A stretch of 64,000 bases of DNA from Planctomycetaceae bacterium. Its GTDB lineage: Bacteria > Planctomycetota > Planctomycetia > Pirellulales > Pirellulaceae. Shown one piece after another: positions 1-64,000 of the stretch (positions within the stretch are counted from its first letter, which is position 1; the number at the start of each line of letters is the position of its first letter). The notes under the pieces are model-generated. The model did not search any database and had not been told where the DNA came from. It saw only the letters and a program-made list of their open reading frames with translations. A program made the translations under genes and the position numbers. The stretch spans positions 1 through 64,000 of the forward strand of contig PBTE01000199.1 in the NCBI GenBank assembly GCA_002726515.1. The letters are read 5' to 3'.

Positions 1-815
1 ACGTCCATCCAGTGCCGCGCCCAGCGTTCACCAAAATGGGGCGATTCCAGGAGCCGGTCAACGAGGTCCGTATAGGCGGCATCCTGAGAGGAGTCCGGAT
101 GGCGATCCGACTGTTGCTCGAATGCATGCGTCTCCTCAGGAGTGGGTGGTAAACCCGTGAGTACCAGGCTGAGACGTCGAAGCAATGTGCGAGGCTTCGC
201 TGGACTATTGAGTTCCAACCCGGCTGCTGCTAAGCGGGCTTCGATAAAACGATCAACCGGATGCGTGGAAGATGGCGATTCAGTGTCAGCAGCCGGCAAC
301 TCCGATTCGGAGACCGGCTTGAGGCTCCACCATTCACGTCGTGCGTCAAAAATTCCCCGCCATGCCAGCCCCGCCGCCTCGTCGGCCGTTGGTGGATGAT
401 CCCGCGGGTCGTGAGCTCCTTCAGCCACCCAGCGTTCGAAGTCCGCAATGACTGCAGCAGGTAATTTTTCCTCCGGCGGCATCTCCAGCGTCTGGTGCCG
501 AATCGTCAAAATCAACTGGCTTCCTTCGACATCACCCGGCAGCACGGCTGGTCCGGAATCGCCTCCTTCCAGCAAAGCGGCGCGACTATCCAGACGCAGA
601 CTTCCCTTGATTTCAGACGCTGCGGCCGAATGGCATTCGTAGCAATAACGGACCAGTACCGGCCGGATTTTCCGCTCGAAAAATTTGATCTGCTCCTGCT
701 CCGGGGCAGCGGAAAGCGAGTGGACCATTGATACGCACAAGGCAACGGAAATACCCAGGCAGGTTGCACCCTGTCGGATCCAGACAGGCAATCGCAAGAA
801 AAATCGAATCGTCAT
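1..815 (-). CDS. Planctomycete cytochrome C / DUF1549 protein (5' part only)
   Basis: The reading frame runs off the left edge, so only the first 271 codons are present. It starts with a signal peptide (MTIRFFLRLPVWIRQG, then a hydrophobic stretch). Next comes the PSCyt1 domain with the haem c motif CYECH at about residue 62, preceded by FFERKIRPVLVRYC. The C-terminal part seen here (VDRFIEARLAAAGLELNS, then RRLSLVLTGLPPTPEE and FGERWARHWMD) is the beginning of a DUF1549 (PSCyt2) domain. In this family a DUF1553 domain usually follows, giving roughly 700-1,100 residues. These are exported proteins typical of Planctomycetota, often coded beside DUF1501 proteins; one lies at 3031 on the other strand. 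Their function is not established. The start is the ATG at 815, the only one upstream of the signal sequence. Confidence 0.9.
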   Translation of the reverse strand, partial: MTIRFFLRLPVWIRQGATCLGISVALCVSMVHSLSAAPEQEQIKFFERKIRPVLVRYCYECHSAAASEIKGSLRLDSRAALLEGGDSGPAVLPGDVEGSQLILTIRHQTLEMPPEEKLPAAVIADFERWVAEGAHDPRDHPPTADEAAGLAWRGIFDARREWWSLKPVSESELPAADTESPSSTHPVDRFIEARLAAAGLELNSPAKPRTLLRRLSLVLTGLPPTPEETHAFEQQSDRHPDSSQDAAYTDLVDRLLESPHFGERWARHWMD

Positions 816-1318
816 GGGACGGGAATTATCAATGGGAGATCAAGAAACGGTAAGGGACTCGGGCAGTTCGGCTTGGTCGCCTCGTCCGCGAACCCAACGC
901 ATTGGACCACTCATTATAGTTGAGTCAGTTAATGGTGGTTATAGCTAAATCGTTGAAATTGTACAGTCGCAGCCCCTGAAGAATTCGAGCGTTTCACAGC
1001 CAGATAAGAGATCGTTTGTCACCGCAATTTTGACTCGTCCAGCCACCTCGACCTGGCCGTCCAGGAAAGTGCGCCGGAGGACGCAACGGGCGTTCCAACT
1101 GGATCGGACAGGTAAATGCAACCCGCTGTAACTTCACCGACAGGAGTGTAACATCCCGGTTTTCTGAGTGTTGCTTGGTTGTGGTCGAGTCCCGCGTTTC
1201 CTTACACTGTGACCAATGCAGGGCACCCGTTGAAAATCTCAAATGTTCTACTTCGGACTGTCCGACCTTTTCAGCTGATGTGTCGCCAAAGTGAAACCCC
1301 GTTTCCTGGAGAAAATCA
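816..1318. other. Intergenic region, no gene seen
   Basis: About 500 bp lie between the divergent cytochrome-type gene and the VOC gene. Short open frames on both strands have no recognisable sequence and no good ribosome-binding sites. Promoters for both flanking genes should lie here, but I cannot point to a convincing one. Confidence 0.5.
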
Positions 1319-1774
1319 ATGAAAATCAAGTTGGATCATCTGGCTGTGACGGTTTCTGAAATGGAACGTTCACTCGAATTTTACGAAGGTCTGTTGGGAA
1401 TGGAGCAGGTAGGCGCACATCTGCTGGAGGGGGACGAGATCTCAAGGATGTGCGGCAAACCCTCGGTCCGCATGCAGGTGGTCCGCCTGGCTTGTCCAGG
1501 AACACCAGACATTCAGATCGATCTGCAGCAGTACCTGGAACCTTCCCCAAAACTTGCTGACTGCAAATTGGGAGACGTGGGCAACTCCCATTTCTGCATA
1601 ACCGTCGAGGATGTTGACACCACGCGAAAAGAACTCGAGGCACACGGAGTGACATTCCTGGGGGACACCGTGTACTTCGATTTGGAAGACGCCGGTCAAC
1701 TCTCCGTTGTGTTTTTTGAAGACCCTGACGGTAACGTACTGGAACTCGTGAGCTATGGAAAGCGAGACGAGTAG
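1319..1774 (+). CDS. VOC family (glyoxalase/bleomycin-resistance fold) protein
   Basis: A 151-residue protein, one vicinal-oxygen-chelate module pair in length. The N-terminal LDHLAVTVSEMERSLEFY, NSHFCITVEDVD near residue 90 and FFEDPDGNVLELVSY near residue 135 are the usual beta-alpha-beta-beta-beta signatures. H7, H91 and E142 sit where metal ligands are expected. The fourth ligand position, in IQIDLQQY, is not a clear Glu. The family includes glyoxalase I, methylmalonyl-CoA epimerase and extradiol dioxygenases. The substrate cannot be assigned here. The ATG follows GGAGA at a suitable distance. The gene stands alone, convergent with the SDR gene downstream. Confidence 0.85.
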   Translation: MKIKLDHLAVTVSEMERSLEFYEGLLGMEQVGAHLLEGDEISRMCGKPSVRMQVVRLACPGTPDIQIDLQQYLEPSPKLADCKLGDVGNSHFCITVEDVDTTRKELEAHGVTFLGDTVYFDLEDAGQLSVVFFEDPDGNVLELVSYGKRDE

Positions 1775-1874
1775 TAACGGCCAGGTAACAACGAGGTGGA
1801 ATGCAGATCGTCACTCGTGATCCGTTGGACTGCTCCTTTCCCGGAGCACCGGATGCCAGCCATCCAGCAGAAAC

Positions 1875-2675
1875 CTAGTACGGCAAAAGGCCTCCCGAAC
1901 AATTCAACGTTTGCCCGGCGATATAGCTGGCTTCGTCACTGGCCAAGAACGCTACGGCATTTGCCATGTCCTCCGGTTCCTGAATCCGGCGCACGGGTAT
2001 CGACTGCACAGCCTCCTGCTTGAAGGATCCTTGCGGCTCGCCGCTCCGCTCCGTCACCCCCCGATCGATGACGTCCCACATCGGTGTATCGACAATTCCG
2101 CCGCAGATGCAGTTTACCAGAATCCCGTCGCCGGCCAGTTCGGCTCCGAGTTGCTTCGTTAAACCGACAGCCGCGTGTTTACTCATGGCATACACTCCCA
2201 GGGGGACCGCCTTCCCGGGTGCTATTTTTCCAGCGCCACTGGCATTGATTATGATCCGCCCCCCACTGCCCTGCTCGAGCATCTGACGAGCCGCAGCAGT
2301 AGCACAAAGAAACGCTCCTTTTGCATTCACCGCCATCTGTCGATCAAAACTGTCTTCGCTCGCCTCAATCAAAGGCGCAATCTCGCCAATTCCCGCATTG
2401 CAGACCATGCAATCGAGGCGGCCAAACAGTTCAACAGCCCGGGCTATCGCCGCATCCACTTGCTCGCGGCAGGTCACATCCAGCATCTGGTAAGCAGCCC
2501 GCGTACCCGACTCTTCCGCCAGGGTGAGGAGACTTGCCGAGTCACCCTCGGCAATGTCGCTGAGTAAGACATGCGCACCCTCGACAACAAATCGCCTGGC
2601 AATAGCTAGCCCAATGCCGCGACCCGCACCGGTGACCACTACCGATTTATTTTTGAGTTCCGGGTATTGCGCCAT
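1875..2675 (-). CDS. Short-chain dehydrogenase/reductase (SDR)
   Basis: A 266-residue classical SDR. The NAD(P)-binding TGAGRGIG is at residues 15-22, the structural NAG at 93-95, a catalytic Ser near 146 (INASGAG), and the YxxxK pair Y162/K166 in YAMSK. D40 at the end of the second beta strand (VLLSD) suggests a preference for NAD over NADP, which is inference. The C-terminal FLASDEASYIAGQTLNCSGG is the standard substrate-loop/tail region of the family, resembling 3-oxoacyl-ACP reductase-like or sugar dehydrogenases. The specific substrate is unknown. A GAGGGA sequence about 12 bases before the ATG supports the start at 2675. It has no operon partner on this strand. Confidence 0.88.
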   Translation of the reverse strand: MAQYPELKNKSVVVTGAGRGIGLAIARRFVVEGAHVLLSDIAEGDSASLLTLAEESGTRAAYQMLDVTCREQVDAAIARAVELFGRLDCMVCNAGIGEIAPLIEASEDSFDRQMAVNAKGAFLCATAAARQMLEQGSGGRIIINASGAGKIAPGKAVPLGVYAMSKHAAVGLTKQLGAELAGDGILVNCICGGIVDTPMWDVIDRGVTERSGEPQGSFKQEAVQSIPVRRIQEPEDMANAVAFLASDEASYIAGQTLNCSGGLLPY

Positions 2676-3030
2676 CTTGGGGAAGATCCCTCAGTCATTG
2701 GAAGCTGAAAAGTGAACCGGCACATCTGACTTCAACCGCCACGGTGAAACAGGTGAGTGCTCTGTCGACCGGACAAGCCGCGAATTCTGACCAGACGGCT
2801 GTTCGATGCCAGGAACCAGTTTACATACAACGACAGGCTAGACAAGCGATGGCACCCAACCAGGAATGAAGACTGATTCATGGTCGCTCAATAAAACCCT
2901 AAAATACCTTTAAAACCCTAAAATACCTTTTAATGACAGGATTTGTCTTGCGAGACCCCGGGTAATGGCCGACAATGTCAAGCGTGTCGGAGTTAATGCG
3001 AGCCTCATTCCTGTAGGACAAACTGGCAGT
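2676..3030. other. Intergenic region with a 19-bp tandem duplication
   Basis: About 355 bp lie between the divergent SDR and DUF1501 genes. The only structure I see is the perfect tandem repeat at 2892-2929, described separately. An in-frame ATG at 2965 exists upstream of the DUF1501 start, but it has no ribosome-binding site. Confidence 0.5.
2892..2929. repeat. Perfect tandem duplication of a 19-bp AT-rich unit
   Basis: TAAAACCCTAAAATACCTT occurs twice head to tail (2892-2910 and 2911-2929), about 100 bp before the DUF1501 start. It could be a duplicated regulator-binding site or simple replication slippage. Confidence 0.9.
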
Positions 3031-4407
3031 ATGTTTCGCATCGAATCTGGAAAACCGAATCGATACTGCGACGGACTATCCCGTCGTAGTTTTGTGCAAC
3101 TGGGCATGGCAGGAATGGCCAGTGGGGCGATCCCCGAGTTATTGCGAGCCAAAACTCTTACGGCCGCAACCGGGGAGCACAAGAATTCCGGGAAACAGAC
3201 CTCGATCATCATGATCTGGATCGATGGCGGGCTGAGTCATCTTGATACTTACGACATGAAGCCCGAAGCGCCGGAAGAATACCGTGGAATTTGGAAACCG
3301 ATCAAGACCAACGTGCCGGGTATCGATGTTACGGAGATGTTTCCCTTGCAAGCCAAACAGGCTGACAAGTTTTCCCTGATCCGTTCCATCCACCATGACC
3401 GGGGAGATCATTTTACCGGCGGCCACATTATGCTGACCGGCCGGGAAGCGGGTGTCAGTGGTTTTGACAACAGGGGCAAGTACCCTTCCATCGCTTCGGT
3501 CGCAACTAAATTCACTGGCTCCCGCCAGCCGGGAATGCCGCCGTACATTGCCGTCCCTTATGCGGCCAGCATCGGTCTGGTACCGGGCTATCATGGCGGA
3601 AACTTTTTGGGTTCCGAATTTGACCCCTATGCCCCGGGAGGGGATCCCAACGCCGACAACTATTCGGTCACCACGTTTGATCCACCGAGCGGAATGACCA
3701 TCGACCGGCTTGAAAGTCGTCAAGAGGTGCTCAAATCGTTCGACCAATTCAGCCGCCGGATGGACCAGTCTAAAATCCTGGAGACTTCGGGAAAGTTTCA
3801 ACAGGAAGCCTACGACCTGGTCACCAGTGCGCATGTCAAGTCCGCCTTTCACATTGGCGAAGAAGATGTCAAGCTGCGCGAACGATATGGGCGTGGCGGC
3901 TGGGGACAAAGTACGTTGTTGGCCCGCCGTTTGGTGGAAGCCGGAGCGACGTTTGTCACCGTCCACTTCGGTGGCTGGGACAATCACTGGGACTTACAAC
4001 CTGCCTATGAAGGCAGTCTCCCCCGAGTCGACGCGGCCGTGGCTTCCTTGCTACAGGACCTCAGTGACCGCAGCCTGTTGGAACAGGTCCTGGTTCTGGT
4101 GGTCAGCGAGTTCGGCCGTACGCCTGTCATGAACAACGGCCACGACGGAAAAGGAACCCCCGGCCGCGATCATTGGGGAAGAGCGTTCAGCTGCCTGGCA
4201 GCAGGCGGAGGTGTGCAGGGCGGTCGCATCGTTGGTGCGACAAATGCGAGAGGCGAGCGCCCGGCCGAACTTCCCCTCAAACCGGACGACTTGCACGCCA
4301 CCATGTACCACGTCCTGGGCATCGACCCGAAGCTTGTTTACTATGACCGCATGGGTGTCCCCGTCCAAGCCGTACGAGATGGGGACGTGATCCGGCAATT
4401 ATTCTAG
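3031..4407 (+). CDS. DUF1501 family protein, Tat-exported
   Basis: A DUF1501 (sulfatase-fold related) protein of 458 residues from the ATG at 3031. From the ATG at 2965 it would be 480. The 3031 start is preferred because it gives a compact Tat signal (GLSRRSFVQLGMAGMASGA) close to the N-terminus. Family hallmarks are SIIMIWIDGGLSHLDTYDMK, SIHHDRGDHFTGGHIMLTG, GGWDNHWD, VVSEFGRTPVMN and GRDHWGRAFSCLAAGGGV. These proteins belong to the alkaline-phosphatase-like superfamily and are expanded in Planctomycetota, usually beside DUF1549/DUF1553 genes. Their substrates are unknown. This copy stands alone, with a tandem repeat upstream and another running over its stop codon. Confidence 0.92.
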   Translation: MFRIESGKPNRYCDGLSRRSFVQLGMAGMASGAIPELLRAKTLTAATGEHKNSGKQTSIIMIWIDGGLSHLDTYDMKPEAPEEYRGIWKPIKTNVPGIDVTEMFPLQAKQADKFSLIRSIHHDRGDHFTGGHIMLTGREAGVSGFDNRGKYPSIASVATKFTGSRQPGMPPYIAVPYAASIGLVPGYHGGNFLGSEFDPYAPGGDPNADNYSVTTFDPPSGMTIDRLESRQEVLKSFDQFSRRMDQSKILETSGKFQQEAYDLVTSAHVKSAFHIGEEDVKLRERYGRGGWGQSTLLARRLVEAGATFVTVHFGGWDNHWDLQPAYEGSLPRVDAAVASLLQDLSDRSLLEQVLVLVVSEFGRTPVMNNGHDGKGTPGRDHWGRAFSCLAAGGGVQGGRIVGATNARGERPAELPLKPDDLHATMYHVLGIDPKLVYYDRMGVPVQAVRDGDVIRQLF

Positions 4408-4476
4408 CAGCTCCCAGAGTATTCTAGCAGCTCCCAGAGTATTCTAGCAGCTCCCAGAGTATTCTAGCAGCTCCCC
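4401..4476. repeat. 20-bp tandem repeat, 3.8 copies, spanning the DUF1501 stop codon
   Basis: The unit ATTCTAGCAGCTCCCAGAGT occurs three times perfectly (4401-4420, 4421-4440, 4441-4460), then for 16 bases with one mismatch to 4476. The first copy contains the TAG stop of the DUF1501 gene, and each later copy repeats that TAG in a different frame. Copy number changes would therefore not alter the protein. Confidence 0.95.
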
Positions 4477-4671
4477 GAGGTTCGACTGTTGGACCAGGAC
4501 CTCCTTGCCGCGCGGACCCTACACAACTTCCATTCCAGAATCGCTGTGGCAGAAATCCTCCTCGATGCCCCGGATGTCGGATCGTCGAAACACGGGTCGC
4601 CCGTGTGGCCGAGTGGACTTTCGGAAGTTGCTTGACGTTGCAGTTCCTGACCCGCCAAATAGTGAGAACTT

Positions 4672-5262
4672 TCAAGGAGAATCGTCTTCTCTTCCGGAAG
4701 ACTGACGGGCTTCGATGCGCAGTTGGTTGGCAAGTTCTCGCAGGCGGTCGGACTCGAAGAATCTGCCTTCCTGGTCAAGTTCGTGAACTTGATGATCTAA
4801 ATTACGACTGGCTCGCAAAAGCGGGGAGGATGGTTCGCTCACCTCTCTCCGCAACGGTTCCGGTGGATTTCGGTAAATCGCCGCTCGAGGGGAATCCTTC
4901 CTTTGTTTCAACCTCTCACCGTGCACTTCCTTCAGTGCCTCTCGAAATACTTCTTCCAGGACACTCTTGTTTTGAACTCCGGGTTTCTGCTCATCCGTTG
5001 ACGAGAAAGCTCGATCCAACAACTCTCCCAAATTCAACTGGCGGCGGATCCGCAGGATGTCGTACAACTGCTGCAGCTGCGCGGGGTCGAGTTCTACTTC
5101 CTGCTGCTGGCTAAGAATGTCAGACTGCTCGGTTGGTGCAGCCGGGGAATCGAGCAAGTCTGGTTCGGCGTCCTCGGCGACGAGGATCTGGGCACCAGCA
5201 AACCAGGCCGCAACCACAACGCCCAGGATCCATCCCGATCGCTTCTGCTCGTCAATTCGCAT
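4672..5262 (-). CDS. Hypothetical exported protein
   Basis: I do not recognise this protein. From the ATG at 5262 it is 196 residues. AGAGGAG lies 6 bases upstream of that ATG; the longer frame back to 5397 has no such site. The N-terminus MRIDEQKRSGWILGVVVAAW is followed by FAGAQILVAEDA, which looks like a cleavable signal peptide. The rest is charged and helical with heptad-like stretches (LQQLYDILRIRRQLNLGELL, RLRELANQLRIEARQ) and many Glu, Arg and Gln. A coiled-coil or extended helical envelope protein is likely. No enzyme motif is visible. It is convergent with DUF1501. Confidence 0.65.
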   Translation of the reverse strand: MRIDEQKRSGWILGVVVAAWFAGAQILVAEDAEPDLLDSPAAPTEQSDILSQQQEVELDPAQLQQLYDILRIRRQLNLGELLDRAFSSTDEQKPGVQNKSVLEEVFREALKEVHGERLKQRKDSPRAAIYRNPPEPLRREVSEPSSPLLRASRNLDHQVHELDQEGRFFESDRLRELANQLRIEARQSSGREDDSP

Positions 5263-5514
5263 GCTGAACTCCTCTCTACTGAAACCAGGCAGCATCCGGC
5301 CTGAACCGCGAGCGTGGTTGTCGAATGCTTTCACCATTTCATCACCCTTCTCGAACTTCGAGCTTGTTGTGTCTGACCAACCTGGAGCGACACCCATCCG
5401 GCCCTATTCTCAAATGAACTGGTCATTTGACCAACCCCAACATTCCGGAGGCAGCTGGCTGCCTTGCTTCTGCACAAAGAAAACTCGAGGCGGACAGAGA
5501 TTGTCACCCAGCGA

Positions 5515-5841
5515 CTAGTCGGACTGCTGCGTCACTTCCGACACCCATTTCGCATAGTTGTGCTGACTCGCTACTACCGGAAGGGCAAGAATCTCTGGGA
5601 CTTCATAAGGATGGATTGCCAGAATCGCTGATTCCACTTTCTGGTAGTGTTCGCTGAGAGTCTTGATCCGTCACACCCACTCCTCTGCCTGGGTCATTTT
5701 TCCTTTCCACCAATAACAACTCGCGTTCGGTCCGCTAACCTGAACCGCAGCCGCCAGATGTCGGCTCACCAGATTCTTAGCAATTCGCAGTGCGTCCGCG
5801 CGGCTCCCGGTCGTCGTCGTTACTTGAATCATTTTTTTCAT
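5515..5841 (-). pseudogene. cutA: CutA-like divalent-ion tolerance protein interrupted by in-frame TGA
   Basis: Read from ATG 5841 to TAG 5515 this frame encodes 108 codons with full-length CutA character. It starts MKKMIQVTTTTGSRADALRI, continues AKNLVSRHLAAAVQVSG and YWWKGKMTQAEEWV, then after the interruption RIKTLSEHYQKVESAILAIH and PYEVPEILALPV. Codon 57 (5671-5673) is TGA, placed just before the conserved IKT segment where many CutA proteins have a hydrophobic residue or Cys. The protein would otherwise be of normal length (about 105-115 residues). Explanations are a nonsense mutation, a one-base sequencing error, or selenocysteine at a Cys position. No clear bacterial SECIS hairpin is seen straight after the TGA, so a broken gene or error is the default reading. 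CutA forms trimers and has been linked to copper tolerance. Confidence 0.75.
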
Positions 5842-5893
5842 AAACCGTGTTCACCCTTCGTTCAAAAAACTCTTCACACAATCCGTCCGCTGA

Positions 5894-5917
5894 AGTTTTG
5901 TAGGCTTATACAAAACT
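5894..5917. promoter_or_regulatory. Perfect 9-bp inverted repeat upstream of cutA
   Basis: AGTTTTGTA and TACAAAACT flank a 6-base spacer, 53-76 bp before the cutA start codon. There is no T-tract on either strand, so an operator is likelier than a terminator. The regulator is unknown. Confidence 0.5.
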
Positions 5918-6039
5918 AAAACTTGTACCGGTTGGCCGGATTCATTTGCACCCTTTAGAAATTGGCATCCGTTTGGTCATCACGTCATCGGACGGCACCT
6001 GTCCCCGCAGTTTCCCAATAGCTCGCTGCCGCTGCCGAC

Positions 6040-7200
6040 TCACCCGTTGTCACCAGCCTGGTAGAATCGTTTGGCAATTTGCTCGCTGTGAAACGGCAAC
6101 CATTCGGACTGGGTGTACACGGCGTGGCCGGCGAGGTGGTGATAAACAGGTTGGTCGGGTAACCCATAGTCGACTAACAGTGTGCGCCCCTCGTCGGCAA
6201 CCCGTAAACCCTGTCGGAGATGTTGCAGCAGGTGTCGGCGCTTTACACCCGGCTGAACCACCGCTGCCAAGCGTCGGTTGGCAAGCCAGGCGCGCCAACT
6301 CAGGCAATTCGGCTGTATATTGGTGCCGGCAATACCAACTTGTTGTACATAATCGCCTCCCTCCGCCTTGAGAACCTGGTCCAGTGTCGGAGGGAAATCC
6401 GCTTGAAATTCGGGCAGTCCGGCAGTGGGTCGGTGAAACACAAAGTGTAGAAGTCGGTTGTAACCGCACGTGTCCCACCCGTAACGGATAGGAGTGCCGA
6501 AATTGACGATATCAAATTGCGTGCTAAAGACCGGATGAGTTTTCGACTGAAGCAACTTTTTAGCGCGTAACCATTGGGCCGTGACATCAGCGGTCTGACC
6601 TCTTTCATAATAGCAGCGGGCCGCTCGGAAGAAGCGATCGCACACTTTTGGTTCGGCCCCTATCAAATTGGTCAACAGGGCAAACATGTTCCCGGCGTGG
6701 CTATGTCCCCAAAGTAGAATCCGCTGCCCTGTTTGGGTAACCCTCCCGGCCAGTTCAACCAACAAACGGACGGCCGCTTCGGCTCGTGCCAGATGATGGT
6801 TTTCCCCGGTCCAGGTGAAACGTCTGACGGGAACCGGGGGCAGGCCCTCGGATGAAACGGCGTTTGCAAGGTCCTGGGAAAATGCCTCGGTATAGTTGCC
6901 ATTTTCCCCGGCGATAGAATCGACCATCTGCTTTACTGATTTTTCCATCAATTCTTTGAAAGCTGGTTCCAGGGAGGAAAACTGGCGAACCAACCCCAAC
7001 CCGTCGTTTCCGGCGAACGTGCCATGGACCAGGTAGATTGCTGAAATCCTTGCCTCCTGCAGCCTGCGGCCCGCACATCTCATCCTTTCAACGAAGGCTT
7101 CGGTATCCGGGTGTGCGGGAGTACCGGGCACAACAAGTTCATATTCCGCTCTAGGTGGTGAACTGTAGATCTGATTCTGGAAATGATTGTGCTTCGGCAT
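6040..7200 (-). CDS. Predicted alpha/beta-hydrolase fold protein
   Basis: A 386-residue protein with two serine-hydrolase hallmarks. YLVHGTFAGND near residues 57-65 fits an oxyanion-hole loop, and LLWGHSHAG at 162-170 is a GxSxG nucleophile elbow with S167. A catalytic His may lie in the C-terminal HHLAGHAVY. The Asp partner cannot be picked by eye. There is no signal peptide or membrane segment, so it is probably cytoplasmic. It is the second gene of a pair, beginning 19 bp after the stop of the 626-residue unknown protein, so the two are probably co-transcribed and functionally linked. The family resembles lipases/esterases only at motif level. The substrate is unknown. Confidence 0.7.
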   Translation of the reverse strand: MPKHNHFQNQIYSSPPRAEYELVVPGTPAHPDTEAFVERMRCAGRRLQEARISAIYLVHGTFAGNDGLGLVRQFSSLEPAFKELMEKSVKQMVDSIAGENGNYTEAFSQDLANAVSSEGLPPVPVRRFTWTGENHHLARAEAAVRLLVELAGRVTQTGQRILLWGHSHAGNMFALLTNLIGAEPKVCDRFFRAARCYYERGQTADVTAQWLRAKKLLQSKTHPVFSTQFDIVNFGTPIRYGWDTCGYNRLLHFVFHRPTAGLPEFQADFPPTLDQVLKAEGGDYVQQVGIAGTNIQPNCLSWRAWLANRRLAAVVQPGVKRRHLLQHLRQGLRVADEGRTLLVDYGLPDQPVYHHLAGHAVYTQSEWLPFHSEQIAKRFYQAGDNG

Positions 7201-7219
7201 GAACAGGGCCTACAGGGGC

Positions 7220-9100
7220 TTAAGCCTTGCGGATGAAGTGTGCTGCATAACTACGAACTTGACGACCATTCAACACGTGCACCATCCGCAGCTGCTGGAT
7301 GGTCGATTCACTGAACTGACTCGAAGGCAGGTGAACCAATCGTTTTTGAAACCGACGTGCCAAACGCCGCCAACCAGCACCCGGCGGGTAGGGACTCAAA
7401 AGAGCGATCTGGCGGCAGCGGCTGTGAACCATGGCTGCAGCCAGCAATCGTTCTTCCAGGGTTTCCGTAAAGTCTAGTCTCGGGTCTGACCAGATGTCCG
7501 GGATCGAGAGGGGCGGAAATAAGAACATCGCTCCGCCGTAAGTTGCAAGACCAACCCCCGGCCCCACTAACTCCCGGCGAAAGTCGGTCGCAAAAAAGGC
7601 AAGTGTCGATTCCTGATCATGTTCGGCGTACCACGTACTGCGCCAGCGATAGTCACGAGGATCCGCCGGAGAATCAAAAAGCATCACCACGCAATCTAAA
7701 TCACCTCTTCCCGGAGGCTGTACTTTGACGTAGATATCTCCGCTGTGCCAGTTCCTGACTGTCTCGCGAATATCGATTCCATCCTTGACGCTCGTGGTGA
7801 ATTTCTCCGAACGGGCCAAATCGGCTCCCATCGCCGCTCGCGCCCGATCAAAGAGGTGGCAGCGAAATCCCTCAATGAGTTCGTCCTCGGGTGGCCAACT
7901 GCACTGGGAAAAAGGATTCCACTTCATGCGCCACTTGTCAGTTTCCTGTTTTTCCGAACGACGTTGCAGCTGGCAACTACGCCAGCTCACAGGCGGACCG
8001 GGCAGGCGGCTGACGAGGTGCACCAGATCTCCGTCTGGCAAACGGGCCTGATCCACACCCAGCGTCACTTCCTCAGAACCTGTTGACTGATGGTAGGGAT
8101 AATCTCGCGCCGTCTCGGCGACATGAACCGCATACTGGTCGCCCAGAATTTGTTTGCTGGCGATGATCATGGTGTAGAGATCGGGTGACATGCGTCCTTC
8201 CATCAGGGATAGATTGCGAATGTATTTGAGGCAGGTGGAAAGTGCGTGGGTAGTAACCTTTCGGGCTCGTCGACCCATTTCGGATCGGTAGCCGGATCGG
8301 GCGCTGATCAGCAGTTCTTTAACACCGTCAATCGATAAATTGTCGTCGCTTTCAAGTTCCGCCCGAGCTCGTTCGTAGAGTCCTGTAATGAACGGTAGTT
8401 CGCCGAGCATGAAGATCAGTGATTTTAATTCAGGCTGGTAGACTTGGGTCTTCTGCACTTCCTCATGTTCCACATGACTTGTTTCTCGATCCTGGTAGGC
8501 CTCACGCATCCAAGGCCAGTCTAAAGCCGAACAGACCAGGAGTATGGAACGATATTTCTCTTCCAGCTGACGCAAGCGGGTGGCCATGTGAACCACTCGA
8601 TCAGTTGGCTGGCCAATCGGTAAACGGCCGATACTCGGAAGTACGGCAGTCGCAAAACGTTCGAGTGATACGCGCTGCAAGGCATAGGGGTCTGGAAACA
8701 CGGCCGTGCAAGGCTCAAATTGTTCCGTCTCCAGATCGATGAAGCAGCGGTCAATGTGTTCGCCGATTGCAGTCCGGATGGCCGCAATAACCCCCTGACA
8801 AGGATCAACCGGAACATAGCTCAGGGTCCGTTTGTCGGAAACATTCTCGTTCCCGTCATCGGGCAACCAGGAACCGCCCCAATCCTGAATCGACTCGTCC
8901 TGTGTGACCATCATGGGCACGGGCAGGCAGGTGACTGCTTGCTCGACATCCGCTTGAAAAGAGGGGGGTAAAGGCACCGCGATGCAATCAAAAGTCTTCC
9001 CAAGCATCCAGCGTCGGACCTCCATTGCAAAATCGCCACTGCCGTGAATGATTGGCAACGCCGTTATCTGGTCGCTGAATTGGAGTACTTTAGATTGCAT
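7220..9100 (-). CDS. Large conserved-looking protein of unknown function
   Basis: I do not recognise this 626-residue protein. The N-terminus has LPIIHGSGDFAMEVRRWM (about 16-32), then FDCIAVPLPPSFQADVEQAV, YVPVDPCQGVIAAIR (about 95-109) and CFIDLETEQFEP (about 119-130). The alternation of beta strands and helices with HGSGD and DLE motifs faintly recalls TraB/ChaN-like or DUF5682-type domains, but this is a weak impression. A middle helical region (residues 200-330) and a C-terminal part rich in Trp and Arg (DPRDYRWRSTWYAEHD) follow. No signal peptide or membrane helix is seen. It lies 19 bp upstream of the hydrolase gene on the same strand, forming a two-gene unit. The ATG at 9100 lacks a strong ribosome-binding site, so the start is uncertain. 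Confidence 0.7.
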   Translation of the reverse strand: MQSKVLQFSDQITALPIIHGSGDFAMEVRRWMLGKTFDCIAVPLPPSFQADVEQAVTCLPVPMMVTQDESIQDWGGSWLPDDGNENVSDKRTLSYVPVDPCQGVIAAIRTAIGEHIDRCFIDLETEQFEPCTAVFPDPYALQRVSLERFATAVLPSIGRLPIGQPTDRVVHMATRLRQLEEKYRSILLVCSALDWPWMREAYQDRETSHVEHEEVQKTQVYQPELKSLIFMLGELPFITGLYERARAELESDDNLSIDGVKELLISARSGYRSEMGRRARKVTTHALSTCLKYIRNLSLMEGRMSPDLYTMIIASKQILGDQYAVHVAETARDYPYHQSTGSEEVTLGVDQARLPDGDLVHLVSRLPGPPVSWRSCQLQRRSEKQETDKWRMKWNPFSQCSWPPEDELIEGFRCHLFDRARAAMGADLARSEKFTTSVKDGIDIRETVRNWHSGDIYVKVQPPGRGDLDCVVMLFDSPADPRDYRWRSTWYAEHDQESTLAFFATDFRRELVGPGVGLATYGGAMFLFPPLSIPDIWSDPRLDFTETLEERLLAAAMVHSRCRQIALLSPYPPGAGWRRLARRFQKRLVHLPSSQFSESTIQQLRMVHVLNGRQVRSYAAHFIRKA

Positions 9101-9472
9101 CGTCGACCGGGTGCTCAGAAGTACCAGCCCAGTGGGTTGGGAGAGAACGACATTACCAAATGAACCACCTGCCCTCGGATTCAGCCAATGGTTTTACAAA
9201 ATTGGAAACAGCTTGTGCAGTCTTGGGTCAATCCCCTCAGTATACTCGTACTTTTCATGGTTCGTATGTCCACGCATCAACAGCCGGTACCTCTTCTGAC
9301 AACGGCCCGATAGGAGTTGATCCGCTCGTGCCCCCTGGTCAGAAAGAAGCGGATGGCCTAGAACGTTTCTACGGTATCCGACCTGGATGTCGGCAAACAG
9401 GGTGCCTTTACAAACTCGCTTCATCAGCGGAGCGAACCCTCTGTTCCCCAACCAATTAGCCAGAGCAACCAG
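9101..9472. other. Intergenic region; possible small reverse-strand gene
   Basis: About 370 bp lie between divergent genes. A reverse-strand frame of 98 codons (9490 to 9194) reads smoothly (for example GTLFADIQVGYRRNVLGHP). However, it would overlap the start of the next gene, shows no family signature and has no clear ribosome-binding site. I treat it as unproven. Confidence 0.3.
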
Positions 9473-10462
9473 ATGACCACCGTCGCACAACCAAAAATTC
9501 AGATTTACAACCGTAGAAGCAGTGAATACGTGGAGTGCTGTCTTCGCGAGTTACATGCCCATCTTGATTGTCAGCAACTCGATCCTGACGCCAATTTGGA
9601 CGACCAGTTGCGCGGTGTAGAAATGGTAATCGATATCGGTGGCCACGCGTCGCGAGAGATCATCGATGCTGCGGTCGACACAAAATTCTGGCAGATCATT
9701 GGGACGGGACTGGATAACTGCGAAGTCCAATATACTCTGGATAAGGGAGCCCAGTTAGGAAACACGCCCGGATTCACCAGCGCTTTGGGCCTGTCGGAGT
9801 GTGCCATGATGTACATTCTGATGCTCACCCGGAAATATCACGAAGCGCGGGATAATTTTCATTCAGGAGAATTTTTCACACCCAACGGCAAGACACTGGA
9901 TCAAATGGCATTGGGAATCATCGGTTTTGGAGCCAGCGGGCGTCAACTTGCCAAGCGTGCCAAGAGTTTCGGTATGCGGGTCGAGGCAATTGATATCAGG
10001 CCGTTGGACACGGATCTTCCGGACGACATGCAGCCCGACTACTATGGCCTGTCGGATGAAATGGACAGTGTCATTTCGCGCTGCGACGTGGTTTCCCTCC
10101 ATTTACATCTGACGCCGGAAACAACACACATCATTGATGGCCGGCGTCTGGGCCTCATGAAACCCTCAGCCTTCTTGATCAATGTGGCACGGGGAGCACT
10201 CGTCGACGAAGACGCGCTGGCCGATGCGATCCTGGGCGGCAAGATTGCGGGAGCTGGGATCGATGTGTTTGCCAACGAACCGGCTGACACCAGTCGACCG
10301 GAATATCAACTGCCAAACTTCATCGCCACTCCGCACACCTCCGGTCAAACCGATGAAACCATCCGTCAGCGTTGTGCCATCGCGGTGGATAATGCTCGTC
10401 GTCTGGCGGCGGGAGAAAAATTGCTGCATCTGATCGAAGCCAGCATGGGGCTGGGAAAGTGA
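9473..10462 (+). CDS. D-isomer-specific 2-hydroxyacid dehydrogenase
   Basis: A 329-residue NAD-dependent enzyme of the phosphoglycerate/glyoxylate reductase superfamily. The dinucleotide site GFGASG is at residues 151-156, with an acidic residue (AIDIRP) after the second strand consistent with NAD. Catalytic R240 (INVARGALVDE), E269 (GIDVFANEP) and H288 (ATPHTSGQT) are all present. Length is normal for the family without an ACT domain, so it is unlikely to be the full-length regulatory SerA. It could reduce glyoxylate, hydroxypyruvate or another 2-oxoacid. It stands alone, convergent with the Gfo/Idh gene downstream. Confidence 0.9.
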   Translation: MTTVAQPKIQIYNRRSSEYVECCLRELHAHLDCQQLDPDANLDDQLRGVEMVIDIGGHASREIIDAAVDTKFWQIIGTGLDNCEVQYTLDKGAQLGNTPGFTSALGLSECAMMYILMLTRKYHEARDNFHSGEFFTPNGKTLDQMALGIIGFGASGRQLAKRAKSFGMRVEAIDIRPLDTDLPDDMQPDYYGLSDEMDSVISRCDVVSLHLHLTPETTHIIDGRRLGLMKPSAFLINVARGALVDEDALADAILGGKIAGAGIDVFANEPADTSRPEYQLPNFIATPHTSGQTDETIRQRCAIAVDNARRLAAGEKLLHLIEASMGLGK

Positions 10463-10891
10463 TCGGGACCGGTCACAGAACATAGCGTGGGACGGGGCTG
10501 TGCGTTGAACGAGCCGGAGTCTCCAGTTCTAACAGCGGAACCCCATCTCCCACGCACGTATTGCACCTCCGGGACATCGGTGATCGTGACCTTCAAGCAA
10601 GCAACCTCCTGTCTTTGGTTGCTGTAACCCGCCCGGATCACACAAAGTGGGGCAAATCCCGGGACCCCACACTCACAGGGGTCGTCTCACCGGTTACCGT
10701 CTGTCGCGAGGTCTGCCCTACCCTGGTACGGGTCAATACGCCCGGACCCACCGGTACTGACATGTCTTCCTTTGCTGACCAATACCGACGAAAGCCGTTA
10801 TTTCCTTTTGAGCTCTCGTGAGAGCCCCGCCACACGGGTCAGTTGCATGATGCCTGAAATCCGGAAGCCTACGGGCATCCCGGTGGAATTT
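10463..10891. other. Intergenic region between convergent genes, nothing identified
   Basis: About 430 bp. Open frames on both strands are short and rich in Arg, Pro and Gly without recognisable motifs. No hairpin with a T-tract was found for either flanking gene. Confidence 0.45.
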
Positions 10892-11884
10892 TCAATTGCC
10901 GACTTCCACCGACCTTAACTCGCGGGCGGATTGTAATGCCGCTTCCACAGTCTGTAATACGGCCACTCCATCGGCGCCACTGCAGGCCACCGGCTGATTG
11001 TTGTGAATTGCCTGCAAAAAATTGTCAATTTCAGCGCGCATCAGTTGGTCGCGGTGCAGTTCAAAATGTTCGACGTGTTGTTTCTCATCACCATGTCCGT
11101 AACTCCGTATCTCGCCCGCGTCAAAGTCGACAAACACTGACTTGCGGTCACCAAAAATCTCCAGCAGGTGCCGATTCGGGTATTGCACGTAATCCAGGTG
11201 TATTTGCACCAACGCTCCGGACTCATATCGCAGGGTCATCGCAATGACACTGGGATCCTGCATCAATGGCAGATCACTCAAGTCAGCCGTCTCGGCTGAG
11301 ACCCGGGTGACCCGACCGAACAATAGACTCAAGAAATCTGGCTGGTGGGTGTAGTCGAGTATCAGTGAGTTCGGCTGCGGCGTTTCAAAACGGTTCCGCG
11401 AAGCCATGATCGTGAAATAGGTGCCTACCATCGATCGGCCTCCGACAACTGTTCCTAACTCTCCGGTATCGATCATCTTTCTCAACCGGTCCAGCACCGG
11501 GTGCAGGCGCATCAGATACCCCACTTGGAGAACTTTACGGTTCGATTCGGCCGCAGCAACAATCGCCTCCGCATCCGCCACATTTTCGGCCAACGGTTTT
11601 TCACAAAACACATGACAACCGGCCTCGAGTGCCGCCACTGCCATCGGCCGGTGCAAATGGTGAGGTGTGCAGACCAGTACCGCCATGGGCCCGGCCGCTA
11701 AAGCTTGGTCGTAGTCAAGGAATACGCGCGCGCTGTCGGCGTTTCGCTGGGCTTCATCCAGGCACGCCGGGATTGAATCACACAACCATAATTCAACGTC
11801 GTCACGTTCGGCCAAAAGTCTTGCATGGCGCTGACCGATCGATCCGGTACCGACGACCAGAAGCGTAGTGGGCTGCTCTGTCAT
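10892..11884 (-). CDS. Gfo/Idh/MocA family oxidoreductase
   Basis: A 330-residue NAD(P)-dependent oxidoreductase. The N-terminal Rossmann motif VGTGSIGQRH is at residues 11-20 and the family signature FCEKPLAENVADAEAI begins near residue 93. E95-K96-P97 is the conserved EKP element that shapes the nicotinamide site. The C-terminal domain (YTHQPDFLSLLFGRVTRVSA, then the beta-sheet region) is the usual dimerising half. Enzymes of this family oxidise sugars, inositols or sugar acids. It resembles the paralogue at 35930 in length and in its VG-GSIG-RH motif. It lies downstream of the ABC exporter genes on the same strand with a 268-bp gap, so a shared transcript is doubtful. Confidence 0.9.
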   Translation of the reverse strand: MTEQPTTLLVVGTGSIGQRHARLLAERDDVELWLCDSIPACLDEAQRNADSARVFLDYDQALAAGPMAVLVCTPHHLHRPMAVAALEAGCHVFCEKPLAENVADAEAIVAAAESNRKVLQVGYLMRLHPVLDRLRKMIDTGELGTVVGGRSMVGTYFTIMASRNRFETPQPNSLILDYTHQPDFLSLLFGRVTRVSAETADLSDLPLMQDPSVIAMTLRYESGALVQIHLDYVQYPNRHLLEIFGDRKSVFVDFDAGEIRSYGHGDEKQHVEHFELHRDQLMRAEIDNFLQAIHNNQPVACSGADGVAVLQTVEAALQSARELRSVEVGN

Positions 11885-12152
11885 AATGGGTTACTGGGAA
11901 TTTTGGTGAACTGACTGACTAGGCAACATCCCCCAGAACCTTGGTATCTGCGGGGCGCATCGGAAGACGTCGGTAGCCGCTGGCAAGCCACAGATTTTTC
12001 AGCTCCGTGTGGCTGGCGATGCCATTGGCAATTGTAACGACACAAGCAGTGACACCCTTCATTCGTTGCAACTGCCCGAGTAAAACAATCGGATGCTCGG
12101 ATTTTCCTGTACGCATGCAGAATAGGCACTTCCCGGGTCGAACGCCAGCCCT

Positions 12153-13961
12153 CTAGCCCGTCAGGAATCGCCGGTAGAGCTCGCGGTAGGCGCCTTGTTT
12201 CGCAAGTAACCCGGTGTGGGTTCCACGTTCCACGATCTGGCCCCCGTCCAAAACCAGAATTTGATTTGCTTCCCGTATGGTGCTCAAACGATGAGCCACC
12301 ACGAAACTGGTTCTTCCCTTGAGCAACTGACGCAAAGCTTGCTGAATGTGCATTTCCGTCAACGTGTCGACACTGCTACTGGCTTCATCCAGAACCAAAA
12401 CCTTTGGATCTGTGAGAAGTGATCTGGCAAAACAAACCAGTTGCCGTTGCCCCAGTGACAAATTGCCGCCCCGTTCGCCAACCTGGGTTTGAAATCCGTC
12501 GGGCAACCGGAGAAACACGTCCATGCAATTCAGCTGTTCGACTGCGTCATGTACTTCCTGATCGCTCGCCCGGGGCCGACTAAAACGAATGTTCTCCATC
12601 ACCGTACCGGAAAAAAGAAAACTCTGTTGCACCATGATTCCAAGATGCTGTTGCCAGCTTTCTGTTTTCCACTCCAGCAGATCATGGTCATCCACCATGA
12701 CCACACCAGATGTCGGCAAGTAGAACTTGGCAACCAGATTCGTGACCGTTGTCTTGCCACTGCCCGTGTGTCCCACCAAAGCTACGGTTTGCCCCGGCTT
12801 GGCCACGAAGCTGATGTTCTGCAGTACTTGCGTTCCCGGAAGATATTCAAATGAAACGTTGCGAAATTCAACGCGCCCACACACACCTGGCACATCAATG
12901 GCTGTTGGTGGATCTTCCCAATCGGGCGGGGTGTCAAGCAACCCGAAAACGCGTTCGGCCGCGGCCATCGAGGTCAGGGCCTGGGTGTACAGCAGGCCCA
13001 ACATGGTCAGGGGGCTGAAAAACAGGCCTGCCATCAGGAAGAAACCGATCAGGTCGCCCAAGGAGGCGTCGATCGAAGGATTTAACACCCGAAATCCCCC
13101 CAGCAACAACAGAATCGCAATGAAAAAATGACTGTTCATGTCCAGCAGCGGCAGGAGTCGCCCGTGGATGCTGGCAATTTCGTAGTGATAACCTGCATGG
13201 TCTTCCGCCAAATCACGAAACAACTCTGCATTTCTTGCTTGCCTTCCATAGGCCTGGGTAGTGCGGATCCCATTGATCGACTCGGCCAGTGTGGCTGTCA
13301 CTCGACTAAACGATTCCTGTACGGCACGGTGTGCTTTGCTTAATTTGCGGCGAAAGTAGTAATTGATACCGGCCAGCACCGGCGCCAGCCCCAACACCAC
13401 CAGAAACAGCACCCAGTCGTACCACAACATAAATAAAGCGGCCATCAGCATCTGACCTGACTGGACCATGGCAATGAACATGACTTCCTGAACGCCCACC
13501 CGCACATTTTCCACATCGGAAGTCAAGCGACTGATGATGCGTCCCAACTTCGTACAGACATAGAACTTCATCTGCAGCCGCTGTAGATGGGCGAACAGTT
13601 CGTTCCGCAGATCGTGCACGACGCTTTCACCCAACTCGAGCGCCAAACGTTGTCGGAAATGCGCCACGATTTGAGTCGATACAGCCAGCGCCAAGAAACC
13701 CACGACAGCCCAGGCGACTCCCGCCTGATTGCCGGCCTGAATCGGGCCTTTGATGGCTGCTGCAATGGCTGCGGCGAGAGCCGGCAACTGGAGCGAGCGA
13801 ACAACAACAATCAACAGCAGCCAGGTTCGCCGGGCAGCGTAAGGGCGCGTGTAACGCAACAGGCGGTTGATGATTTGCCAATCCAGTGGGCGCTGGTGGA
13901 TTTCCCGTTCGTCTTTTGCCACCTGGGTGATGGTTGGGGCAACATTGCTCATACTATTCAA
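12153..13961 (-). CDS. ABC exporter half-transporter, subunit with catalytic Walker B
   Basis: A 602-residue fusion of a six-helix exporter membrane domain (about 40-330) and a nucleotide-binding domain. The latter has Walker A GHTGSGKTT, Q-loop MVQQSFLFSG, Walker B VLVLDEASSSVD with the catalytic Glu, and the H-loop AHRLSTI. Its signature is LSLGQRQ instead of LSGGQ. The start ATG overlaps the stop of the upstream partner gene by 4 bp (ATGA), showing translational coupling. The pattern of one degenerate signature here and one degenerate Walker B in the partner is what heterodimeric exporters such as TM287/288 and BmrCD show. The substrate may be a drug, lipid or peptide and is not determinable. 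Confidence 0.92.
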   Translation of the reverse strand: MNSMSNVAPTITQVAKDEREIHQRPLDWQIINRLLRYTRPYAARRTWLLLIVVVRSLQLPALAAAIAAAIKGPIQAGNQAGVAWAVVGFLALAVSTQIVAHFRQRLALELGESVVHDLRNELFAHLQRLQMKFYVCTKLGRIISRLTSDVENVRVGVQEVMFIAMVQSGQMLMAALFMLWYDWVLFLVVLGLAPVLAGINYYFRRKLSKAHRAVQESFSRVTATLAESINGIRTTQAYGRQARNAELFRDLAEDHAGYHYEIASIHGRLLPLLDMNSHFFIAILLLLGGFRVLNPSIDASLGDLIGFFLMAGLFFSPLTMLGLLYTQALTSMAAAERVFGLLDTPPDWEDPPTAIDVPGVCGRVEFRNVSFEYLPGTQVLQNISFVAKPGQTVALVGHTGSGKTTVTNLVAKFYLPTSGVVMVDDHDLLEWKTESWQQHLGIMVQQSFLFSGTVMENIRFSRPRASDQEVHDAVEQLNCMDVFLRLPDGFQTQVGERGGNLSLGQRQLVCFARSLLTDPKVLVLDEASSSVDTLTEMHIQQALRQLLKGRTSFVVAHRLSTIREANQILVLDGGQIVERGTHTGLLAKQGAYRELYRRFLTG

Positions 13962-15850
13962 TTCTGGAAAGCCAATCTTTTTTCGTCGAGCGGTCCATCG
14001 AGATCCTCCACCTGGGCTGACAACAAGGATCGCAGATACCCATCCTGATCAAGCAAATCTTCCGGAGGCCCAAATTGGGCGACCTGCCCATCCGATAGAA
14101 CCAGCACCAGGTCGGCTCGTCGGATAGCGCTCAGGCGATGCGTGACCAGAAACGTGGTGCGGTTACGCATGGCTTCATCCACTGCCTGCAGAATCTCATG
14201 CTCCGTTTCCGGGTCCACCGCGGCAGTTGGATCATCCAATAACAGGATGGGTGAATTCATCAACAGGGCCCGCGCAATCGCGATTCGTTGACGTTCTCCG
14301 CCAGAAAGATCGCAACCATGTTCTCCGATGATCGTGTCAAACCCGTCAGACAAACGGGTGATAAAAGGAGTGGCCGCAGCAAGCCTCGCCGCTTCAAACG
14401 TCTGCTGCCCGGTCGCCTGCGGATTTCCAAACGCGATGTTCGCAGTGACTGTATTGCTGAATAGAAAGCTCTCCTGAAAAACCATGCCCACATGACGCCG
14501 CAACTCATCAAGGTGCAGTTCACGGATATCCGTGCCATCGATCAGCACTCGTCCCCCCGTGGGATCATACAGACGGGGAATCAAATTTAGCAGCGTACTC
14601 TTCCCTGACCCGGTAGGCCCGACAATCGAAACAGATTGGCCCGGCTCGATAGAAAAATCGATTCCTTCCAAGACAGGCCGGTCTTGATTGTAAGCAAACG
14701 ACACCCCTTCGAACGTGACCGACCCGCAACTGCAATTCAAGTGTCGAGACTGTGCCGGTGAACGAATCTCAACCGGAGCATCTAAAACTTGAAAGACGCG
14801 CTCGGCACCCGCCAAACTGGTCTGTATCCGGTTGGCAATGTTGGTGACCTGCCCGACTTGCTCGGAGAATTGCTGTAACAGTCGTGCAAAAGCGACCAGC
14901 CCCACGCCCAGGGGAAGTTGGCCCCGAGCCACCAAGTACCCTCCAAATCCCAACAGTACAGCACGATTCAAATGGGTCAGCATTCCCATTGTCGGTTGAA
15001 ACATGGAAATCCGCCAGAAAATCTCATGCTGCTGCTCCCGGACGTGGTTGTTCGAATGTCGGAACTTTTCAATCTGGGATTTCTGTTGGGCACATCCTTT
15101 GACCACTGCCACGCCCTGAACATTTTCCACGACGTCTCGCACCATCTGATCCATCCGTTCCCTCGTTTCCAAGTACATCGGACGGATCATTCGCGAAAAA
15201 CGAATGGCGAGTGTCCACAAAAGTGGGGTCGTTGCCAGACAGGCGAAGGTCAACATGACGTGAATGCTGGCCATATACGCCGTGAAGATAACCAGAGACA
15301 AAAACACGATGATCATTTCGACCATCACGCCATCGACGAAGGTGCGCACAGCGTAAACATCTCCGGCCACGCGATTGATGAGAGAACTACTGTTGTGCCG
15401 GTCAAAGTAAGAGAAACCCAACCATTGGAGTTTTTCAAAAACGCGCACTCGCAAATCGACAATGATGGTCTGCGCCAAACGAGAAGCCGATAAAGTCGCC
15501 CACAGGCGCAGGGCGGCGTGTAGTATTGCGAGTCCTAACACGGCAGTCGCAATCGTTGCCAGGATGGCCATATCGCTCAATGATGCGGGTGGGTGAATGC
15601 CGAACAGCCAAGTCGGCTCGTTGGCCGCGGGATCCAGACGAAATCGAATGAAGTCGATTCCTATTCCGCTGAAACCGAGGATGGCCAGACCGATTCCAAC
15701 GAGTAGCAACTGCTGCACCAGTACCAACAGGCAGCGGGAGCGGTATTCCCACACGAGTCCCAACAGGCGCCGCATCAGGAGCCGTGTCGAGGTGGATTCA
15801 GAATGACGGCAACCGTCATCTGCAGTGTTAGGTGAGCTCGGCGTGGACAA
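13958..15850 (-). CDS. ABC exporter half-transporter, subunit with degenerate Walker B
   Basis: A 630-residue exporter half-transporter. It has an N-terminal cytoplasmic segment, six predicted membrane helices (about 40-340) and a nucleotide-binding domain. Walker A is GPTGSGKST and the signature is a normal LSGGERQR. The Walker B is ILLLDDPTAAVD, with Asp in place of the catalytic Glu. The H-loop THRLSAI is intact. The Asp marks the non-hydrolysing half of an asymmetric pair, completed by the downstream gene that overlaps it by 4 bp. The start is uncertain: the longest frame begins with TTG at 15850, and an ATG exists at 15775. A 26-bp hairpin lies just upstream. Confidence 0.92.
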   Translation of the reverse strand: MSTPSSPNTADDGCRHSESTSTRLLMRRLLGLVWEYRSRCLLVLVQQLLLVGIGLAILGFSGIGIDFIRFRLDPAANEPTWLFGIHPPASLSDMAILATIATAVLGLAILHAALRLWATLSASRLAQTIIVDLRVRVFEKLQWLGFSYFDRHNSSSLINRVAGDVYAVRTFVDGVMVEMIIVFLSLVIFTAYMASIHVMLTFACLATTPLLWTLAIRFSRMIRPMYLETRERMDQMVRDVVENVQGVAVVKGCAQQKSQIEKFRHSNNHVREQQHEIFWRISMFQPTMGMLTHLNRAVLLGFGGYLVARGQLPLGVGLVAFARLLQQFSEQVGQVTNIANRIQTSLAGAERVFQVLDAPVEIRSPAQSRHLNCSCGSVTFEGVSFAYNQDRPVLEGIDFSIEPGQSVSIVGPTGSGKSTLLNLIPRLYDPTGGRVLIDGTDIRELHLDELRRHVGMVFQESFLFSNTVTANIAFGNPQATGQQTFEAARLAAATPFITRLSDGFDTIIGEHGCDLSGGERQRIAIARALLMNSPILLLDDPTAAVDPETEHEILQAVDEAMRNRTTFLVTHRLSAIRRADLVLVLSDGQVAQFGPPEDLLDQDGYLRSLLSAQVEDLDGPLDEKRLAFQN

Positions 15851-16784
15851 CGTGAAGAAATCTCATCTCTTCCACCGAAATCAAATGATTTTTCGGTGAT
15901 ACGGCGGTCAGATGAGCATGCTGTCTCAGTCTGCCGGTCAGGAAACGACCACTACAATTCCGTGTGAGGTGAAGCATTACCAAGCCCACATTATGCCGTG
16001 TCGAAAACCGGGGCGAAAGGTCAAGTTGCAACTTTTCTACTTCACAAAACTACTCAAGCAGTGCAGACAGAAGGCGCCATCCACAAAACCCTGTCTCCGG
16101 ACAGTTGGTCGTAAGCGGTCAATGGGGGACGTGTGTAACCTGCGCCATTGAGTTGCTGGCCCATCTCGGCCTCGTACGTTTCAATCCCTTGATATGGATG
16201 ACCGATTGCCGTCGTACTGCATCAGCGAGCATTTTGCAGTCTCCCGGTGCCCATCTCAAACTGAGTGATGCACCTGGTCCGTTTGAGACGACCGTTTCAA
16301 AGACTAACGTTTCGCAAAACCGGTTCGCGATGAGTTTCGCAATCCATTTTCGAAAATCAATCGCACCGCCTGGAACCCAATATTTTTCTTCTTCCCGCCG
16401 GCAACGGTCCCGACGCTGCATCCGGTTGCCCGTTTTGGTGCTCCCGGCGGCCAACACTTCAAGGTTTTAGAGTCGTGTTATCAAACCGGGTGGATTCGCG
16501 GCAGAAACACGTTCAACTCCGTTCGGCGCCAACCAAACTTCCAGAAGCCTATCTATCCCAGCAACGCTAGCAACGTCGACAGAGTTTGAAGCTCGTGAAA
16601 AGCTCACCGCCCGGTCATCCAAAACCATCAAACACTCGGAGAAAAGGGTCTGTCGGAAAATGGGGCAGCTGGCAAAAACTGCCGATCTTGCGGATTCTCT
16701 CGATTGCGGGGATTGCGCAGACGATAAATGACGATGGGACAGCACCGCTGGCCGCAGCTAGTGTCGATGGCCAGAATTTGACCT
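15851..16784. other. Long intergenic region (934 bp), no gene supported
   Basis: This is the longest gene-free stretch in the window, between divergent genes. A reverse-strand frame of 112 codons (16457 to 16119) and short forward frames are open, but none has a ribosome-binding site or recognisable motif. Besides the hairpin at 15873-15898 I see no tRNA, repeat or clear terminator. A decayed gene or an untranslated RNA cannot be excluded. Confidence 0.4.
15873..15898. other. Hairpin-forming inverted repeat in the ABC exporter leader
   Basis: CACCGAAA and TTTCGGTG form an 8-bp stem, extended by TCA/TGA after a two-base bulge around a tiny loop. It lies 22-48 bp before the TTG start at 15850. 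It could be an operator or an mRNA leader hairpin. There is no T-tract. Confidence 0.45.
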
Positions 16785-17633
16785 ATGGATGTACCTCTCA
16801 TGGAAGTGACAAGACTCATGCTCCGATTCCGTTTTCCGGTCGTGTTGCCAGTTTTACTTTTGTCCTGGACAAGTGGTTGTCATTGTGGACCTTCCTTGAC
16901 CGGATGCGGCTCTCTGCTGGAAAGTGGGGTGGCCTGCGGCGAAGGTGAAGGCACCTGCACGGAATGCGCCGCCGAGGGTGGTGAATGTGGATTGTTTCAC
17001 GGCAGGCTGCTGTCAAATTGCTGGAACGGGCCGGATTGTGGTGAGGTTTATTTTTGCTCCTGGAAGAGCGATCCTCCCGACTACTGTGATCCTTGCAACC
17101 GCTGTGGCCAGTGGGCCGAAACCAGTTGCTGCCGCACAAATTTCTGGAAGGACCTGGTCTACAACCCAGTCGCTACTATTTTTGGTGGACGCCCCGGTCC
17201 ATACAATGAGGCCAGCTGCTGTGGATGTTTCCCGGACAACCCTGACGGTCGTAGCAATGCCCGCTGCGAAGATACAAATTGCACATGCAACCGTACGGGC
17301 GATTTCTGCGACTCGGACTCACCTCCGATTCAGAATGATGTAGAGATTGACGGGCCACCGGAGCCAAGCGAAGACCTTTTGCCCCACCCCGTCCCGCTAG
17401 AACCCGACGCGTCAGACGGGCTGGGCCGAGACCTTCTCCCGCAGCCTGTGCCAGTGGAACTCGACGCGCCAGACGGGCTGGACCAGGACCTTCTCCCGCA
17501 GGCTGTGCTAGTGGAACCCGACGTGCCAGACGAGCTGGATCAAGACCTGTTCCCGCAGCCCGTGGAAAATGAACAGATCGAGGATGGTCGCAGTCTTTTT
17601 CGACCCCTGATATCGGGCCTGCTGGGTGGCTAA
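16785..17633 (+). CDS. Cysteine-rich exported (lipo)protein with acidic Pro-rich repeats
   Basis: Not a known family to me. It is 282 residues from the ATG at 16785; ATGs at 16800 and 16818 are alternatives, the last giving MLRFRFPVVLPVLLLSWTSG followed by Cys32. That is a signal peptide with a possible but weak lipobox (TSGC). Between residues 32 and 175 there are 22 cysteines, many in pairs such as CHC, CTEC, CDPCNRC, SCC, CCGC and CTC, so disulfide bonding or metal binding is likely. Residues 197-260 hold 3.4 copies of a 19-residue repeat of the type DLLPQPVPVELDAPDGLDQ, giving a rigid acidic stalk. It is probably a cell-envelope or surface protein. Confidence 0.7.
   Translation: MDVPLMEVTRLMLRFRFPVVLPVLLLSWTSGCHCGPSLTGCGSLLESGVACGEGEGTCTECAAEGGECGLFHGRLLSNCWNGPDCGEVYFCSWKSDPPDYCDPCNRCGQWAETSCCRTNFWKDLVYNPVATIFGGRPGPYNEASCCGCFPDNPDGRSNARCEDTNCTCNRTGDFCDSDSPPIQNDVEIDGPPEPSEDLLPHPVPLEPDASDGLGRDLLPQPVPVELDAPDGLDQDLLPQAVLVEPDVPDELDQDLFPQPVENEQIEDGRSLFRPLISGLLGG
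17373..17564 (+). repeat. 57-bp coding tandem repeat, 3.4 copies
   Basis: In-frame repeats encode DLLPHPVPLEPDASDGLGR, DLLPQPVPVELDAPDGLDQ, DLLPQAVLVEPDVPDELDQ and a partial DLFPQPV. They differ at several residues, so the array is not a fresh duplication. It lies in the acidic C-terminal half of the Cys-rich protein. Confidence 0.9.
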
Positions 17634-17826
17634 GCGAAGCAACAAATTCCAACCAGGTTGCTCAAGGTCCACTGTGGTACGGTCAGCTTACGAAACCACA
17701 ATGTTTCAGGATCCGACAACACGGGCAACCGGCAGGCGCTAGTTGATTTGTTCGTTGGTCTACCTTGCGCTGTCGACCCTCGCCGTCTAGAATGGGTGCT
17801 TTGTCCTGGGACGAACGGAATGCAGC

Positions 17827-18993
17827 ATGAAAATTGCTTATCTCGATTGTATCAGCGGAATCAGCGGTGACATGACGCTCGGCGCGTTAGTCGACGTTGG
17901 TGTCGATTTGGAAGTGGTGCAAGCTGGAATTGATTCCTTGGGTCTTCCCAGTTGTCAGCTCGTTGCCGAAGAAGTCAAACGACACGGGTTCCGGGCAACC
18001 AAAGTGACGGTCCAGCACGAGCCGGAACACGCCCACCGGCACTTGCATCACATCACCGAGATGATCGACTCCGGTACGTTGAGCACATCTCAAAAGGATT
18101 TGGCCAAACGGATTTTCACTCGACTTGGCGAAGCGGAAGCCAAGGTTCACGGGACCACCATTCGCAAAGTTCATTTTCACGAGGTGGGAGCGGTCGATTC
18201 GATCGCTGACATCGTTGGATCGGCCATTGCGTGGGACATGTTGAATCTGCAACAGATTCACTGTTCCGCCATCCCCACGGGCCACGGTCAGATCCAAATT
18301 GCTCACGGACGTTGTAGCCTGCCCGCACCCGCCACGGCAGAATTACTGACGGGTATTCCATTGGCTGCTTCTGACATCGAGGCAGAACTCACCACTCCCA
18401 CGGGAGCCGCTATTGTTGCCACACTGGTTGATCAGTTCGGCCATATGCCGTCGATGACTATTGAAGCAATCGGGTGTGGTGCAGGCGACCGGGACTTGGA
18501 ACAACAGGGAAATGTACTCCGCCTGATTCTGGGACACACCCAAGAGCAATCCGCCAGTGACGTCGTCTGGGTCCTGGAAACCAACCTGGATGATCTTGCG
18601 GGTGAAGTCATCGGGCACACTTGTACGTTATTGCTGGAAGCCGGAGCACTGGATGTCTTCAGCACACCAATTCAGATGAAGAAAAGTCGGCCCGGTGTCA
18701 TGATCTCGGTGTTGTGCGGTGCGGAACAGATCGCCGGTCTGGAGCAAATCTTGTTTCGAGAAACAACAACCTTGGGAATTCGACGTCAGCAAGTAACTCG
18801 CAGTAAACTTCCACGGCAATCTCAGACCGTGGATACCGCCTGGGGAGAGGTAGCCGGAAAGCTTGTGCACCACCCCGATGGACACACGGTGTTCGCCCCG
18901 GAATTCGAGGCGTGCAAGCAACTCGCCACCCAACACGCCGTTCCGCTCCGAGAAATCATGGACGCGGCCCGCCGAGCGCACGGACTTGGTTGA
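17827..18993 (+). CDS. larC: LarC family nickel-insertion protein
   Basis: A 388-residue LarC (formerly DUF111) protein. The N-terminus MKIAYLDCISGISGDMTLGA is the family hallmark, followed by a His-rich stretch (EHAHRHLHHITEMID) and HFHEVGAVDSIADIVGSAIA. A second region reads ETNLDDLAGEVIGHTCTLLL, then DVFSTPIQMKKSRPG. In the known pathway LarC is the CTP-dependent cyclometallase that inserts nickel into the pyridinium thioacid pincer cofactor made by LarB and LarE, serving LarA-type racemases. In Lactiplantibacillus plantarum larC is split by a programmed frameshift; here it is one continuous frame. No larB, larE or larA lies in this window, so its partners are elsewhere or it has another role. 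Confidence 0.93.
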   Translation: MKIAYLDCISGISGDMTLGALVDVGVDLEVVQAGIDSLGLPSCQLVAEEVKRHGFRATKVTVQHEPEHAHRHLHHITEMIDSGTLSTSQKDLAKRIFTRLGEAEAKVHGTTIRKVHFHEVGAVDSIADIVGSAIAWDMLNLQQIHCSAIPTGHGQIQIAHGRCSLPAPATAELLTGIPLAASDIEAELTTPTGAAIVATLVDQFGHMPSMTIEAIGCGAGDRDLEQQGNVLRLILGHTQEQSASDVVWVLETNLDDLAGEVIGHTCTLLLEAGALDVFSTPIQMKKSRPGVMISVLCGAEQIAGLEQILFRETTTLGIRRQQVTRSKLPRQSQTVDTAWGEVAGKLVHHPDGHTVFAPEFEACKQLATQHAVPLREIMDAARRAHGLG

Positions 18994-19539
18994 AATCCAT
19001 GCGGCTGGCAAAACCCTTTGATCTGTGCGGTTCAGACACACGGCACCCGGCGATGCTTCCCGGTGCGGAGGCTGCGGCGATTCGATCCGCAACACGATTG
19101 TCTCACATTTACGAACCCGGCCCCAATGACATTTTATGCTGTCAGCCATTGATGGGGAAATCTTGTCTTTCCAACTTTTGTAGTTGCGGGGAAAATAAGC
19201 GGAGGTCGCACCCCCGGAAGCGATCCAATACCTGCTTACAAGGCCGCTCGAATCGCACCCCTGAACGAATCCGTCAACAACAGCCGGGTCGATTTCCTCT
19301 TCGACCACTGTCACGGGCCTGTTCGTTTTCGCGCACTGCACAACCGCACGCAGACTGTATACTATGTCCCAGGCTTCAAGTAAGATGGTGGAAACTTCCC
19401 ATATCACGAAAGGCCCACAACGCACCATGGCGAGCCATCGTGAAGGTCGCTCCCACGGCAAAGCTTGTCATCTGAAGCAGGATTTGGAACAGTCGTTTTC
19501 GGACAACAAATAAAGTCAGCATGAATCCGGATCAGCAGC
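18994..19539. other. Intergenic region, nothing identified
   Basis: About 545 bp between larC and the SUMF1-propeller gene. Overlapping open frames exist on both strands but carry no family motif. No repeat, tRNA or terminator with a T-tract was found. Confidence 0.4.
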
Positions 19540-21723
19540 ATGCAAACTTGTTTTCTTCGGCGGTGCGCGTGTTTTGCCAGTGTGATTGGACTTCTGTCAG
19601 TCATCTGCTACGGAGATGATGGGAGTCGGACGAACGTCCGAACCCCCAAAACCATTTCCAACTCGATCGGTATGAAACTGGCGCAGATCCCGTCCGGTGA
19701 GTTTTATATGGGTTCATCCGACTCGGATCCCGGTGCCCGCGACGACGAGAAACCACGACACTCCGTTCGTATCACCAAACCGTTCTTGATGGGCGTGTAT
19801 GAAGTGACGCAACAGGAATTCGAAACCGTGATGGGTTTCAATCCCAGCTTCTTTTCGAATGCGGGAATTCTGAAAGATTCGCTGGCGCCGTTTGACTGTG
19901 CGCGGTTTCCCGTCGACGGTCTCACGTGGTTTCAGGCCATGGACTTCTGTCGCCAGCTGTCAGGATCACCCCAGGAAAAAAAGGCGGGGCGTGTCTATCG
20001 CCTGCCCACGGAAGCGGAGTGGGAACACGCCTGCCGGGCCACGACCAACACCTTGTTCCATGGGGGCGATTCGTTGTCTTCGGCGGAAGCAAACTTCAAT
20101 GGAAAATATCCCTTCGGAGACGCCCCGCAGGGAGCCTTTCTCAACCGGACGACAACCGTCGGATCGTACACTCCCAATCACTTCGGGCTGTACGACATGC
20201 ACGGGAATCTGAGCGAGTGGTGCCTCGATCATTTCCATCGGGACTACTATAAGGACTCGCCGGCGCTGGATCCACCCGGCCCGTCTCGGCAGACATCACG
20301 CGTGATTCGTGGTGGTAACTGGTACAGCGATGCTCGAGACTGTCGTAGTGCTTTCCGGTACGCGGATATTCCCGAAGGCGTTTTTTACGCCCTGGGTTTT
20401 CGTGTCGCTTGTGAACTCGGGGGGCCCAAGGCTGACCCTTTACCGGCGTTGGCTGAGGTCCCAAATTCGACAGACAAACAAGCCACCACCAGCGCGGAGA
20501 CACTGCTGTCGGAACAACCCGACCTGACAGTGGGCGAAGACTGGCCACACTGGCGCGGACCGCGTGGAGATGGAACGTGGCGGGCACCGAAGTTGGCAAA
20601 TTCCTGGAATGAAGCAGGTTTACAACGTGTCTGGCAACACAACATTGGTGGTGGGTATGGAGGTATCGCCGTGGCGGGAGAGCGCGTGTACGTCATGGAC
20701 CGTCAACAGGATCCGGTGGAAACAGAACGCATTCTGTGCTTCGACGGTGTGAACGGAACGCCCCTCTGGTCCCACTCGTACCCTGTAGACTACAGCAACG
20801 TCAGTTACGGAAACGGTCCCCGCAGCACGCCCACGATCTATCGCGGCCTCGTCTACACCCTCGGCGCTGTGGGACATTTGTACTGCCTCGATGCTGACAA
20901 CGGACGTGTCATCTGGTCGAAAGATTTAGTCGCGGACTGCCGCGCACAAGTGCCCATTTGGGGACTCAGCGCTTCGCCTTTGATTTTCCAGGACGTGGTC
21001 ATTGTTCACCCAGGGGCTCAACCCAACGGGTGTTACGTTGCTTTCGATCTGAACAACGGCAGGGAACGCTGGCGATGTCTGCGTGACGCTGCAGCCTACG
21101 CGACGCCACTGCTGATCCACGTGGATGCCAACCCCCAATTGGTCTGCTGGACACCGAGTAACATCCACGGAGTCGATCCGCGTGTCGGAGAACCCCTCTG
21201 GAGCGTTCCCTTCGAGGTAACCAATGGGACGTCAGTTGCGGATCCGATCTTTCACCACAACCTGGCCCTGGTAACCAGTTACTACGATGGAGCGAAAGCA
21301 ATTCAGCTGGGCAGTGCATCCGGGGAGGCCCTGGAGATGTGGCACGATCACCGGAATTTGCGCGGACTGATGTCGCAACCGATCTGTCGCGACGGATACG
21401 TCTACCTGCTGGACAAACGCCATGGTTTGACCTGTTTCAAGTTGGCGACCGGCGAAAAATTGTGGGACGACGACAATCGGCTGACGCCGAAGGGGCGCAA
21501 TCCCCACGCCAGCTTGTCCTGGATCAACGATGGCAATCGGGCTATTGCGCTCAATTCAGACGGTGAATTGATTCTGATCCAACTCCACCCCGGTGGTTAC
21601 TCTGAAGAGGCGCGTTCGCAGATCATCGGACCGACTTGGGCACACCCGGCCTTTGCCGGAAATTGTGTCTACGCGCGCAGCGACACGGAAATCGTGTGCG
21701 CTCTGTTGCCGTGTGAAGAATAG
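19540..21723 (+). CDS. Exported SUMF1 (FGE-sulfatase) domain - PQQ-like beta-propeller fusion
   Basis: A 727-residue two-domain protein. After a signal peptide (ending near CYGDDG), residues about 40-290 form an SUMF1/formylglycine-generating-enzyme-like domain. It contains MKLAQIPSGEFYMGSSDSD, GVYEVTQQEFETVMGFNP, RLPTEAEWEHACRA, DMHGNLSEWCLDHF and VIRGGNWYSDARDCRSAFR. True FGE has two active-site cysteines in the last motif; here the first is missing, so the domain is probably a non-catalytic or carbohydrate-binding version. Residues about 325-725 form a PQQ-like propeller (WPHWRGPRGDG, GERVYVMDRQQ, LYCLDADNGRVIWSKDL, YLLDKRHGLTCFKLATGEKL). Such outer-membrane or periplasmic propellers are abundant in Planctomycetota. 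The substrate is unknown. Confidence 0.88.
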   Translation: MQTCFLRRCACFASVIGLLSVICYGDDGSRTNVRTPKTISNSIGMKLAQIPSGEFYMGSSDSDPGARDDEKPRHSVRITKPFLMGVYEVTQQEFETVMGFNPSFFSNAGILKDSLAPFDCARFPVDGLTWFQAMDFCRQLSGSPQEKKAGRVYRLPTEAEWEHACRATTNTLFHGGDSLSSAEANFNGKYPFGDAPQGAFLNRTTTVGSYTPNHFGLYDMHGNLSEWCLDHFHRDYYKDSPALDPPGPSRQTSRVIRGGNWYSDARDCRSAFRYADIPEGVFYALGFRVACELGGPKADPLPALAEVPNSTDKQATTSAETLLSEQPDLTVGEDWPHWRGPRGDGTWRAPKLANSWNEAGLQRVWQHNIGGGYGGIAVAGERVYVMDRQQDPVETERILCFDGVNGTPLWSHSYPVDYSNVSYGNGPRSTPTIYRGLVYTLGAVGHLYCLDADNGRVIWSKDLVADCRAQVPIWGLSASPLIFQDVVIVHPGAQPNGCYVAFDLNNGRERWRCLRDAAAYATPLLIHVDANPQLVCWTPSNIHGVDPRVGEPLWSVPFEVTNGTSVADPIFHHNLALVTSYYDGAKAIQLGSASGEALEMWHDHRNLRGLMSQPICRDGYVYLLDKRHGLTCFKLATGEKLWDDDNRLTPKGRNPHASLSWINDGNRAIALNSDGELILIQLHPGGYSEEARSQIIGPTWAHPAFAGNCVYARSDTEIVCALLPCEE

Positions 21724-21837
21724 CGTCGCGGAACGGCCGGTGATCGCCCGGTTAAAAGCGACAGTCCTGGAGAATCGCAGCGGAAAATGAAGCGTGCGGC
21801 ACCACATGTGGTGACAGTGGCGCAACCGCCTTCCGTC

Positions 21838-22410
21838 TTACTCGTTCTTCAGTTTCCTTTCTGCGGCGTAGAGTCCCGCCAACGTCTTCAGATCGATATG
21901 CAACGCACGTTCGACAAGCCATTCCAGCAACCCGTCAAGCGGGACCAAATGGATCTCAATCGCCTCGTTTTCAACGCCCCCACCGGGCCCAACCTTTTCC
22001 AAATCCTGTGCCAGAAACAACGCGATCAACTCGTCGGTTAGCCCTGGCGAGGTGCATCCCATCACCAATTCGCTCCAACGATGGGCAATGTAACCGGTTT
22101 CTTCCAATAATTCCCGCCTGGCCGCTTCGACCAGCGATTCATTCTCTTCACCGGGGATGTCTCCGGTCAGACCGGCGGGTAATTCGAGCACCTTCCGGTC
22201 GACCGGCGGGCGGTACTGTTCTACAAGAATCACTCTCTGATCATCAGTCACCGCGACGATAGCGACTGCGGGTTTATCTGTATTGCGTGTGGCGTACTCC
22301 CAATTGCCTCTGACAGCCACCGAGACGTGGCGGCCGCTCCACGCCGTTTGCGATTCATTCCGCTGGGACATCATGGCCTCCGGACAGTTGTCCTTTTGAC
22401 GTGATTTCAA
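21838..22410 (-). CDS. Nudix hydrolase, ADP-ribose pyrophosphatase-like
   Basis: A 190-residue Nudix hydrolase. The Nudix box is intact: GDIPGEENESLVEAARRELL followed by EETGY matches GX5EX7REUXEEXGU. The upstream VTDDQRVILVEQYRPPVDRK followed by VLELPAG is typical of the ADP-ribose/NDP-sugar pyrophosphatase branch. The C-terminal SPGLTDELIALFLAQDLEKV supports this. ADP-ribose hydrolysis fits its place as the last gene of the NAD operon after pncB, the NrtR-like regulator and pncA. It follows pncA by 15 bp, so co-transcription is likely. ADP-ribose specificity is inferred from motifs and context. Confidence 0.88.
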   Translation of the reverse strand: MKSRQKDNCPEAMMSQRNESQTAWSGRHVSVAVRGNWEYATRNTDKPAVAIVAVTDDQRVILVEQYRPPVDRKVLELPAGLTGDIPGEENESLVEAARRELLEETGYIAHRWSELVMGCTSPGLTDELIALFLAQDLEKVGPGGGVENEAIEIHLVPLDGLLEWLVERALHIDLKTLAGLYAAERKLKNE

Positions 22411-22425
22411 ATTCGTCCTGGTGAA

Positions 22426-23025
22426 CTACCTCACTTCAACACCGCGCGAGCGCATTTCGTCAACTGCCCGCTGACAATCTCCCAGGTTAAGTTCCACTCC
22501 GCGGATCCCCTTGCTAAGCAGCACCGTACGGAACCCCAGATCAACCGCGTCCAGTGCTGTAAATTTTACACAGTAATCCGTCGCTAAACCGACCAGATGC
22601 ACTTCGTCAACCTGCTGGCTGCGAAGGTACGAGCCGAGTTCCGTCTCTTTGCGACGGGCGTTGTCAAAAAATCCACTGTAGCTGTCAATCAACGGATCCG
22701 TTCCCTTGCGAATCACTCGCTGAATCGCTTCCTGGTTCAGCTGGGCTGAAAACTCTGCACCCCGCGATCCCTGCACACAATGCTCGGGCCACAAAATCTG
22801 GTCGAGACCTGCCAGCTGGACCTGTTGGCCGACTTCCATTCCAGGATGCTGGCCGGCAAAGGATTGATGGTCCGCCGGGTGCCAATCTTGCGTCGCCACG
22901 ACGAGTTCATACTGCGACAGCAACGCGTTGGCCACAGGCAAGATCTCGTCACCCTGTTGCACAGCCAGTGCTCCGCCCGGCAGGAAATCGTTTTGAATAT
23001 CTATGAGTAAAAGTGATTTCATCAC
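22426..23025 (-). CDS. pncA: Nicotinamidase
   Basis: A 199-residue isochorismatase-fold amidase. The N-terminal SLLLIDIQNDFLPGGAL carries the catalytic Asp. DWHPADHQSFAGQHPG holds the Asp/His/His metal-binding residues. IRKGTDPLIDSYSGFFDN holds the catalytic Lys. TDYCVKFTALDA holds the nucleophilic Cys. This set marks PncA, which deaminates nicotinamide to nicotinate for the salvage route to NAD. The product is the substrate of PncB, encoded first in the same operon. The gene lies 155 bp after the NrtR-like regulator and 15 bp before the Nudix gene. PncA may also hydrolyse pyrazinamide, as in other bacteria. Confidence 0.95.
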   Translation of the reverse strand: MMKSLLLIDIQNDFLPGGALAVQQGDEILPVANALLSQYELVVATQDWHPADHQSFAGQHPGMEVGQQVQLAGLDQILWPEHCVQGSRGAEFSAQLNQEAIQRVIRKGTDPLIDSYSGFFDNARRKETELGSYLRSQQVDEVHLVGLATDYCVKFTALDAVDLGFRTVLLSKGIRGVELNLGDCQRAVDEMRSRGVEVR

Positions 23026-23180
23026 AGTTCTCCGTAAATCTCTGGCGGGATACCAGGCAGGTCTGCAAAAACAATCGGCAGGCCCCTGCCTCCGGGTTGT
23101 TCATTTCCAGGTGGACGATCGCGATGGATGCGACCGTTCCCCGTTCGCCACAGCCAGCGGGGACGTAACGCGCGGCGGGG

Positions 23181-23870
23181 TCAAATCTCGAATTGAAATC
23201 CTTTTTTTGCCAGTCGTTCGTACTTCCGCCGGTCAAACCGATAGAACTGGGCCGCTCGATGGGCAACGTCTTTCTCGATTTCGTTGAGCGCCACCACGAA
23301 TTCCATACTCAATACTTTTTTGCGAAAGTTGCGTTTATCAAGTTTGCGGTCCAGGATTACCTCGTAAACATGCTGCAACTGGCGCAAGGAGAATTTGTCC
23401 GGTAATAACTCAAAACCAATCGGCTGGTAACGCACTTTACCGCGAAGTCTTTCATAAGCCATGCTGAGGATACTGTCGTGATAGAGCACCATTTCAGGAG
23501 GTTCCTGGATCGGAAACCAGGCCGTGTCGCCCGTCTCCGGCCGTGTTTGCACAATCCGTCCCGCCAGGTTGACCAGGGCATAGTAAGCTACGCTCACCAC
23601 TCTTTCACAACCGTCTGGCTCCAAACCTCCAAACGTATAAAGCTGCTCCAAAAAAACATCGGTCAGGCCTGTACCCGCCCGCAATTCCCGGCGGGCCGCC
23701 TCCCCCAGGGTTTCATCGACTCGCACCCATCCACCAGGCAGCGCCCACGGATTTCCCAAACTTTCCGAGTCGTGGCGAACCAGCATCACTTGTATTTGTT
23801 CCCTTGCCAGCGCAAATGCGACGATGTCGACAGTGAGCGCAGGTCGCGGAAATTCGTAGGTATATGGCAT
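23181..23870 (-). CDS. nrtR: NrtR-like Nudix-winged-helix transcriptional regulator
   Basis: A 229-residue two-domain regulator. Residues 1-140 form a Nudix fold (ALTVDIVAFALAREQIQVML, then WALPGGWVRVDETLGEAARR). The box continues RELRAGTGL, so the two Glu residues of the REUXEEXGU motif are replaced by Ala and Gly and catalysis should be lost. Residues about 150-229 form a winged helix (FSLRQLQHVYEVILDRKLDK, RNFRKKVLSMEF). NrtR proteins repress NAD genes and respond to ADP-ribose-type ligands. The gene begins 3 bp after pncB, and a palindrome sits before pncB at 25354. This supports local autoregulation of the whole operon. Confidence 0.9.
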   Translation of the reverse strand: MPYTYEFPRPALTVDIVAFALAREQIQVMLVRHDSESLGNPWALPGGWVRVDETLGEAARRELRAGTGLTDVFLEQLYTFGGLEPDGCERVVSVAYYALVNLAGRIVQTRPETGDTAWFPIQEPPEMVLYHDSILSMAYERLRGKVRYQPIGFELLPDKFSLRQLQHVYEVILDRKLDKRNFRKKVLSMEFVVALNEIEKDVAHRAAQFYRFDRRKYERLAKKGFQFEI

Positions 23871-23873
23871 GGA

Positions 23874-25334
23874 TCAACTCTGTCCGGCAGCCTGAATCAT
23901 TTCCTCTCGTCGTTCGTGCAATCCGATATCCATGCCGACAAGATATGAATCAGGATTGTTGAACCGTTGCACCGCGGGAGATAGTTGTTGGAGTTGCTGG
24001 CAGACTCGTTGTCGAGCCGTTGCGAGGTCCGTGACAGGCCCGGCGAGCCCGCCACCGCGCAGCACCGGCTGCAACAAATCCGTAAACCTGGCGGGGCTGG
24101 TGATTTTTTCGAGGTGCCTGGTGTCTTTCAGGTCGACTACGATTCCTCTTGCATCGGGTTCATGTGTATCATCGAATATCATGTCCCCCACGTAGCCTCG
24201 CTCGTCGATGAAACGGCGGACTTGAAGCGTGCCCGGGATGGTCGTCTTCACGCCCTGCTCAGAGACTTTGATCTTGGGCTGCCAGCTACCGTCGCTATGG
24301 CGGATGGCGCCCATTTTGTAGACCCCTCCCAAAGCGGGCTGGCTGTAAGCGGTCGCCAGCCTGGTACCGACACCCCACACTGAAATCGCCGCATCCTGCC
24401 GTTTGAGGCTTTCGATTGCCCGCTCGTCCAGGTCATTTGACGCAACGATGACGGCATCCGGAAAACCGGCTTCGTCCAAAATTTTACGTGCCTCAATACT
24501 CAAGTGTGCCAAGTCCCCCGAGTCAAGGCGGATACCGACCATCTTATGACCACGCTCACGAAGCTGCCGGCCGACGGCGACAGCCCGCTGCACCCCTTCC
24601 AGGGTGTCATACGTGTCGACAAGAAAAACACAATTGTTGGGCATGACTTGTGCATAACTTTCAAACGCTTGCACTTCAGAATCGAAAGACATGATCCAAC
24701 TGTGTGCGTGAGTGCCACGCACCGGGATGCCGTACAGCTTGCCGGCTAAAACGTTGGAAGTCGCAGCACAACCGCCGATATAGGCAGCGCGGCTGGCCGC
24801 CAGCCCACCATCGATCCCCTGCGCTCGGCGTAGTCCAAATTCGAGCACGGGCTCTCCTCCGGTCGCGCTGCAAATTCTCACAGCTTGGGTGGCAATCAAC
24901 GTCTGAAAATTGATCATGTTCAGCAGGGGAGTCTCCAACAACTGGCATTGCAGAATCGGACCGCGGACCCGTAACAACGGTTCCTGCCCGAAAGCGACCG
25001 TCCCTTCGGGCATGGCATCGATATCAACTGTGAGGCGCAAATTTTTCAGGTGATCGAGAAACTCGCGGTCGAACAAAGGTCGATCGTCATTTCCCGTCAG
25101 AGATTCCAGATAAGCGATATCTGTGTCTTCGAAACGATAAGCGTCCAGAAACTCCAGCACCGTCCCCAGCCCTGCCGTGACAGCGTAACCACCTGCGAAA
25201 GGCGGCTTTCGAAAGAAGAGGTGGAAAACCGCCTCCTGCTCAGCGCGTCCCAGCTTCCAGTAGCCGTAAGCCATCGTCAGTTGGTACAAATCCGTGAGCA
25301 GTGCCAGCGGAGACCGATACAGTTCACTGAGCAT
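23874..25334 (-). CDS. pncB: Nicotinate phosphoribosyltransferase
   Basis: A 486-residue enzyme that joins nicotinate to PRPP to make nicotinate mononucleotide in the Preiss-Handler pathway. Motifs are [20 protein letters not shown] at the N-terminus, [52 protein letters not shown] (with the His that is phosphorylated in the family), and [20 protein letters not shown]. Length fits the PncB type found in many bacteria. It is the first gene of the operon pncB-nrtR-pncA-Nudix. A GGAGAGGA site lies a few bases before the ATG at 25334, and a near-perfect 19-bp palindrome lies 20 bp upstream of that start. Confidence 0.95.
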
Positions 25335-25353
25335 GGCAAGTTCCTCTCCTTCT

Positions 25354-25372
25354 TAGTGTGTATTATACACTA
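25354..25372. promoter_or_regulatory. 19-bp palindrome before pncB, candidate NrtR operator
   Basis: TAGTGTGTATTATACACTA has 9-bp arms with one mismatch around a central T. It starts 20 bp upstream of the pncB start codon and overlaps a TATTATA-like AT-rich core that could be the -10 region. Position and symmetry fit a repressor site for the NrtR-like protein coded in the same operon. Confidence 0.65.
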
Positions 25373-25618
25373 TTTCAAACCGCGTCAATTCGGCAGCCCG
25401 TCAGGCTGGATTCGAAGCGACCACACCCCTTTTGAATCGGCCGACGACCGGCGCCGCGCGAAATCTCTGCTCGGCTTGAATGAATCGAGTCCGCCGGGTA
25501 CCGTGACCGGGAACACAAAACATCCGGGCAACATCCTATCTTCCCTTGAATTTTGTGCTTCACCAGCTGATCAATCAAAACAAGTGTGGAACCAGGGGAA
25601 AGCTGCCAGCTCGACCGC

Positions 25619-26959
25619 ATGACTTCAGGAATCTTGGACCTGCCTGAAATTCAAGCTCTCGCGTCGCAACGCGGATTGATCCGCATCCCGCAAGAGATTG
25701 ACGTACCGCTGACGCCACGCGTACGTCAGTTGATCGATACGGCCGAGTTTCGACGACTCTCGCGCATCAGTCAGTTGGGGCTGGTCAATCTCGTCTACCC
25801 GGCAGCACACCACACACGATTTGAACACAGCATGGGTGTTTACCGCCTGGCCTTGCTCTACTTACGACACCTTGCCTGCGATGAAAGATTTTCTCAAGCC
25901 GTCTCGCCCGCCCAGGCCGAGCTGCTCGTTGTTGCTGCTCTGTTACATGACCTGGGACACTGGCCTTTCTGCCATCCAATCGAGGATATGCGATTACCTT
26001 CGGTTCCCAATCATGAATTGTTTGCCAACAGTTTCCTCCTGGAGGGCGAAATCGCCGATGCACTGCGAGACGACTGGGGAATTCAACCACGCGATGTGGT
26101 GTCCCTTCTGTCCGAAAAACCTCGCGACGCTTCGGCCCGAATTTTGAGTAGTATTCTCTCAGGACCGATCGACGTCGACAAAATGGACTACCTTTACCGG
26201 GATAGTCTGCATGCCGGCGTACCTTACGGGATGAACTTCGATCATCAGCGGCTGATCAGCAGCCTGACTTTGAATCAAGCCGGCAATGCGCTGGCAATTA
26301 CCGAAAAAGGACGTACCGCCGCGGAAATGATGGTTTTCGCCCGCTATGTGATGTTCAGTGAAGTCTATTGGCACCACGCGGTCCGCTCGGGGACAGCGAT
26401 GCTTCAGCGGGCGTTCTTTTTTCTGCACGGCAATCTGGATTTGGATCGACTCTTCCGGTTAAGTGAGCAGCCGGTCATTGACCAGTTGTTGGAAGTTGCT
26501 GGAGCAGGACCCGCTGGAGATTTACTGTCGGGCCTGTTTGGTGAAACCCGCCGACTCTACAAGCGGGTGGCCCAGTTCAGCCTGTTTCAAGATGAGCCAA
26601 TCTATCAGAGTTTGGCAGGTAGGCCTTATCCCTGGTTAGTCGCCTGCGGGGACGCCCTGGCCGAACAGCTGAGTAAATACCTGTCGCGGCGTGTTGCTCC
26701 CTACCAAATCCTGATCGACGCTCCCCCCGTAAAACGCGAGATTGAATTCAAAATCGAGGTTTATTTCCCCAAGGAAGATCAATTCCGAAGTCTTGGCGAA
26801 GTCTCACCCGTTGTAGAGACGCTGGCCCGAAAACAATTCGATGATTACGTGAAAAGAGTTCGCGTCCTCGCGCATCCAGAAATCGCCGAACTCTGCCGCT
26901 CGCTGGAGAACTTGAACGGGCTTCTGGTCACAGCAATCAAGCAAACAGTTGGTGCATGA
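25619..26959 (+). CDS. HD-domain phosphohydrolase (dGTPase/SAMHD1-like)
   Basis: A 446-residue HD-superfamily protein from the ATG at 25619; an ATG at 25586 would add 11 residues. The N-terminal VPLTPRVRQLIDTAEFRRLS followed by RISQLGLVNLVYP resembles SAMHD1/YdhJ-type dNTP triphosphohydrolases. The metal motif is H...HD...D: FEHSMGVYRLALLY, then LLHDLGHWPFCHPIED, then GPIDVDKMDYLYRDSLHAG. The family hydrolyses dNTPs or related nucleotides, usually as oligomers. The natural substrate here is not known. It is divergent from the NAD operon and convergent with aspS. Confidence 0.87.
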   Translation: MTSGILDLPEIQALASQRGLIRIPQEIDVPLTPRVRQLIDTAEFRRLSRISQLGLVNLVYPAAHHTRFEHSMGVYRLALLYLRHLACDERFSQAVSPAQAELLVVAALLHDLGHWPFCHPIEDMRLPSVPNHELFANSFLLEGEIADALRDDWGIQPRDVVSLLSEKPRDASARILSSILSGPIDVDKMDYLYRDSLHAGVPYGMNFDHQRLISSLTLNQAGNALAITEKGRTAAEMMVFARYVMFSEVYWHHAVRSGTAMLQRAFFFLHGNLDLDRLFRLSEQPVIDQLLEVAGAGPAGDLLSGLFGETRRLYKRVAQFSLFQDEPIYQSLAGRPYPWLVACGDALAEQLSKYLSRRVAPYQILIDAPPVKREIEFKIEVYFPKEDQFRSLGEVSPVVETLARKQFDDYVKRVRVLAHPEIAELCRSLENLNGLLVTAIKQTVGA

Positions 26960-27205
26960 ATCCGGTAAATAGATGAGAGATCGCTTCGTCGTTGCCTCTT
27001 GCTGAAATGACACACGTGCCGGCTCAACCACGTTCGTCAACGGGCGCAGCCAGTCACCAGAACGACTGGCGAAAGAAGGAGGTCCGTAAGAATTGGTCCG
27101 CACTCAGTTCCGTGTGTCCGCTGTTTTTTTCCCCGGTCCGCGTCCGAAAAACCCGTTCTGATTCTCCGAGATTGGTTCCCCGTTCTTCCCTCGTCATACC
27201 TCAGA

Positions 27206-28972
27206 CTAGGACACAATTCGTATTCCCAACTCTTCGAGTTGCTTGGGACCAACCTTGCCAGGAGCGTCGGTCATCAAGTCCGTGGCTCGCTGAGTTTTGG
27301 GAAAGGCGATACAGTCCCGGATGTTTTCTCGCTTGCCGAACAACATGACCCAGCGATCGATTCCCAGGGCAATGCCTCCATGCGGGGGAGCTCCGTACTG
27401 CAGCGCATCGAGTAGGAAACCAAATCGTTCCTGAGAAGCAGCTTCGTCCAGCCCCAGAAGTTTAAACACTTTTTTCTGAATTTCATTGTCATGAATTCGA
27501 ATCGTTCCTCCCCCGGCTTCCGAACCATTGATCACCAGGTCATAAGCTTGTGCACGACACTGCCCCGGATTGCTATCCAGTAAATCGAGGTCTTCCGGCC
27601 GAGGGGCCGTAAAAGGATGATGCATTGCAGCCCATTGTTGTTCATCTTCATCAAACGCAAACATGGGGAACTCCACCACCCAGGAAAAATGCATGGTGTC
27701 GGGGTCGTAGAGTTTCAACTCCGCACCCAAGCGTCGTCGCAAACCGTAGAGCGCCTTGCAAGTTACTTCCCAAACGTCTGCCACAAATAGCAACAGGTCA
27801 CCCGGTTGGGCCTGCAGTCGATCGGAGAATTGCTGCAGAAGTGCCGCATCGAAGTTCTTGGCAATCGGCGAAAAAAGTGTGCCGTCATCCTCGACGCGAA
27901 ACCAGGCCAGTCCCTTGGCGCCAAAATCGTTTTGCACGAACTCAGTCAACTCATCAATGTTTTTACGTGAATAGTGCTTCCCTCCTCCCGGAGCATTCAT
28001 CCCACGGACTTTGCCACCTGAGTCCGCAACTCCGCGGAAAACGCGAAACTCGGATTGCGCTGCCAGGTCCGTACAATCGACTAACTCCATTCCAAACCGC
28101 AGATCGGGCGCATCGTGACCAAAACGCTCCATGGCTTCGTCATACGTCATTCGCGGAAGGGGTAATGTTACTTCCAGGCCCAAAATTTCCCGGGCCACTT
28201 TTACCACCAAACTATCGATCACTGATATCACGTCCTCAGCGTCAACGAATGCCATTTCCATATCAAGCTGCGTAAACTCCGGTTGTCGATCCGCCCGAAG
28301 ATCTTCGTCACGGAAGCAGCGTGCGACTTGCACGTAACGATCGTACCCCGCCATCATCAAAATCTGCTTGTACAACTGCGGTGATTGTGGCAACGCGTAG
28401 ACCGCACCCCGGTGAATGCGACTGGGGACAAGGTAGTCGCGGGCACCCTCCGGTGTGCTGCGCCCGAGAACCGGCGTCTCGACGTCGATGAATCCATGCT
28501 CTTCAAAATGATCTCGCATCTTTTTGACAATCTGGCTTCGCAAGAACAACGTCTTTTGCATCTCGGGTCGCCGCAGATCAAGATAACGGTGCTTGAGCCG
28601 CAGATCTTCTCCGGGTAATTCTGTCTGGCTGGGAGAAACAACGGGAGTCAAACTCGAGTTGAGAATCTGCAGTTGAGAGCAACGCACTTCAATCGCACCG
28701 GTGGGCAATTTGTCATTCACGGTCCCTTCGGGACGATGGGCTACTTTGCCGGTGGCCGAGATCACGAACTCTGCCCGCAGAGCGCGAGAAGCGTTTAGCA
28801 CAGACTCGCCGCTTTCCGGACCGAAAACGACCTGAGTTTTTCCGTAGCGATCCCGCAGATCAACAAATAACCCTCCACCGTGATCTCGATAGCTGTCGAC
28901 CCAACCACAAAGCGTCACCTCTTGGTCGATGCATTCCGCGCGGAGTTCACCACAAGTATGTGTCCTGAGCAA
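27206..28972 (-). CDS. aspS: Aspartyl-tRNA synthetase
   Basis: A 588-residue bacterial-type AspRS, the usual length. The N-terminal OB-fold anticodon domain begins MLRTHTCGELRAECIDQEVT. Class II motif 1 is near FLRSQIVKKMRDHFEEHGFI, motif 2 is RCFRDEDLRADRQPEFTQLD, and motif 3 is GIALGIDRWVMLFGKRENIR. The bacterial GAD insertion domain lies around residues 300-410 (FRVFRGVADSGGKVRGMN, FVQNDFGAKGLAWFRVEDDG). It charges tRNA-Asp in the cytoplasm. Whether it also charges tRNA-Asn cannot be judged here. It is a single-gene unit with 240-450 bp spacers on both sides. Confidence 0.97.
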   Translation of the reverse strand: MLRTHTCGELRAECIDQEVTLCGWVDSYRDHGGGLFVDLRDRYGKTQVVFGPESGESVLNASRALRAEFVISATGKVAHRPEGTVNDKLPTGAIEVRCSQLQILNSSLTPVVSPSQTELPGEDLRLKHRYLDLRRPEMQKTLFLRSQIVKKMRDHFEEHGFIDVETPVLGRSTPEGARDYLVPSRIHRGAVYALPQSPQLYKQILMMAGYDRYVQVARCFRDEDLRADRQPEFTQLDMEMAFVDAEDVISVIDSLVVKVAREILGLEVTLPLPRMTYDEAMERFGHDAPDLRFGMELVDCTDLAAQSEFRVFRGVADSGGKVRGMNAPGGGKHYSRKNIDELTEFVQNDFGAKGLAWFRVEDDGTLFSPIAKNFDAALLQQFSDRLQAQPGDLLLFVADVWEVTCKALYGLRRRLGAELKLYDPDTMHFSWVVEFPMFAFDEDEQQWAAMHHPFTAPRPEDLDLLDSNPGQCRAQAYDLVINGSEAGGGTIRIHDNEIQKKVFKLLGLDEAASQERFGFLLDALQYGAPPHGGIALGIDRWVMLFGKRENIRDCIAFPKTQRATDLMTDAPGKVGPKQLEELGIRIVS

Positions 28973-29424
28973 ATCTATATCCTCACTTCAGATTTCAGTT
29001 GCTGCTTCTCCAACCATGACCGGGAACACTGAATTGTAATAGAGTTTTTTGAAATTTATAGCGGAGAGCGACCGAAAAGAACCTGATGCCCCGTCCTTTG
29101 TCCCGAAACTTCCAGGGAACCCGCCCACAAGTGCAACAGAAGTCGCCAGGACCCGCTATGCGGCCAATTTCTACCTGTCGCGAAACTTCCTAGCATCCCT
29201 CAAACCGCATCTCAAAACCACTGGGGAGAACCGAGAGACTCCTATCCCGGAATTTTTTGCCGACTTCACATGCAATCAGGCTGACGCTTTGTGGTGGCAG
29301 TAACCCCGAGAAACGGGACAAAGTCCCCCCTCAAGTCTGCCAAGCAGGTTTAGAAACTTGCCCGAGTCATTCAGGTTGGGATATTCTTTATTTCACCAGA
29401 CAATTTCTGGCACGAATCTTTTTC
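28973..29424. other. Intergenic region between aspS and miaA, nothing identified
   Basis: About 450 bp. It should contain the aspS promoter. Short forward frames show no recognisable motif. I see no structured RNA such as a T-box, which would not be expected in this phylum anyway. Confidence 0.4.
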
Positions 29425-30366
29425 CTAAGTTGCTCCTCCTAACTGGACGATCTCCTTCGCCACACAGATTGGATCAATCTGTCCGGCAAGGGCGTGCGTT
29501 CGGCACTCCGAAAGACTGCGGAACCAGGTGACCTGATGTTTCGCAAAACGGTGGGTTCTGGTCTTCACCAACTCGATGGTTTGCTCCAGGTTTCGTAAAC
29601 CTTCCAGATATTCCACCACTTCTCGATACCCTACGGCTTGCTGCGCTGTACGGCTTAATGGACCATATTTCGCCAGCAACTGCTGCACCTCCTCGACAAT
29701 TCCTTGTTCAAAAATGTCATGGACACGCTCATCAATCCGTTGGTGTAACACATGCCTGGGCCATTCCAGCACAAAAACACGACAAGCATCGGCCGGATGA
29801 CCATTTTCGAACTCCACCTGTTGGTGGCTGATGGGCTGGCCCGTCAATTTATGAACTTCCAGTGCACGAATGATTCGTTTCGTGTCATTGGGATGAATCT
29901 TTGAGGCTGAAAGGGGATCGATTTGTTGTAACCGCTTGTGCAGTGCTGCCTGTCCCGTTTGTTCCAGTTCTTGCTTCACCTGTTGACGAAATCCCCAATC
30001 GGGTGCCGGTCCGGCAGACATGCCCCGCAGCAAAGCTTTCAAGTACAGCGGAGTGCCGCCTACAAAAAGCACTGCTTTACCGCGGGCGTGCAATTTGGCA
30101 ACCGTAGATTCGGCCGCAGCAAGATACTCGGCGATACTGAATTCCCGGTTGGGATCCATCACGTCTACCAAATGATGGGGAACACGCTGGCGGTCTTGTT
30201 CCGTCGGTTTGGCGGTCCCAATGTCCATTCCTCGATAAACGGCCATCGAATCGAGAGAAATAATCTCTGCGTTGATCCGAGCAGCCAGGGGAGTGGCGAT
30301 GGAAGTCTTACCGCTGGCAGTGGGACCTGTCAAAAACCAGCAATTTAAGAATAAAGACGAAGACAT
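29425..30366 (-). CDS. miaA: tRNA dimethylallyltransferase
   Basis: A 313-residue MiaA. The P-loop is LTGPTASGKTSIATPLA near residue 12. It is followed by the family signature AEIISLDSMAVYRGMDIGTA, then KPTEQDRQRVPHHLVDVMDP. The central FVGGTPLYLKALLRGM and the C-terminal RTAQQAVGYREVVEYLEGLR and RTHRFAKHQVTWFR complete the pattern. The enzyme transfers a dimethylallyl group to A37 of tRNAs reading codons that begin with U. It is divergent from hisE, with about 120 bp between the starts. Confidence 0.97.
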   Translation of the reverse strand: MSSSLFLNCWFLTGPTASGKTSIATPLAARINAEIISLDSMAVYRGMDIGTAKPTEQDRQRVPHHLVDVMDPNREFSIAEYLAAAESTVAKLHARGKAVLFVGGTPLYLKALLRGMSAGPAPDWGFRQQVKQELEQTGQAALHKRLQQIDPLSASKIHPNDTKRIIRALEVHKLTGQPISHQQVEFENGHPADACRVFVLEWPRHVLHQRIDERVHDIFEQGIVEEVQQLLAKYGPLSRTAQQAVGYREVVEYLEGLRNLEQTIELVKTRTHRFAKHQVTWFRSLSECRTHALAGQIDPICVAKEIVQLGGAT

Positions 30367-30485
30367 AAGCAGAACAACCGATTGTCGAAGAACAAAGAAG
30401 AACTTAGGATTGCAGACTCCGAGAACCGTGACAAACTCTTTTGGATTCTGGCTGGAACCAATGGCTCTGGAAAGGGGTTCATTCC

Positions 30486-30848
30486 GTGACGACCCACAAG
30501 GCGGTACTCCAGGAACTTATGGAGACGATCGAGGGACGAAAGAAAAACCCTTCGAGTAAGTCGTATACCACTCGACTCCTGGAGGGTGGTGTGGACACTA
30601 TCGGAGCCAAAATTCTGGAAGAGGCAGGCGAGTTGGTCGAGGCGGCCAGAGAAGAAGGCGAGGCAGGCCGCACACATTTGGTCCACGAAGCGGCCGATTT
30701 GGCCTACCACATGTTGGTTCTATTGGGATATTGTGACCTCACTCTGGGAGACGTAGAAGCTGAATTGGCTCGTCGTTTCGGGACTTCCGGACTTCAGGAA
30801 AAGGCAAGCCGATCAGACCCCCCCGCAGGCGGAGAGAAAAACGGCTAA
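30486..30848 (+). CDS. hisE: Phosphoribosyl-ATP pyrophosphatase
   Basis: A 120-residue HisE from a GTG start at 30486, with GAAAGGGG 8 bases upstream. An in-frame ATG at 30441 has no such site. The MazG-like metal site is KILEEAGELVEAAREEGEAG followed by HEAADLAYHMLVLL. The N-terminal VLQELMETIEGRKKNPSSKS and TRLLEGGVDTIGAKI are standard for HisE. It hydrolyses PR-ATP to PR-AMP, the second step of histidine synthesis. It lies 122 bp before hisG, whose product makes its substrate. No HisI domain is fused, so PR-AMP cyclohydrolase must be coded elsewhere. Confidence 0.92.
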   Translation: MTTHKAVLQELMETIEGRKKNPSSKSYTTRLLEGGVDTIGAKILEEAGELVEAAREEGEAGRTHLVHEAADLAYHMLVLLGYCDLTLGDVEAELARRFGTSGLQEKASRSDPPAGGEKNG

Positions 30849-30893
30849 ACTTTCACAAGATTGCCGAAACGACCAGTTTTTCAGAACCCGGAG

Positions 30894-30911
30894 CCGCAGA
30901 ACTGTCTGCGG
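30894..30911. other. Small hairpin between hisE and hisG
   Basis: CCGCAGA and TCTGCGG form a perfect 7-bp stem with a 4-base loop, 60 bp before the hisG start. There is no T-tract, so a factor-independent terminator is unlikely. It may act as an mRNA processing or pausing site. Confidence 0.4.
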
Positions 30912-30970
30912 AAATCTTAAGAATAATATCGTTATCACGGCTCACTAAGTAGACAAGATTTCATCAACCC

Positions 30971-31822
30971 ATGAGTAACCTACGTTTGGGCGTTCCCAGC
31001 AAAGGGCGTCTGTCGGATCAAGCAATTGACCTTCTCAAGCAGGCTGGCCTGAGCTTCCGGCGACAGGACCGATCGCTTTTCGCACGCGTGCGCGAGATTC
31101 CGGTCGACATCACTTTTCTGCGGACAGATGATATTCCTGTCCTCTGTGCAGAAGGTGCCATTGACATGGGAATCACGGGCAGCGACCTGGTCGATGAAAG
31201 TGGAGCAGTGGTGGAGACGCGCTTGCGGCTTGGAGTAGGAAAATGTCGCCTGGCCGTGTGTGTGCCCGAAGAGAGTGCTTTCCAAAACGGGGCTGACTTG
31301 GACGGGCGTCGCATCGCCACAAGTTTTACACGAATTACTCAGGAATATTTAAGGAAACACAACGGTCAGGCACACTTGGTACCCCTGGCAGGATCGGTCG
31401 AAATCATGATTTCACTGGGAGTGGCCGATGCGATCGTCGATCTCGTAGAAACCGGCAGTACTCTCGCCGCCAACCGTTTACGAATCATGGACGAGATTGA
31501 CCAGTATGAAACGATTCTAATCCAAAATCCCGAGCGGCGTCACAGTGAGTTGGCCGACCGAGTCGTGAGGCGGCTGGAAGGGGTCGTTATTGCCAGAGCC
31601 TATTCGCTGTTGGAATACAATGTTCCGCGCGACAAACTCCCGGAGGCCGAAAAGATCACCCCGGGTTTCAATTCACCGACCGTGAGTTCCCTGGAGGATG
31701 CGGGCTGGTGTGCTGTTAAAGTCATGGTGCCTCACCAGGAAGTGATCCGCGTCATGGAAAAATTAGAAGTCCTCGGAGCTCACGCTATCCTGGAAACAAA
31801 GATTGCCAACTGCAGGCTGTGA
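30971..31822 (+). CDS. hisG: ATP phosphoribosyltransferase, long form
   Basis: A 283-residue HisG, first enzyme of histidine synthesis, joining ATP to PRPP. The N-terminal LRLGVPSKGRLSDQAIDLLK and AIDMGITGSDLVDES are the periplasmic-binding-protein-like catalytic domains, with the PRPP loop in IVDLVETGSTLAANRL. The C-terminal 70 residues (PTVSSLEDAGWCAVKVMVPH, then the alpha-beta end) are the ACT-like regulatory domain. This makes it the long form that binds histidine directly and does not need HisZ. It follows hisE on the same strand. Confidence 0.96.
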   Translation: MSNLRLGVPSKGRLSDQAIDLLKQAGLSFRRQDRSLFARVREIPVDITFLRTDDIPVLCAEGAIDMGITGSDLVDESGAVVETRLRLGVGKCRLAVCVPEESAFQNGADLDGRRIATSFTRITQEYLRKHNGQAHLVPLAGSVEIMISLGVADAIVDLVETGSTLAANRLRIMDEIDQYETILIQNPERRHSELADRVVRRLEGVVIARAYSLLEYNVPRDKLPEAEKITPGFNSPTVSSLEDAGWCAVKVMVPHQEVIRVMEKLEVLGAHAILETKIANCRL

Positions 31823-31894
31823 CCGGCCCAAGTCAGTCTCCCCCGTCCAACCCGCAAATGATATACTCGTCCCCTCGTCTGCCGATTCAGCAAT

Positions 31895-31916
31895 GGCCGG
31901 AAGTGACAGTCCGGCC
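31895..31916. other. GC-rich hairpin between hisG and prfB
   Basis: GGCCGGA and TCCGGCC form a perfect 7-bp stem with an 8-base loop, 31 bp before the prfB start. No T-tract follows, so it is a weak terminator candidate or a leader hairpin. A TATACT box lies upstream at about 31862-31867. Confidence 0.4.
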
Positions 31917-31946
31917 CGCACAACACTCATCAGAAGGACGTTCTCG

Positions 31947-33048
31947 ATGGATAAAGAACTGACCGACCGAGCCGAAACGATTCGTCAACGTCTACTCCAA
32001 TTGAGGGACTCTCTTTGACTACGCTGCCAGGAAACAACAGATCACCGAGATTGAAAACAAAATGGCAGTTCCTGGATTCTGGGACAATCATGAGACCGCC
32101 CAGGAGTCTGTCGGTCAGTTAAAGTCACTTCACGCAATCGTCAAACCGCTGGAAGAATCTGAGCTTGGTATCCAAGATCTGGCGGCCATGATCGAGATGG
32201 CCGCGGAGGATGAGTCGTTTGCGCAAGAAGTTCCCCAGGAAGTCGAACGCCTGGAATCCGTCATCGATGATCTGGAGTTAAAATCGCTACTGGGTGGTCC
32301 TCACGATGGAGCCGGTGTGATTTTGACCATCAACGCACGGGACGGCGGCACCGACGCCAACGACTGGGCCGACATGCTGCTGCGGATGTATGCCCAGTGG
32401 GCGCAGAAAAACGACTATTCTGTGGAACTGCTCGACCGGAACGAAAATGACGAGGCCGGTATCAACAGTGCGACCATCATCATCCGTGGACCGATGGCAT
32501 ACGGCTATCTTAAAGGGGAGATGGGAATGCATCGCCTGGTACGCATCAGTCCATTCAATTCCGAAGGAAAACGTCAGACCAGTTTTGCCGCCGTTGATAT
32601 TTCACCGGAGATTCCAGACAGCTTTGACATCCACATCGAAGAAAAAGATGTGCGCGAAGATACGTTTCGCGCCAGCGGTGCGGGCGGACAGCACGTCAAC
32701 AAGACAAGCAGCGCTATTCGACTGACTCACCTTCCAACCGGGACCGCCGTCTCCTGTCAGAATGAAAGAAGCCAACACAAGAACCGTGCCACCGCCTGGA
32801 AAATGCTGCGGGCAAAGATGGCTCAGATCGAAGAAGAAAAACGTGAAGCCGAACAGGTACAAAAATATAAAGACCAGGCCCGGGTCGGATTTGGAGCTCA
32901 GATACGTAACTATTTCCTGCACCCGGACCAACGGGTCAAAGACGCACGGACTGGCCATTCGGTCGGTAATTTTCATCAGGTGCTCGATGGAAATATCAGC
33001 AGTTTCCTGGATGCCTTTCTTCGCTGGCGCATGAAGGATGACAAATAG
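31947..33048 (+). CDS. prfB: Peptide chain release factor 2, with programmed +1 frameshift
   Basis: RF2 of 366 residues read across two frames. The first 23 codons from ATG 31947 end at an in-frame TGA (32016-32018). A +1 shift at CTT-TGA-C continues as DYAARKQQITEIENKMAVPG to 33048. Frame 2 holds the RF2 specificity motif SPF (RLVRISPFNSEGKRQT) and the peptidyl-hydrolysis motif GAGGQHVNKTSSAIRL. RF2 recognises UGA and UAA. Low RF2 slows termination at the internal UGA and favours the shift, an autoregulation known across bacteria. The start has GAAGGA upstream. A gene ends up split if annotated without the shift. Confidence 0.96.
32003..32019 (+). promoter_or_regulatory. RF2 programmed +1 frameshift site
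   Basis: A Shine-Dalgarno-like GAGGGA (32003-32008), four spacer bases, then CTTTGAC (32013-32019). This is the classic arrangement in which the internal SD pulls the ribosome and peptidyl-tRNA-Leu slips from CTT to TTT at the UGA. Confidence 0.95.
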
Positions 33049-33604
33049 CCTTCAAGTTCTTGATGATCAACTACAGGGCCTGCGTATCAACTTCCATTGG
33101 CACCAGGACCGTTTTGCTCATTCCATCGGCTTCGCGAATGAAGAACGTTTCGTTCCCCTGCTCGCCTCGCACGAAGGGTCAAAAACCGATCCATGGCCCC
33201 ACAGTCCTCCGTTGCAAGACCTGTCGGAATTACCAAGTGCGTCTGGGCAACGTTCAATTCTACTGGTGGGCCGGGCGGGCAGGAGTCATTGGTCTGCCAG
33301 TGTCGAAACCAGTCTTTCGCCGCTGGCAATCCATCTGGATATCGCCTGCCGTCTTTACGAAATCCCGCAGATCTTGTGCAGCAGCTACCGCACCATGACT
33401 GTTCCCGTGATCTCCTCGGCCGGTCAAGTCGCGGTCGAAATAGATGGACACACTGCGTGGCTGCAAGCGGACCTCCTCCCCGGCGCCCAATCGCGGTGGG
33501 AGATCACCGCGGAAGGATGTGCCCTTCGTACGATGCCCATCAGTCCAGATACCCCGCAGACGGTGCGATGGAAATACCGGGTCACGGTCGCGAATTCTCC
33601 CTAA
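33038..33604 (+). CDS. Hypothetical protein overlapping the end of prfB
   Basis: I do not recognise this 188-residue protein. Its ATG lies inside the last codons of prfB, an 11-bp overlap that implies translational coupling. It has no signal peptide or membrane helix and so is presumably cytoplasmic. The sequence alternates short beta-type strands and loops (LRINFHWHQDRFAHSIGFAN, QRSILLVGRAGRSHWSASVE, LAIHLDIACRLYEIP, VRWKYRVTVAN) and has several Trp and His residues. A beta-sandwich-like fold is a guess. Codon use resembles its neighbours. Its tight link to prfB may reflect only economy of space. Confidence 0.65.
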   Translation: MTNSLQVLDDQLQGLRINFHWHQDRFAHSIGFANEERFVPLLASHEGSKTDPWPHSPPLQDLSELPSASGQRSILLVGRAGRSHWSASVETSLSPLAIHLDIACRLYEIPQILCSSYRTMTVPVISSAGQVAVEIDGHTAWLQADLLPGAQSRWEITAEGCALRTMPISPDTPQTVRWKYRVTVANSP

Positions 33605-33931
33605 CCGCTTTGGCGGACGGCGCCTCGAATTTTTACGGGTTACACACCGCGCACATCTAGACAGAAGACGTAGCTCCTGTCAGGTCCTGAAGGGAGTGCA
33701 AGAGACGCGACCGTGATCTCTGCTTACCCGCGAAAAACGGGCCCCTTCTGAGTCCGGGTTCCCAACGCCGCCCATTTGCTGAAGGAACCGCCCCGGGTAA
33801 AACCCGTCGCTAAAATGTCGCCTTGGTAGTTTGAACCGGCGTGGTGATTCCTTGACGTCAACCCTCGACAGGAATATCCTGTCGAGGGTGGTCAATCAGC
33901 ATTCAAAGCAGTTACCTTCCGGAAATTCATC
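33605..33931. other. Intergenic region with an extended palindrome
   Basis: About 330 bp before the sugar-isomerase gene. The one clear structure is the palindrome at 33853-33896, described separately. Nothing else is recognisable. Confidence 0.5.
33853..33896. promoter_or_regulatory. Extended palindrome upstream of the sugar-isomerase gene
   Basis: ACCCTCGACAGGA and TCCTGTCGAGGGT form a perfect 13-bp inverted repeat around ATA (33862-33890). An outer pair TTGAC/GTCAA extends it after short unequal spacers. It ends 35 bp before the ATG at 33932 and has no T-tract. A regulator-binding site or a strong leader hairpin fits best; a terminator for upstream transcription is possible. Confidence 0.65.
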
Positions 33932-34846
33932 ATGTCCAATATCAATCCTTTGTCCCGTCGACTTTTTGTACAAGGAACTGCTGGCTTGGTAGCCACGTCT
34001 CCTCTGCGAACTTTCGCCGCTCGGTCTGGCAACGCCAGTCTCCAAGGCCGAATCTACAAAACTCTAAAGATCGGAATGGTCTCGATGCCCGGCTCCCTGA
34101 CTGACAAATTTCGGGCAGTGAAGGCTGCGGGCTTTGCTGGCATTGAACTCAATGCTCCGGGCATGGATGTGAAAGAAACCCGACAGGCAATCGCTGAAAC
34201 GGGCCTGGTCGTCGATGGTACGGTTTGCGAGTCCCATTGGAGAATTCGTCACACCAGTCCGGATGATGCCGAGCGAGCACAGGCCCTGAAAGACCTGAAA
34301 ACCGCCATTCGGGAGACCCATGCCGTGGGTGGACATACGGTCCTGCTTGTGGTTGGCAAGGGCGTTGACGGTTCGGAAGAAGAGATCTGGAAACGTTCGA
34401 TCGAAAACATTTCAAAAGCGATCCCGCTGGCGGCAAAACTCGGAATCTACATCGCGGTCGAGAACGTGTGGAACCAGTTTCTCTACGACCACGACGGAGG
34501 ATCGGATCAAACGGCGGGTCAATTTGTGAAGTACGTCGACCAATTTAACTCGCCCTGGGTCGGCATGCAATTTGACATTGGCAACCACTGGAAATATGGC
34601 AACACGGGTGATTGGATTCGACAACTGGATCAACGAATCGTTAAGTTGGATTTGAAGGGATTTTCACGCGAGCGGAATAAATTTTCCAAGATCGGCGAGG
34701 GCGATATCGACTGGGCCGACGTGCGGCGGGCCCTGGGAGAAATCGGCTTTGTGGGCTGGGCGGCGGCCGAAGTTAAAGGAGGAGGCCCTGAACGACTGCA
34801 GGAAATTTCAGCCAACATGGATCGGGTGTTTGGTTTATCGGGCTGA
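33932..34846 (+). CDS. Exported sugar-phosphate isomerase/epimerase family protein (TIM barrel)
   Basis: A 304-residue xylose-isomerase-like TIM-barrel (AP-endonuclease family 2) protein. The N-terminus has a Tat motif (LSRRLFVQGTAGLVATSPLR), so it is probably exported folded. Barrel motifs include FRAVKAAGFAGIELNAPGMD, LLVVGKGVDGSEEEIW, GIYIAVENVWNQFLYD, MQFDIGNHWKYG and the C-terminal EGDIDWADVRRALGEIGFVG. The Glu, Asp, His and second Glu that bind the metal in this fold can be matched to E in AVENV, D in FDIGN, H in GNHWK and E in AAEVKG. The sugar is unknown. It opens a run of five co-directional genes of sugar-acid type. Confidence 0.87.
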   Translation: MSNINPLSRRLFVQGTAGLVATSPLRTFAARSGNASLQGRIYKTLKIGMVSMPGSLTDKFRAVKAAGFAGIELNAPGMDVKETRQAIAETGLVVDGTVCESHWRIRHTSPDDAERAQALKDLKTAIRETHAVGGHTVLLVVGKGVDGSEEEIWKRSIENISKAIPLAAKLGIYIAVENVWNQFLYDHDGGSDQTAGQFVKYVDQFNSPWVGMQFDIGNHWKYGNTGDWIRQLDQRIVKLDLKGFSRERNKFSKIGEGDIDWADVRRALGEIGFVGWAAAEVKGGGPERLQEISANMDRVFGLSG

Positions 34847-34989
34847 ACATCGGCTCAGCGATGGCGGGCCTCGCTTCCATGCCGCCGTGTAGCTGGCAAA
34901 TCAACGTTAAACCTATCACAACGAACAAAGACAAATGGCGCCTACCAGACGCCATTCAGCAATCTTCCCTGGACCAGGAATGACCAATC

Positions 34990-35868
34990 ATGGACACCCA
35001 ACCAACCAATAGCCGGGAGAGCCTGGCAACCGCAAACAGGGTTTCAGTAGACTGGGGCGCACTTTCCGGCGTTGAACGGATCCGCCACCTGGAGTTAGAA
35101 GGCTACGTCGTTATTCCCGACTTGATTTCAACCGATCAACTCGCTGCCATTGGTCAGGAGCTGGCCCAATTACCCACCAAGTCGGTGGATTACAGTCCCC
35201 ACCAGGGGGGCGCCAATGATGTCCATTGGACCGACTCGCCCGAATCGATCAGGATGATCGCTTTGCCACCCATGGTCGAGTTTCTCCAACAACTCTTCGG
35301 CGATGAACTGATTTGTACTTCTGTTTGTTACGCGTGTTCCCAACCCGGCCACCCGGGCATTGCGATTCACACTGACTCCCAGCCCTACGGTTCACAAATC
35401 TTTGGTCTCCAGGCAAGTTCACCCTGCCTGGTTCGAGTTCTCTACTATCTGGATGAACTGACACCACTTTGCAGTCCCTTCAAAGCCATACCCCGATCTC
35501 ACTTGTCGTTGCACTCCGATGCCATTCCCTACAAACGCTACTTGTCCCACAAAGACGAGGTGATGGTCACCTGCAAGGCGGGCTCCGCAGCGGTTATCAA
35601 CCAGAAATTCTTCCATGGAAATTATCCCAACTACAGTGATCATGACCGCCGAATGTTAGCCATCGCTTATCGGCCCGCGTGGGCCGGCCCCACCGCCGAA
35701 GTCGAGGAATGGGATCCCCGCAAAGTGGCCAAATTACCAGCCGAGATTCAACCTTTCTTTCAAAGCTTGAACACGCGACGGATCGAATTTGACGTACCCA
35801 ACCGACCGGATGGCATGCTCCGTTCAGCAGCCGGCATTAATCCTGGTCGCTGGGAAAAACAAGCTTGA
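34990..35868 (+). CDS. Phytanoyl-CoA dioxygenase (PhyH) family protein
   Basis: A 292-residue Fe(II)/2-oxoglutarate-dependent oxygenase of the PhyH family. LELEGYVVIPDLISTDQL at residues about 33-50 is the typical start. The iron ligands are the HxD of IAIHTDSQPYGSQIF and a distal His in FHGNYPNYSDHDRRM. An Arg for 2-oxoglutarate is likely in HDRRMLAIAYRP. Planctomycetes carry many such genes, acting on small hydroxylated or methylated compounds; the substrate cannot be told. It lies 143 bp after the TIM-barrel gene and 61 bp before a Gfo/Idh gene, so these may form a catabolic unit. Confidence 0.87.
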   Translation: MDTQPTNSRESLATANRVSVDWGALSGVERIRHLELEGYVVIPDLISTDQLAAIGQELAQLPTKSVDYSPHQGGANDVHWTDSPESIRMIALPPMVEFLQQLFGDELICTSVCYACSQPGHPGIAIHTDSQPYGSQIFGLQASSPCLVRVLYYLDELTPLCSPFKAIPRSHLSLHSDAIPYKRYLSHKDEVMVTCKAGSAAVINQKFFHGNYPNYSDHDRRMLAIAYRPAWAGPTAEVEEWDPRKVAKLPAEIQPFFQSLNTRRIEFDVPNRPDGMLRSAAGINPGRWEKQA

Positions 35869-35929
35869 GCAGTTCCGTCAGACATCAGTTCACCAAGTCA
35901 CTACCTCTTTCATCTGAATTCAGGTTGAC

Positions 35930-36943
35930 ATGCCAGATCTTCATCGGGTTTTAGTCGTGGGTGTGGGGTCGATTGGTGAACGCCACACGCGCTGTTTTTT
36001 GACAACCAACCGTGCCGAAATCTCAATCTGCGAAATCTCGGACACGCTGCGACACGATATTGCCAACCGCTATCAGGTCACCGCCGCCTACCCCGACCTC
36101 GATGCGGCCCTCACGAAAACTTACGACGCAGTCGTGATTGCCAGCCCCGCCCATACACACATCCCGATTGCAATTCAGTGTGCCCGGCACAACATCCATT
36201 TGCTGATTGAGAAGCCCCTCAGTACCAGCCTGCAGGACATCGGAGAGCTGAAAGAAATCGTCTCCCAACAAAAACTGATCGCGGCGGTGGCCTACAGTTT
36301 GCGGAGTCTTCGCGAAATCCAGGCACTCAAAGAACTTTTAGTGTCTGGCCGATTCGGAAAACCACTGAACGTCTATTTTGTTAGCGGACAGCCATTCCCG
36401 CACTTTCGGCCAGCCTATCGAGACGTCTATTACGCCGACCGAAAGACGGGTGGCGGAGCCATCCAGGATGCGCTCACGCACATGATCAACAGTGTCGAAT
36501 GGCTGATTGGACCGACTGACCGACTTGTGGCAGATGCCGAACACTTGAAATTAGAGGGTGTCACCGTGGAAGACACCGTGAACCTCATCGCCCGGCACGG
36601 ACTGGTCATGGTTTCATACTCGTTGAACCAGCATCAAGCGCCGAACGATGGCAGCCTCACGATGGTTTGTGAGTCTGGCACCATTCGTTTCGAAGCCCAT
36701 CGTTCCCGGATTGGTTGGGTGACGGAGCCCGCTGGACCGTGGGAATTTCAACAATTCGAACCAGAAGAACGGGATGCCATTTACATTCGGCAGGCCAATC
36801 GTTTCCTGGATACCCTGGAGGGGAATTCCGAGCCAATCTGCTCATTAGAAGAAGGCGAGCAGACCTTACGAGTCAATCTGGCAGCATTACGATCCGTTGA
36901 AAATGGCAGTTGGCAGACGGTGAATGAATCCGGGGCCGGGTGA
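35930..36943 (+). CDS. Gfo/Idh/MocA family oxidoreductase
   Basis: A 337-residue NAD(P)-dependent oxidoreductase. The Rossmann motif VGVGSIGERHTRCFL begins at residue 10, and HLLIEKPLSTSLQDIGELKE carries the EKP element near residue 95. The middle GRFGKPLNVYFVSGQPFPHF and GGGAIQDALTHMINSVEWLI supply the catalytic His/Asp region expected in the family. It sits between the PhyH gene and the tagaturonate-epimerase-like gene with short spacers (61 and 50 bp). A role in sugar or sugar-acid oxidation is likely. It resembles the oxidoreductase at 10892. Confidence 0.9.
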   Translation: MPDLHRVLVVGVGSIGERHTRCFLTTNRAEISICEISDTLRHDIANRYQVTAAYPDLDAALTKTYDAVVIASPAHTHIPIAIQCARHNIHLLIEKPLSTSLQDIGELKEIVSQQKLIAAVAYSLRSLREIQALKELLVSGRFGKPLNVYFVSGQPFPHFRPAYRDVYYADRKTGGGAIQDALTHMINSVEWLIGPTDRLVADAEHLKLEGVTVEDTVNLIARHGLVMVSYSLNQHQAPNDGSLTMVCESGTIRFEAHRSRIGWVTEPAGPWEFQQFEPEERDAIYIRQANRFLDTLEGNSEPICSLEEGEQTLRVNLAALRSVENGSWQTVNESGAG

Positions 36944-36993
36944 CCAGCATTGTTTTCATCAAGTACTTTTCTTCATAGAAAGATCAATACGTC

Positions 36994-38277
<1,284 letters not shown>

Positions 38278-38352
38278 TGCGGCTGACCTTTTCGACGCAT
38301 CGGTGTTTTCCATTTTCCGCCTTCATCCAGATCTGTACTCAGAAAGACCAAC

Positions 38353-39165
38353 ATGACAAACAACTTGTTCAATCTTGAAAATGAAACGGCGGTCGTTATC
38401 GGAGGCACCGGTGTATTGGGTGGCAGTATGGCGATGGCGCTGGCGGATGCAGGAGCCAGGGTGGCCGTTCTTGGGCGCAACGAGGAACGTGGCCGACAGC
38501 GTGTCGACGAAATTGAATCCGCCGGGGGGATGGCCATGTTCCAGGCAGTCGACGCTCTGGATCGCGATTCGCTCGTCGGAGCGAGAGAGGTCATCCGAGA
38601 AAAGTTCGGCCCGGTCAGCGTACTGGTCAACGCTGCCGGTGGCAATCGTCCCGACGCCACCTTGCCGCCAGGCAGCGACTTCTGCCAGTTGCCCCTGGAC
38701 GCCTGGAAAAGCGTGTTTGATCTCAATCTGGTCGGTGGTGTTCTGTTGCCTTGCCAGGTGTTTGGCGAGCAGATGGTGGCCGCCAACCAGGGCAGTATTA
38801 TCAACATTGCATCAATGTCGGGAATGATTCCCCTTTCCCGCGTGGTAGCCTATTCGGCGGCAAAGTCGGCCGTCATCAACCTGACACAGTTTTTGGCCCG
38901 TGAATGGGCGACCCAGGGTGTCCGCGTGAATGCCATCAGCCCGGGCTTCTTTCCTGCTGACCAGAACCGCGCCCTGCTGTTCAACGACGATGGAACCTAT
39001 TCTGAACGTGGCAGCCAGATCATCGGCCATACCGCCATGGGTCGCTTCGGCGAACCGGCCGAATTGTCCGGAGCAACCATCTGGCTGGCTGCCTCCAGGG
39101 CATCGTCTTTTGTGACGGGGCAGAATATTGTCGTGGACGGCGGATTCTCATCAATCACGATCTAG
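38353..39165 (+). CDS. SDR family oxidoreductase (D-mannonate oxidoreductase-like)
   Basis: A 270-residue SDR. The cofactor motif is GGTGVLGGSMAMALADAGAR near residue 17, followed by RNEERGRQ with basic residues suggesting NADP. NAAG is near residue 97, a Ser in IASMSGMIP and the catalytic pair in YSAAK. The C-terminal SPGFFPADQNRALLF and FVTGQNIVVDGGFSSITI match the SDR group that includes Bacillus YjmF/UxuB-type D-mannonate oxidoreductase and gluconate dehydrogenases. Fructuronate-to-mannonate reduction would follow directly from the preceding UxaE-like enzyme, but this rests on context. It is 75 bp after that gene and ends the co-directional run. Confidence 0.83.
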   Translation: MTNNLFNLENETAVVIGGTGVLGGSMAMALADAGARVAVLGRNEERGRQRVDEIESAGGMAMFQAVDALDRDSLVGAREVIREKFGPVSVLVNAAGGNRPDATLPPGSDFCQLPLDAWKSVFDLNLVGGVLLPCQVFGEQMVAANQGSIINIASMSGMIPLSRVVAYSAAKSAVINLTQFLAREWATQGVRVNAISPGFFPADQNRALLFNDDGTYSERGSQIIGHTAMGRFGEPAELSGATIWLAASRASSFVTGQNIVVDGGFSSITI

Positions 39166-39325
39166 CCGGCAGACATTGCGCACCGGTGCATCCCAAAGCC
39201 TTGCAGGTGCGACGGACTGGCCACGAATTTTAACAACCCCAGCGGCGCCGCGGTTGCACTGCCTCGCAAAACCTTTGAATTTCCGTTTTTGCGTGCGGAT
39301 CCCAGGTACAGCAAATTGCCGGCAA

Positions 39326-41494
39326 TCAGCGCTGCAGGACCCAGTCAACGGCCGCACGATCACGCTCTGCAGCGTCCCCGGACCATAACTCGACCTGTTC
39401 CAACGCACCGGCGGCCTGATAGGCGGCAGCGATGCTGGCAGGTAGTGAATCCTCTTCGCCCGCCAGCCAAACCGGAAGGGGTGCGGCCAGAGCCAGCGTG
39501 GTCGGCAGGTCCCCGTACTTGGCGGCACCCGGCAGAAAGTCCGGATCGCGGATGTCGAGCAACTGTCCAAAACGAAAACCTTGCGTATCAATAGCAGCCG
39601 CATCAATTGAGTTCCCCGCCAGTGCACAGGCAGCGGCCGCCCAATGACCCGCTCCACGTAATCCCAGCAAGGCGGTTCGCTGTGGCATTTCCTGGCGAGA
39701 CCGGATCATCGCCAACGCCGTCAAAACGTCGTGGACCCGTTGGGCAAACACCGGGTGATTGTAACCGAACGTGTAAGCCGCAGCTTCGCGTAAAATTTCC
39801 AGTTGGCGGGGATTCTTGATTTCCAACGTGAATTCAACCTGACGCGTCTGTTCGAACGCCTTCTGTTCCACCAGGAATTCACCCTGACAGAACAAATCGA
39901 CCCCCAGCACGGCGGCTCCAGCTTCCAGAAGTTGCTGGACGGAGGATCTTAACTTCCCATCGCAACCCCACAAGCCCGCCTTGCCTTGCGCATCCAGCCA
40001 AACAGTCGTCTGACCGTTCCAGTTGGCAGGAGACAAATAAGTGAAGGGCAACTCTTCTCCGTGGGGCCGATTCCGCAGAACACCTGATTCCATCCGGTAT
40101 CCGTCGCGCTGTTGCTGGTCGGTAACTTGCGTTTCCAGATCGCTGCTCGCAGGAACACCGCGGCCCAGCAGCACCTTCCATGCTTCCCCCACGACTTCTC
40201 TGTACCTGGCCAGGGAACTGGAGTCATGGGGCGCCAGTCCGTCCAGCTGTTTTTTTGAGTCCTCGTGCCACCACTGCAACACGTTGCGTTCCGCCTCGGC
40301 GCCAGCGGCTGGCTGCGGATGTTGATCATCCCAGACACTCATTTCCGCGCAGGTCAAACGCTGATAGTCTCTTTCTTCGATCGGTTCGGTCAGGCCGATC
40401 TTAAGGTGACGATTGAACCATCGATACATGGCGTGTCGACTGACAGAATTATAATTATGTTTAAACTCCGTCCGATCCACGAGTTCAACGTTGTCGCGAG
40501 CCCCCATCATTTCGTAATGCTGACGAAGTTCCGGAAATCCCTGTTCGCCCAAATCAATGGTCCAATCGTCCGCAGAAGAAAGGAGCAGCGGTTTGGGAGC
40601 AAACAGAGCGGTGATCTCGATGTTACCCGTACCAATCCGCAACCCGCATGCATTCTCACAGGTACAGCCCCCCTGCATCCCGGTCGAAGGCATCACGGCC
40701 GGAAAACAGACGGCCAGCCGCGGGTCCAGGGCTCCGGTAATCAGTGTTTGAGTTCCTCCGCCACTGGCTCCGGTCATCGCCAGCCGGTCCGGGTCGACAT
40801 CGGGCAACTCGCTGATGAAATCGAGGGCCCGGATACAATTGTAGGTCTGCAAACCCATCACACTTTGAGCGTGGGCTTCCGCCTGCGCGCTGTACAGTCC
40901 CCAATTTTTGAGCGTGTTCATTTCGGACAACTGTTTTGCAAACAAATGCGCCAAGTCCAGCGACAACTGCGCGCTGTCCGCGTAGCCGATCATGTCGTAG
41001 TGAAACACCACACACCCCATCCGCGCAAGTTGCACACAACGGGCTTGCAACGGGCTGCGGCCACCCTCGAAAAATTGCTCGGCTCCCTGCTCGAATTCCT
41101 TGCGTATTTCTACCTCCGTTTTTTCGTGAAAGCGGCCGCCGGGCCAGTGCCCATGAGGAGACAGGACTCCCGGATGATTCCCCACACTCTCCTGAGGTCG
41201 ATAGAGATTGCCTGTCACGAAGAAACCAGGCATGGATTCAAAGTACACCTTCTCCACCAGATAATCCGCTCGATCAACCCGACCGTGAATGACCGCGTTC
41301 AGCGGCGTTTTGGTAGGCATCGGCCACAGGCCCAACGACACCAGCAGACGACGACGGACTTGTTGGGCGCGCTGTTGCCACTGGTCAAGCGATACCGGCG
41401 GATTGAAAGGAAAATGGCCATCCAGATGGTTCAGCGCTTCAAGTCGCCGATCTCCGGGCAGTTCACCACGCAGAGCGAGGGGAGGATTTGTCAT
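39326..41494 (-). CDS. Large two-module alpha/beta-hydrolase (acetyl-xylan-esterase-like)
   Basis: A 722-residue protein with an N-terminal hydrolase module and a second, degenerate one. The first has FFVTGNLYRP, VLSPHGHWPGGRFHEKTEVE, DPDRLAMTGASGGGTQT (nucleophile S244 in GASGGG), DWTIDLGEQGFPEL, and H346 in EFKHNYNS as a likely catalytic His. CTCENACGLRIGTGNIEITA, with several Cys, may be a disulfide or metal site. The second module (about 470-720) has hydrolase-like strands but no GxSxG; GLRGAGHWAAAA replaces it. Proteins like this are often annotated as acetylxylan esterases and are common in Planctomycetota. No signal peptide is visible. It faces the hexuronate genes, suggesting a role in de-esterifying uronate or acetylated sugars. 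Confidence 0.82.
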   Translation of the reverse strand: MTNPPLALRGELPGDRRLEALNHLDGHFPFNPPVSLDQWQQRAQQVRRRLLVSLGLWPMPTKTPLNAVIHGRVDRADYLVEKVYFESMPGFFVTGNLYRPQESVGNHPGVLSPHGHWPGGRFHEKTEVEIRKEFEQGAEQFFEGGRSPLQARCVQLARMGCVVFHYDMIGYADSAQLSLDLAHLFAKQLSEMNTLKNWGLYSAQAEAHAQSVMGLQTYNCIRALDFISELPDVDPDRLAMTGASGGGTQTLITGALDPRLAVCFPAVMPSTGMQGGCTCENACGLRIGTGNIEITALFAPKPLLLSSADDWTIDLGEQGFPELRQHYEMMGARDNVELVDRTEFKHNYNSVSRHAMYRWFNRHLKIGLTEPIEERDYQRLTCAEMSVWDDQHPQPAAGAEAERNVLQWWHEDSKKQLDGLAPHDSSSLARYREVVGEAWKVLLGRGVPASSDLETQVTDQQQRDGYRMESGVLRNRPHGEELPFTYLSPANWNGQTTVWLDAQGKAGLWGCDGKLRSSVQQLLEAGAAVLGVDLFCQGEFLVEQKAFEQTRQVEFTLEIKNPRQLEILREAAAYTFGYNHPVFAQRVHDVLTALAMIRSRQEMPQRTALLGLRGAGHWAAAACALAGNSIDAAAIDTQGFRFGQLLDIRDPDFLPGAAKYGDLPTTLALAAPLPVWLAGEEDSLPASIAAAYQAAGALEQVELWSGDAAERDRAAVDWVLQR

Positions 41495-41631
41495 GGCAGA
41501 ACCTGGGGGAACTGGGAAGATACTTCGTTTCTATTTCGCGGAGTCGTGTGCTGCCGACGCTCTGTCGTTTTGAATCCGCCCTCTTTAAACACCTTCCGGA
41601 TGACGGACGATCGGCTGCGGACTGCAGGCTC

Positions 41632-42954
41632 TTATTCCGACTTGGCCTCAGGGCCGATAAAGTCACGCGGCAGTGTTACCCAAATGTGCAGGACGAACAA
41701 GAGGACAATGATCAGAGCGACCCCACTTAAACCCGTGAAGGCGCTACCGTAGTTGTCGATGTACCCCTGGTCTTTGAGCGCTCCAATAAACGGTGACGCA
41801 AGTGAAGGGAAGGAGCTAAAGACATTCAACAGGCCGAGGGATGTCGAACGGGCTGCGGGATCGATGACCTCAAACGTGGTCGTCCAGAGGTTGGTATTGT
41901 AGACGCCAAGGGCCAGACCAAAGAAGACCATCGCGGTGGCAATCAACCATTCGGACTCGCTCGTTCCGATGATCAGAAGCGCTGGGATCCAGGCGACCAT
42001 TGCGATTGCGCAGGTCGCGACGCGTCCGCCCCGCCAACGACGTGACCATCGATCCGCCACGACACCTCCCAGCAACAGGCCAACTATCGAGGAAATCTGA
42101 ATCCAGACCGTGGAAAAACGTCCCGCATCCCCCAGGGTCATGTCGAAAGTGTCATGAAAATATTTGGCCAGCCAGCCGCTTCGAGCGGTCATCACCAGAG
42201 CGAACAGTAGGAAGATGATAGCCAGGATCCAAAATGAAGGCACACGCAGTACCGAGTGGAGCGTCTTCCAAAAGCCGTGGGAACCTTCTTCGCTACTCAA
42301 GCTTTTTCCTTGGCTGCGTTCGGTCCGTTCCGGCTCACGTAGAAACAGGGTCAAGATCACTATCAGCCCAGCGCCGATCAGGCTAAAGGCGAGCATCGCG
42401 GTCCGCCAACCGGCCAGGTCACCGACCAGGGGAAGCGTCCAAGAGGGCGCTTCTGCAATGGACCCTCCTGCCCAGCCGGCCGCAATGACAGCAGCGGTTT
42501 GGGACATCAAGTAGATGGCGACGGCCGTGGAGCGAATCTTGGGAGAAAAGCAGTCGGCCATGATGCCCCCAATGGCAGGTACGCTGGCCGCTTGTGCAAA
42601 ACCGAGGCACGCGCGTAATACCAGGAGTTGGCGAAAGCTATCCGCCCAGGCCATGGCACCGAGGGCCAAAACACTAGCGGTTAGACTGTAAATCAGAATG
42701 TTACGGCGCCGAAAACGGTCGCTGAGGTAACCCATGAAAAACTGTGAAAATCCGTAAGGGAAGATGAACGCCGGCATCAGCCATCCCTGTTGAACCTCTG
42801 ACAAACCGAGTGTTTCCTTGAGTGGCGGCAGAACAAAGAAGATCATCTCTCGGTGCAAGAACAGTGTGAAATAATTCAGCGAAACCAGCAGCAAGATAAA
42901 CCATCGATCCGATGGATCGGACGGTTCGTTCAACTTTGAATTTGATTCAATCAT
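41632..42954 (-). CDS. MFS transporter
   Basis: A 440-residue major-facilitator carrier with about twelve hydrophobic segments. The start is taken at ATG 42954 (MIESNSKLNEPSDPSDRWFI) because a longer frame to 43095 would run into the upstream gene. Family motifs are FFMGYLSDRFRRRNILIYSL (loop 2-3), LRACLGFAQAASVPAIGGIM in helix 4, and GGVVADRWSRRWRGGRVATC for the matching loop in the second half. The pattern resembles organic-anion and sugar-acid carriers of the ACS/anion:cation symporter group. Its genes downstream and upstream (Gfo/Idh, aminotransferase) imply a small carbohydrate or amino-sugar substrate. The direction is presumably uptake. Confidence 0.88.
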   Translation of the reverse strand: MIESNSKLNEPSDPSDRWFILLLVSLNYFTLFLHREMIFFVLPPLKETLGLSEVQQGWLMPAFIFPYGFSQFFMGYLSDRFRRRNILIYSLTASVLALGAMAWADSFRQLLVLRACLGFAQAASVPAIGGIMADCFSPKIRSTAVAIYLMSQTAAVIAAGWAGGSIAEAPSWTLPLVGDLAGWRTAMLAFSLIGAGLIVILTLFLREPERTERSQGKSLSSEEGSHGFWKTLHSVLRVPSFWILAIIFLLFALVMTARSGWLAKYFHDTFDMTLGDAGRFSTVWIQISSIVGLLLGGVVADRWSRRWRGGRVATCAIAMVAWIPALLIIGTSESEWLIATAMVFFGLALGVYNTNLWTTTFEVIDPAARSTSLGLLNVFSSFPSLASPFIGALKDQGYIDNYGSAFTGLSGVALIIVLLFVLHIWVTLPRDFIGPEAKSE

Positions 42955-43000
42955 GGAGTTGTGCGGCGATGGAATGCCGATCCTAGCAAGGGATTCGAAA

Positions 43001-44275
43001 TCACAAGGGGACGCATACCTGGGGTTGTGGCTCGTACTGAATATCGACCGCCACCCCTCCGTTGAGAACAGAATGGCGAGCAGCTTCCGTGACAAGTTCG
43101 TTCATCCAACTGTTAGCGGGCGTGGCAATTAAACCTTTGGCGTCAATCGCTTCGATAGCGCCTTGCCGCCCACTTAACGCCGCCTCGGAGTCTTCTTCGC
43201 CGCCGGCCCGATTGACCCGGATCGCAGCCTGAACCAGCGCTTCAATCGACTCATAACCGTAACCGACTGGCTTGAGACCATCACCCATCCACGGCACCAG
43301 CTTAAGATAGTCCGGATTGACATAGCGAAACAGTGCCCCATCCCCCGCTGGTTTTACAAAACCATACTCAACACCGCGAAACTGGTCGTTGTGTTTGATC
43401 ACAGCACCCCGTTTCCCGTCGTCACAGAACAGGGTGATACCCTGATCATTCGTTCCCGCCCCGTCATCGGGGTAACCCAGACCGTTGATCACGTTCAATA
43501 CGCCCCCATTCTCGAAAATCACCCGACCTGTGGCCCACAGGAAGCCCTCGTTACCGTTGGGGAACGTACCTTTGATGCCAATCACCGAAACATTGACAGG
43601 CCGCAAGCCGGTGATGAAGTTGACCTGATCCACATAATGGCAACCCACGTAAGTGAAAGCATCGTAGGCGTCGCAGGTAAACCAGTTCTGGAAGTTTGAA
43701 TGGCGGTAGTACCAGGACTCTATCATCCGTGCTTCGCCCATACGGAATTCACCATAGCGTCCATCCCGGTATTCGCGCCGGGCCAGCAGCGCCCTGCGGT
43801 CAAACCGTTTGTGGTACTCGATTCCCACGAACAACCCCTTCTCCCGCGCAAGCTGTTCGATTTCGACCGCATGCTGACACGTTTGAACCAAAGGCTTGAC
43901 ACAGAGGACATGTTGGTTGGCCTGAAGTGCATAACGCGCCATGTCGTAGTGCAGAGCATCGGGTGTCGCTAAAAACACAACCTGCCGCGGTTCCATGCGA
44001 TCAATCACCTGGCGATATCCGTCGGGGTCTTTCGCGTCCGGATTTCGGGTGTAGTCGGGCACCGGTTGAAAACTGTGTCCGGGAAAAGCAGAGCGTATCC
44101 CTTCGGCTTCGGCCAGGGCACGCACGGTGCCTGCTGTCCGCGAACAAACGGTAAGGTCTCGCACCAACCCCAAACGCTGCAGGTGATAGAGCGAAGGCAG
44201 TAACTGGTCGTGGCAGATCATACCGCCCCCTACCAGTGTCACATCGACGGGAGTCCCGTGGTCCGGTGATGTCAT
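43001..44275 (-). CDS. Gfo/Idh/MocA family oxidoreductase (variant)
   Basis: A 424-residue Gfo/Idh-type protein, about 90 residues longer than the other copies. The N-terminal VDVTLVGGGMICHDQLLPSL carries a Gly-rich loop, and VLCVKPLVQTCQHAVEIEQL has CVKP in place of EKP. FVGIEYHKRFDRRALLARRE and AFTYVGCHYVDQVNFITGLR supply the usual His and Asp/Glu residues of the second domain. It begins inside the end of the aminotransferase gene (4-bp ATGA overlap) and is followed after 46 bp by the MFS carrier, so the three are one operon. An oxidation linked to transamination, making an amino sugar or amino cyclitol, is a reasonable but untested idea. Confidence 0.86.
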   Translation of the reverse strand: MTSPDHGTPVDVTLVGGGMICHDQLLPSLYHLQRLGLVRDLTVCSRTAGTVRALAEAEGIRSAFPGHSFQPVPDYTRNPDAKDPDGYRQVIDRMEPRQVVFLATPDALHYDMARYALQANQHVLCVKPLVQTCQHAVEIEQLAREKGLFVGIEYHKRFDRRALLARREYRDGRYGEFRMGEARMIESWYYRHSNFQNWFTCDAYDAFTYVGCHYVDQVNFITGLRPVNVSVIGIKGTFPNGNEGFLWATGRVIFENGGVLNVINGLGYPDDGAGTNDQGITLFCDDGKRGAVIKHNDQFRGVEYGFVKPAGDGALFRYVNPDYLKLVPWMGDGLKPVGYGYESIEALVQAAIRVNRAGGEEDSEAALSGRQGAIEAIDAKGLIATPANSWMNELVTEAARHSVLNGGVAVDIQYEPQPQVCVPL

Positions 44276-45663
44276 GTCGTGGCACCCACTACGCGAGAAC
44301 CCATCACGTCATGCAGGGTCTCTTTGATGCCGCCCGGTCCATAGAGCCCATCATCGATGGCCTCGCGCGTGATACTCAGTGGTGGGCAAAACTTGTTGGC
44401 CCCATATCCCTTGCCGACGGGCGCAAACAGGAGGTTGCCCCGCTGAAAACACTTTTCGCAGAACTCGAATGCGGCCTGGGGATCGGGCGTCAGTGATTGC
44501 CTGTTGTCGAAGAACAGCAGGGCCGCCACCAGCCCCACACCGCCAACTTCGACCCGTTCATTATATGGAGCGGCAATTTCTTGCAGGGCTCCCAGCAGGT
44601 ATTCGCCCGTGGCGGCCGCATTCTGAATCATTCCTTCCTCAAGAATCGCCTCCAGGCTCGCCAACGCCGCGACGCTCGGCAGGGGGCTTCCCGTGTGAGT
44701 GCTTGTCATCTCACCCGGTCCATAGAGATCCATGTAACGTTCGCTGCCGATTACAGCCGAAAGAGGCAACGAACTGGAAATCCCCTTCCCGCAGGGAACC
44801 AGGTCGGGCACGATACCATAGTGCTCGAAGGCAAACAATTTGCCCGTACGACCAAACCCGGCTTGCACTTCATCGAAAATCAGGGCAGCGTCATGTTCAT
44901 CACACCAGGCCCGCAGCGCCTGGGCATAATCTACCGGCATGAGCTTGGCCTCACGTCCTTGAAACGTTTCAGCCATCACACCCGCCACGTCGCCGGGCGC
45001 CACGCCGGCTTCGGCCAGTGAATCGGTGAACGAAGAAAAACTCGGATCCTTCGTATCGATGCTGCTGGGGAACGGAACTTGGATGAAACTCGGGTTAGGG
45101 TCAAGCCACTCGGCGGATCCCCCGGCCAGCTGCGCACCGTAGGTTCTGCCGTGGAAACCACCGGCATAGGTCACAATGACACGTTTCTTTGGATTGCTGC
45201 GGATACCTCGCGTCCGCGCCAGTTTGATGCAGACTTCGGTGGCTTCGGAACCCGTGGTAAGCAGAAAGACCCGGCTCAACGGATCGGGCGCCACTTCGAC
45301 AAGTTTGGCCGCCAGGCTGGCGCGCGCCTGATGCGCAAAAACATAAGTCATCAAGGGCTTGGAAGACGCAAGGTGTTCTTGCAAAGCTTGCATGATGCGA
45401 GGATGGTTATGTCCCGCGTTTCCAACGAGCACCCCGGAACTCCAGTCGATCCACTGGTTACCGTATCCATCCCGTACGAGAAAGCCTTCCGCTTGATTCC
45501 AGATCAATGGTGGCTGTCCGCGCATTGAACGCGCTTCCGAGTGACGCAACTGTTCGAAGATGGGTAGCGATTCGGCTACCGGCAAATCGGTGCAGATCGT
45601 ACGGAAGACCGTCTCGATAGGATCCGTTGCGCACGGTTCAAGAGAAAACTCTGTCGCTGCCAT
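44272..45663 (-). CDS. Class-III PLP aminotransferase
   Basis: A 463-residue class-III aminotransferase. LVRDGYGNQWIDWSSGVLVG, NAGHNHPRIMQAL, LTTGSEATEVCIKLARTRG, VTYAGGFHGRTYGAQLAGG, ALIFDEVQAGFGRTGKLFAF (with the PLP-binding Asp) and PCGKGISSSLPLSAVIG (with the Schiff-base Lys) are the standard motifs. Related members include GABA, acetylornithine and 2-aminohexano-6-lactam-type aminotransferases; none can be singled out here. It is the first gene of an operon with the Gfo/Idh and MFS genes. The ATG at 45663 gives a normal length. Confidence 0.9.
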   Translation of the reverse strand: MAATEFSLEPCATDPIETVFRTICTDLPVAESLPIFEQLRHSEARSMRGQPPLIWNQAEGFLVRDGYGNQWIDWSSGVLVGNAGHNHPRIMQALQEHLASSKPLMTYVFAHQARASLAAKLVEVAPDPLSRVFLLTTGSEATEVCIKLARTRGIRSNPKKRVIVTYAGGFHGRTYGAQLAGGSAEWLDPNPSFIQVPFPSSIDTKDPSFSSFTDSLAEAGVAPGDVAGVMAETFQGREAKLMPVDYAQALRAWCDEHDAALIFDEVQAGFGRTGKLFAFEHYGIVPDLVPCGKGISSSLPLSAVIGSERYMDLYGPGEMTSTHTGSPLPSVAALASLEAILEEGMIQNAAATGEYLLGALQEIAAPYNERVEVGGVGLVAALLFFDNRQSLTPDPQAAFEFCEKCFQRGNLLFAPVGKGYGANKFCPPLSITREAIDDGLYGPGGIKETLHDVMGSRVVGATT

Positions 45664-46064
45664 GGAAGGGTTCCTGTTTGTCCTGGGTTGTGCAACTCGA
45701 AAGGCGGATGTCGGAGCGACATCAAATTGGATCTGGTGCCTCGAATGCCGGCAAAAATTCGATTATAATGGCCTGTTTGACCCAGGCAACCGCAGAACGC
45801 CCGGACACGCAGTGATGTAGGCAAGATCGCAGGGAGGGAAAGTATCCGGACATCCGGCTGAGACTCGAAAATCTTCAGGGTCATGCTGGGCCTGTCCAGC
45901 CATCATTTACCAGGGTCCTCAACGTGTACTTCCAACATTGATCTGCCAGGCTCCCATCTGTCGAAAATTGATTCCCGTTTGAAAGCACCGGCACTCTTGA
46001 TGTTTGTCGTGTGGCCACCTTATCGCCGAAACTTTACACCACATCGTTCGCTCATCCAAATCTC
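45664..46064. other. Intergenic region between divergent genes, nothing identified
   Basis: About 400 bp holding the promoters of the aminotransferase operon and the 46065 gene. No clear promoter, repeat or structured RNA was recognised. Confidence 0.4.
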
Positions 46065-47264
46065 ATGAAAATTGCCGCTATCGTGACCTGCCTTCGACGT
46101 CGTTCCCACGCACATGTGGTGCTCGAGAACTTTCTGGAACCCTACCTGTTCAACGGCCGCAAGATCCAGCCGGATTGTCAGGTCGTTTCCATGTACGCCG
46201 ACCAGTTACCCCCCAAACGAGGAATGGCTCGGGAGGTTGCCAAACGATATGGCATCCGCATGTACCCGACGATCGCTCAGGCACTCCGCCACGGTGCACG
46301 TCGATTGAACGTTGACGCTGTCCTGCTGATTGGCGAGCACGGAACGTACCGCCGTAACCGGCTGGGACAGAAACGTTATCCCCGCAAACGTTTTTTTGAT
46401 GAAATCGTGGCCGTCATGCGCGCCAGTGGCCGGACGGTTCCAATCTTCAACGACAAACATCTAAGCTACCGCTGGGACTGGGCACGGGAGATGTATGACA
46501 CGAGTTGCGAGCTGGGCATTCCGTTCATGGCTGGTAGCTCCGTAACACTTGCTCAGCGACGTCCGCCTCTGGAACTTCCGTCCGGTGCGAAGATCGCGGA
46601 AGCCGTTGCAGTTCATGGAGGGCCAGTCGAGTCGTATGACTTCCATGCGATGGAACTGCTTCAATCGTTTGTTGAATCACGTGCGGGAGGGGAAACCGGC
46701 GTTGTGAGTGTCGAGTACCTGGAAGGCAACCGGTTGCTGAAAGGTGACTGGTCGCCGTCTCTGGCCCATGCAGCCCTGGCGGCTGAACTCGGCAGGGCCC
46801 CCAAATCACTGAACCAAATTCCTGGCGAGCCAAAGGTCCCTGCCCGTGGCGCAATCATCCGTTACGCTGACGGGTTCAAGGCGACCATGTTGACCGTCGG
46901 ACAGAATGACATGCGTTGGAGTTTTGCCTGTCGCCTACAGGGTGAGCGCCGCCCGCGAGCTACGAACTTGTACGTCGGGCCATGGGACAATCGCAACCTT
47001 TTTAAAGCACTTTGCCATGCCATCCAGCATCATTTTCGCACCGGGCGAGCACCCTATCCGGTGGAGCGGACGCTGTTGAGCACCGGATTGACACAGGCAC
47101 TCATGCAGGCCCGCCAACAACCGGGTATCCCCGTACAAACACCCCATCTAGAATTTCCGTACAAGGCCCGCAGCTTTCGTGCGATGCGCGAAATGGGTGC
47201 CACGTGGGACATCATTACCGAAGACATCCCCGAACCTCGTGGAATGGATTCCTTTTGCGGTTGA
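46065..47264 (+). CDS. Gfo/Idh-like protein without the dinucleotide motif
   Basis: A 399-residue protein from ATG 46065; an upstream frame to 46011 has no support. The architecture resembles Gfo/Idh proteins: an N-terminal alpha/beta domain (MKIAAIVTCLRRRSHAHVVL, then VVSMYADQLPPKRGMAREVA and YGIRMYPTIAQAL), VDAVLLIGEHGTYRRN near residue 87, and a larger C-terminal half. But the N-terminal loop lacks GxGxxG and the EKP segment is replaced by FNDKHLSY. So it may not bind NAD in the usual way, or the likeness may be only structural. C-terminal motifs such as GPVESYDFHAMELLQSFVES and NLYVGPWDNRNLFKALCHAI look conserved. Planctomycete genomes carry similar unknowns. Function open. Confidence 0.65.
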   Translation: MKIAAIVTCLRRRSHAHVVLENFLEPYLFNGRKIQPDCQVVSMYADQLPPKRGMAREVAKRYGIRMYPTIAQALRHGARRLNVDAVLLIGEHGTYRRNRLGQKRYPRKRFFDEIVAVMRASGRTVPIFNDKHLSYRWDWAREMYDTSCELGIPFMAGSSVTLAQRRPPLELPSGAKIAEAVAVHGGPVESYDFHAMELLQSFVESRAGGETGVVSVEYLEGNRLLKGDWSPSLAHAALAAELGRAPKSLNQIPGEPKVPARGAIIRYADGFKATMLTVGQNDMRWSFACRLQGERRPRATNLYVGPWDNRNLFKALCHAIQHHFRTGRAPYPVERTLLSTGLTQALMQARQQPGIPVQTPHLEFPYKARSFRAMREMGATWDIITEDIPEPRGMDSFCG

Positions 47265-47712
47265 GTGCGGTGTGTTCGCACAATCCTTCGTGGCGGTTTC
47301 GAGAACGATTTCCACGCCCTCTGCAAGCGGGCAATCAAGCGACCCGGCTGACAAATCAGTGCAGCACTTTGTGAAAGCGTTCTCTCACCGTCTTCTCGTG
47401 GTATCTGCCAATCGCCAGCGTCCTTGACCAAAAGAGTTGCAAGATGAGAATCTGTCGGGGATTGCCGATGGGTGTCAGACCGTCGGAATGATGCTCAGAG
47501 AGCGTCCAGATGCTGGAAATTCTCCGGCGAAAGATCGTGAATTCCCTGGGAAAAAGTTGGCGAATTCTTCAGAAACCGTAACCTGTCCAGACCACACATG
47601 CCTTACTCCTTGCCACCGAGGCGCGAAACGGCTATACTAAGGCTTCGAGAATTAGTCTCGTCGTATGCGTATCATATTTCATTCCTGTGTTTCCCTCATC
47701 GGAGATTTTCTC
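47265..47712. other. Intergenic region before the DUF1559 gene, nothing identified
   Basis: About 450 bp. A GGAG sits 9 bases before the GTG start at 47713, which decides that start. A small inverted repeat CGAGA/TCTCG occurs near 47645. No gene is supported. Confidence 0.45.
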
Positions 47713-48711
47713 GTGTCGAAGCAAGAGAAGCGTCCCGGTTTTACGTTGGTCGAACTTCTTGTTGTGATGATGATCATCGCAATCCTCATTGCGCTGTTGT
47801 TGCCCGCGGTGCAACTGGCACGGGAAGCGGCCCGTCGCATGCAGTGTGCCAACAACATCAAGCAACATGGAATAGCAGTTCACAACTTCGCTTCTCGCAG
47901 CGCCAACAGGTTTCCACCACTTGCAAAAATGACTCCGCAGATAACGCAAAGCTTCTGGCATATCTTGCTACCGTTTATCGAGCAACAGGACCTTTACGAC
48001 TTGACGTATACTCGCGTCGTCACTGCATCAGTTGCTGAAAGTGGCGGACCAGCTGTCTTTTTGCTGAAAGACTGGAATTATAATGGCCAACGCAGTCCAG
48101 GTTCTATTAAAGGAAAGTTTTTTGATAAATTCGGAAAGATAGCTGCCTACCAATGTCCGGCCGATCCTGGAATTCGGCGGAGAAAATGGTCAGAAAAATA
48201 CGCCAGCTACGCGGCGAATTATCTAGTCCTGGGAACAGAGGGAGGCGGGTCCTCTGGCCGGTGGGAACAATTCGATTCAAACCCAATTTGTTACTGGGGG
48301 TGCGATAAGGATGAAAGTTGGTCCAGCGGATACAACCTGGGTACGATTCCCGACGGCACCGCGTTCACCCTCATGTCCGGTGAATATGCACGCTCTGGCA
48401 CCGTTGATTGGAACATGCCTGCCCTGGCAGCGCCTCATGAATGGGCAGCCATGTTTGCGTTTAACCTGTTCGAGTGGCCTTCGATGCCACCGTACAACGG
48501 AGTCGGATGGTGGAGGGAACAGGCAGGCTATGCGCAGTGGCCCCCAACCACAAACGAGAGCCCTGGCCTCTTCCGTCCCAGTACGCCTCACAACGTCTGG
48601 CAGGGAGTCCTGGCGGATGGACATGTTCGAGCCATCTCGTTGGACATTAACCAGACTGTATGGTCGAATCTCATCCATCCGGCCGATGGAAATGTGGTGG
48701 CTAAGTACTAG
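47713..48711 (+). CDS. DUF1559 pilin-like (type II secretion/pseudopilin) protein
   Basis: A 332-residue DUF1559 protein. The N-terminus [20 protein letters not shown] has the prepilin peptidase site (G/FTLVE), followed by [20 protein letters not shown], the planctomycete signature helix. The end has a histidine-X8/9-DG type motif ([19 protein letters not shown]). The GTG at 47713 is chosen over the ATG at 47665: it has a GGAG ribosome-binding site and gives the usual very short leader. These proteins are very numerous in Planctomycetota and probably form surface fibres or secretion structures. The partner lipoprotein gene lies downstream on the opposite strand. Confidence 0.9.
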
Positions 48712-48831
48712 CAGCCTCAGGAGGCGAAAAGGACTGGGCACCGGAAGTAGATCTAGATCGCGTCACCTCGGCAGGCAGACGCGTCGTGTCGGTGCCTCTC
48801 GACCTTCGAACCGTTGCCAGTTTCGCCTTGG

Positions 48832-49233
48832 TCACTGACTGGTGACCTCAAGCCTGACTTCCCCCGTGGGAAGATCAACCGTCAAGGGAGTCGTCTCCGG
48901 GCGGCTGTAAATCTCTGCCACCCCGGATTCCGTCATCTCAGGTCCCGTAGGGCTTGCATCTGCAACTTTGACAACAATCACTTTATATCGTCCAGCCGGA
49001 AGTCCTGCCTTACCCCCGGTGGGAACAATCAAAAATCGACCCTCGTCGTCGCTCGCCGCCAGGACAGCGATTTCGTCCGATCCCTCCGGCATAAACATTA
49101 TTTGGGCATTGCCGATAGCAGCCCCGTCGAGTGTGATAACTCCCGGTATGGAAAAGGGTTGTTTTTCACATCCCGCAAACAGCACCGGCATCAGTAACAG
49201 CCAAGCAAATCGTCGTTGGAAAAAAGCCATCAT
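48832..49233 (-). CDS. Small lipoprotein with carboxypeptidase-regulatory-like domain
   Basis: A 133-residue lipoprotein. MMAFFQRRFAWLLLMPVLFA followed by GCEKQP gives a clean lipobox (LFAGC, Cys22). The mature part reads as one beta-sandwich of the carboxypeptidase-regulatory type: FSIPGVITLDGAAIGNAQIM, PTGGKAGLPAGRYKVIVVK. Small lipoproteins like this often sit beside DUF1559 genes, usually in the same direction; here the pair is convergent. It is likely anchored in a cell membrane. The function is unknown. Confidence 0.82.
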   Translation of the reverse strand: MMAFFQRRFAWLLLMPVLFAGCEKQPFSIPGVITLDGAAIGNAQIMFMPEGSDEIAVLAASDDEGRFLIVPTGGKAGLPAGRYKVIVVKVADASPTGPEMTESGVAEIYSRPETTPLTVDLPTGEVRLEVTSQ

Positions 49234-49383
49234 GTCAAAATTTCCTGTTGCAAAACATTCTTGGTTAAAGTCTGTGGAACCCCGACGGGACTACAACCGG
49301 TGAATTTTACAAGCTGATTCACTGCCCTGCCAGCGGGTATGCGGTTCTCTGTTTGAAACTTGCCAGCTTTGCTGAAAAGACTG

Positions 49384-50514
49384 CTATTTCACTTTGTGGG
49401 GTGTGTATTCAACCCCATCTCGCTTCCGCAAAACGGTTGCCGAATCGATGGTGTCCAGTCCTGCGTCCGGGCCAAAAGATTGCGGGTTGATTCGCGTCAG
49501 CTTGGCCAACACCTCGTGACCTTCCACCAGCCGACCAAACACAGTGTGCCGGCCGTTGAGATGGGGTGTCGGCAGGAAGGTGATAAAGAACTGCGACCCT
49601 CCTGTATCGGGTCCGCTGTGCGCCATGCTTAAAGATCCTCGAAAATGCTTGCGGTGGCCTGACTTGTCACACTCGCAATAGATTTCATACCCTGGGCCAC
49701 CCGTTCCGTCACCCTGGGGGCATCCACCTTGGGCCATGAAACCTGCAAGAACGCGGTGAAATTTCAACCCGTTGTAAAACCCGCTTTCGACCAGGCTGAT
49801 AAAATTTCCGACGCTTTCGGGAGCCTCATTCTCAAAGAGTTCGACAATCATTGGTCCTTTCGACGTCAACAACTCCACGCGGGGTAAATCGTCAGCTGCC
49901 AGTTCGGCTTCACGTAGCTTTTCCTCGACAGCCCAGTGCTGTTTGTAGGTGGCAATTTCAGCGACGAGCGAATTGGCTTGAACGTCGAGAACGCCCGCGA
50001 CTTTTGCTTCTGAAAAGTGCTTTTCAGCTTGGTCGAAGTGGTTCGTGCAAAAGGCAGCGATACCCGCCCAATTCGGCAGTACCCGTTCATCACACCCATT
50101 TTCCGACAACAGCCGGGCCAATTCAAACGCAGATTCGTAATCATCACGTTTGACATCGTCGCGAACCATGCTCACCAGCAGGCGACTGATAGCTCGATCT
50201 TCATTGGGTGACTCCCGATAAACGGCAACAGCCGCTTCTCGAAGGTGGGGTGCCAGTTTCTCAGTCTCTTCCAAAAGTTCCTCATACTGCTTACGGATCT
50301 TTTCCGCCGCTTCGTCTTCGGCGCTGGAGTACGCATCGCGTAAATCGCGCAGCTGACCCAACAAGCCTTTCCAGTCCTGGAACACCCGATCGAATACCTC
50401 CGCAGGAGTGGAAGCGGTCAGCTGGGGCGTTTCTGTCTCCTGAGCCAGTACGTTTTCGGAAAATTCGAGAAATAACCCTACGCAAAGTATACTGATCATC
50501 ACGCGAAAATGCAT
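49384..50514 (-). CDS. Exported cyclophilin-type peptidyl-prolyl isomerase
   Basis: A 376-residue protein from ATG 50514, with a signal peptide ([20 protein letters not shown] followed by LAQ). A longer frame to 50709 would overlap the rsmD start region and lacks a signal. Residues about 35-205 are helical, TPR-like ([20 protein letters not shown]). Residues about 210-370 form a cyclophilin: [72 protein letters not shown] and [17 protein letters not shown]. The active-site Arg in FHRV and the GSQFFI element are intact, so prolyl isomerase activity is likely. It acts outside the cytoplasm on exported proteins. Confidence 0.92.
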
Positions 50515-50650
50515 ATGACGACTCCTTTTTTGTGATAAGGGTGGGTGTATGGAGGAATGGCCCATCATGTTAACGTGTAGGATCACATCGGTGTAGAACC
50601 GGGCCTCTGGTTTTTTACGAAGGTTCAGCGGGTTTTGATCGCGGCTTCCC

Positions 50651-51301
50651 ATGAAAAGAAAATCGTCAAGAGAAAATGCAAAAGCGGACCGACTGCCGCG
50701 GGGGCGCACCCGTCATTCTACTGTTACTGAATTAAAGATCATCGGGGGAAAATTTCGCGGCAGCAAGCTGAACTATGCGGGCGATCAGCGAGTCCGCCCC
50801 ATGAAACACCGGGTCCGAGAAGCAATCTTCAATCTTCTGGGCACGGAGGTTGAGAACAAGCATATTTTTGACCTATTTGCTGGAACCGGCGCCCTCGGGC
50901 TGGAGGCCCTCAGCCGGGGTGCGGCGCAAGCAACCTTTATCGAGCGACACTTCCCGACCGCCCGGGTGATTCAAAAAAATGTCGACCAATTGGATGTGGG
51001 CCAATCCACGGAAATTATCAGGGCAGACACTTTTTTTTGGGTCGAGCATCGGTTGGAAGCTACTGATTCGCCGTGGATGGTTTTCTGTTGTCCACCATAT
51101 GACTTTTACGTCCAGCGACAATCCCAGGTGTTGTCCTTGGTCCAGACGATGATGGAGCGGGCCGTCGATCAAAGTGTCGTCTGTGTTGAATCTGACGAGC
51201 GATTCAACTTCGGCCTTCTGCCCGAGCCCGATTCCTGGGACGTGCGGAATTATGCTCCTGCAGTGGTGGGAATCTGGCGCAAAGAGATTGCTGGGGCTTG
51301 A
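50651..51301 (+). CDS. rsmD: RsmD-type 16S rRNA (guanine-N2)-methyltransferase
   Basis: A 216-residue RsmD/YhhF-like methyltransferase. After a basic N-terminal tail of about 28 residues it has [30 protein letters not shown] and the SAM-binding [20 protein letters not shown]. The catalytic motif, normally (D/N)PP(F/Y), reads FCCPPYDFY, so the first residue is Cys. RsmD methylates G966 of 16S rRNA in E. coli. The Cys at the normally Asp/Asn position may be a lineage variant. It is the first of three co-directional genes and is divergent from the cyclophilin gene. Confidence 0.88.
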
Positions 51302-51490
51302 GACTTGACGGCATTTGCAGCTCCGTCACCCTGCGAAATTTCCAGACTTCAGCATACTTTTTTGCTGAGCGTCAAGTCGGTCAAGTCGCCGATCCGAAAA
51401 CACCTTACAAGCGCATCCCTTTCGCCCGATGCTAGCTTCACAATGATCCACATGTCGTTGAATTTCGACGTGCTGCCAAAGGTTACGCTG

Positions 51491-51991
51491 ATGAAGTCAA
51501 ACAACTGGTGGAAACTTTGTCCTTTTCTCGTACTTTGGTCCCTTGGATGCGGAACGCATTACGCTGAGTTGGACACCCAACGGGCGAAGTACTTGCTGGC
51601 TGACGAACCTCCGGGTGCCGTGGGAGTGCTTGACCTGCGCGAATCCATCTCCGGGGACCAACAAGTCGTGCTGGTGGGACAAATCGGCGGTATTGCAGAC
51701 CCCTGGTCGCGCGGACAAGCGAGTTTCGTCATCATGGATCCGGTCTCCCTGATGGAAGGAGAGGGACACTCCGAAAACTGCGCCTGCCCCTTCTGTCGCC
51801 AGTCCGCCGAGGAAACAGAAGGACTGGCGCTCGTGCAATTTTTGGACGACAGCGGAGAAGTGCTCTCTGTTGACGCACAACGGCTGTTCTGTGTGAGCAA
51901 AGACCAAATGGTGGTTGTACAAGGTCATGCCAAGTTGGACCAACTCGGACACCTGATTGTGGCCGCACACGGCCTCTACATCCGTCGCTGA
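51491..51991 (+). CDS. Hypothetical lipoprotein with CxCxxC motif
   Basis: I do not recognise this family. From ATG 51491 it is 166 residues; the frame is open from 51305 but only this start gives a signal peptide. MKSNNWWKLCPFLVLWSLGC ends in a plausible lipobox, with Cys20 as the modified residue. The mature part has an OB-like beta pattern (QQVVLVGQIGGIADPWSRG, ASFVIMDPV, DQMVVVQGHAKLDQLGHL). Near residue 95 a CACPFC cluster (ENCACPFCRQS) could bind a metal or form disulfides. It precedes by 52 bp the HMA-domain protein, which also has a CxxC metal site. A shared role in metal handling at the membrane is a guess. Confidence 0.65.
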   Translation: MKSNNWWKLCPFLVLWSLGCGTHYAELDTQRAKYLLADEPPGAVGVLDLRESISGDQQVVLVGQIGGIADPWSRGQASFVIMDPVSLMEGEGHSENCACPFCRQSAEETEGLALVQFLDDSGEVLSVDAQRLFCVSKDQMVVVQGHAKLDQLGHLIVAAHGLYIRR

Positions 51992-52043
51992 GTGCACATC
52001 GCTTAGAGTCAACAAGCTGTTGCCGGAAAACAAGGAGCAGGAA

Positions 52044-52385
52044 ATGAAATTGGTTTTAGTAAAGCTACTGATTGGGGCCCTCTGCACCCAGTTCATCATC
52101 TCCGGCAACCTGCATGCTGTTGAGCTCAAAGGTCGCGCCGTGGCCGTCTATGTCGATGACATGCACTGCAAAAACTGTGCGAAAAAAATCGCTCGCAAAC
52201 TCTACACCGTGCCCGGTGTTTTGGCTGTACATGCGGATGTCAAACAAAACGTGGCGTTGATCACTCCCCAGAAAGGAAAAGATCCGTCACGACGAGCACT
52301 CTGGGAAGCGATTGAATCGGCCAACTTCAAACCGGTGAAGATGATCGGCCCGGACCGAACCTACAAAACCAAGCCCTCGAAGTAG
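52044..52385 (+). CDS. Exported single HMA (heavy-metal-associated) domain protein
   Basis: A 113-residue protein. The signal peptide MKLVLVKLLIGALCTQFIIS precedes one HMA domain: VAVYVDDMHCKNCAKKIARK with metal-binding C42 and C45, then LYTVPGVLAVHADVKQNVAL and LWEAIESANFKPV. HMA domains bind Cu(I) or other soft metals through CxxC. Being exported and free-standing, it resembles a periplasmic metal chaperone rather than the cytoplasmic CopZ. The start at 52044 is chosen because AGGAGCAGG lies upstream and it yields the signal peptide. It is the last gene of the rsmD run. Confidence 0.87.
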   Translation: MKLVLVKLLIGALCTQFIISGNLHAVELKGRAVAVYVDDMHCKNCAKKIARKLYTVPGVLAVHADVKQNVALITPQKGKDPSRRALWEAIESANFKPVKMIGPDRTYKTKPSK

Positions 52386-52643
52386 CGCTGCCGGTCCAAG
52401 ACGCCGGACGGCGGGCACTTTCGTTAAGGGCCAAAAGGGCACACAACGCCTCGCACCTTGACGAGTTGGCCTGCAAAAGCTGCAAGGTACAAGACTCGTG
52501 ATCGAGGTGTCCCAGTTCCCTCCGGGGCATTCAGCACGTAGACAACTTCCACCCGTGGTTGGCGGGACAGAGCCGACAGCAACGGGCCCAGTTTGTTGGG
52601 AGCTGGATCTCTCCGAGCGACCCGGATGCGTTATAAGCGAAAC

Positions 52644-53060
52644 CTAATCTTCCTTGAAGTCAATTGCTGCCGAGTTAATACAATAACGCAAGCCGATCGG
52701 TTCAGGTCCATCTGAGAAAACGTGCCCCAAGTGGGCGTCGCAGTGACTACAGAGCACCTCGACTCGCCGCATGAACAAACTCCGATCCTCTTGTTCAGCG
52801 ATATTGGTTTCATCCACCGGTTGGACAAAACTGGGCCAACCGGTCCCCGAATCGAACTTGGAATCCGAACTGAAAAGCGCCGCACCGCAGCACACGCAGT
52901 GGTACATTCCGTCGGACTTGCAATCCCAGTATTTGCCTGTAAATGCGCGTTCGGTTCCCTTTTTCCGAGTCACTCGAAACTGTTCAGCCGTGAGTTTCTG
53001 CTTCCACTGCTCATCTGTTTTAGAAAAATCTTCCGCTGGTTGTTCCGCGTCTGCTGACAT
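52644..53060 (-). CDS. msrB: Peptide-methionine (R)-S-oxide reductase
   Basis: A 138-residue MsrB, full length. The two zinc-binding CxxC pairs are C55/C58 ([11 protein letters not shown]) and C104/C107 ([14 protein letters not shown]). The catalytic Cys is C127 in [48 protein letters not shown] and [13 protein letters not shown] are typical of the family. There is no signal peptide, so it acts in the cytoplasm, reducing R-methionine sulfoxide in proteins with thioredoxin as electron donor. It stands alone on this strand. Confidence 0.95.
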
Positions 53061-53298
53061 GTTGCCTCCTCAAAAATGCAATCGTCCTGAACCAACACCA
53101 AGTCGTTTTCTCGACATACAACGGCCATTGAAGGTGACAGCCCCTGAGTGGTTGACGTACCTGCCTGACGGGCCCCTGGTTTCACCACGTCTGTCACCAG
53201 ACACCCTGGGTACCAACCCAACGCTGAATTTTCTTGCCGGGGGATTTTTCTGTCTCCGTCTCATGAATGCAGAATGCGGTGTTTCCCCATGAAAGCAT

Positions 53299-54420
53299 TC
53301 ACTTCCGACAGTAGGAGAGCGCAAGGAGAGCATAACCTGTCACCAGATTCTGGTCACCTTCGAGCCAACGCGAGTTTCCATTGATCCACGATCCGTCCTC
53401 GCGCTGTTTTCCCGCCAATTCATGAACCAATTCACTACGCCAATCATGTTCGATCCCGGCCGCATCGACAAATGTGTGCTCACCCAGAAGACTCAACGCT
53501 TTAGCAAAAGTGTGGTAGTAATAGTAGAGTCCCGAGTCTCCCAGGCCTGGATTGCTTTCCAGGTCGTAGTGGCGCTGAATCCATCCAATCGCAGCCTTCA
53601 CGCGAAAATCTTCCGGTCCCACGCCTGCATAAATCATACTCTTGAGACCAGCATAAGTCATCGAACCATAACTTCTTAAACCACCGTTGTCGGTGACCCC
53701 CGACTGGCTCTTTCCTCCCTCCGCAGCAGTGTAGTAAAAACCACCGTCATTGATCTTCGCAGCCGGGGCGGTTGTGTTGAATTCCGTTTCCAGGTTTTGA
53801 CACCTCGAGACGAACAGCAGTGCGCGTTGCAGGGCTTCACTGTCCGCGGCGTTGCCTGCGGCACGCAAAGCTTCAACGAAGAAAGTTGAATTAGAAAGAT
53901 CGGGCCGGCGATGTTTACCGTACCCGGCCCCTCCATAGGCTGGGTCGCGCGGATCTTTGCCTTCGTCCTGATCCCACTGCAGTTCCTTGATGAACTTGTC
54001 CGCGTTCCGAATGATTTCGTCATATTGTCCATCGTCGTTTGCCAGCTGAAAACAAACGATGGACAGGCATGTTTCATAATTGCGATACAAAGTTCCCGGT
54101 TGGTAAATACCCCCGTCCTTTTGAACAAACTTTTCCAAGTACTGTAAACTAACTGCTACCACTGGATCGTTGACCGAGCATCCGTTGCGCAGGATCGCGG
54201 TGGTGATCAAAGCGGTGATGCCAGGTCCCGCATGAGCGCTGTAGGAACCGTCTTTGGCCTGCCCGTGTGATCTCAAGTAATCGATCGCCTTCGCGACGGA
54301 CGACTCTAAAGTACGATCGCGGTCGGTAGGAGCAGAATCCGCACGGCTTGAGGCTTGGTCACGACCCCCAAAAAAGATGGCGGCTAGCAGCGTTAAGATG
54401 GCAAGGGTGCGATTAGTCAT
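53299..54420 (-). CDS. Exported squalene-cyclase/prenyltransferase-like repeat protein
   Basis: A 373-residue protein from ATG 54420; the frame is open to 54462. The N-terminus MTNRTLAILTLLAAIFFGGR is a signal peptide. The rest is an alpha/alpha-barrel of repeats such as KAIDYLRSHGQAKDGSYSA, LQYLEKFVQKDGGIYQPGTL, DPAYGGAGYGKHRRPDLSNS, YAGLKSMIYAGVGPEDFRVK and QREDGSWINGNSRWLEGDQN. These are prenyltransferase/squalene-oxidase (terpene cyclase class 2) repeats. The DxDD acid of true cyclases is not evident, so it is probably a binding or scaffold protein; such proteins are common in Planctomycetota. The exact role is unknown. Confidence 0.85.
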   Translation of the reverse strand: MTNRTLAILTLLAAIFFGGRDQASSRADSAPTDRDRTLESSVAKAIDYLRSHGQAKDGSYSAHAGPGITALITTAILRNGCSVNDPVVAVSLQYLEKFVQKDGGIYQPGTLYRNYETCLSIVCFQLANDDGQYDEIIRNADKFIKELQWDQDEGKDPRDPAYGGAGYGKHRRPDLSNSTFFVEALRAAGNAADSEALQRALLFVSRCQNLETEFNTTAPAAKINDGGFYYTAAEGGKSQSGVTDNGGLRSYGSMTYAGLKSMIYAGVGPEDFRVKAAIGWIQRHYDLESNPGLGDSGLYYYYHTFAKALSLLGEHTFVDAAGIEHDWRSELVHELAGKQREDGSWINGNSRWLEGDQNLVTGYALLALSYCRK

Positions 54421-54609
54421 TGCCCAGTTCCTGAAATTTTGAAAAGAAGCATGTGCTTCCATGGGTCCGGGCAGTGCGACGGCGGTTCAACAGTCCGCTG
54501 ATCTCCAGCCAAACAGTGCGTTTACCCTCCGGTAACTCTAGTACCTTTATTCTACGCCATGAAAGGTGAAAAAGGCGACCCCGCTAAGATGGCACGAGCA
54601 GGCCCTGAA

Positions 54610-55986
54610 TCATTTGCCGATGCAAAAACGGCTGAAAATCCGATCCAGAACGTCCTCGGTGTACACGGCTCCCACTACCTTTCCCAACTCATCCAGTGCA
54701 AACCGCACCTCGGTGGCAACCAATTCTTCACCCGTTGCACCTTGCACTTCCAGCATGGCCCGAGCCAAGCTCTCGTGCGCAGCAGTCAGGCTTTTGTGGC
54801 AACGAGCGGCGGTCGTGGCAACAACATTCCCCAAAGAGTCATCGACCAGAAATGCTGAACGATAAATGGCAAGAAGAAGCTCTTTCACACCAGAACCCGT
54901 CCTGCTGCTCGTTCGAATCGCATCCTTCCCCAGTTGCAAAACATTTGGGTAATCGCACTTCGTTAGAACAAGCAAACGCGGTTCAGGGGGCTGGCTGGAT
55001 AATTCGCCCCGCTCCCAGGCATTTAACGGCCGCGTCGAATCGATACAAAAAATTTGCAGATTGGCCCGTCGACGCTGCTGGGAAGTCACTTGCTGCGCGG
55101 CCGCAGCGGTACCACGGACCGGATTGGCCATCTCGACCCCGGCGGTATCCACCAATTCACACGCCACTCCGTCAATATCAACGCGGCACGTGATGTAGTC
55201 TCGTGTTGTTCCCGGAGCCTCCGAAACAATCGCGGCGGTTTTACCGGCGATCGCGTTGAGCAAACTGCTTTTACCAACGTTGGGTGCTCCAACCAACACG
55301 ACACGAATGCCTTCGACCGTTTGTAAGCGACTCTCCATTTGTAGTAGCGTCTCCTGGATCCTATCAGCCGAGAGTTTCAACTGACTTTCCAGTTCTGCAG
55401 CTCCTATGAATTCTATGTCTTCTTCTACAAAATCAAGTCCCGCTTCAAGTCGGGCAAGTAAGTTGAGCAGATTTTCCCGTAATTCAGTCAAGGGCAACGT
55501 GAGCCCCCCCGCCAATTGTTGCAACGCGGTGTCGAGTTGCTGAGGCCCGCTAGCGTCGATGACTGCCATAACGGCTTCTGCTTGAGTCAGGTCGAGGCGG
55601 CCGGCAAGAAAGGCGCGCATCGTGAATTCACCCGGCTCCGCCAAACGGGCTCCTGCGCCACAAACGGTCTCCAGTGCCGCTTCCAGGAGCGCGGGGGATC
55701 CCACGGTGTGAAGTTCGGCCGTGGGCTGCCGCGTATAACTGCTGGTGCCCGGCCAAAGATAGAGATCGCAAGGCGGATCAGCATCCCACTGCCGCAGTCG
55801 AAGATAACCCGGAATCACGCTGGCACATCGAACCTGATCGATTTGTGTTCCTGCTTGCGAGTCAAACACTTCTCGTAAAAGCGTGACGACGGTGGGACCA
55901 CTTAATCTTACCACTCCACGGTATGCGCCTCCCGGCGGCGAGGCAATAGCGACGATCGTGTCGTCTGGATGGTAGAGTCTGGACAA
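54610..55986 (-). CDS. mnmE: tRNA uridine-5-carboxymethylaminomethyl(34) synthesis GTPase
   Basis: A 458-residue MnmE (TrmE). The N-terminal folate-binding domain starts DTIVAIASPPGGAYRGVVRL. FTMRAFLAGRLDLTQAEAVM is the classic motif. The G domain has GAPNVGKSSLLNA (G1), TTRDY (G2), VDTAGVEMANPVRGT (G3) and LTKCDYPN (G4). The C-terminal end FSRFCIGK carries the invariant Cys. MnmE works with MnmG to modify the wobble uridine of tRNAs. It follows yidC on the same strand after 174 bp, a common bacterial arrangement. The family is regulated by potassium and GTP-dependent dimerisation. Confidence 0.96.
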   Translation of the reverse strand: MSRLYHPDDTIVAIASPPGGAYRGVVRLSGPTVVTLLREVFDSQAGTQIDQVRCASVIPGYLRLRQWDADPPCDLYLWPGTSSYTRQPTAELHTVGSPALLEAALETVCGAGARLAEPGEFTMRAFLAGRLDLTQAEAVMAVIDASGPQQLDTALQQLAGGLTLPLTELRENLLNLLARLEAGLDFVEEDIEFIGAAELESQLKLSADRIQETLLQMESRLQTVEGIRVVLVGAPNVGKSSLLNAIAGKTAAIVSEAPGTTRDYITCRVDIDGVACELVDTAGVEMANPVRGTAAAAQQVTSQQRRRANLQIFCIDSTRPLNAWERGELSSQPPEPRLLVLTKCDYPNVLQLGKDAIRTSSRTGSGVKELLLAIYRSAFLVDDSLGNVVATTAARCHKSLTAAHESLARAMLEVQGATGEELVATEVRFALDELGKVVGAVYTEDVLDRIFSRFCIGK

Positions 55987-56160
55987 GATTTTGTCGGATT
56001 CTTACGAACGGCTGAATTTATTCGGCGGCATTTTCATGTCCTTTTCCCTCACGAACAAAGAGTTCCGAAATCCTTTCGTGCCAGTCCTGAGGTCGGCAAA
56101 CTCATCGACGCCACCAACACCAAAACAGTTTGATTGGGAACGAACAAAGAACTGGCCATT

Positions 56161-58620
56161 TCACCGTTTGCCCTTTGATTTTTTCTTGTTGGTTCTCTTG
56201 TTCGGATTCGAAGAACCATTCGATCCGCCACTGGCCGGCTTTTTCAAGGAATTCGTTTCACTCATTTGGTTCGTTTTCGGCACCGGCTTGGGTAGCAGCA
56301 ATCGTTCTGCCACACCCCAGGCACTGGAAGCAATGATGTAGAGGCACAAGCCGGCTGCTACCCTGAAAAATATAACTCCCATGAAGATCATCATGAACTT
56401 CATCATTTTCTGCTGCATGGCAGTTTGGTCATCCGTGGCGGGAGGCATGAACAACTTCTGATGCAACAAGAAAAATGCAATCGTAAACAGTGGTAGAATG
56501 TTAAAAAACGGACCGAGAAATCCCGTCAGGGAACCAAGTCTCGCGAACAGCCATGGTTCCCAGTAAAAGAGCTGATCGGGCGCCGCGAGATTGGAGCACC
56601 AATTGAGTCCCGGTATTAGTGGGGCGCCTCGCAGTCCGATGTCAACACTCAGCGCGCGGTACAGTCCAATGAAAACTGGCAATTGGATCACCATCGGCAA
56701 GCAACCACTGAGTGGGTTGTGGTTGTGCTTCTTGAAAAGTTCTTGCTGTGCTTTTGCCTTTTTCTCCATATCGTTTTTGTATTTTTCGGCAATCTTTTTT
56801 ATTTCCGGGGCAAGCTCCTGCATCTTCGCCGCCATCTGGGCCTGCTTGCGCCCTATAGGGAACATGCAACCCCGAACAAGCACCGTGAGCATAATGATCG
56901 CCAAGCCGTAGCTGCCTGTCTCGAGAACTCCAAGTGTCGTGATCGAATAAAAAAAGTGCAACAAATAGCCCATTAACTTCGCCACGGGTTCAAACCAGCC
57001 ATAGACAATCAATTGGTCGAGTCCGTAATCAGCCAATACCCGGGGACTCTTGGGTCCGGCAAATATCAGAAATTCCTGGGTAAGTGTTTCACCCGGACCA
57101 ATCAGCGCGGATTTCGTTTTTAGTTGAAAAGAGACGTTCGTTACTTTCGGTCTTTTCGAGTTAAGGGATCCCACCGGCCGGGCCACTGCCGATGCAAAAG
57201 GTAACGGACGAGCTGATGACTCCGATTCGGGGTCGGGCATCACCGTGACTGCAAAGTACTGGGTGTCGACTCCGGCGTATTTCAATTCCTCTGAATTCGT
57301 GGAAGTGATTTTTGTCAGTGGGGCACTTGGATTCTCCTCGGCATGTTTTGATATGTCCGTGCAGCCAAACAGCTGATGGCCGTGCAGAGATCCCCACACA
57401 ACGTCCCGGGCACCGGCAGATTTGAACATTTTCGGGTGCGTCTTGTAGAGATACCACCAACCTTCCGTCGGCAAACCAGCAGGCCCATTCAGATGGTAGG
57501 CGACTTCAGTGGTCACATCGTCCAGGTTGTGAAACTCAATCTCCATGCGCAAGTGATACCCGCGGGCCTGAATGCTACCCTCTTCCTGGGGGGTGGCTTG
57601 TGTCAGCCGATAGCGGCGGACGATGCGCAGGCGTCCTTTTTGACCCAACTTTTTCAGTTCGCCCGGACCCAACGTGAGGGAGAATTCAACGACTTGTTCA
57701 GCCCCCGACTCATCAGGTCGCTTCGTAATCTCCCATGGGCGATCGAGCAACGACTCCACTGTGTTGCGGTTCTGCTGCGGGTTATTCGATGATTGGCCCG
57801 CACTCTGTAAAAGACCCAACAGGAACGATCGTTCGGCGGCCGGGTTCGGATCTTCGTCAGAGAAAATCGCTTCGGATTTAATCAACGCCAGCCGAGGTTG
57901 TTCCAAAGTCACTTCGAAATGAGCTTCCTCGGCCTCTCCTTCTACGAAGCGTTGCACCAATAAGTGAACCGTGTCTCCGGGCTGACATGCGCCCAGCGCG
58001 TTATGGAATGATGGGACGTCAAATATTTGGCTATCATTAAATTCCTTGATCACGTCGCCCTTTTGTAATCCAGATTCCACGCCGGATGTGAGTGTTTGGG
58101 CTCCAGCGGCGGGGGTTCCGCGGGGAACCACATTCACTTGGACTCCCGCTTCTGTGTCGAAGTCCGTCAGGGCCAACGGACCCAAATAGCCACTGATTTT
58201 TTGTCCGAAACGCTGTCTATTTTCAGTGGTTCCCAGGTCCCGATGTTCGGAACTGTTGATTTCGACGTGGACAATTGCAGCGCCTCGGTTGGCCGTCACG
58301 ACGAGTAACTTCCAGGGGGAGTCTGGATCGGAGGAACCAAGTGCAACCATTTCTGTTGAAACATCGGGCAACGCCTCAACCGGCGTTTCTTGTTCTGCCT
58401 GTAGCGAGTTCGTCGGCTCATCTACCTGAGATTCATTTTTCCCAGAATCGTCGCTGATTACCTCAGCCAGTTTGTTGTTGACGGCAATCGAGTTCTCATC
58501 GTCCGACTCAGCGGCAATCTGTTGCTCGGGGCGTGGCGGAGCGAACACCGATTGCAGATGCATGTAACCCGTAACGGCGGCCATGCTGAGAACGAAGAAT
58601 AAGAGAAGTCGCTTTTCCAC
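56161..58620 (-). CDS. yidC: Membrane protein insertase YidC, enlarged with PDZ-like insertion
   Basis: An 819-residue YidC, well above the usual 500-620. TM1 is MEKRLLLFFVLSMAAVTGYM. The periplasmic domain then contains, around residues 160-240, a PDZ-like stretch (GLQKGDVIKEFNDSQIFDVP, then FHNALGACQPGDTVHLLVQR). The periplasmic beta-sandwich follows (IVRRYRLTQATPQEEGSIQA, YHLNGPAGLPTEGWWYLYKT). The insertase core has the conserved Arg of TM2 (TVLVRGCMFPIGRKQAQMAA), the long hairpin KMQELAPEIKKIAEKYKNDM, then LSGCLPMVIQLPVFIGLYRA and TM3-TM6. A basic tail (NKRTNKKKSKGKR) resembles the ribosome-binding tails of some homologues. It inserts proteins into the membrane with or without SecYEG. 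Confidence 0.94.
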   Translation of the reverse strand: MEKRLLLFFVLSMAAVTGYMHLQSVFAPPRPEQQIAAESDDENSIAVNNKLAEVISDDSGKNESQVDEPTNSLQAEQETPVEALPDVSTEMVALGSSDPDSPWKLLVVTANRGAAIVHVEINSSEHRDLGTTENRQRFGQKISGYLGPLALTDFDTEAGVQVNVVPRGTPAAGAQTLTSGVESGLQKGDVIKEFNDSQIFDVPSFHNALGACQPGDTVHLLVQRFVEGEAEEAHFEVTLEQPRLALIKSEAIFSDEDPNPAAERSFLLGLLQSAGQSSNNPQQNRNTVESLLDRPWEITKRPDESGAEQVVEFSLTLGPGELKKLGQKGRLRIVRRYRLTQATPQEEGSIQARGYHLRMEIEFHNLDDVTTEVAYHLNGPAGLPTEGWWYLYKTHPKMFKSAGARDVVWGSLHGHQLFGCTDISKHAEENPSAPLTKITSTNSEELKYAGVDTQYFAVTVMPDPESESSARPLPFASAVARPVGSLNSKRPKVTNVSFQLKTKSALIGPGETLTQEFLIFAGPKSPRVLADYGLDQLIVYGWFEPVAKLMGYLLHFFYSITTLGVLETGSYGLAIIMLTVLVRGCMFPIGRKQAQMAAKMQELAPEIKKIAEKYKNDMEKKAKAQQELFKKHNHNPLSGCLPMVIQLPVFIGLYRALSVDIGLRGAPLIPGLNWCSNLAAPDQLFYWEPWLFARLGSLTGFLGPFFNILPLFTIAFFLLHQKLFMPPATDDQTAMQQKMMKFMMIFMGVIFFRVAAGLCLYIIASSAWGVAERLLLPKPVPKTNQMSETNSLKKPASGGSNGSSNPNKRTNKKKSKGKR

Positions 58621-58701
58621 TACGGGTTTCCTTGCGTCTGAGAGTGATGATGTCTGGCAATCCCGACGTTGTATTCGGCTCAGCCAGTGAATCGTCTGAT
58701 T

Positions 58702-59463
58702 CTACTGGCCTTCCCTCAAACGATCGCCAAGAACATTATCGAGTTCGGGAATGTCGTGAATCTTAGCCATCGTCTCTTCGAAAGGATAAGGGACTCGTCG
58801 ATAAGTGACCCCGTTGTCTTCCAGAACAACATAACAGGAACGCGGGTCGCCGTCGCGGGGTTGCCCCACGCTACCTACGTTAATCAGTGCCTTCCCCTGT
58901 CCCAGTTCGTACTGGTAACTGATGTCTCCCGGCTTCAAGAAACTGCGGCTTTCAGTGAGCACGCCGGGTATATGAGTGTGTCCGACAAAACATACTCCGT
59001 GAATCAAGTTGAAGAGTTTTTCGAATTTTTGTGGGTTGTAAATGTCTTCGGGAAAGACGTACTCATTTAATGGATTGCGCGGTGATCCATGTACGAAGAG
59101 TCGATTTTCTTCAAGGTGATTGCGGGGGAGTTCCGCCAGAAATTTCCAACGCCTGGCTGCCTCCGGACCACCATTGACACCTTCGAGTTGGTCGCGTGTC
59201 CAAAAAATTGCCCGTTCTGCTCCGCTTCGGAAACCTTCCGGATCGAACAAAGCACCCTGATCGTGATTGCCCAAAATGCAAACATCGACTTTCATCATTT
59301 GATCGATACATTCGCGCGGATTGGGACCGTAACCGATAATGTCACCCAGGCAATAGATTTCTGAAATCTCCTGGGATTCGATGTCGGCCAGCACTGCCTC
59401 GAGACCTTCGAGGTTGCCATGGATGTCGCTGATGATTGCTCGCTTCACGCGCTGCACTGGCAA
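58702..59463 (-). CDS. Metallophosphoesterase (copy 2 of a tandem pair)
   Basis: A 253-residue calcineurin-like phosphoesterase. The metal motifs are intact: [17 protein letters not shown] (DxH), [19 protein letters not shown] (GD), [18 protein letters not shown] (GNHD), FVHGSPRNP and [12 protein letters not shown] (GHxH). The closest wider group is the YfcE/ApaH-like phosphodiesterases, and protein phosphatases are also possible. It is strikingly like the next gene upstream on the same strand: both end DIPELDN(V/M)LGDRLREG and share [10 protein letters not shown] and [13 protein letters not shown]. The pair is a tandem duplication. It starts 107 bp after the stop of its sibling. Confidence 0.9.
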
Positions 59464-59570
59464 TCAGAAAGTGAGAAGTGGACGTTCATGAGGCAGGGAG
59501 ACTGCAGACGAACCTGTAGTTTATGGCCCCGCATGCAGAGGGTCAAGTGCAGATCGCCACTGCCATTGTC

Positions 59571-60338
59571 CTAGCGGCCTTCACGTAAGCGGTCACCCAA
59601 CATATTGTCGAGTTCCGGAATATCGTAAATCTTTTTAATCGTTGCATCACGGTCGTAATCGACCCTGCGAAAAGTGACCTGATCATCTGTCAACACTGCG
59701 TAACAGGCACGATGATCGCCATCTCGAGGCTGACCTACGGAACCAACATTGATCATCGATTTTTCTTCGCCCAAACTGTATTCGTAATTGCATTCCTCGG
59801 GCGAAATAAAAGCTTGTGAATCCACGAAGATTCCGGGAATGTGTGTGTGTCCTTGAAAACAGTATCGATCAAATCTTTCAAACAAATTGTCCATTTTTCG
59901 CCGGTTGTAGATGTCTTCGGGAAAGACGTATTCACTAGTCGGGTCTCGTGGAGAGCCGTGAACAAACAATAAACCCTCTTCGGAACGGGAACGTGGCATC
60001 TCTCCCAGAAAATCCCAGCGCCGATTGTTTTCCGTAGCGTTACCGCGACGAGCTTCCAGTTCTCCTCGTGTCCAATAGATTGCTCCCAGGGCTACAGGGT
60101 TGAAACCATCCGGATCGAAGATAGCCGCCTGGTCGTGGTTCCCAAGAATGGCAACCGGGAATTCCATACATGCATCAATACATTCGCGAGGGTTGGGACC
60201 ATACCCGACCACGTCACCAAGACAATAAATCTCGGATACCTCCAGCATCTTGATATCCTGGAGAACCGCACGTAGCGCCTCCAGGTTGCCGTGGATGTCA
60301 CTTATCAGCGCTCGTTTCACGCTGCCGTTTCCTTTCAC
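59571..60338 (-). CDS. Metallophosphoesterase (copy 1 of a tandem pair)
   Basis: A 255-residue calcineurin-like phosphoesterase, sibling of the gene at 58702-59463. Motifs are [68 protein letters not shown] and [18 protein letters not shown], so both metal sites look intact. The two proteins align end to end without large gaps. This one is the first gene of the pair, divergent from tsaB across a 246-bp spacer. The function is not fixed by sequence; roles in cyclic-nucleotide or diadenosine-polyphosphate cleavage or protein dephosphorylation are all open. Both copies look active, so they may have split substrates or expression. Confidence 0.9.
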
Positions 60339-60584
60339 AATCCCAACTTGGCTGACTTCGTAATAATGGTCTCGTTTGATGTCGAGACTGGCAACACATT
60401 GTATCCACGCAACTTCTCAGGTCTAATGTACCTTCGCTTCCTCTGGAGGTGCAATTAGAGATAGGCCCCTCACCGGGGCATCCAAAAAGACGCACGGCAC
60501 ACATCCTACGCAATGTGTGGCTGTGCTGTTATCACCTGTCTGATCCGTGGGCTTTATTATAGCGTTTCTTGGAGGTAATGCAGG

Positions 60585-61274
60585 GTGCGGTGTCTGGCGC
60601 TGGAAACATCTGCTTTTACTGGTTCGGTAGCGCTTCTCGAGTCAGGAAAGACCGTCACCGAGTTGACTCTTCCTGCTCATGAAAGAACGGCCCAATCTTT
60701 AGTTCCCGGCATCACCCGCTGCCTGAACCTTGTTGGCTGGCAAACTAGTCACCTTGACCTGATTTGCGTCACCCAGGGACCGGGTTCGTTCACAGGATTG
60801 CGTTTGGGGGTAACCACGGCCAAGGTGCTGGCATACGCCGCTGGAGCCGACCTGATCGGAGTGAATACGCTTCGAATCATTGCAGCCCAAGCTCCCAAAG
60901 GTCACTTGCCTGTCACGTCCGTTATCGATGCCCAGCGAAACCAACTCTTTACGGCAACCTTCACTCAGAGTCGCTCGGCGCCCATGAGGTGCTCGTCCGA
61001 TGTTGCCCTCGTGGATGATTTGCCGTGGACCAGGCAGCTCGATTCGAGTGTGTTGTTAACAGGTCCGGGGCTGAAGAACCTATCACCGGCAATCCCGTCT
61101 CATGTTCACGTTAGCGATTCGAAATGCTGGGATCCCAGGGCCGCGACCGTTGGCATGCTCGCTTGCCAAGACCACGCGTCAGGAAAACGCGCAGACCTAT
61201 GGCAATTTGTTCCGAACTATTTCCGCATGAGCGCCGCCGAAGAAAAAGCATCCCAAAAAGGGGATTCCAGGTAA
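60585..61274 (+). CDS. tsaB: tRNA N6-threonylcarbamoyladenosine biosynthesis protein TsaB
   Basis: A 229-residue TsaB (YeaZ). The N-terminus CLALETSAFTGSVALLESGK is the nucleotide-binding-like ASKHA beta hairpin. THPAHERTAQ-type residues (LTLPAHERTAQSLVPGI), CVTQGPGSFTGLRLGVTTAK and LAYAAGADLIGVNTL are the standard TsaB motifs. TsaB is a scaffold for TsaD in making t6A37 in tRNAs that read ANN codons. The start is GTG at 60585: GGAGGT lies 8 bases upstream, and the nearby ATG at 60578 is out of frame. It is a single gene here, between the phosphoesterase pair and hemL. Confidence 0.93.
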   Translation: MRCLALETSAFTGSVALLESGKTVTELTLPAHERTAQSLVPGITRCLNLVGWQTSHLDLICVTQGPGSFTGLRLGVTTAKVLAYAAGADLIGVNTLRIIAAQAPKGHLPVTSVIDAQRNQLFTATFTQSRSAPMRCSSDVALVDDLPWTRQLDSSVLLTGPGLKNLSPAIPSHVHVSDSKCWDPRAATVGMLACQDHASGKRADLWQFVPNYFRMSAAEEKASQKGDSR

Positions 61275-61389
61275 CTGCCTCACGTCCTTCCTTGGCCCTT
61301 CAAATTTTAAAGCCGACTCTTTCTTTCCATGGCTAAATCGCCAGGTGCCAACCCGGGTTGAAAAGCGTCCCGATCGAGGAACTGTCGGG

Positions 61390-62676
61390 CTAGGTCAGCA
61401 TTGCCAAAGACTGTTGAGCCGCCTGAATGGTCTGTTCAATATGTTCATCCGTGTGAGCCGTGGAAATGAACGATGCTTCGAACTGGCTGCACGGTAAGTA
61501 CACCCCGTGTTCCAACATGCCCCAAAAATACTTGGCAAAACGCTCCGTGTCACACTGGCTGGCCACCTCCCAGTCCGTAACCTTCTGTGAATTGAAGAAT
61601 AACGTCAACATGCTTCCAACGCGCCCGATCGTGTGGGGCACATCCAGTTTCGTTGCAGCTTGATGGAGTCCTTCGGCCAGCTTCGATGCCAGGCGTTCCA
61701 ACTTCGGGTAGGAATCACCCTGTTGCAAGGCCTCCAGCGTGGCGATTCCGGCAGCCGTGGCAATTGGATTACCGCTGAGAGTACCTGCTTGAAAAACTTT
61801 TCCTGCAGGTAGTACCTGATCCATGATTTCTTGTCGGCCGCCGTAGGCACCGATCGGCATTCCACCACCCACAATTTTTCCGAAGGTCGTCAAGTCCGGC
61901 TGGATGCCAAACAAGGACTGCGCACCACCATAAGCAACACGAAATCCGGTCATCACTTCGTCAAGAATCATCACGGCACCATGGCGCTCTGTTTGTTGAC
62001 GCACGACCTGCAAAAATTCATTCGTGGCAGGTACGCATCCCATGTTTCCGACGACCGGTTCCAAGATTACGGCAGCAATCTGTTCACCATGTTCCGAGAA
62101 CGCTTGCTCGATTCCAGCGACGTCGTTGAATTTCAACACCAACGTATCTTGACTTGTACCACGTGTCACACCCGGCGAATCAGGCACACCCAGCGTGGCT
62201 GCCGAGCTGCCCGCAGCAACCAAAAGGCTGTCGACGTGACCGTGGTAGTTACCTCCAAACTTTACGATCACGTCACGATCCGTAAATCCGCGCGCCAGTC
62301 GAATGGCACTCATCGTGGCTTCCGTACCGGAATTGACCAAGCGGACTTTTTCGACCGACTTGACTGCTCCTACAATCAATTCCGCCAGTCGATTCTCGGC
62401 TGCTGTTGGTGCGCCGAAACTTGTACCCTTGGCGATTGCTTGCCTGATCGATTCCGTAACCCGAGAATCAGCGTGTCCGAGAATCAGCGGTCCCCAGGAA
62501 CCGACATAGTCGATGTAACAATTCCCATCGACGTCGTACAAATGAGCTCCCTGCCCTCGCTCGATGACGACGGGTGTGCCACCTACCGCCCCAAAGGCAC
62601 GAGCCGGGCTGTTGACACCCCCTGGCATGAGTTGCTGGGCACGCGCAAAAACAGATTTGCTGATTGAGTGATTCAT
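61390..62676 (-). CDS. hemL: Glutamate-1-semialdehyde 2,1-aminomutase
   Basis: A 428-residue HemL from ATG 62676 (MNHSISKSVFARAQQLMPGG); an upstream ATG at 62730 adds residues that do not look homologous. The signature VNSPARAFGAVGGTPVVIER at the N-terminus, CYIDYVGSWGPLILGHADSR, VNSGTEATMSAIRLARGFTD, GNYHGHVDSLLVAAGS, ILDEVMTGFRVAYGGAQSLF and TTFGKIVGGGMPIGAYGG (with the PLP Lys) fit the family throughout. It makes 5-aminolevulinate from glutamate-1-semialdehyde in the C5 route to haem. It follows hemB on the same strand after 123 bp, so the two probably form a haem operon. Confidence 0.95.
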   Translation of the reverse strand: MNHSISKSVFARAQQLMPGGVNSPARAFGAVGGTPVVIERGQGAHLYDVDGNCYIDYVGSWGPLILGHADSRVTESIRQAIAKGTSFGAPTAAENRLAELIVGAVKSVEKVRLVNSGTEATMSAIRLARGFTDRDVIVKFGGNYHGHVDSLLVAAGSSAATLGVPDSPGVTRGTSQDTLVLKFNDVAGIEQAFSEHGEQIAAVILEPVVGNMGCVPATNEFLQVVRQQTERHGAVMILDEVMTGFRVAYGGAQSLFGIQPDLTTFGKIVGGGMPIGAYGGRQEIMDQVLPAGKVFQAGTLSGNPIATAAGIATLEALQQGDSYPKLERLASKLAEGLHQAATKLDVPHTIGRVGSMLTLFFNSQKVTDWEVASQCDTERFAKYFWGMLEHGVYLPCSQFEASFISTAHTDEHIEQTIQAAQQSLAMLT

Positions 62677-62799
62677 GACGATTCGCGATTCGTTACGGTT
62701 TTCTGAGTCCCAAGACGCGTTTCTTGTCACGGCGTTTAGCCAACGACATTTCTACAAGTTCCTGTGTTCGGTTTTGTGTTCGCCCGACACGCGGCAGAC

Positions 62800-63807
62800 C
62801 TATTGATCCTTCAGCCAGCGAGCAACTTGCACCGCCCAATAGGTAAAAATCATATCAGCACCGGCACGACGCATTGCCGTGAGCATCTCCAGGACGGTTG
62901 CACGCTCATCAATCCAGCCCCGCTCGGCCGCGGCCTTGACTAAACTATATTCGCCCGACACATTGTAAACGGCCAACGGGACACCGGGAAAATTGTCGCG
63001 AACCTGGCTGAGAACATCCAAGTAAGCCAGCGCGGGCTTGACCATGATCATGTCGGCTCCCTCGCGCAAATCGAGAGCCACCTCCCGCAAGGCCTGGCCC
63101 GCGTCCACTGCCGGATCCATCTGGTATGCCCGCCGATCGCCAAACTGGGGAGCACTCTCCGCCGCTTCACGAAATGGGCCGTAAAACGCACTGGCATACT
63201 TGGCAGCGTAGCTCAAAATAGGCAGGTGGGAAAATCCAGCTCCATCCAGAGACTGGCGAATAGCGCCGACCATGCCATCAATCATCCCGCTGGGTGCCAC
63301 GATATCGGCACCCGCTTCGGCATGACTGAGCGCCTGCTTGGAGAGCAATTGCAGTGTGGCATCGTTATCAACGTCCATTCGTCCTGTGTTTTGATTGACG
63401 ATACCGCAATGCCCGTGATCGGTGTATTCACAAAAACAGACGTCCGTGATCACCAGTACGTCGGGATCCGCTTTCTTGACAGCGCGAATCGCCTGCTGAA
63501 TGATTCCGTTTTCGTGACACGAGTCGCTACCGGTTGGGTCTTTTTTCGCTGGAATCCCAAACAAAATGAACCCCCGAACTCCAACCTCGGCAGCTTGATG
63601 GATCACTTCACCCAACAGGTCGACGGAGATTTGGCTCTGACCGGGCATCGAGGTGATTTCCTGCCGTTCCTGGTGGCCGTGCCGTACAAAAATTGGCAGA
63701 ATCAGTTGCGAGCTATCCAATCGTGTCGAGCAGGTCAGATCTCGTACCACCGGGTGATATCGTAGACGTCGCAGACGAGTGGTCGGAAATGATGAATCGG
63801 AAAACAT
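62800..63807 (-). CDS. hemB: Delta-aminolevulinic acid dehydratase (porphobilinogen synthase)
   Basis: A 335-residue HemB. Key features are LTCSTRLDSSQLILPIFVRH near the N-terminus and VITDVCFCEYTDHGHCGIVN with three Cys that mark a zinc-type active site. SEAGADIVAPSGMIDGMVGA-like text is present (here HAEAGADIVAPSGMIDGMVG). The Schiff-base Lys lies in SYAAKYASAFYGPFREAAES and the second active Lys in GADMIMVKPALAYLDV. It condenses two 5-aminolevulinate molecules to porphobilinogen. Its product pathway follows from HemL coded next to it on the same strand. The start ATG at 63807 gives the usual length. Confidence 0.95.
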   Translation of the reverse strand: MFSDSSFPTTRLRRLRYHPVVRDLTCSTRLDSSQLILPIFVRHGHQERQEITSMPGQSQISVDLLGEVIHQAAEVGVRGFILFGIPAKKDPTGSDSCHENGIIQQAIRAVKKADPDVLVITDVCFCEYTDHGHCGIVNQNTGRMDVDNDATLQLLSKQALSHAEAGADIVAPSGMIDGMVGAIRQSLDGAGFSHLPILSYAAKYASAFYGPFREAAESAPQFGDRRAYQMDPAVDAGQALREVALDLREGADMIMVKPALAYLDVLSQVRDNFPGVPLAVYNVSGEYSLVKAAAERGWIDERATVLEMLTAMRRAGADMIFTYWAVQVARWLKDQ

Positions 63808-63947
63808 GTCTTTTGAATGGGCCGCTGATCTGGGATTGTGGGCTGCAGGACCTTAGACTGTGCAGGGTATCGTAGGGCTTGACTCAGTTACTGCACATCA
63901 AATTTCGGGCAGACGCCAAATGGGAAGTCTTTTCCATTATCCCACGT

Positions 63948-63970
63948 TCTACCGTCTACCGTCTACCGTC
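63948..63970. repeat. 7-bp microsatellite TCTACCG x3
   Basis: TCTACCG occurs three times in tandem (63948-63968), then TC. It lies in the spacer upstream of hemB near the window edge. No function is evident. Confidence 0.9.
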
Positions 63971-64000
63971 CTGTCGAGCACAGTCCCCGGTCCCGATTTT

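Follow-up and report, generated by a model that had tools for sequence, protein, structure and literature searches.

A planctomycete protein co-inherited with a MoxR-type AAA+ ATPase: a probable protein-remodelling pair resembling YehL-YehM of E. coli

The MoxR ATPases, for most of which no client is known, are a widespread group of chaperones believed to act together with a vWA partner, and the known MoxR proteins form hexameric rings. Among the described systems, NorQ-NorD, RavA-ViaA and CbbQ are MoxR AAA+/vWA pairs. In the E. coli YehL-YehM-YehP-YehQ cluster, the gene of the MoxR ATPase YehL is followed by that of YehM, a DUF5682 (PF18934) protein, together with the genes of the vWA protein YehP and the SWIM protein YehQ. 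YehP lies beside YehM or is fused with it in all 20 DUF5682 loci examined, and the DUF5682 relatives of Planctomycetota are found in YehL-YehM-YehP operons or as YehM-YehP fusions. That MoxR ATPases usually act with vWA proteins is stated in two papers (PMC7159879, PMC3893208).

The window, i.e., the whole stretch of 64,000 nucleotides of Planctomycetaceae DNA that was analysed, carries two genes which a sequence-only reading had singled out as a unit. The ORF list agrees with it in that both are encoded on the same strand with a spacer of 19 bp (positions 7201-7219) between them (Table 1). The motifs described there are all in place, with HGSGDF, PVDPCQ and DLETEQFEP at residues 19-24, 97-102 and 122-130 of the large protein (626 protein) and the GHSHAG elbow at residues 165-170 of the smaller one, which we take, by motif only, to be an alpha/beta-hydrolase. 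Judging by their relatives, both proteins are genuine families and not chance ORFs: full-length relatives of the 626 protein were found at 33-65% identity (79-row alignment) and those of the 386-aa protein at 27-48% identity (16 rows). Neither reached a Pfam, NCBIfam or PADLOC family, nor did the 626 protein reach a PDB family by sequence, in line with its earlier description as a protein of no recognised family.

Table 1. Positions in the window of the two genes and of the regions of the 626 protein.
Feature	Position	Strand	Basis
626-aa protein gene	7220..9100	minus	ATG start; AlphaFold2 pLDDT 90.1
386-aa alpha/beta-hydrolase-like protein gene	6040..7200	minus	ATG start
Residues 1-207, TIKI/TraB/ChaN/EreA-like domain	8480..9100	minus	VIA-align on predicted model
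Residues 256-333, helical, resembles AAA+ C-terminal lid (tentative)	8102..8335	minus	VIA-align
Residues 383-626, C-terminal part, most conserved	7223..7954	minus	Column identity, AlphaFold2
Residues 432-449, conserved flexible loop, candidate functional site	7754..7807	minus	Invariant columns

Comparison of profiles with hhalign matched the 626 family to DUF5682 (96.3%, E 1.8e-9) up to approximately residue 398, while two unrelated controls gave 0.2% and 1.0%. At this level of comparison, the 626 protein is placed as a distant relative of YehM, the protein that follows YehL. The alignment takes in the first residues of the C-terminal part and stops at column 459 of the 768 in the template; the residues beyond approximately 400 have no counterpart in DUF5682, and the C-terminal domain differs from that of YehM. 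The window protein has no DUF5682 match in Pfam above the gathering score, the family is weakly matched by two of 79 relatives (best E 0.0082), and the homologue from Neochlamydia reaches 13.2 bits with a cut-off of 26.

Concerning the distribution of the family, 59 of the 392 genomes of the phylum carry it, and every one of these 59 encodes a MoxR-type AAA+ ATPase that is present in 61 genomes overall (Fisher p 2.5e-68, without phylogenetic correction). Both genes lie within 5 kb of each other in 28 of the 59 genomes, always on the same strand and with the ATPase upstream (28/28), and the GTDB contig set showed this arrangement in 28 of 80 loci and the opposite strand in one more. The ATPase is encoded elsewhere in the other 31 genomes, including that of the window, where it is located on another contig outside the window (G000:C90:6126-7070), so the co-occurrence is more than linkage. 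Furthermore, plasmid pS13 of Neochlamydia, from another phylum, carries the ATPase (55.6% identity, with 76% of the query covered), followed after 5 bp by a 626 homologue (28.5% identity). The two genes are therefore inherited together and, where adjacent, are ordered ATPase then 626. The ATPase can exist without the 626 protein, since the complete genome G152 has the ATPase and no 626 relative even by profile. A second genome with the ATPase and without the 626 family, G006, is only 66% complete.

The ATPase, represented by the relative at locus L064, scored above the cut-offs of AAA_5 (70 bits, cut-off 22) and AAA_3 (30.2, cut-off 27), and among proteins of solved structure Midasin, CbbQ and NorQ are the closest to it in sequence. 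The partner ATPases and YehL fall into separate clades (supports 97/95, for the partner ATPases, and 100/98) in a tree of 17 partner ATPases, 15 YehL-type proteins and one MRP row whose branch is very long; the ATPase alignment comprised 30 of 48 non-redundant rows. YehL itself gave no blastp match to the partner ATPases at 1e-4. No third conserved neighbour was found beside either gene in surveys where ORF calling failed to pick up the 626 gene in 6 of the 39 loci of one set and the 626 ORF was obtained in 102 of 110 loci of another. The remaining neighbour clusters either occurred in close relatives only or consisted of antisense ORFs. As in the E. coli cluster, a MoxR-type ATPase gene is followed by a gene of the same remote family; unlike in that cluster, neither a vWA (YehP) nor a SWIM (YehQ) neighbour accompanies them. 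It seems probable that the 626 protein is a dedicated partner of the MoxR-type ATPase in a remodelling pair of the YehL-YehM type that works without the usual vWA protein.

Regarding the vWA co-chaperone, no YehP match at 1e-4 was found in 20 loci around the partner ATPase, no vWA gene recurs beside the 626 or ATPase gene, and nothing in the genome of the window scores above the cut-off of VWA_CoxE. Matches above it are present in 20 of the 31 genomes surveyed among the 59 with the 626 family, full-length only in G181. This last genome has its own YehM-YehP fusion. A vWA domain hidden in the C-terminus of the 626 protein was considered and found to be without profile support: comparison with 16 YehP-type proteins by hhalign gave 0.2%, and no vWA was seen when 79 members were scanned with Pfam. 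The list of C-terminal folds is compatible with either answer. An ordinary YehL-YehM-type system with its vWA protein encoded elsewhere and unrecognised would fit the usual MoxR-vWA pairing given in the papers cited above (PMC7159879, PMC3893208), the association of the Planctomycetota DUF5682 relatives with YehL and YehP, and the generic vWA matches seen in most genomes. Nevertheless, it is unlikely, given the lack of a recurrent vWA neighbour, the 30 of 31 genomes without a full-length VWA_CoxE protein, and the position of the partner ATPase outside the YehL clade. As the search for the usual vWA co-chaperone found none, the role of adaptor is probably filled by the 626 protein. Like NorQ-NorD, RavA-ViaA and CbbQ, the pair has a MoxR-type ATPase; unlike in these, the partner has no detectable vWA domain.

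The 626 set was built from 149 sequences, of which five cut or interrupted ones were removed; a limit of 80% identity left 89 of the remaining 144, and 79 of these were aligned. Residues 1-207 are predicted to contain a TIKI-like parallel beta-sheet core, as suggested by VIA-align Z scores of 6 to 11 on the predicted model together with sequence motifs. The matches were 8b6h_DQ (Z 10.7, rmsd 4.7, 175 aa), ChaN 2g5g (Z 8.3, rmsd 5.2, 153 aa), HopBA1 5t09 (Z 7.5, rmsd 4.3, 149 aa), 2qgm (Z 6.9, 4.2, 152) and 3b55 (Z 6.3, 4.4, 147), with TIKI-superfamily structures near the top of the list; ChaN, HopBA1, 3b55 and 2ebf are assigned to this superfamily in one study (PMC6254334). Foldseek alone gave no match at E 0.001 for the model, and TraB was weakly matched by four of 79 members (best 2.8e-4). 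The enzyme-like core suspected from the motifs was borne out. Residues 256-333 resemble the Mg-chelatase ATPase subunit 6l8d with a Z of 8.3 (rmsd 2.1, 70 aa), below the value of approximately 13 that VIA-align trusts for helical domains, followed by dynein and MCM. In addition, the ATPase family compared with DUF5682 by hhalign gave 0.4%, the best stretch weakly pairing the post-core helices of the ATPase with the matching part of DUF5682.

The C-terminal part has a mean column identity of 0.68, versus 0.55 for residues 1-207, with 63 of 244 columns conserved at 90% or more and a pLDDT of 85.8. No confident known fold was found for it: the best Foldseek E was 0.05, and the best VIA Z was 5.4 for the N-terminal domain of PepQ, followed by integrase and Argonaute chains with Z below 5. 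In its loop, S437, D440, G441 and T447 are invariant in 79/79 rows and the same four are present in the Neochlamydia homologue; residues 437-444 have low pLDDT in the AlphaFold2 model.

As in TIKI/TraB/ChaN/EreA proteins, the predicted fold of residues 1-207 is accompanied in deep relatives by His, Glu and His at the corresponding positions, although the 626 protein has the additional lid-like and C-terminal domains and an AAA+ motor as partner. E43 was found in 19 of 79 rows, H194 also in 19, and both in 18; the Neochlamydia homologue has H19, E43 and H194. The window protein keeps H19 and carries P43 and D194, and a single branch (support 100) accounts for the E43 difference. By the alignment, the deep relatives keep His-Glu-His and the clade of the window, unlike the TIKI/TraB/ChaN/EreA proteins, has exchanged both the Glu and the second His for other residues. 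An active TIKI/EreA-type hydrolase that the ATPase only matures could explain the fold and the rows with the whole motif, but it is quite improbable considering the substitutions of the window protein and the C-terminal domain, still highly conserved in the clade that lacks these two residues.

In the preferred reading of a MoxR-type remodelling pair, the ATPase would form a ring on which the 626 protein could dock, possibly through the lid-like helical domain, while its conserved C-terminal domain would present a client to the ATPase. ATP hydrolysis would then drive the remodelling of either the complex or the client. The His-Glu-His domain at the N-terminus of deep-branching relatives may be a hydrolase that the motor loads or switches; in the clade of the window, due to the loss of the Glu and the second His, it would most likely be a binding or structural module. 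A wider proposal is possible and is put forward tentatively: a MoxR machine that works independently of vWA proteins in Planctomycetota and is also encoded on at least one Chlamydiota plasmid, with a co-chaperone made of TIKI-fold, lid-like docking and new C-terminal client-binding domains, which in the clade of the window would have changed from a motor-coupled hydrolase to a catalytically dead adaptor with the C-terminal site under the strongest constraint.

The pair could also be a conflict or defence module. According to Kaur et al. 2020 (PMC7159879), planctomycetes carry MoxR-vWA ternary conflict systems of the kind known from multicellular bacteria, which likewise add a further dedicated protein to a MoxR ATPase, and the Neochlamydia copy is plasmid-borne. 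However, unlike the systems as presented there, no vWA protein or recurrent effector cassette accompanies the pair, its sequence is strongly conserved, and PADLOC gave no match for the 626 protein, the hydrolase or the ATPase, which makes this role very improbable. Among 151 pattern matches in viral contigs there was no 626 relative, and phages gave no match, which says little for or against defence.

The 386-aa hydrolase was rejected as a partner on genome counts, locus survey and gene distances. Its family is present in 17 of the 392 genomes, with S167, H168 and H359 invariant across 16 rows; none of these 16 members matches Pfam at E 0.01, and the single weak PDB match is a putative lipase (E 0.06). 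The joint pathway proposed in the sequence-only reading, favoured by the shared strand, the short spacer and a mild co-occurrence (7/59 vs 10/333; Fisher p 0.007, uncorrected), is extremely unlikely, as 52 of the 59 genomes that have the 626 family are without the hydrolase, which is also absent from all 148 other loci carrying that family (a set with overlapping origins, in which contig ends truncate some loci), and in the six other genomes with both, the genes are separated by 2.8 Mb or belong to different contigs. Since the genes are scattered in relatives, the supposed fixed pairing falls. What stands of the undescribed system envisaged there is the 626 protein as a member of one with two proteins, the other being the MoxR-type ATPase.

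No description of the ATPase-626 pair was found in the literature searched (DUF5682 and yehLMPQ, and MoxR with TraB/EreA among the matches listed). The best reading of these data is a small, undescribed protein-remodelling pair resembling YehL-YehM of E. coli. A co-inherited MoxR partner with a TIKI-like predicted fold and no recognised vWA domain would offer a simple two-protein system for studies of client recognition. Moreover, it is suggested that E. coli YehM may belong with the TIKI/EreA superfamily, which would provide testable active-site residues in that protein.

The ORF listing confirms two co-directional genes on the minus strand separated by a 19-bp spacer, at the positions (see table) and with the motifs (HGSGDF, PVDPCQ, DLETEQFEP and GHSHAG) described in the sequence-only reading. 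Both products, a 626-aa protein and a 386-aa alpha/beta-hydrolase-like protein, represent real families. A total of 79 sequences were aligned for the 626 family, with relatives 33-65% identical to the window protein, and 16 for the hydrolase. The 626-aa protein is indeed of no recognised family, since it has no meaningful Pfam, NCBIfam or PADLOC match and no PDB relative by sequence. Nor was any meaningful match found for the hydrolase in Pfam, NCBIfam or PADLOC; it belongs to a sparse family that Pfam does not name, whose 16 aligned rows all share S167, H168 and H359. Elsewhere in the window, a neighbouring pair of ABC exporter-like ORFs (602 and 630 aa, with a few bases of overlap) looks like a heterodimeric transporter, judging from the sequences.

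The proposal that the 626-aa protein and the hydrolase form a fixed two-gene system had to be abandoned, because the pair is scattered in relatives. The 626 family is present in 59 of the 392 sampled genomes of the phylum and the hydrolase in 17 (6 of them in one family, f46), and both occur together in 7, being neighbours in the window genome only. The genes are on different contigs in G353, G315, G344, G005 and G071 and 2.8 Mb apart in G307, and the hydrolase is absent from all 148 further loci that carry a 626 relative, a set with overlaps in origin in which some loci end at contig edges. The hydrolase was thus rejected as the partner; the earlier finding is real but mis-paired.

Coordinates of the genes and loci discussed in the text
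Feature	Location	Strand	Remarks
626-aa protein gene	window 7220-9100	-	
Hydrolase gene	window 6040-7200	-	
ABC exporter-like ORFs	window 12153-15850	-	
Partner ATPase in window genome	G000:C90:6126-7070		other contig
Partner ATPase, genome without 626 (L243)	G152:C1:213899-214858		
DUF5682 (YehM)-VWA_CoxE (YehP) fusion	L256:11885-15424	-	single protein, about 1,180-1,200 aa
DUF5682 (YehM)-VWA_CoxE (YehP) fusion	L262:6824-10423	-	single protein, about 1,180-1,200 aa
Neochlamydia sp. S13 plasmid pS13 ATPase-626 pair	L274:8102-10815		5-bp gap

Clustering of the neighbour genes revealed a single recurrent gene immediately upstream of 626 on the same strand, which encodes a MoxR-type AAA+ ATPase (AAA_5 at 70 bits, cut-off 22). 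A search at E 1e-30 found this partner ATPase in 61 of the 392 genomes, and every one of the 59 genomes with the 626 family is among them (Fisher p 2.5e-68, although species are not independent). In 28 of the 59 genomes the two genes are no more than 5 kb apart and always share a strand, the ATPase gene being upstream in every case; in 31 they are separated by more than 200 kb or sit on other contigs, so the co-inheritance persists without linkage. Absence is also shared: neither gene occurs in the sampled genomes from the other genera of the window family (g2 and g3) or from the sister families f2 and f3. The two ATPase genomes without 626 are G006 (66% complete) and G152 (99% complete). In the latter, even a profile search found no 626 relative, which could reflect either 626 loss in progress or an ATPase using another partner. 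Contig C160 of the window genome (L269) encodes another MoxR-like ATPase, of 351 aa, whose gene overlaps that of a 364-aa vWA-like protein, which we take to be DUF58-like; this is probably a standard MoxR pair.

Outside the phylum, the first gene of the pS13 pair is annotated as an "AAA family ATPase" (55.6% identity across 76% of the query), and the gene after it as a "hypothetical protein" of 617 aa that shares 28.5% identity with the window protein over 98% of its length. The pair was also present in two GTDB loci labelled Nitrospinota (L121) and Nitrospirae (L125), which could be due to horizontal transfer or mislabelled bins. No relative was found in the phage records or viral contigs searched.

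Regarding known systems, MoxR ATPases are described as chaperone-like proteins that usually have a vWA partner, and their subfamilies include CGN (CbbQ/GvpN/NorQ) and YehL (PMC7159879, PMC3893208). The PDB proteins nearest to the partner ATPases are Midasin, CbbQ and NorQ. In profile-profile comparison, the 626 profile matched 20 planctomycete DUF5682 proteins (96.3%, E 1.8e-9, reaching residue 398), against 0.2% and 1.0% for the unrelated controls, YehP-type vWA and hydrolase. The DUF5682 search matches in E. coli, and with YehM as query blastp finds the planctomycete DUF5682 proteins. The gene order in E. coli K-12 is yehL (MoxR ATPase), yehM, yehP (vWA) and yehQ (SWIM), and the 20 planctomycete DUF5682 loci examined hold YehL-, YehM- and YehP-like ORFs together. 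YehM and YehP are fused in some of them, which supports a physical YehM-YehP complex; L264 resembles the two fusions tabulated. Unlike YehL-YehM-YehP, the 626 system has no vWA neighbour, and its ATPases branch separately from YehL, as a clade of their own (supports 97/95 and 100/98). VWA_CoxE gave some match in 28 of the 31 626-family genomes searched, above the cut-off in 20, and was full-length only in G181 (191 bits, the next best scoring 43.5), a genome that carries a YehM-YehP fusion as well.

The AlphaFold2 model of the 626 protein (pLDDT 90.1, pTM 0.81) gave no Foldseek match at E 0.001. With VIA-align, residues 2-207 matched best the Tetrahymena complex IV subunit 8b6h_DQ (Z 10.7, rmsd 4.7, 175 aa), followed by ChaN 2g5g (Z 8.3, 5.2, 153 aa), HopBA1 5t09 (Z 7.5, 4.3, 149 aa), 2qgm (Z 6.9, 4.2, 152 aa) and 3b55 (Z 6.3, 4.4, 147 aa). 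Weak matches to TraB (4/79 members, best 2.8e-4) and DUF5682 (2/79, best 0.0082) were also obtained. According to PMC6254334, the TIKI superfamily includes ChaN, HopBA1, 3B55 and 2EBF, and a His-Glu pair is essential in its active members, one member being without the motif. Of the 79 rows, 19 have E and 56 have P at position 43; at position 194, 19 have H, 48 have D and 11 have E. E43 and H194 coincide in 18. A tree built with these two columns left out requires one change for E43 (branch support 100) and three for H194. Since the Neochlamydia homologue has H19, E43 and H194, and H13, E37 and H242 are invariant in DUF5682 proteins, these sequences are most simply read as showing an ancestral His-Glu-His site that the window's clade has lost. 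H19 is retained in the window protein, but P43 and D194 stand at the other two positions, hence superfamily-type hydrolysis by it seems unlikely.

Residues 256-333 resemble AAA+ lid regions (Mg-chelatase ATPase 6l8d, Z 8.3, rmsd 2.1, 70 aa) and are tentatively regarded, on the model, as a lid-like helical module. The C-terminal domain, different from that of DUF5682/YehM, is the most conserved part (residues 383-626, mean column identity 0.68 versus 0.55 for residues 1-207). S437, D440, G441 and T447, in a flexible loop, as well as E493, E497, S498, G513, P514, G522 and G523, are invariant in 79/79 rows and also in Neochlamydia. Modelled alone (pLDDT 85.8), this domain showed no confident structural relative.

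The ATPase-626 pairing and the homology of 626 to DUF5682 are supported computationally. From these observations we infer that the ATPase forms a ring, that the 626 protein docks and binds a client, and that catalysis was lost: the ATPase ring would spend ATP remodelling a client or complex presented by the 626 protein, whose docking may go through the lid-like domain, with the C-terminal domain as the likeliest client site. The ATPase and 626 are a new variation on the MoxR-plus-YehM-like arrangement, without a described function, and their interest lies in being an undescribed, strictly co-inherited AAA+ pair that carries a conserved domain of no assigned fold.

Follow-up and report, generated by a model that had tools for sequence, protein, structure and literature searches.

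An HtrA-Type PDZ Domain Predicted within the Membrane Protein Insertase YidC of the Pirellulales

Introduction

YidC is nearly universal and in most cases essential; in its established topology, an N-terminal transmembrane (TM) helix precedes the periplasmic domain. To our knowledge, no settled role has been assigned to this large periplasmic domain. In the YidC of E. coli (6AL2, 3WVF), the N-terminal TM helix is combined with a periplasmic beta-sandwich called P1 (3BLC, 3BS6) and a TM insertase core, and P1 is described to contact SecD/SecF and probably polypeptides leaving SecYEG, as well as to be partly dispensable (PMC7618853). The second group of described proteins relevant here are the HtrA proteases. 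The PDZ domains of these bacterial proteins are described to recognise C-terminal peptides (PMC8545111, PMC11642142); that of AlgW, for instance, binds outer-membrane proteins by their C-termini when these proteins are mislocalised (PMC8545111). The carboxylate-binding loop of HtrA PDZ domains is defined as R/K-XXX-G-Φ-G-Φ (PMC11642142).

PDZ domains are numerous in planctomycetes, as seen in a survey of 7,852 prokaryotic PDZ proteins by Muley and Galande from 2019, the main text of which sorts 12 families and contains neither YidC nor an insertase (PMC6411480). A PDZ domain is not mentioned in a 2025 review on YidC either (PMC7618853), and among the open-licence papers that we searched, none on a YidC with a PDZ domain was found. 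As far as can be told, a PDZ-bearing YidC is therefore unremarked, rather than proven unknown; since Pfam detects the PDZ domain in YidC, domain databases would reveal the combination to anyone looking.

Here we describe such a YidC from a Planctomycetaceae bacterium of the order Pirellulales. Its predicted fold, the insertion point, the single origin, the conservation of the putative binding loop and the copy number are backed by computation. Our reading as a whole, to which we assign a probability of roughly 0.55, is that of a YidC carrying an HtrA-type PDZ domain, inserted once in the Pirellulales and most likely serving as a periplasmic docking site.

Results and Discussion

The window analysed is a stretch of 64,000 nucleotides (contig PBTE01000199.1, positions 1 to 64,000). 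Its open reading frame list and translation reveal a yidC gene with a GTG start at 56161–58620 on the minus strand, encoding 819 residues, the length already given in a preliminary description made from the letters of this DNA. The features of the protein and its downstream neighbour are as follows.

56161..58620, minus strand: yidC, 819 aa, with embedded PDZ domain (open reading frame, Pfam, NCBIfam, AlphaFold2 model)
58543..58617, minus strand: N-terminal TM helix, residues 2–26 (AlphaFold2 model)
58195..58353, minus strand: first part of P1, residues 90–142, ahead of the PDZ insertion (DSSP on the AlphaFold2 model; alignment with the PDZ-less YidCs of the phylum)
57892..58194, minus strand: predicted PDZ domain, residues about 143–243 (Pfam PDZ_2, phmmer/profile, AlphaFold2, Foldseek)
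58180..58191, minus strand: G144-Y145-L146-G147, putative carboxylate-binding loop of the PDZ domain (conservation among relatives of the order)
57016..57891, minus strand: rest of P1, residues 244–535, restarting with strand 245–248 (model, Pfam YidC_periplas, Foldseek 3BLC/3BS6)
56296..57000, minus strand: insertase TM core (60KD_IMP), residues 541–775 (Pfam, model, Foldseek 3WO6/3WO7)
54610..55986, minus strand: mnmE (trmE), downstream neighbour in the usual yidC-mnmE order (Pfam MnmE_helical, TrmE_N)

Both hallmarks of a Gram-negative YidC are present. The insertase TM core is recognised by Pfam 60KD_IMP (PF02096; residues 571–775, 159 bits, cut-off 35) and by NCBIfam TIGR03592 (yidC_oxa1_cterm; 176 bits, cut-off 84.3), and it matches 3WO6 and 3WO7 when the full-length AlphaFold2 model (pLDDT 82.9, pTM 0.81) is searched with Foldseek. 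The P1 beta-sandwich is recognised in its C-terminal part by YidC_periplas (PF14849; residues 440–550, 31.6 bits, cut-off 24), and the same model matches the isolated E. coli P1 domain (3BLC/3BS6) as well as E. coli YidC 6AL2 with an E-value of 7e-23 and a TM-score of 0.68 by target length. The yidC-mnmE gene order is likewise that of Gram-negative YidC.

What sets this protein apart from E. coli YidC is a stretch of about 100 residues that is well supported, by sequence matches and by a predicted fold, as an HtrA-type PDZ domain. Pfam PDZ_2 matches residues 159–237 of the full protein with 32.6 bits (cut-off 27, E 1e-7) and the isolated fragment with 37.3 bits (E 3.5e-9), and it is matched in all 27 aligned relatives at E ≤ 0.01; phmmer and profile searches return the PDZ domains of DegQ, DegP and DegS as best sequence matches. 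An AlphaFold2 model of residues 128–262, calculated from 80 aligned sequences, reaches a mean pLDDT of 87.7 and about 95–98 over the domain body. Nearly all leading matches of this fragment model in a Foldseek search against the PDB are HtrA-family proteases, the top ones being DegS-YQF (3gdv), DegP, H. pylori HtrA and DegQ, all with a probability of 1.00, and the rmsd to HtrA-family structures is about 2–3. In the full-length model, one stretch matches DegS over 101 alignment columns with an rmsd of 1.9 Å. The domain shares with the PDZ domains of HtrA, DegP, DegQ and DegS the fold, a G-Y-L-G-type loop, the signature GTPA...GL..GD(V/I)I and the hydrophobic αB positions. It differs from the HtrA proteases in being a single PDZ domain embedded in an insertase instead of following a trypsin-like domain on the C-terminal side: the Pfam scan of YidC gave no trypsin-like protease domain, and only the PDZ stretch matches TIGR02037, with 24.9 bits against a cut-off of 416.

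The preliminary description had placed a PDZ domain at residues about 160–240 and correctly mapped these to 57901–58143. The domain itself is borne out, but the span was too short, since the GYLG carboxylate loop lies upstream of residue 160; in the alignment of relatives, the conserved block opens at S/G-G144-Y145-L146-G147 and closes near residue 243. The AlphaFold and Foldseek comparison that it had proposed yields the PDZ fold, and instead of the ordinary periplasmic beta-sandwich alone, which would have spoken against its claim, the model contains the sandwich plus the PDZ domain. Its estimate that YidC exceeds the usual length by some 200 residues is accounted for only in part by the domain. 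The interval from the equivalent of P1 strand 115–121 to the W296-equivalent spans 41–90 residues in PDZ-less YidCs of the phylum compared to 142–175 in the order members compared, and judged from these sequences the insert itself is about 100 aa. The remaining extra residues are found in a longer N-terminal linker, longer loops of P1 and of the TM part and a longer C-tail, according to a length comparison whose E. coli row serves as a yardstick only.

DSSP assigns strands 91–95, 105–110 and 115–121 to the first part of P1. In the full-length model the PDZ domain sits between strands 115–121 and 245–248, so that it is predicted to interrupt P1 among its early strands and to leave the remainder of P1 and the TM core intact. 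Linkers of low confidence flank it around residues 130–139 and 252–259. The N-terminal TM helix at residues 2–26, taken together with the known topology of YidC, places the domain on the periplasmic side.

We then consider the putative binding loop and groove, for which 127 relatives from the order were compared. The loop is kept at G144 in 125, at Y145 in 123, at L146 in 96 and at G147 in 126 of these 127 sequences, and G144, Y145 and G147 belong to the top 40 periplasmic positions by conservation. Of these 40, 12 fall into the PDZ domain, which holds 23 % of the positions. Mean conservation amounts to 0.654 for loop positions 144–149 versus 0.411 for the other well-filled PDZ positions (Mann–Whitney p=0.004, a ranking aid only, as the relatives are not independent). 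Positions 146, 149 and 209 have retained their hydrophobic character. The αB helix is mostly variable with a mean conservation of 0.28, and, unlike in HtrA PDZ domains, position 148, the last Φ of X-Φ-G-Φ, is His or Tyr in 76/127 relatives, while a basic residue ahead of the loop is not strongly conserved (80/127 carry one three to five positions before Y145). With His or Tyr at position 148 and a variable αB helix, which shapes specificity, one conserved ligand sequence is unlikely. The pattern fits a loosely specific site for hydrophobic ends or a site that has drifted, and the invariant Gly, Pro and Asp residues of the domain may reflect folding rather than binding.

We infer that the domain binds peptides, and the candidates for the bound peptide or partner are inferred likewise, including the C-terminal peptide or protease/chaperone partner suggested in the preliminary description. 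In the mechanism that we propose, the PDZ domain would form a docking site on the exit, i.e. periplasmic, face of YidC. Its groove would accommodate a hydrophobic stretch, C-terminal or exposed, of a client leaving YidC/SecYEG or, alternatively, the tail of a chaperone or protease in the periplasm, whereby docking would couple insertion to folding or quality control. The location suits such a function because of the contacts described for E. coli P1, and an added domain could be tolerated there without playing a key role given that P1 is partly dispensable (PMC7618853). The fold matches include DegS bound to a C-terminal YQF peptide. The C-termini of F0c and SecG, candidates with tails expected in the periplasm, showed no common motif in a weak test based on heuristic open reading frame picks, a number of which are wrong, SecG above all: the F0c tails vary by genus (TILL, LFNN, QNPWG and others), and that of SecG is variable and of low complexity.

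A more specific version, which we put forward tentatively and as a possibility rather than an expectation, is that the YidC of the Pirellulales combines an insertase with a client receptor of its own, the PDZ domain, which would catch C-termini emerging on the periplasmic side. If true, insertion, chaperoning and hand-over to quality control would be united in one machine, and this in bacteria with unusual envelopes.

The docking reading has to be weighed against a purely structural role, in which a real PDZ domain would act as a spacer that fixes how P1 is arranged with respect to SecDF or the membrane, without binding free peptides. The variable αB helix, the non-aliphatic loop position 148, invariance that lies largely at fold-defining Gly, Pro and Asp residues and the missing shared C-terminus in the two candidates tested are in line with this, yet a spacer accounts poorly for Y145, G144 and G147 ranking among the most conserved positions of the whole periplasmic region and for the retained hydrophobic residues at 146, 149 and 209. 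The low-confidence linkers furthermore point to a module on a loose tether, a feature more in keeping with docking than with a rigid spacer. We regard a spacer as rather unlikely, albeit as the rival that survives best. Lower still we rate the recruitment of a single dedicated partner in place of clients at large, for example a protease or chaperone of the periplasm or a segment of SecDF. Precedents exist in E. coli, where P1 contacts SecD/SecF and YidC cooperates with FtsH (PMC7618853), and in SurA, which binds the periplasmic side of the holo-translocon, presumably via SecDF and possibly via YidC (PMC9987972). A dedicated partner, however, predicts conserved specificity positions in the αB helix and the strand following the loop, both of which belong to the variable parts, and directly beside yidC in the window there is no evident partner gene, the neighbours being mnmE and two metallophosphoesterase genes.

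Docking on the exit face remains our preferred reading, and we also consider the distribution of the domain. A profile derived from PDZ domains of the order itself detects it in 48/48 sampled Pirellulales YidCs from 18 families with 56–105 bits; 30 of these carriers were used to build the profile, and the other 18 score 56–99 bits. All sampling was done within the Planctomycetota, where 0/40 YidCs from outside the order carry the domain (three other families of the class and a set of other classes contribute 20 each; best score 2.2 bits); these YidCs have the same P1 and TM core. The conservation across planctomycete YidC proteins for which the preliminary description had proposed a check is therefore upheld for the Pirellulales sampled, whereas conservation throughout the Planctomycetota is rejected. 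In a scan of named genomes, the best 80 loci, with titles naming Rhodopirellula, Stieleria, Blastopirellula, Bythopirellula, Roseiconus and many "Pirellulales", contain the domain in 80/80 cases, 79 of them directly; these titles are also the source of the order name used here. The remaining locus, L129, was rejected as a PDZ-less case, as its gene is frame-split and the upstream open reading frame carries the PDZ domain; its two frames (starts about 3462 and 4209) lie in a draft contig and possibly result from a sequencing frameshift.

In a tree of the YidC core calculated without the PDZ domain by a quick method, all 48 carriers form one clade with an SH-aLRT of 99, and the domain requires one change on this tree, a value that 0/500 shuffles matched. 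The simplest account of these sequences would be one insertion in the ancestor of the Pirellulales that has been retained since, and as a molecular marker for the order, the PDZ domain in YidC seems clean and of single origin. As a domain fixed order-wide at the periplasmic site of YidC, it represents a natural experiment on a useful addition at the insertase exit, and it offers a defined, removable handle on the coupling of insertion to peptide recognition or quality control.

Two trivial explanations can be dismissed. The window stems from a draft assembly of 236 contigs, but a misassembly or an accidental fusion of a protease fragment to yidC is exceedingly improbable and was rejected as an assembly artefact, as 47 other sampled genomes and the 80 named loci have the insertion at the same site. 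These two sets may partly overlap and include some complete chromosomes. Equally far-fetched is a chance resemblance or a confusion with the ordinary YidC sandwich: the copy in the window scores just moderately above the Pfam cut-off, but profile, fold model, fold search and relatives agree within the limits of prediction, and the model contains the ordinary P1 sandwich as well.

The genome studied here has one gene of the YidC family (60KD_IMP), as do 36 of the 39 genomes in which a match was obtained, so that the PDZ domain resides in the sole insertase of nearly all genomes; in every member examined, it is carried by the one full-length YidC. Being the single copy of its genome, this YidC is predicted to be likely active as an insertase. 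Two of the genomes, both of the same family, contain next to the PDZ-bearing gene a second, short 60KD_IMP copy above the cut-off, G016 at C335:21324–21857 (frame of 235 aa) and G024 at C191:58461–59000 (frame of 224 aa), and G018 shows a weak second match below it.

Some further observations concern the YidC proteins and the genes around yidC. Five YidCs from other families of the class (L044, L045 and L048–L050) are about 780–845 aa long and have long linkers or extra segments, and the order's profile finds no PDZ domain in these proteins; a Pfam scan of L044 and L050 gave no domain in the additional stretches. Within the order, the YidC of genome G033 (L082) contains a probable second PDZ-like repeat at open reading frame residues about 310–367 (13.6 bits), located downstream of the first PDZ domain and ahead of the W296-equivalent. 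In the window, two adjacent and similar genes for calcineurin-like metallophosphoesterases (58702–59463 and 59571–60338, minus strand) lie just upstream of yidC and are apparently a tandem duplication. At 53299–54462 on the minus strand, a protein of 387 aa with an N-terminal hydrophobic stretch is encoded, which shows a weak match to squalene-hopene-cyclase-like repeats (PF13243, 28.4 bits, cut-off 26.1).
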